Shown piece by piece: positions 1 to 14,144 of a stretch of 14,144 nt of DNA. The number at the start of each line of letters is the position of its first letter. Positions within the stretch are counted from its first letter, which is position 1. Below the pieces are notes generated by a model, which saw only the letters and a list, made by a program, of their open reading frames with translations, had not been told where the DNA came from and did no database searches. The position numbers were made by a program, and so were the translations under genes. Source of the DNA: Candidatus Fermentibacterota bacterium (GTDB taxonomy: Bacteria > JAFGKV01); assembly GCA_016928395.1 (NCBI GenBank), contig JAFGKV010000338.1, positions 1 to 14,144 on the forward strand. Direction: 5' to 3'.

Positions 1-64
1 GTACGCCGCTCCTACCCTCGCGATGCGGTGCACAGACAATGTAGGAGCGCTGTCAAGCGCGAAC
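1..64. repeat. REP-like hairpin repeat, copy 1
   Basis: The unit opens with gccgctcctac at 5-15 and carries the inverse gtaggagcgc at 41-50, so it can fold into a hairpin with a 9-bp stem (cgctcctac pairing gtaggagcg). It ends in gctgtcaagcgcgaac. A second copy lies at 103-168; positions 23-64 match 127-168 at 40 of 42 bases. The gtaggagcg core resembles bacterial REP/BIME intergenic repeats, but assignment to a named family is inference. The unit begins at the window edge, so more copies may lie outside. Confidence 0.7.
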
Positions 65-102
65 GGAGGGCAGTTGCGGGTTGTACTCGGGGGGTTCGCG
101 GC

Positions 103-168
103 GTATGCCGCTCCTACGTTGGGGGAATGCGGTACACAGACAATGTAGGAGCGCTGTCAGGCGCGAAC
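103..168. repeat. REP-like hairpin repeat, copy 2
   Basis: This is the second copy of the unit at 1-64, about 104 bp downstream and in the same orientation. gtatgccgctcctac (103-117) matches gtacgccgctcctac (1-15) with one change. The segment 127-168 matches 23-64 with two changes. The stretch between the hairpin arms (118-126) is not conserved, which suggests the arms and the acacagacaatgtaggagcg core are what is maintained. Confidence 0.7.
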
Positions 169-208
169 AGCGGAGAGAGTTCCCTAACCCTCATGGTTTT
201 CGTTGGGC

Positions 209-252
209 CTGCAATCTCAACAGGATGGGAGGCGCTCGTTCGGAGATTGCAG
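209..252. repeat. 10-bp inverted repeat (hairpin)
   Basis: ctgcaatctc (209-218) and gagattgcag (243-252) are perfect reverse complements separated by 24 bases. The hairpin lies inside the non-coding tract 169-308, which has no gene that I can support. No T-run follows on either strand, so it does not look like an intrinsic terminator. It may belong to a degenerate mobile or repeat element. Confidence 0.5.
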
Positions 253-308
253 AACAAGGTTTCGGCGGACGGAATCGCGCACTGGCGAGTCGGAGAGCCC
301 CCCGGAAT

Positions 309-338
309 GGGGACTATTCTAATATTAGAATAGTCCCC
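309..338. repeat. Perfect 30-bp palindrome
   Basis: The half-site ggggactattctaat (309-323) is followed directly by its exact reverse complement, attagaatagtcccc (324-338), with no loop bases. The outer part is G/C and the centre is A/T. It lies about 155 bp past the stop codon of the histidine kinase gene, in a repeat-rich gap. Ends of the ggggac...gtcccc type are common in REP-like elements mobilised by RAYT transposases, but no transposase is seen here. A dimeric protein-binding site or a bidirectional transcription stop are alternatives. Confidence 0.75.
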
Positions 339-342
339 AGGA

Positions 343-369
343 AGCCTTTACGAAGCCGGGGAAAAGGCT
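343..369. repeat. Short hairpin next to the palindrome
   Basis: agccttt (343-349) and aaaggct (363-369) are perfect 7-bp inverted arms with a 13-base loop. The hairpin starts five bases after the 30-bp palindrome. There is no clear T-run, so terminator function is doubtful. Confidence 0.35.
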
Positions 370-408
370 CAGGGCGCGAAGGGGCGAGGCTATGCATTCG
401 CAGCTGAA

Positions 409-420
409 GGCGCTCCTACA
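409..420. repeat. Isolated REP half-unit
   Basis: ggcgctcctaca is the inverse of the tgtaggagcgc core of the two REP-like units at 1-168, and ggcgcgaa at 373-380 resembles their tail. This looks like a partial or degraded third copy in the opposite orientation. The rest of 421-494 holds no gene that I can support. Confidence 0.45.
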
Positions 421-494
421 GAGATGCCGCTGCACCGCGCACGTGCGATGCGCCGCACTCTCAACCCCGAAAAACCTGAGTGCGCCCCGCGCCC

Positions 495-1598
495 TCAGAG
501 GCCTGGGGACTGGGGGCGGGGAATGGTGATGGTGAAGGTAGTTCCTTTGCCGGTTTCGGTGGAGAAGAGGATGGATCCGCCGTGCGCCTCGACAATGGTA
601 CGTGCGATGGCCATACCCAGACCCGTGCCCTTGCGTTTGCCGTAGGTGACGAAGGGTTCGAATACGCGGGAACGGATGGGCTCCGGGATGCCCGGGCCTG
701 AGTCGGCAATGTCGAATCTCACCATCGTGTCGTCTTCCAAGGAAGCGTGGATTGTTACGGACCCTTCCCCGTTGCCGAATGCTTCCACGGCATTGCTCAG
801 AATGTTCTGGAACACCCGCATGAATCGGGTTCGATCAATGTCGATCTCGGTGTCCGCGGAATGAAGCGTGAGTGTGACACGGCTGCGAGTGAGGAAATCC
901 TCGTTGTATACCTGGAACTCATGCAGGAACTGCTCCACCGTCACTCGTTCCCTCTGAAGGTCGGTGGATCCGCGGGAATAGGCCAGGAGCTCCTCGGCCA
1001 TGGCCACCATGCGATTCAGCTGGCCAAGAATGAGTGTGCAGTAGTGTTCGGTTGCCGGGTTCTCAGACGCCTGGTCGATCATCTCGATGCCAAGCTGGAT
1101 GCTGGTTATGGGGTTCTTGAAGTCATGGATGATGGAGCTGGCCATCTCACCGACGACCTGCATGCGCTCCTTGTGGAGAACCTGCGCCATGAACCGGGCA
1201 TTGGTGGTCCTCAGATAGTCTGACACCCGGTGGACGAAATGCAGACTCGCGGCGCTCGGCTCGGCCCTGAGAACCTCCATGAGCAGGGGGCCAGGAATGC
1301 GGGCCACGCAAGCCTCGGTCTTGGCACAGGCGGCTGCGCTGCGCCCCAGATTATCAATCACTCCCATCTCACCGAAGTACTCGCCGGAATGCACCTCGGC
1401 CAGTGTCTCGGTATGCTCTCTCGCACGTTTGGTAAGGGCGATGGTGCCGGAGAGCACCAAGAATACGGCGTCCGGGGGGTCGTGCTCCTCGAAGAGGGTT
1501 TCTCCGGGCTCATGGTGTGTCACGACCACCGAATCCATGAGCCGCTGGCGAGCCGGCTCGGTGAATGGGGAAAAGAAGGGGTTTTCCTCAAGCTGCAT
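495..1598 (-). CDS. Cyclic-nucleotide-binding-domain sensor histidine kinase
   Basis: This 367-residue soluble protein has no membrane segment. Residues about 10-115 form a CRP/cNMP-binding fold; the binding-cassette signature is YFGEMG at 74-79 and GRSAAA at 85-90, including the phosphate-contacting Arg86. A helical dimerisation/phosphoacceptor region follows, with His158 in GEMASSIIHDFKNP. The ATPase domain shows the N box (Asn265, Asn269), DSGPGIP (299-305), FEPF (313-316) and GTGLGM (324-329), so it should autophosphorylate. I chose the ATG at 1598 because GGTGAGG lies a few bases upstream; a GTG at 1610 would add four residues. It follows the receiver/AAA+ gene by 46 bp on the same strand, which makes the two a likely cognate pair. 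It probably senses a cyclic nucleotide or another effector in the cytoplasm; the ligand is unknown. It is the last gene of the minus-strand run. Confidence 0.9.
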   Translation of the reverse strand: MQLEENPFFSPFTEPARQRLMDSVVVTHHEPGETLFEEHDPPDAVFLVLSGTIALTKRAREHTETLAEVHSGEYFGEMGVIDNLGRSAAACAKTEACVARIPGPLLMEVLRAEPSAASLHFVHRVSDYLRTTNARFMAQVLHKERMQVVGEMASSIIHDFKNPITSIQLGIEMIDQASENPATEHYCTLILGQLNRMVAMAEELLAYSRGSTDLQRERVTVEQFLHEFQVYNEDFLTRSRVTLTLHSADTEIDIDRTRFMRVFQNILSNAVEAFGNGEGSVTIHASLEDDTMVRFDIADSGPGIPEPIRSRVFEPFVTYGKRKGTGLGMAIARTIVEAHGGSILFSTETGKGTTFTITIPRPQSPGL

Positions 1599-1644
1599 TC
1601 GCCACCTCACCAGCGTGAAATGGGGTATCAGGGCTTTGTCTCAA

Positions 1645-3507
1645 CTATCCAGATGTCCTGGCGGCCATGGCTACCCAGCTTCGCGTATTCGCTGTGGTGA
1701 GTCGCGCCGCCATCACCACCGGAACGCATGGTGGGACTTTAAACAACCTGCGCATGCTTCGCGAAAGGGTCTCGATAGTCCGCTCGGATGGGTCATCTGC
1801 CAGGGTCGGCACCAGCACGACCACCGCCATCGCACAGGAATCGGGCAGGGCATCGATGAGCTTGCGCGCCTCGAGGACCCGCGGGCTCATGCTGTCAAGC
1901 ACGACGAGGAAGATGGGGGGCACATCGCCATCAAGCACTCGGGCCACCTCGTGGTCCTGCCGCCAGTCGGCGCTGGCGATGAGCAGCCATGACGGCGCGT
2001 CCCTTGACGCGCGAACCACGTAGGTCCACGCATCGCCTTGCGGAAGGTCCGCCGCGGTTTGACGGGATCCCGTCAGCATGTCGACGGTATCGATGGCCAC
2101 GGCGGGGGAGGTGCCCAACACGATCACCGATTGCGCCTTGATGCCGGCCACGGCCAGAGCGGCATCGCGGGGAGTAGCGACGAGTCGCGTCAAAGGCGCC
2201 GCTGGCGTGAATTCATCTCCCAGGAGGTCAATCGTCATGCGTGTATCGCGATCGTGGGATGTCGGTTCGCCGGTGAGCGATGGGTGAGTCTTGTCGGAGG
2301 GAGGGGGCGCGACCGGCCCTTCCTTTGCCCCATATGTTCCATCGAAGGGCTCCTCATCGGGGCTGGTCAGGACCTCCGTTACGATGCTGTCGACTACATC
2401 CTTGGAGATTGTCGCGCCTGAGAGAGTCTTCATGGCGACCAGTCGCTTTGCCACGCCCTGAAGGGTTCGGAGGTCGCTTTCCAGTACCGAGGCCAGATGC
2501 GCGAGGATCTCATCATCGATCGGCCAGTTGTTTCGTTGCGCCGTCGCGCGCAGAATGCTCGTGCGGAGAGTGGCATCCGGCTGATCGATACGTACGACCA
2601 GGCCCAACGCAAAAGAAGTACTGATCTCGGTAGTGATGGTATTGAGCTCTTCGGGACGGCGATCGCTGGAAATGACGATTTGATTGCCCTTGTCGTACAT
2701 GACGGCGAGGATGTCGGCGGCCACGGTCTGCATGCTGGGTGAGATGGCGAGGAATTGGATATCGTCAACCAGCATGACGTCGGCCTGGAGATACTGTTCC
2801 CGCAGCAGGGAAACCTGTCGATCGCGATATGCATCCACTATCTGGGCGCTGAAGACTTCCGACGTCAGGTACAGAATCTTGACCCCGTTGCTCCGCCGGT
2901 AGACTTCGTTGGCCAGGGCGCACATGAGATGCGTCTTCCCCAGCCCAGGTCCGCCGTATAAGAACAACGGGTTGAAACGCTTTCCCGGGTCTTCCGACGC
3001 AGCCCGGCAGGCTTCGTAGGCGGAGCGGTTGCCGGTGCCGGGAACAAATGTATCGAACGTCAATTGGGCGAGATGCTCAAGGCCCCTTGCGGCGAAAGGA
3101 CCCTGGGGCAATGGGGCCCGCTGAGACCGGATCGTGTCGCGAAAACGGACCGTGCTGCGCACCCGGGCGACCAGTTCCTTGCCGCTGAAAGGCTTGGTCA
3201 TGTAGTCGTTGGCGCCCAGGTCAAGGCCCTTGATCCTGTCCTCTTCCTCGCCCTTGGCGCTGAGGATGATCAGCGGTGTTCCGGCGATGAGAGGATCGGA
3301 ACGCACCCTCTGAACGAGCTCGAACCCGTCCATCCTCGGCATCATGACGTCACTCAGCACCAGGTCAGGGTGCTCTCCCCGGATCACCTCAAGGGCCTCT
3401 ACTCCGTCTCCGGCCTCCATGACGCTCATGCCTCCCTGAGCAAGCACGGCTTTGACCAACTCAAGCATCACGGGATCATCGTCAACGACCAGAATCCTCT
3501 CACTCAC
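1645..3507 (-). CDS. Response regulator fused to a DnaA-type AAA+ ATPase
   Basis: The protein has 620 residues. Residues 1-120 are a complete receiver domain (acidic pocket Asp9/Asp10/Asp11, phosphoacceptor Asp53, Ser83, Lys105). Residues about 148-375 match the DnaA AAA+ module: LTFDTFVPGTGN entry, Walker A GGPGLGKTH (185-193), Walker B VMLVDDIQF (244-252), sensor I IVISSDRRPEEL (277-288) and sensor II Arg347. The DnaA arginine-finger motif SRF is replaced by TSF (Ser298), and there is no domain IV helix-turn-helix. Residues about 415-620 form a domain I do not recognise. It is therefore unlikely to be a replication initiator; a phosphorylation-controlled ATPase switch is more likely (inference). 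The GTG start follows an AGGAGG site (3514-3519) with a 6-base spacer. The cNMP-domain histidine kinase follows directly. A 131-bp gap (3508-3638) separates it from the DAHP synthase gene upstream, so it may have its own promoter. Confidence 0.9.
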   Translation of the reverse strand: MSERILVVDDDPVMLELVKAVLAQGGMSVMEAGDGVEALEVIRGEHPDLVLSDVMMPRMDGFELVQRVRSDPLIAGTPLIILSAKGEEEDRIKGLDLGANDYMTKPFSGKELVARVRSTVRFRDTIRSQRAPLPQGPFAARGLEHLAQLTFDTFVPGTGNRSAYEACRAASEDPGKRFNPLFLYGGPGLGKTHLMCALANEVYRRSNGVKILYLTSEVFSAQIVDAYRDRQVSLLREQYLQADVMLVDDIQFLAISPSMQTVAADILAVMYDKGNQIVISSDRRPEELNTITTEISTSFALGLVVRIDQPDATLRTSILRATAQRNNWPIDDEILAHLASVLESDLRTLQGVAKRLVAMKTLSGATISKDVVDSIVTEVLTSPDEEPFDGTYGAKEGPVAPPPSDKTHPSLTGEPTSHDRDTRMTIDLLGDEFTPAAPLTRLVATPRDAALAVAGIKAQSVIVLGTSPAVAIDTVDMLTGSRQTAADLPQGDAWTYVVRASRDAPSWLLIASADWRQDHEVARVLDGDVPPIFLVVLDSMSPRVLEARKLIDALPDSCAMAVVVLVPTLADDPSERTIETLSRSMRRLFKVPPCVPVVMAARLTTANTRSWVAMAARTSG

Positions 3508-3513
3508 AGTACC

Positions 3514-3519
3514 CCTCCT
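3514..3519 (-). promoter_or_regulatory. Ribosome binding site fixing a GTG start
   Basis: cctcct on the plus strand reads AGGAGG on the minus strand, 6 bases before the GTG at 3507. It supports GTG as the start of the receiver/AAA+ gene; the receiver-domain fold begins immediately afterwards. Confidence 0.75.
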
Positions 3520-3638
3520 CGTGCGATATTCTCAGCATACACCCTGGGGCCGCGCACTGGCAGGACAATTCGTCACCCATGGGCGGTCTGATCGACGGTC
3601 GACGAAACCCGGCGGTCGGCCTCTGCCTCCGCGTACGC

Positions 3639-4442
3639 CTACGTCTTCTCACCACGGTCCTGCATCACCGCGAAAATTTCCCTTACATCGCTCAACAGGG
3701 CAGCGAAGCGGTTGAAATCCAGAGATTGCAGCCCATCGGACAGGGCCTTGGCAGGGTTCGGGTGAACCTCGACCATCAACCCGTCGGCGCCGGCGGCGAT
3801 GGCGGCACGAGCCATTGGTATCACAATGTCCGATCGGCCGGTGCCATGCGATGGATCTACGATGATGGGCAGGTCTGTCGCTATCCGCGCGATGGGAACA
3901 ACGTTCAGATCCAGTGTATTCCGCGTCGCGCTTTCGAAGGTGCGAATACCACGTTCGCAGAGGATCACGGCATCATTGCCCTCGCGCCTCAGATACTCGG
4001 CCGCAAGGAAAAACTCGTGGCTGTCGGCCATGAATCCTCGTTTCAGCAGCACCGGATTTGGCTGCGTTCCAAGACGCTTGAGAAGGGCATAATTGTCCAT
4101 ATTGCGGGTGCCGATCTGAAGAATCGCCGCCACGGACGAGAGGAGCGGGATCTGCTCGGCCTCCATGACCTCGCTCACCAAGAACACGCCGTGTCTTTCT
4201 CCTACGGCACGCACCATGTCGACACCGTCCAGTCCGAGACCCTGGAAGGTGAATGGAGACGTCCGTGGCTTAAACACTCCAGCTCGGACCAGACGGATTC
4301 CGTGCTCGACCAGCATCGCCACGATCTCGTCGAACATCGACTCGCTCTCCACGGCGCACGGGCCCGCGATTATGAGGGGTTCACGTTCGGCTATGCGAAA
4401 GGATGCCTTCAACTTCGACAGTGCGGGAGATGGCCGTCTCAT
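3639..4442 (-). CDS. 3-deoxy-7-phosphoheptulonate (DAHP) synthase, short unregulated form
   Basis: It condenses phosphoenolpyruvate with erythrose 4-phosphate in the first step of the shikimate pathway. The 267 residues carry the class Ib DAHP synthase signatures: AGPCAVES (26-33), FKPRTSP (57-63), FQGLG, GTRNMDN (111-117), LLKRG, CERGIRTFE (162-170), DPSHGTG (196-202), EVHPNP and SDGLQS. The expected metal ligands are present (Cys29, His199, Glu225, Asp236). KPRTSP separates it from KDO-8-phosphate synthase. There is no N-terminal ferredoxin-like or ACT domain and no chorismate mutase fusion, so feedback control by aromatic amino acids is not expected. I chose the ATG at 4442, whose ATGA overlaps the stop of the upstream ligase gene; a GTG at 4469 would overlap it further. 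Its place within a glycolipid-type operon suggests it supplies aromatic precursor for a specific product (inference). Confidence 0.93.
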   Translation of the reverse strand: MRRPSPALSKLKASFRIAEREPLIIAGPCAVESESMFDEIVAMLVEHGIRLVRAGVFKPRTSPFTFQGLGLDGVDMVRAVGERHGVFLVSEVMEAEQIPLLSSVAAILQIGTRNMDNYALLKRLGTQPNPVLLKRGFMADSHEFFLAAEYLRREGNDAVILCERGIRTFESATRNTLDLNVVPIARIATDLPIIVDPSHGTGRSDIVIPMARAAIAAGADGLMVEVHPNPAKALSDGLQSLDFNRFAALLSDVREIFAVMQDRGEKT

Positions 4443-6088
4443 GTTCGCCTGCAGTGGTCGATGATGCACGTGAAGATCTCGCGAACTGAGTCATCGAAGA
4501 GCGGGCCGGTATTGCTCCCAACCATCCTCTGTAGTACGGCTTCGTCCGCCGACAGAGGAGTCTCGTCACTCCGGGACGTCGAGGCGATCGACGATGCCCG
4601 TGTGTTGATCAAACCGAGTAGGGCCTTGTCGATGGCATCGATGCCCATGGAAGGGAACCTGCCGGATGCGAGCGCTGACTTGTCGATTCTGCCATCCGGC
4701 ATCCGAGGCAATGCGGTCAAGATGTGAATCTGGGGAAGGTCGGATCTGAAGAACCGGCGAAGGCGTTCCACCATGGATGTGACGGAGAGGGGGCCCTCAC
4801 CGTGCTCCACATAGATTGTCGGAAGAGAGGGCTCGGTTTCGGTGATGATCGCGGCCGAGTCGGCAACTCCCGGTACCCGAGCCAGCGCGTTCTCCAGCCT
4901 CACCAAAGAGATCGGTCGACCTTCGCGGAGGACAGCTTCACCAGGCCTACCGGCCAGGCGAAGACCGCCGTCGGCGGTTAACCGCGCCAGGTCGCCGGTG
5001 GCAAACCACCCCTCGGGCCCGCGCGCAGGCTGTTTGTCGAAATACGCGAGGCTCACGGCCTCGCCTCGAAGCAGCAATTCACCCTCTCTGCCGCCGCCAT
5101 TTGATCGTAGCGACGCTTCGTAGCCGGGGCAGGGAAGGCCGCATACGTCAAGGGTATCGGGAGTGATGGGTCCCATGAGGGCGATGCCCGACGTTTCCGC
5201 CGACCCCCACGCGTTCATCAGCCGCAATCCCGCCGCGGCCAAGCGGGAGATGAGACGCGGCTTGGCATAATCACCCACCAGAACAACGCCACTGACACCG
5301 CCCAGAGCTTCGGTGACGCGATCTCCGAACGGGAGCACTCCTTCCAGTACGCGGGGGGAGGCGATGACCCAGGTGGGGGAGTGCCTGTACAGAAGGGCGA
5401 GAATGGTCCGCGGATACGGGAAGTCTACCGCCACCGTCGTACATCCCGTAACTAGGCCTTTGCCCACAAGCTCGTGCGGGTGCTGCCACGCGGGAAACAG
5501 ACATGCGACCGAATCGTCTCCTCCCAGGCCCAGCACCTGGGCGGTGCCCGAGGCATTGCCCAGCACCATCGCGTGGGTGAGCACCGCGCCCCGAGGAAAA
5601 GCAGTCGCGCCGCCCCGGGTAAAGTCCACGGTCACCGGGCTGTTCTCAGCCGCAGACGAGGGCCAGGGACCCCCTGAGCGCGGTGTAGCCCGTTCACGCG
5701 AACTCCACGACAAGATCTTCCCCGCGCGTACAACTCTGGGAACCTCCAAACGGCCATCGGTGATAAGCACCGAGGCTCGAGAGGATACCTCGCGCAAGAA
5801 CGCGCGCTGCCATCGCGGGTTGAGCGGCATCTGCACCGCCTCGACCATGCCCGCAGCGCAGAGGCTGATCACATGGAAGGGTGCTGAAGTACCCCAGACA
5901 GCCACGGTAGAGCCCGGCCTCACGCCGGCGTCCACGAGGGCCTCGGTCATAGCCAGGGTTTGGAGGAAGAGATCCTCCCACGTGAACACCTCGCCATCCC
6001 ACAGCAGGGCGGCATGTCTCGGCCGTCTGCGCGCAAGCCTGGCCAGGGCGTGATGAATTGTTCCGCTTGTGTACTGAGGTATGTTCAA
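4439..6088 (-). CDS. AMP-forming acyl/aryl ligase-like protein (ANL superfamily), diverged
   Basis: ANL enzymes activate a carboxylate as an acyl-adenylate, often followed by transfer to CoA or a carrier protein. From the TTG at 6088 the protein has 549 residues: an N-domain with NAWGSAETSG (292-301, the A5 region) and the A7 motif GWFATGDL (360-367), then the C-domain hinge around GRPGEAVLREGRP. Two motifs are off-consensus. The phosphate loop is TRGGATAFPRG instead of TSGTTGxPKG, and A10 is PRMPDGRIDK, with Arg467 where the catalytic lysine is expected. About 80 residues after A10 are unassigned; no GxDS carrier-protein motif is visible. I prefer the TTG start because AAGGAG sits 6 bases upstream and the family-like sequence begins there. 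Starts at 6181 (ATG) and 6214 (GTG) are open but would add a tail that looks non-coding. The substrate cannot be read; the following DAHP synthase hints at an aromatic acid. Confidence 0.82.
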   Translation of the reverse strand: MNIPQYTSGTIHHALARLARRRPRHAALLWDGEVFTWEDLFLQTLAMTEALVDAGVRPGSTVAVWGTSAPFHVISLCAAGMVEAVQMPLNPRWQRAFLREVSSRASVLITDGRLEVPRVVRAGKILSWSSRERATPRSGGPWPSSAAENSPVTVDFTRGGATAFPRGAVLTHAMVLGNASGTAQVLGLGGDDSVACLFPAWQHPHELVGKGLVTGCTTVAVDFPYPRTILALLYRHSPTWVIASPRVLEGVLPFGDRVTEALGGVSGVVLVGDYAKPRLISRLAAAGLRLMNAWGSAETSGIALMGPITPDTLDVCGLPCPGYEASLRSNGGGREGELLLRGEAVSLAYFDKQPARGPEGWFATGDLARLTADGGLRLAGRPGEAVLREGRPISLVRLENALARVPGVADSAAIITETEPSLPTIYVEHGEGPLSVTSMVERLRRFFRSDLPQIHILTALPRMPDGRIDKSALASGRFPSMGIDAIDKALLGLINTRASSIASTSRSDETPLSADEAVLQRMVGSNTGPLFDDSVREIFTCIIDHCRRT

Positions 6089-6094
6089 TCGAGG

Positions 6095-6100
6095 CTCCTT
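6095..6100 (-). promoter_or_regulatory. Ribosome binding site supporting a TTG start
   Basis: ctcctt on the plus strand reads AAGGAG on the minus strand, 6 bases before the TTG at 6088. No comparable site sits at a suitable distance before the upstream in-frame ATG (6181) or GTG (6214), so this decides the start of the ligase gene. Confidence 0.55.
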
Positions 6101-6185
6101 GTCTTCCTCTACCGTGGCACGTTTCTCACCGCACTGCGGGGTTCGCTGCGCTGCCGTACTTCCTGTCTCGCCCGTCGTCATTTCC

Positions 6186-6217
6186 GAGGTGTTCCCTGAA
6201 GGCGAAATGAACACCTC
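6186..6217 (-). promoter_or_regulatory. Hairpin in the leader of the ligase gene, enclosing an SD-like sequence
   Basis: gaggtgttc (6186-6194) and gaacacctc (6209-6217) are perfect 9-bp inverted arms around a 14-base loop. On the transcribed (minus) strand the 5' arm contains AGGAGGTG, a near-perfect Shine-Dalgarno sequence that has no start codon other than ATT at a suitable distance. The hairpin lies in the 170-bp gap 6089-6258 between the GT2 fusion and the preferred ligase start. It could attenuate transcription or mark an mRNA processing point; its function is inferred. Confidence 0.4.
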
Positions 6218-6258
6218 CTGGTACGGCCACTACCGCCTCGGTGGTCAGCCCCACACCA

Positions 6259-8529
6259 TTAACGCTGGCTCCAGAGTGCCGGCATGCTTCGGAGTATGAT
6301 CACCATATCCAGCAGCAGCGACCGATTCCTGAGATAGAAGAAATCATGCTCTACGTCAGATCCTACTCCAACATCGCCGGCTCTGCCCACGAGCCACATT
6401 CCGGTGAGGCCAGGACGGACTTCCAGCAGCAGTCGTTCCCAATACGGCGCATGGGCCATCCTCTCCGGGGGCTCACCTCTGGGGCCCACCAGGCTCATGT
6501 CTCCCCGAACCACCCCCAATAGCCTCGGCACTCGGTCGAGGCCACTGCGACGAATACACCGATCAAGGAAACACATTCGGTCTGGCATGGCGAGTCTGGT
6601 GGTGGTGAAAGAGCGCCCTCCTCTCCCGATTCGTCTCTCGCAGACAAAAAGCGGCCGCCTCCCACGGAGTGCCGATGCGACTGTGTACAGGAGAAGTACC
6701 GGCGCGGTGGCGGCAAGGCCGAACAGCGCGACCGCGCGGTCGAAGATCGTCTTGATCGCCCCCTGGATGTATCCGAAACGGGGTCTGCTTAAGTCCAACA
6801 CCGATAGACTGGTCAATGAGGTGACCTGTCTGCTGGCCGCGTCCATGGGTCCGGGGTTCGATACCGCTTTGCACGAGACTCCCGATGCGTCACACGCCAA
6901 TGCCGCAGCCATGGTCTCCACGGGAGAAAGCGTTGGATCGGCGATCAGCACTTCATCGACTGCCAGTGAGAGAGCAAGCGCAGGCATGCTCTCCGGCCTG
7001 CCAACCCAGGGGATTGTCGAAGGCCTTGTCTTTGAAGGAGGATCGCGACTCACGAACCCTACGGGAGTATACCCCAGAGACGGATAGCGAAGCATTCTGT
7101 CCACCAGCGAGAACGCAGTCTCCCCACCGCCGACCACCAGGCAGCGGGACGAGCGATACCCTTCCTGCAGCAGGCGGCGCTGCAGCGCGCGCACAAGCGA
7201 TCTGAAGAAGACTATGAGGGGCACGACCATGACGAAGAGCAAGAGCACAAGCACTCTGCTATAGTCGAATTTGGCTAGGAAAGACAGTGCCATGATCACC
7301 AGTAGCGAGAAGACAGAACCGCGGGTAACCCGGATGAACTCAACAAAGGGAGTGGTATGTACGCGCACCGCATAGAGATTGAGATAGGAAAACGCTCCCA
7401 ACCACAGACACACGACGATCGGGAGCGGCCTGAGGTAGACGTCGATTCCGTGGGCAAACGGAGTCAGGGCATTGGCCACCACCCGTGTGCGAATGAGGAA
7501 TGCTGCCAGAAAGGCCCCGACCACGGCAAAGGTGTCAGCGAGCACCAAGAGCGCAGGCACCAAAAGGTCCTTTTCCCGATGGGCCAAAGCTCCCGCCGCT
7601 CCGCCTGCGCCAAGGGCCAATGACCGGCCCAACGCGAGGGGGAAAAACATTGGCATGATGGCTGGGTCGGTGCGCAGCATGGAGGTCATGAGCGGCACCG
7701 TTGTTGCCACGAGCACTGCGAATGCCGCCACGGGAATCTGCCACGGCAGCACCCCCACGACCGCGATCAATGCCAGGAGCAGGCAGAGGGGCGCCAAGGC
7801 GGCCTGCACCTTCAGGAGTTGCGGGGTATAGCTATCTGCCAGAAGCTTGGCTGGATGCCGACGGTACACCATTGCCCGCCAATAGGCGCGGAGGAATTTG
7901 GTGCGGAGGTATTTCGTCAGGGATTGCGGATGCCTGTGGTAGACTACCGCGTCCGGGGCGAATACCATGCGCGCTCCCCGGGCGGCCAGCTTGTACGAGA
8001 GATCGACATCTTCGTTGTTGGCCTTGGGAAATCGGAGATCAAAGCCTCCTGCTTCGCGGAAGGCTTGGGCTCGGATTGCCGCGGAATAGGTGTCGACGAA
8101 GTCGATGAACCGGTATCCCAAGAGCCGGCGGTATCGCTCCTCGAATTCCACCTGGGCGAACCGGGCCGCGATGGACCGCTGGCGCGTCTTGTAGGCGCCC
8201 TTCACCGCGATGACCGCAGGGTCCGCCATGGGCGCCGTCAACTGGTCGAGCCACTGGGAATGCGGTTCGCAATCGCTATCGGTGAACACAAGCACATCGC
8301 CGCGAGCAGCCTCCGCTCCGTGGTTCCGCGCTGCAGCCGGCCCCGAGCGGGTCTGCGAGAGAACCCGATCGGCCAGACTCGCGGCAATGGTGGCGGTGGC
8401 ATCGGTGGAACCATCGTCAACTACGATGATCTCGAAGGAATCCCGCGGAACCGTCTGGTTATGAACGGCGCGCAAGGCACGCTCTATGGTGTCCTCGGCA
8501 TTGTAGGCAGGTATGATGACGCTGATCAT
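6259..8529 (-). CDS. GT2 glycosyltransferase fused to a polyprenyl-phosphate sugar-phosphate transferase-like domain
   Basis: The protein has 756 residues. Residues 1-230 are a GT-A family 2 glycosyltransferase: VIIPAYNAEDTIERAL at the start, VVDDGSTD (36-43), the metal-binding TDSD (83-86) and NNEDVDLSYK (171-180). Hydrophobic segments at about 243-285, 322-346, 368-386, 404-418 and 427-442 anchor it in the inner membrane. Residues about 460-560 are a CoA_binding_3-like nucleotide fold (RCLVVGGGE). Residues about 588-756 resemble the WbaP/WecA-independent bacterial sugar transferase domain (GDMSLVGPR, RPGLTG). In that last domain the catalytic Asp-Glu dyad is Asp665-Arg666, and the usual KFRTM is TRLAM. 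It may initiate a lipid-linked glycan and add the next sugar, or only the GT2 part may be active. The ATG overlaps the stop of the radical SAM gene (ATGA). Confidence 0.88.
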   Translation of the reverse strand: MISVIIPAYNAEDTIERALRAVHNQTVPRDSFEIIVVDDGSTDATATIAASLADRVLSQTRSGPAAARNHGAEAARGDVLVFTDSDCEPHSQWLDQLTAPMADPAVIAVKGAYKTRQRSIAARFAQVEFEERYRRLLGYRFIDFVDTYSAAIRAQAFREAGGFDLRFPKANNEDVDLSYKLAARGARMVFAPDAVVYHRHPQSLTKYLRTKFLRAYWRAMVYRRHPAKLLADSYTPQLLKVQAALAPLCLLLALIAVVGVLPWQIPVAAFAVLVATTVPLMTSMLRTDPAIMPMFFPLALGRSLALGAGGAAGALAHREKDLLVPALLVLADTFAVVGAFLAAFLIRTRVVANALTPFAHGIDVYLRPLPIVVCLWLGAFSYLNLYAVRVHTTPFVEFIRVTRGSVFSLLVIMALSFLAKFDYSRVLVLLLFVMVVPLIVFFRSLVRALQRRLLQEGYRSSRCLVVGGGETAFSLVDRMLRYPSLGYTPVGFVSRDPPSKTRPSTIPWVGRPESMPALALSLAVDEVLIADPTLSPVETMAAALACDASGVSCKAVSNPGPMDAASRQVTSLTSLSVLDLSRPRFGYIQGAIKTIFDRAVALFGLAATAPVLLLYTVASALRGRRPLFVCERRIGRGGRSFTTTRLAMPDRMCFLDRCIRRSGLDRVPRLLGVVRGDMSLVGPRGEPPERMAHAPYWERLLLEVRPGLTGMWLVGRAGDVGVGSDVEHDFFYLRNRSLLLDMVIILRSMPALWSQR

Positions 8530-9956
8530 GGGCGGAGCAGATGCCTCCAGAACGACCGGGTCGCCCGGAGGATTCGGGCACGCTCGCCGCCGTCAGTCAC
8601 TACCCTTGCAGATGACCGCAGGATGAACCGCGGGCGAAGGTAGAACCGACGTCGCGCATACGAACAGAATCGGGCTACATCCTCTGGCTCAAGTGAGCCC
8701 GTACGCGCCACTGCGGTGTGATGCCCCTGGGGGCTTAACCAATGGCTGAATTCATCTGAGACCAAGAGTCCCGCATCCCGCACCTCATCGTAGGCAGGGC
8801 TTCCCGGGTAGACCATCAGGGGGTAGAATTGCGCCGTGTCCGGGTCAAGCTCGATGGCCAGCCCCAGGGTCTGTTCCATGGTCAAAGCGGTCTCGCCCGG
8901 CATACCTACGACGAAGCACCCATGTACTTTGATGCCCGCGGACCGGGCATCGCTCATGAACCGACGCGCCCTGTCAACCTCGAGATGCTTCCCCATGCGG
9001 CGAAGCATCTCCGATGCACCGCTTTCAAAACCGACACACAGGCATCGGGCATGGGCGCGCTTCATGAGCCTCAGGGTCTCGCCATCCACATCGGCCCTGG
9101 CATTGGCGGTCCAACTGAGCCGGACGTCGCGGCGAATGATCTCTTCGCAGAGCGCATGCACATGGTCACGGCGCGCGGTCAGGGTATCATCCTCAAAGAA
9201 CACCGCTTTAACCCCGGGAAACAGCCGGACTATCTCCTCCATCTCATCGACGACGAGGCGGACATCTCTGCATCTCTGACGAAGACCAGTCATGGTGTAC
9301 GGATACACGCAGAATGTGCAGCCATAGGGACAACCTCGGCTCGAAACTATTGTCACCATTGGGTAAAGAGCGTTTGGATTAAAGTAATCTCTGAAGTGCA
9401 GAAACCGGGCGTATGTCCGAGATACCGGAGGAAGACCATCGAGATCCTCCAAGGGAGGACGGGGCGGATTATGGATCACCGCATCGTCGTCCTTCCAACT
9501 CAGGCCCGCAACCGAATTCAGATCCTTGCGCCCTTCCAGGGCATCAGCAACGTCTGCCACTGTTTCATCGTACTCCCCGCGGGCTACTGAGTGGGCTGAG
9601 GATGACCGCAGGGTGTCCTCAGGGAGCGCGGTGACGTGTGGGCCTACGAGGCATACGTGGCAGCCGGCCCATCGTTCCGCCATGCGTGATGCGGTCTTCA
9701 GGTCGGCGGCAATGCTGGGCGTCGACGTCTCCATGATCACCACGTGGGGCGGTGTCAGCCCGAGGATATCCTCGATACCGAGCCCGGCGGCCGGGGCATC
9801 GACCAGTTGCACCCGGTGCCCTCGCGCCTCGGCGACGCCGGCGGCATAGGCCAACCACATGGGATAGTAGAGGGTACCACTCCTTGTCACCGCTGGGCTG
9901 CGCTGTGACCGGGAGTACTTCGGGAGATACGGAGGATTGAGAAACAGGATATCCAC
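8526..9956 (-). CDS. B12-binding-type radical SAM protein (BchE-like family)
   Basis: The protein has 476 residues. Residues 1-140 form a Rossmann-like domain (ILFLNPPY start, LVGPHVTALPE, GEYDETV) as in cobalamin-binding radical SAM proteins, although no DxHxxG cobalt-ligand motif is visible. The radical SAM core has RGCPYGCTFC with Cys209, Cys213 and Cys216 to hold the 4Fe-4S cluster, then FFEDDT, TANARADV, VGFESGASE and FVVGMPGET, which are typical of this group. Such enzymes carry out methylations, cyclisations or other radical reactions on lipids, tetrapyrroles or secondary metabolites. The substrate cannot be told here; an envelope lipid or its head group is suggested by the neighbours. 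The GTG start at 9956 follows a GGGGGA stretch, 3 bp after the acyltransferase stop. Its own stop overlaps the GT2-fusion start. Confidence 0.9.
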   Translation of the reverse strand: MDILFLNPPYLPKYSRSQRSPAVTRSGTLYYPMWLAYAAGVAEARGHRVQLVDAPAAGLGIEDILGLTPPHVVIMETSTPSIAADLKTASRMAERWAGCHVCLVGPHVTALPEDTLRSSSAHSVARGEYDETVADVADALEGRKDLNSVAGLSWKDDDAVIHNPPRPPLEDLDGLPPVSRTYARFLHFRDYFNPNALYPMVTIVSSRGCPYGCTFCVYPYTMTGLRQRCRDVRLVVDEMEEIVRLFPGVKAVFFEDDTLTARRDHVHALCEEIIRRDVRLSWTANARADVDGETLRLMKRAHARCLCVGFESGASEMLRRMGKHLEVDRARRFMSDARSAGIKVHGCFVVGMPGETALTMEQTLGLAIELDPDTAQFYPLMVYPGSPAYDEVRDAGLLVSDEFSHWLSPQGHHTAVARTGSLEPEDVARFCSYARRRFYLRPRFILRSSARVVTDGGERARILRATRSFWRHLLRP

Positions 9957-9959
9957 AGG

Positions 9960-10916
9960 CTATCCCCCACTCTTCCGTGCACGGATCACGGCGCCCTCTT
10001 CGTATGCGGGAACTTCTCCTCGATGTTCCTGACACCGGATAACGTACCAAATCCAATCAAGTTGGGCCAGATCACGGAGAACCTCGCCTTCGAAGATCCG
10101 GACGAGGTGATGAGTGAACGCCGGCAGGGCTTCACCTCTCTGCGGGGCCTCCAGCGGTTGATGAACTCGGACGTGGTGTAGGCCGTGACGGTCAACCAGG
10201 TCAACCACGGGCACGACCGGCGCTCTGGTTGCCATGGCCAACCGGGCCGGGGCCGATGAGAACGCAATGTCCTCATTGAGGAATCGCTGGGGATGCCCGC
10301 GGGAGCCGCCATACCCACTGATCGCCATGAACACGACATTGCTGGCCGCAAGCTGGCGGTGTGCCCACCGGAGTGGTTCGTCCAGGAAGTGCACCGCATG
10401 ATATCTCCTCGAGGAACGAAGCCGGGCTTCGCGTGCTCGTTTCCCATAGTCGTCGTAGCGGGCGCTGAGCAGGTGCACGGGGTAGCCCTTGAGACCCAGC
10501 GCCACATGGGCAATCCTGGCATCGCCCACGTGAAGCGTGACCGCGATGGCCCCTGCTCCTGTGCTTCGCGCGGCGTCAAGAAAACCAAGCCCGTCATAGT
10601 GGATCAGGGCCTCAAGTTCGAGGGGCGGAAGGCGATCCACCGTAAAGAGGTCCAGAAACCGAAGCTGGTGGTAGAACCAGAAGCGGCCCAGAAGCCCATT
10701 CAATTCCTTGCGGGGCATCTCGGGAACGGCGTTGGCCATGTGCTCCAGAAATACACGGCGTGACTTCCGGGGGCCGACGTACCCGATCCACGAGCGAAGC
10801 ATCCCCAGTGCGGCTGCCGTCTGTACCACCCGGGGGCGGCGAAACCCCACTGCCCGTAGCATAGTCTCGGTGCCGAGATAGTAGGCGTCCATGACGGTTC
10901 TCGATACGGCGTTCAT
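9960..10916 (-). CDS. LpxL/HtrB-family lysophospholipid acyltransferase-like protein
   Basis: The family transfers an acyl chain to lipid A precursors or related glycolipids at the inner membrane. The 318 residues follow the LpxL/HtrB layout: a hydrophobic N-terminal region, RFWFYHQLRFLDLF (78-91), then the substrate region around His129 and VFMAISGYGGSRG. In LpxL the active motif is HX4(D/E), typically H-x-G-x-W-E. Here it reads HVGDAR (129-134), so the acidic position is Arg134, although Asp132 is close by. That makes ordinary acyltransfer uncertain. I chose the ATG at 10916, which overlaps the upstream stop as ATGA and has GGAG upstream; a GTG at 10943 would extend it by nine residues. Neighbouring GT9 and GT2 genes support a glycolipid role. 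Confidence 0.85.
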   Translation of the reverse strand: MNAVSRTVMDAYYLGTETMLRAVGFRRPRVVQTAAALGMLRSWIGYVGPRKSRRVFLEHMANAVPEMPRKELNGLLGRFWFYHQLRFLDLFTVDRLPPLELEALIHYDGLGFLDAARSTGAGAIAVTLHVGDARIAHVALGLKGYPVHLLSARYDDYGKRAREARLRSSRRYHAVHFLDEPLRWAHRQLAASNVVFMAISGYGGSRGHPQRFLNEDIAFSSAPARLAMATRAPVVPVVDLVDRHGLHHVRVHQPLEAPQRGEALPAFTHHLVRIFEGEVLRDLAQLDWIWYVIRCQEHRGEVPAYEEGAVIRARKSGG

Positions 10917-11944
10917 CTCACAACGCTCCGCACTTCCTCCCACACCGCATCCTCAGTGATTGCCTGCATGCACACCGGGGTGCCCCGACGGCATCCCGGG
11001 AATAGGCCATTCCCGTAACATGGACTACAGGAAGCGGTAGAACTTACACCCCGCTGGTGGTCGCGGCCAGTCGGAAGGAAGTTAGCGCATGATGTGGGCC
11101 CGAACAGCCCGACCAGTGGCCGGTTCAAAGCTACCGCCATGTGCAGTGCCACAGAATCGATGGTCACCACGAGCGAGGCCTCCGCAATCAGCGCAGCCAG
11201 GGTACGGAGGTCCGTGGCGCCTGCCAGATTGCGAGGCGCCACGGACGAAGCCCGTAGTATTTGTGTTACTTGGGGAATGTCCTCATGGGCGCCCACCAGG
11301 ACCGTCTCGAGACCGATCTCGCGTGTGATGAGGTCACACAGCCGCCCCCATCTGGCGGCACGCCACCGTTTTGCCGGCACAGATTGCCGGGCATTCCGGC
11401 CGCCCCCGGCAGCTATGACCGCGAAGGGCGCTGCGCCGGCACGTTCTCGCGCGGCGGCGCGCTCATTGGGCTCCACGAAGAGCCTCGGATAGTGGGAGTG
11501 GGGGAGGGGCGTCGACACTGCCCGGCCTGCGAGCTCAAGGTAGGCGTCGGCTGTGTAGCGATCGAAGGGTGGCGGCCACGAATCGATATCGGATCTGTCC
11601 AGAGCGTGCACTTTCCGGGCCCCGCCCAGCCGTGCCACAAGCCGTGCAGCGGGCGATGCCTGGAAAACCACCGCCTGCGATGGTGCGGCGCGGCGAAGGG
11701 TCGGCAGCGCCCGCGCGGCCGACAGGTATGAGAGATTTGGCATGGTGATGACTGAGTCGATGTCGCCATTGCACTTCAGCAATGGCGCGCACTGTGTGGT
11801 GGTGAGGACCAGGAGTGTCGCCTCGGGGAAACCCGTTCGCAACAAGTGCAATGCAGGGGTTACCAGGAGCAGGTCTCCCAACGCGTGAGTCTTCACTGCC
11901 AAGACTGTCGGTATGCCGATGGAGGGTGTTCTTGAACGCGGCAA
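10913..11944 (-). CDS. Glycosyltransferase family 9 (LPS heptosyltransferase-like)
   Basis: GT9 enzymes transfer heptose or a related sugar from an ADP-sugar to the LPS core or a glycolipid on the cytoplasmic face of the inner membrane. The 343 residues show the family layout: VLAVKTHALGDLLLVTPALHLLR near the N-terminus (first Rossmann fold), then VIAAGGGRN and ETVLVGAHED. The signature TIDSVALHMAVALNRPLVGLFGPT marks the nucleotide-sugar side. It also has the C-terminal cysteine cluster common in this family (CSPCYGNGLFPGC, then CMQAI). The start is taken as the TTG at 11944, preceded by AGAGG a few bases upstream; no in-frame ATG lies near the N-terminal fold. It is the first gene of the minus-strand run and is divergent from the membrane protein gene at 12040. 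Confidence 0.92.
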   Translation of the reverse strand: MPRSRTPSIGIPTVLAVKTHALGDLLLVTPALHLLRTGFPEATLLVLTTTQCAPLLKCNGDIDSVITMPNLSYLSAARALPTLRRAAPSQAVVFQASPAARLVARLGGARKVHALDRSDIDSWPPPFDRYTADAYLELAGRAVSTPLPHSHYPRLFVEPNERAAARERAGAAPFAVIAAGGGRNARQSVPAKRWRAARWGRLCDLITREIGLETVLVGAHEDIPQVTQILRASSVAPRNLAGATDLRTLAALIAEASLVVTIDSVALHMAVALNRPLVGLFGPTSCANFLPTGRDHQRGVSSTASCSPCYGNGLFPGCRRGTPVCMQAITEDAVWEEVRSVVR

Positions 11945-11976
11945 CCGCTACCTCTTTCCGTGTGAACAGGGATCTC

Positions 11977-12009
11977 ACCATAGCAAGTATCGCCGGGGCC
12001 CCGCGTCAA
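11977..12009 (-). promoter_or_regulatory. Candidate promoter for the minus-strand operon
   Basis: On the minus strand TTGACG (plus 12004-12009) lies upstream of TGCTATGGT (plus 11977-11985), an extended -10 (TGn plus TATGGT). The spacer is 21 bp, too long for an ideal sigma-70 pair, so the extended -10 would carry most of the weight. The perfect palindrome cggggccccg (11994-12003) sits in the spacer and could be an operator. Transcription would begin about 25 bp before the TTG of the GT9 gene. The call rests on motif matching only. Confidence 0.3.
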
Positions 12010-12039
12010 CTGCTTGCTGTCGTGACCCTGAGGATGTAA

Positions 12040-12981
12040 ATGGCATCGTGCCCATCATTCGATACCCTTAGGCCGGAGCGTTCCGTGAGTCAGACATCGA
12101 CATCCTCGCTCACCAGTCGTCTGCGGCTAGCCCTTCACGCGGGCGTCAGCCTCTTGCTGCTCGGGGCGGTGGTGCTTCTACTCCACCCACAGCGATACTG
12201 GGAGATTCTCCGGTCGATCTCGATGAGCTCGCTCCTGATTGCGGTGGGGATGGCGGTGGCGGGGTTCCTGGTGCGAGCCGTTCGTTGGCATTTCCTGGCC
12301 ACGCAGGGGGTGCCCCTTCTCACCTGGGCAGAGACGGTGCGAAGCACGGTGATGGGGTGCAGAACGGCTCCGCTGGGGAATGCTTGGCAAGCCCGGATAG
12401 AGAGCGCGGAAGCTCTCAATGGTGAGAACCGGCTGGGCCTTGGCGGCCTTGCCCTGCTGGACGTCATGCTTGACGCCTTGGTGGCGGTGATCGCGGTGGC
12501 GCTGAATGTGTTCGGCCTCAATGCGCTGGCTGTCGTGGGTTTCCTGCTGGCTCTTTTCCTGTCCCTCATCGAACACGTACGACGCATGCAGTGGACAACC
12601 CAGGGCATCCTCCAGCGGATCGCCAGGGCCCTGGCCAAGACCAGTGTGGCCGATGTGCTGATCGCGCTTCTCTTGTCTGCCTTGATCTACGGTTGCGCCC
12701 TGCTCCAATTCCACTTTCTTCTGGTCTCATGCGGAGCCGGTCGCCTGGATCTGGCAACCAAGGCGGGTCCCGTGGTCTTCTTGGTGTCCTACGTGCCCGT
12801 CGGTATCTTCCGGCTGGGTCTTCCCCAGATTGCCGCAGCAGCGACTCTGTCATCGTCGGGTCGAGCAGCTGAGGGTGTTGTGACCAGCCTTTTGTTCTTC
12901 TTGTTGAACCATGCGCTACCCCGGCTGATCGCGTGCGCCATGGCGGGGGCTCGCGCATCGGGCACGAAGGAGGAAGCATGA
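12040..12981 (+). CDS. Multi-pass membrane protein, YbhN/UPF0104 (lysylphosphatidylglycerol synthase TM region)-like
   Basis: The protein has 313 residues. Clear hydrophobic segments lie at about 31-49, 62-78, 134-158, 160-177, 205-230, 243-258 and 278-300, giving an integral inner-membrane protein. VRAVRWHFLATQGVPL (78-93), the short GCRTAPLGNAWQARIE stretch (106-121) and the late VSYVPVGIFRLGLPQIAAA (249-267) resemble the conserved blocks of the UPF0104/AglD-like membrane family, some members of which are linked to lipid flipping or lipid modification. No catalytic domain is attached. The ATG at 12040 has GAGG 6 bases upstream. The stop overlaps the DUF362 start (ATGA), so the two are co-transcribed. 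A role in moving or anchoring the glycolipid made by the divergent operon is inference. Confidence 0.7.
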   Translation: MASCPSFDTLRPERSVSQTSTSSLTSRLRLALHAGVSLLLLGAVVLLLHPQRYWEILRSISMSSLLIAVGMAVAGFLVRAVRWHFLATQGVPLLTWAETVRSTVMGCRTAPLGNAWQARIESAEALNGENRLGLGGLALLDVMLDALVAVIAVALNVFGLNALAVVGFLLALFLSLIEHVRRMQWTTQGILQRIARALAKTSVADVLIALLLSALIYGCALLQFHFLLVSCGAGRLDLATKAGPVVFLVSYVPVGIFRLGLPQIAAAATLSSSGRAAEGVVTSLLFFLLNHALPRLIACAMAGARASGTKEEA

Positions 12982-13991
12982 GCACTGTGGCTCTCTGCGA
13001 TGCCCGCAAGGGCATCACGCGCGCTGTGGCCAGCGCCTTGGATGAGATTGGATGGCCGGCTCTGGTGGATCGCGGGGCACCAACGCTCTACAAAGTCAAC
13101 CTCACCCATGACCTTCTCCTGCCGGGCGCTATCGTGTCGCCGGCTGTGGTGCATGCCGCCCATCGCCACATGGCGTCGTATCTCGGCCCAGTCGTGATTG
13201 GCGAGACGAGTCAAGTCGTCACCGACGCCGATAAGGCGTACCGGGCATCCGGATTCGACCGGCTCTGTACGCATCTGGGCCTACAGTGGTGCAATATGAC
13301 CCATCATGAGTGGATTGATGTCACCGCCCATGGTGAGACCTTGAAACTCCCGGTCATAACCCAGACTCACCAGGTCGTGAACCTCTGTGTCATGAAGACC
13401 CATTTCCGTTCGACAATCTCCGGCGCCTTGAAGAACTTCTGGGGCTTCCTGGAAGGGGGACGAGAACGGTTTCACCCCGAGTTACCTACTAGGATCGCGC
13501 AGTTGCACACGCTCATCCCGTGCAGGCTGCATATCATGGATGCCGTCGTCGCCATGGAGGGCAATGGACCCAAGAGCGGAAGACCCAAGGAGGTCGGGCT
13601 TGTGCTCGCGTCGGCGGATCCGGTTGCCTTGGACGCGACCGCGGCACGACTCATGGGGTTTGATCCGGCGACCATCGAGCACATCCAAGTGTGCGCGCAA
13701 CGGGGCTTGGGTAGCGCTGATCCGGCGCGCATTCACCTCGTGGGCGATGCGGCGGATGCACTCGCTATGCGCTTCGCCCCGGCTCGCCAGAACTTCATTG
13801 CCAGAGTCGAAGCACGAGTGCGGCAACTCAGAGGCGGCGGTGGCGGCGGCCTTCACGGCAGGCCCCTGGAGATCCTGGCGTGGGGAGCGCGACAGTGGTA
13901 CAGATTCGCGTATGAAGCGTTCGGAACCAGGCGAAGGGTAGAGCGATTCCTCCGGTCCACGGAGTTCGACGGCGAATGGAGGCGCCGGTAG
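12978..13991 (+). CDS. DUF362 family protein
   Basis: The protein has 337 residues and matches the DUF362 pattern: VNLCVMKTHFRSTISGALKNFWGFL (134-158; the usual block is vN-lpk-lKtH---tgalKN-fG), HIMDAVVAMEGNGPKSG (185-201) and ASADPVALDATAARLMGF (211-228). The biochemical role of this family is not established; many members carry 4Fe-4S motifs, but none is visible here, only scattered Cys (7, 97, 105, 137, 182, 239). Residues about 286-291 are a glycine run, and the C-terminal 40 residues are basic. I chose the ATG at 12978 because AAGGAGG lies just upstream (12967-12973) and it overlaps the previous stop as ATGA. An earlier in-frame ATG at 12933 would intrude into the upstream gene. Pairing with the membrane protein suggests a shared task. 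Confidence 0.9.
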   Translation: MSTVALCDARKGITRAVASALDEIGWPALVDRGAPTLYKVNLTHDLLLPGAIVSPAVVHAAHRHMASYLGPVVIGETSQVVTDADKAYRASGFDRLCTHLGLQWCNMTHHEWIDVTAHGETLKLPVITQTHQVVNLCVMKTHFRSTISGALKNFWGFLEGGRERFHPELPTRIAQLHTLIPCRLHIMDAVVAMEGNGPKSGRPKEVGLVLASADPVALDATAARLMGFDPATIEHIQVCAQRGLGSADPARIHLVGDAADALAMRFAPARQNFIARVEARVRQLRGGGGGGLHGRPLEILAWGARQWYRFAYEAFGTRRRVERFLRSTEFDGEWRRR

Positions 13992-14005
13992 GGGAGACTC
14001 ACCTG

Positions 14006-14048
14006 TATCGGCTGTCAGCTATCGGCGGTTGGCTATCGGCTGTCAGCT
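14006..14048. repeat. 15-bp direct repeat pair
   Basis: tatcggctgtcagct occurs exactly at 14006-14020 and again at 14034-14048, a 28-bp period, with a partial copy (ctatcggcgg) between. It lies just after the DUF362 stop, in sequence with no gene. It is probably a simple intergenic repeat or slipped duplication; no coding or RNA function is evident. Confidence 0.65.
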
Positions 14049-14069
14049 TACTCCTATCTCCTGGTCAAG

Positions 14070-14110
14070 TCAGAACATGGGTAACGTTTCAGGTTCAGAA
14101 CATAGGTAAC
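14070..14110. mobile_element. Possible insertion-sequence end (paired tcagaacatRggtaac)
   Basis: tcagaacatgggtaac (14070-14085) and tcagaacataggtaac (14095-14110) are 16-bp direct copies with one difference, 25 bp apart. Doubled end motifs of this type resemble the terminal regions of IS481/IS21-like elements from my general recollection, which would place a transposase just beyond the window edge. The remaining 34 bases are too short to show an encoded transposase. This is a tentative call. Confidence 0.35.
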
Positions 14111-14144
14111 ACTTCGTCATTGCGCGGATGGCGATGGACTGGGA

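Follow-up and report, generated by a model that had tools for sequence, protein, structure and literature searches.

A receiver domain fused to a DnaA-type ATPase

What does the ATPase of DnaA, a protein usually regarded almost solely as the replication initiator, do when it is placed behind the receiver of a two-component system? The question is raised by a 14,144-nucleotide stretch of Candidatus Fermentibacterota DNA (contig JAFGKV010000338.1), analyzed at its full length and called the window here. On its minus strand, a gene with a GTG start codon (1645 to 3507) encodes a 620-amino-acid protein, P0001. From its reading frame and from Pfam and NCBIfam matches, this protein is a response regulator composed of a receiver, a DnaA domain III and a C-terminal domain.

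The receiver occupies residues 5 to 117 (3157 to 3495, minus; Pfam Response_reg, E 3.6e-32). Response regulators are defined by a receiver with five active-site residues (DD, D, T/S, and K) (PMC12632262). P0001 has all five, namely, the acidic pair at residues 9 to 11, the phosphoacceptor D53 (codon 3349 to 3351, minus), S83, and K105, and in this respect it is a two-component response regulator. The site is kept in 12 of 12 full-length relatives, with S or T at position 83. The original prediction of an intact phosphoacceptor pocket around Asp53 and Lys105 was correct.

Behind the receiver lies a DnaA domain III-type AAA+ module (residues 146 to 390; 2338 to 3072, minus). Pfam Bac_DnaA (PF00308) matches residues 148 to 305 with an E value of 2.5e-48, the NCBIfam DnaA model TIGR00362 spans residues 146 to 382, and the best match of the module in the PDB is Bacillus subtilis DnaA. 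By alignment, Walker A (GGPGLGKT, residues 185 to 192; 2932 to 2955, minus), Walker B (VMLVDD, residues 244 to 249; 2761 to 2778, minus) and the sensor II arginine R347, equivalent to E. coli Arg334 (2467 to 2469, minus), are all intact, as had been proposed. The claim that TSF replaces the SRF of the DnaA arginine finger also holds, in that S298 (2614 to 2616, minus) aligns exactly with E. coli Arg285.

Pfam gave no match in P0001 past residue ~390 and no sigma-54 activator AAA+ domain. A whole-genome search with Bac_DnaA_C (PF08299) found canonical DnaA (contig C126) and three other places and returned nothing on the contig of P0001, in agreement with the predicted lack of DnaA domain IV. 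Membership of P0001 in the DnaA or Hda family was rejected, because its bit scores are below the curated NCBIfam equivalog cutoffs of both TIGR00362 (236.1 versus 343.9) and the Hda model TIGR03420 (82.8 versus 194.8). No RNA families or terminators were found around the gene.

ATP-site residues are kept and initiator residues are lost

We compared 18 receiver-DnaA proteins and 37 DnaA orthologs with E. coli DnaA (NC_000913.3), using the residue roles given in PMC5742627. The nucleotide-site residues Lys178, Asp235, Asp236, and Arg334 are kept in all 18 receiver-DnaA proteins. None of the 18 keeps Arg227 (AID-1), Lys243, Arg281 (box VII), or Arg245 (the single-stranded DNA [ssDNA] B-motif), and the arginine finger, Arg285, is kept in 3 and lost from 15. 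Among the orthologs, Arg281 and Arg285 are present in 37 of 37, Arg227 and Lys243 are nearly invariant, and Arg245 is variable. Because Arg245 varies among true DnaAs, its loss from the receiver-DnaA proteins is weak evidence. P0001 itself is missing both the finger and the box VII arginine, with S298 at the Arg285 position and E294 at the Arg281 position. As read from these alignments, such conservation is what selection to bind ATP, together with release from DnaA-type subunit contacts, would be expected to leave. Since the finger arginine is kept in 3 of the 12 full-length proteins, trans activity may persist in some of them.

A conserved C-terminal domain

The original prediction overlooked the region behind the AAA+ module. 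Residues 415 to 620 are not empty; they hold a conserved domain of ~160 to 200 amino acids. In an alignment of 12 sequences, residues from about 425 to 620 contain 20 invariant columns and are therefore a real domain, and its conserved portion in this alignment covers residues from about 455 to 613 (1669 to 2145, minus). The domain matches no Pfam family. A DNA-binding domain hidden in residues 415 to 620, which the original prediction had set against its own reading, was sought and rejected, as nothing appeared in Pfam even at an E value of 10.

The predicted pattern of the domain is alpha/beta, with the strand-helix order of TRAFAC/Ras-type GTPases. Its best profile match among PDB sequences is the GTPase Der, at a subthreshold E value of 0.019. 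When the domain was aligned with Era/Der-type GTPases by hhalign (P, 0.005), the score of 23.41 was reached by 0 of 300 column shuffles, the nearest scoring 23.36. Two low-confidence models of the domain (single sequence and alignment free; mean pLDDT, 40 and 46) were compared with solved structures by Foldseek, and Ras-superfamily proteins dominated the top matches (E 0.02 to 0.3), a comparison biased by the abundance of Ras structures in the PDB. The G1 (GxxxxGK[ST]), G3 (DxxG), and G4 (NKxD) motifs are absent from all 12 aligned domains. These signals are below threshold but agree and are partly independent, and the domain is likely a degenerate GTPase-like fold without nucleotide motifs. 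An MglA-type GTPase was rejected as its specific relative because the match was not significant.

Distribution in the phylum and beyond

Our sample of the phylum consists of three draft genomes from one family. Of the 13 Bac_DnaA matches in the host genome, one is canonical DnaA, with domain IV, on a separate contig. The full three-part architecture occurs in four proteins per genome in all three genomes (12 full-length proteins). Each genome also encodes two shorter receiver-DnaA relatives, one of ~400 amino acids and one of ~500 amino acids whose receiver is degenerate; the G000 copy of the latter has His at the phosphoacceptor position and Ile at the Lys position. Neither this phylum-wide set of paralogs nor the MshEN-DnaA relatives described below had been noticed in the original prediction.

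At an E value of 1e-20, the three genomes of the phylum have 10, 8, and 12 Bac_DnaA matches, whereas the other genomes of a 241-genome sample have 0 to 5, usually 1. Among 383 other bacterial genomes, with the three best candidates of each scored, nothing matched as strongly as a receiver-DnaA fusion would (E 1e-67). No relatives were found in viral contigs, and plasmid relatives were rejected, because the matches listed there were limited to the AAA+ part of DnaA. We found no described receiver-DnaA protein in the open-licence literature searched. The architecture was not found to be a common, already characterized regulator, the other finding that the original prediction had set against itself. 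It looks like an undescribed kind of signaling protein, kept in several copies across a small phylum.

MshEN-DnaA and other relatives without domain IV

In a maximum-likelihood tree of 64 AAA+ domain sequences, all receiver-DnaA proteins fall into a single clade (98/93). Its sister is a group of MshEN-DnaA proteins (94/80), and the two are together set apart from DnaA (100/99). In this sister group, the DnaA-type module is already paired with a different regulatory N terminus. One of the MshEN-DnaA proteins is encoded in a cluster of type IV pilus-type genes. At L009, the MshEN-DnaA genes have a prepilin peptidase gene and an SprA_N gene nearby, and the G002 locus (L144) adds an MshEN-T2SSE ATPase. 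The clusters near the prepilin peptidase span 8940 to 18341 (plus) of L009 and 4309 to 15923 (plus) of L144 and include a protein that carries two DnaA domains and another that has a long C-terminal extension. They represent an undescribed pilus-linked family that is perhaps worth a separate study.

The second MshEN-DnaA protein, the one with the long extension, groups with a TPR-DnaA protein from another phylum. MshEN-DnaA and tandem-DnaA proteins also occur in other phyla, and none of those read has a receiver. Four loci from other phyla (L235, L241, L237, and L239) encode proteins in which a spacer links two DnaA ATPase domains and domain IV is apparently missing. At L222, L232, and L233, which come from three families of other phyla, proteins of 616 to 716 amino acids carry a DnaA ATPase amid uncharacterized N- and C-terminal domains. 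No published description of MshEN-DnaA, tandem-DnaA, or TPR-DnaA proteins was found. Because DnaA proteins without domain IV occur in several architectures and phyla, their ATPase appears to have been reused repeatedly, with the receiver fusion as the version represented by P0001.

Genomic neighborhood

A histidine kinase gene (495 to 1610, minus) begins 34 nucleotides downstream of the P0001 gene on the same strand. It encodes 371 amino acids with Pfam cNMP_binding, HisKA, and HATPase_c domains. In a second genome of the phylum (G001), a neighbor 74% identical to this kinase occupies the same position. In the C218 lineage, all three genomes of the phylum retain the pairing of kinase and regulator. 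Overall, a histidine kinase adjoins 7 of the 12 full-length receiver-DnaA genes, and the other 5 have no kinase nearby.

Upstream on the same strand are genes for a DAHP synthase, an AMP-ligase/chorismate-mutase fusion, a GT2/sugar-transferase fusion, a radical SAM protein, an acyltransferase, and a heptosyltransferase-like protein; this run suggests a link between P0001 and surface glycoconjugates. The AMP-ligase gene (4439 to 6214, minus; PF00501) has a chorismate-mutase-like C terminus (PF01817, E 9.6e-5, under the Pfam cutoff). It overlaps the DAHP synthase gene (3639 to 4469) by 31 nucleotides, an arrangement that is identical in G001. The next fusion (6259 to 8529, minus) combines a GT2 glycosyltransferase, CoA_binding_3, and a Bac_transf initiating sugar transferase in one protein. 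The four receiver-DnaA paralogs of each genome have diverse and unrelated neighbors; in the stretches read, none is next to dnaA and none lies in a pilus cluster.

Positions 1 to 420 of the window contain REP-like palindromic repeats, in which GTAGGAGCG occurs 5 times versus 0.09 expected and a 47-nucleotide unit occurs twice (23 to 69 and 127 to 173). REP-associated Y1 transposase-like proteins, whose family was assigned by eye from motifs, are encoded at two other loci (L020, 100 to 1122, minus; L021, 766 to 2121, plus) and carry a Bac_DnaA_C match. The L021 protein runs into a protein-kinase-like stretch that is ended by the contig edge.

A candidate phosphorylation-gated switch

Our preferred reading, which we consider probable although well short of secure, is that P0001 is a response regulator with a repurposed DnaA domain III as its output. 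It would be a phosphorylation-gated ATP switch that acts through protein partners and not through DnaA boxes. A histidine kinase, for P0001 probably the adjacent cNMP_binding-HisKA-HATPase protein, would phosphorylate D53, and this would alter the AAA+ module, either in its ATP-bound state or in its self-association. The module would serve as a nucleotide-dependent conformational switch and would not build DnaA filaments at the origin. Protein partners would be contacted by the C-terminal GTPase-like domain and by the surface of the AAA+ module, and the output would probably be tied to the surface-polysaccharide-type genes upstream on the same strand. Support for a switch away from the origin comes from the complete receiver and nucleotide sites and from the loss of domain IV and of the subunit and ssDNA contacts. 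The original proposal, a receiver-gated ATPase with a DnaA fold and a role other than at the origin, stands in its structural part, given the separate canonical DnaA, the missing domain IV, the lost trans and ssDNA residues, the kept ATP site, and the histidine kinases beside 7 of the 12 full-length genes; its functional part, from phosphorylation by the neighboring kinase and ATPase activity to any transcriptional role, stays a prediction from sequence.

A rival reading, which could also be the concrete output of this switch, is an ATP-driven factor that assembles or positions surface or motility machinery, as the pilus-linked MshEN-DnaA proteins might. The sister clade points this way, with its genes beside the prepilin peptidase and SprA_N genes (L009) and the MshEN-T2SSE ATPase gene (L144), as does the same-strand run of P0001 with glycosyltransferase and sugar-transferase genes. 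However, no receiver-DnaA gene read sits in a pilus cluster and their neighbors are diverse, which leaves an assembly role possible but doubtful.

A role in replication control, in which P0001 would be a phosphorylation-gated modulator that caps or poisons origin-bound assemblies of DnaA, much as Hda or other inhibitors that bind DnaA do, seems to us quite unlikely. The module is most closely related to DnaA domain III, its ATP site is intact and could accept the arginine finger of a neighboring DnaA, and Hda is established to act on DnaA through its AAA+ domain (PMC5742627). However, with Arg227, Lys243, and Arg281 lost from 18 of 18 proteins and Arg285 lost from P0001, the residues that face DnaA are gone, and P0001 therefore has no finger to offer as a trans-activator. 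Its scores are also below the cutoffs of both the Hda and DnaA models, and the four paralogs per genome stand beside unrelated genes, none adjoining dnaA in the stretches read. Equally improbable is a DNA-binding transcription regulator with an unrecognized DNA-binding fold in its C-terminal domain, since the NtrC-like layout (receiver, AAA+, DNA binding) and the position in a same-strand run are countered by the lack of any Pfam match to a DNA-binding or sigma-54 activator domain and by an alpha/beta prediction and weak matches that favor a GTPase fold over a helix-turn-helix.

Comparison with known systems

P0001 (residues 146 to 382) shares with domain III of DnaA the N-terminal box, Walker A and B, and sensors I and II. 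Unlike DnaA, it has no domains I and IV, and it has lost the arginine finger, the box VII Arg, the AID-1 Arg, and Lys243; it has a receiver in front of the AAA+ module and a new domain behind it. To our knowledge, Hda is the only well-known DnaA paralog, and like P0001 it has a DnaA-type AAA+ module without domain IV. P0001 differs from Hda, a protein that binds the sliding clamp, in the receiver at its N terminus and in the added C-terminal domain, in the missing arginine finger, and in its Hda score (82.8 versus 194.8).

Likewise, the MshEN-DnaA, tandem-DnaA, and TPR-DnaA proteins join a DnaA domain III without domain IV to other domains, but they have no receiver. The arginine finger lost from P0001 is kept in the 1,308-amino-acid MshEN-DnaA protein of the phylum and in the TPR, tandem, and f25 MshEN forms. 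TRAFAC/Ras-type GTPases such as Der and Ras resemble the C-terminal domain alone, in strand-helix order and by a weak profile match; the domain is without the G1 lysine, G3, and G4, and the similarity is under accepted thresholds.

Among signaling proteins, NtrC-type response regulators have the same order of receiver and AAA+ ATPase and a histidine kinase nearby, whereas the AAA+ module of P0001 is of the DnaA class and not the sigma-54 activator class, and no Fis-type DNA-binding domain follows it. Tentatively, and as a conjecture from sequence that we hold to be somewhat short of an even chance, P0001 may represent a new class of response regulator output. In it, an initiator ATPase without DNA-binding or oligomer-contact residues and a GTPase-like domain no longer able to bind nucleotide would form an ATP switch gated by phosphorylation; with the MshEN-, TPR-, and tandem-DnaA proteins, it would belong to a wider signaling use of the DnaA ATPase outside replication. 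That a phylum-wide family keeps the ATP site and loses the trans-acting residues of the initiator points to recruitment of the module as a signaling switch. The family would add a type of output to the two-component repertoire, and it provides natural separation-of-function variants with which to ask what the DnaA ATPase does when DNA binding and filament formation are taken away.
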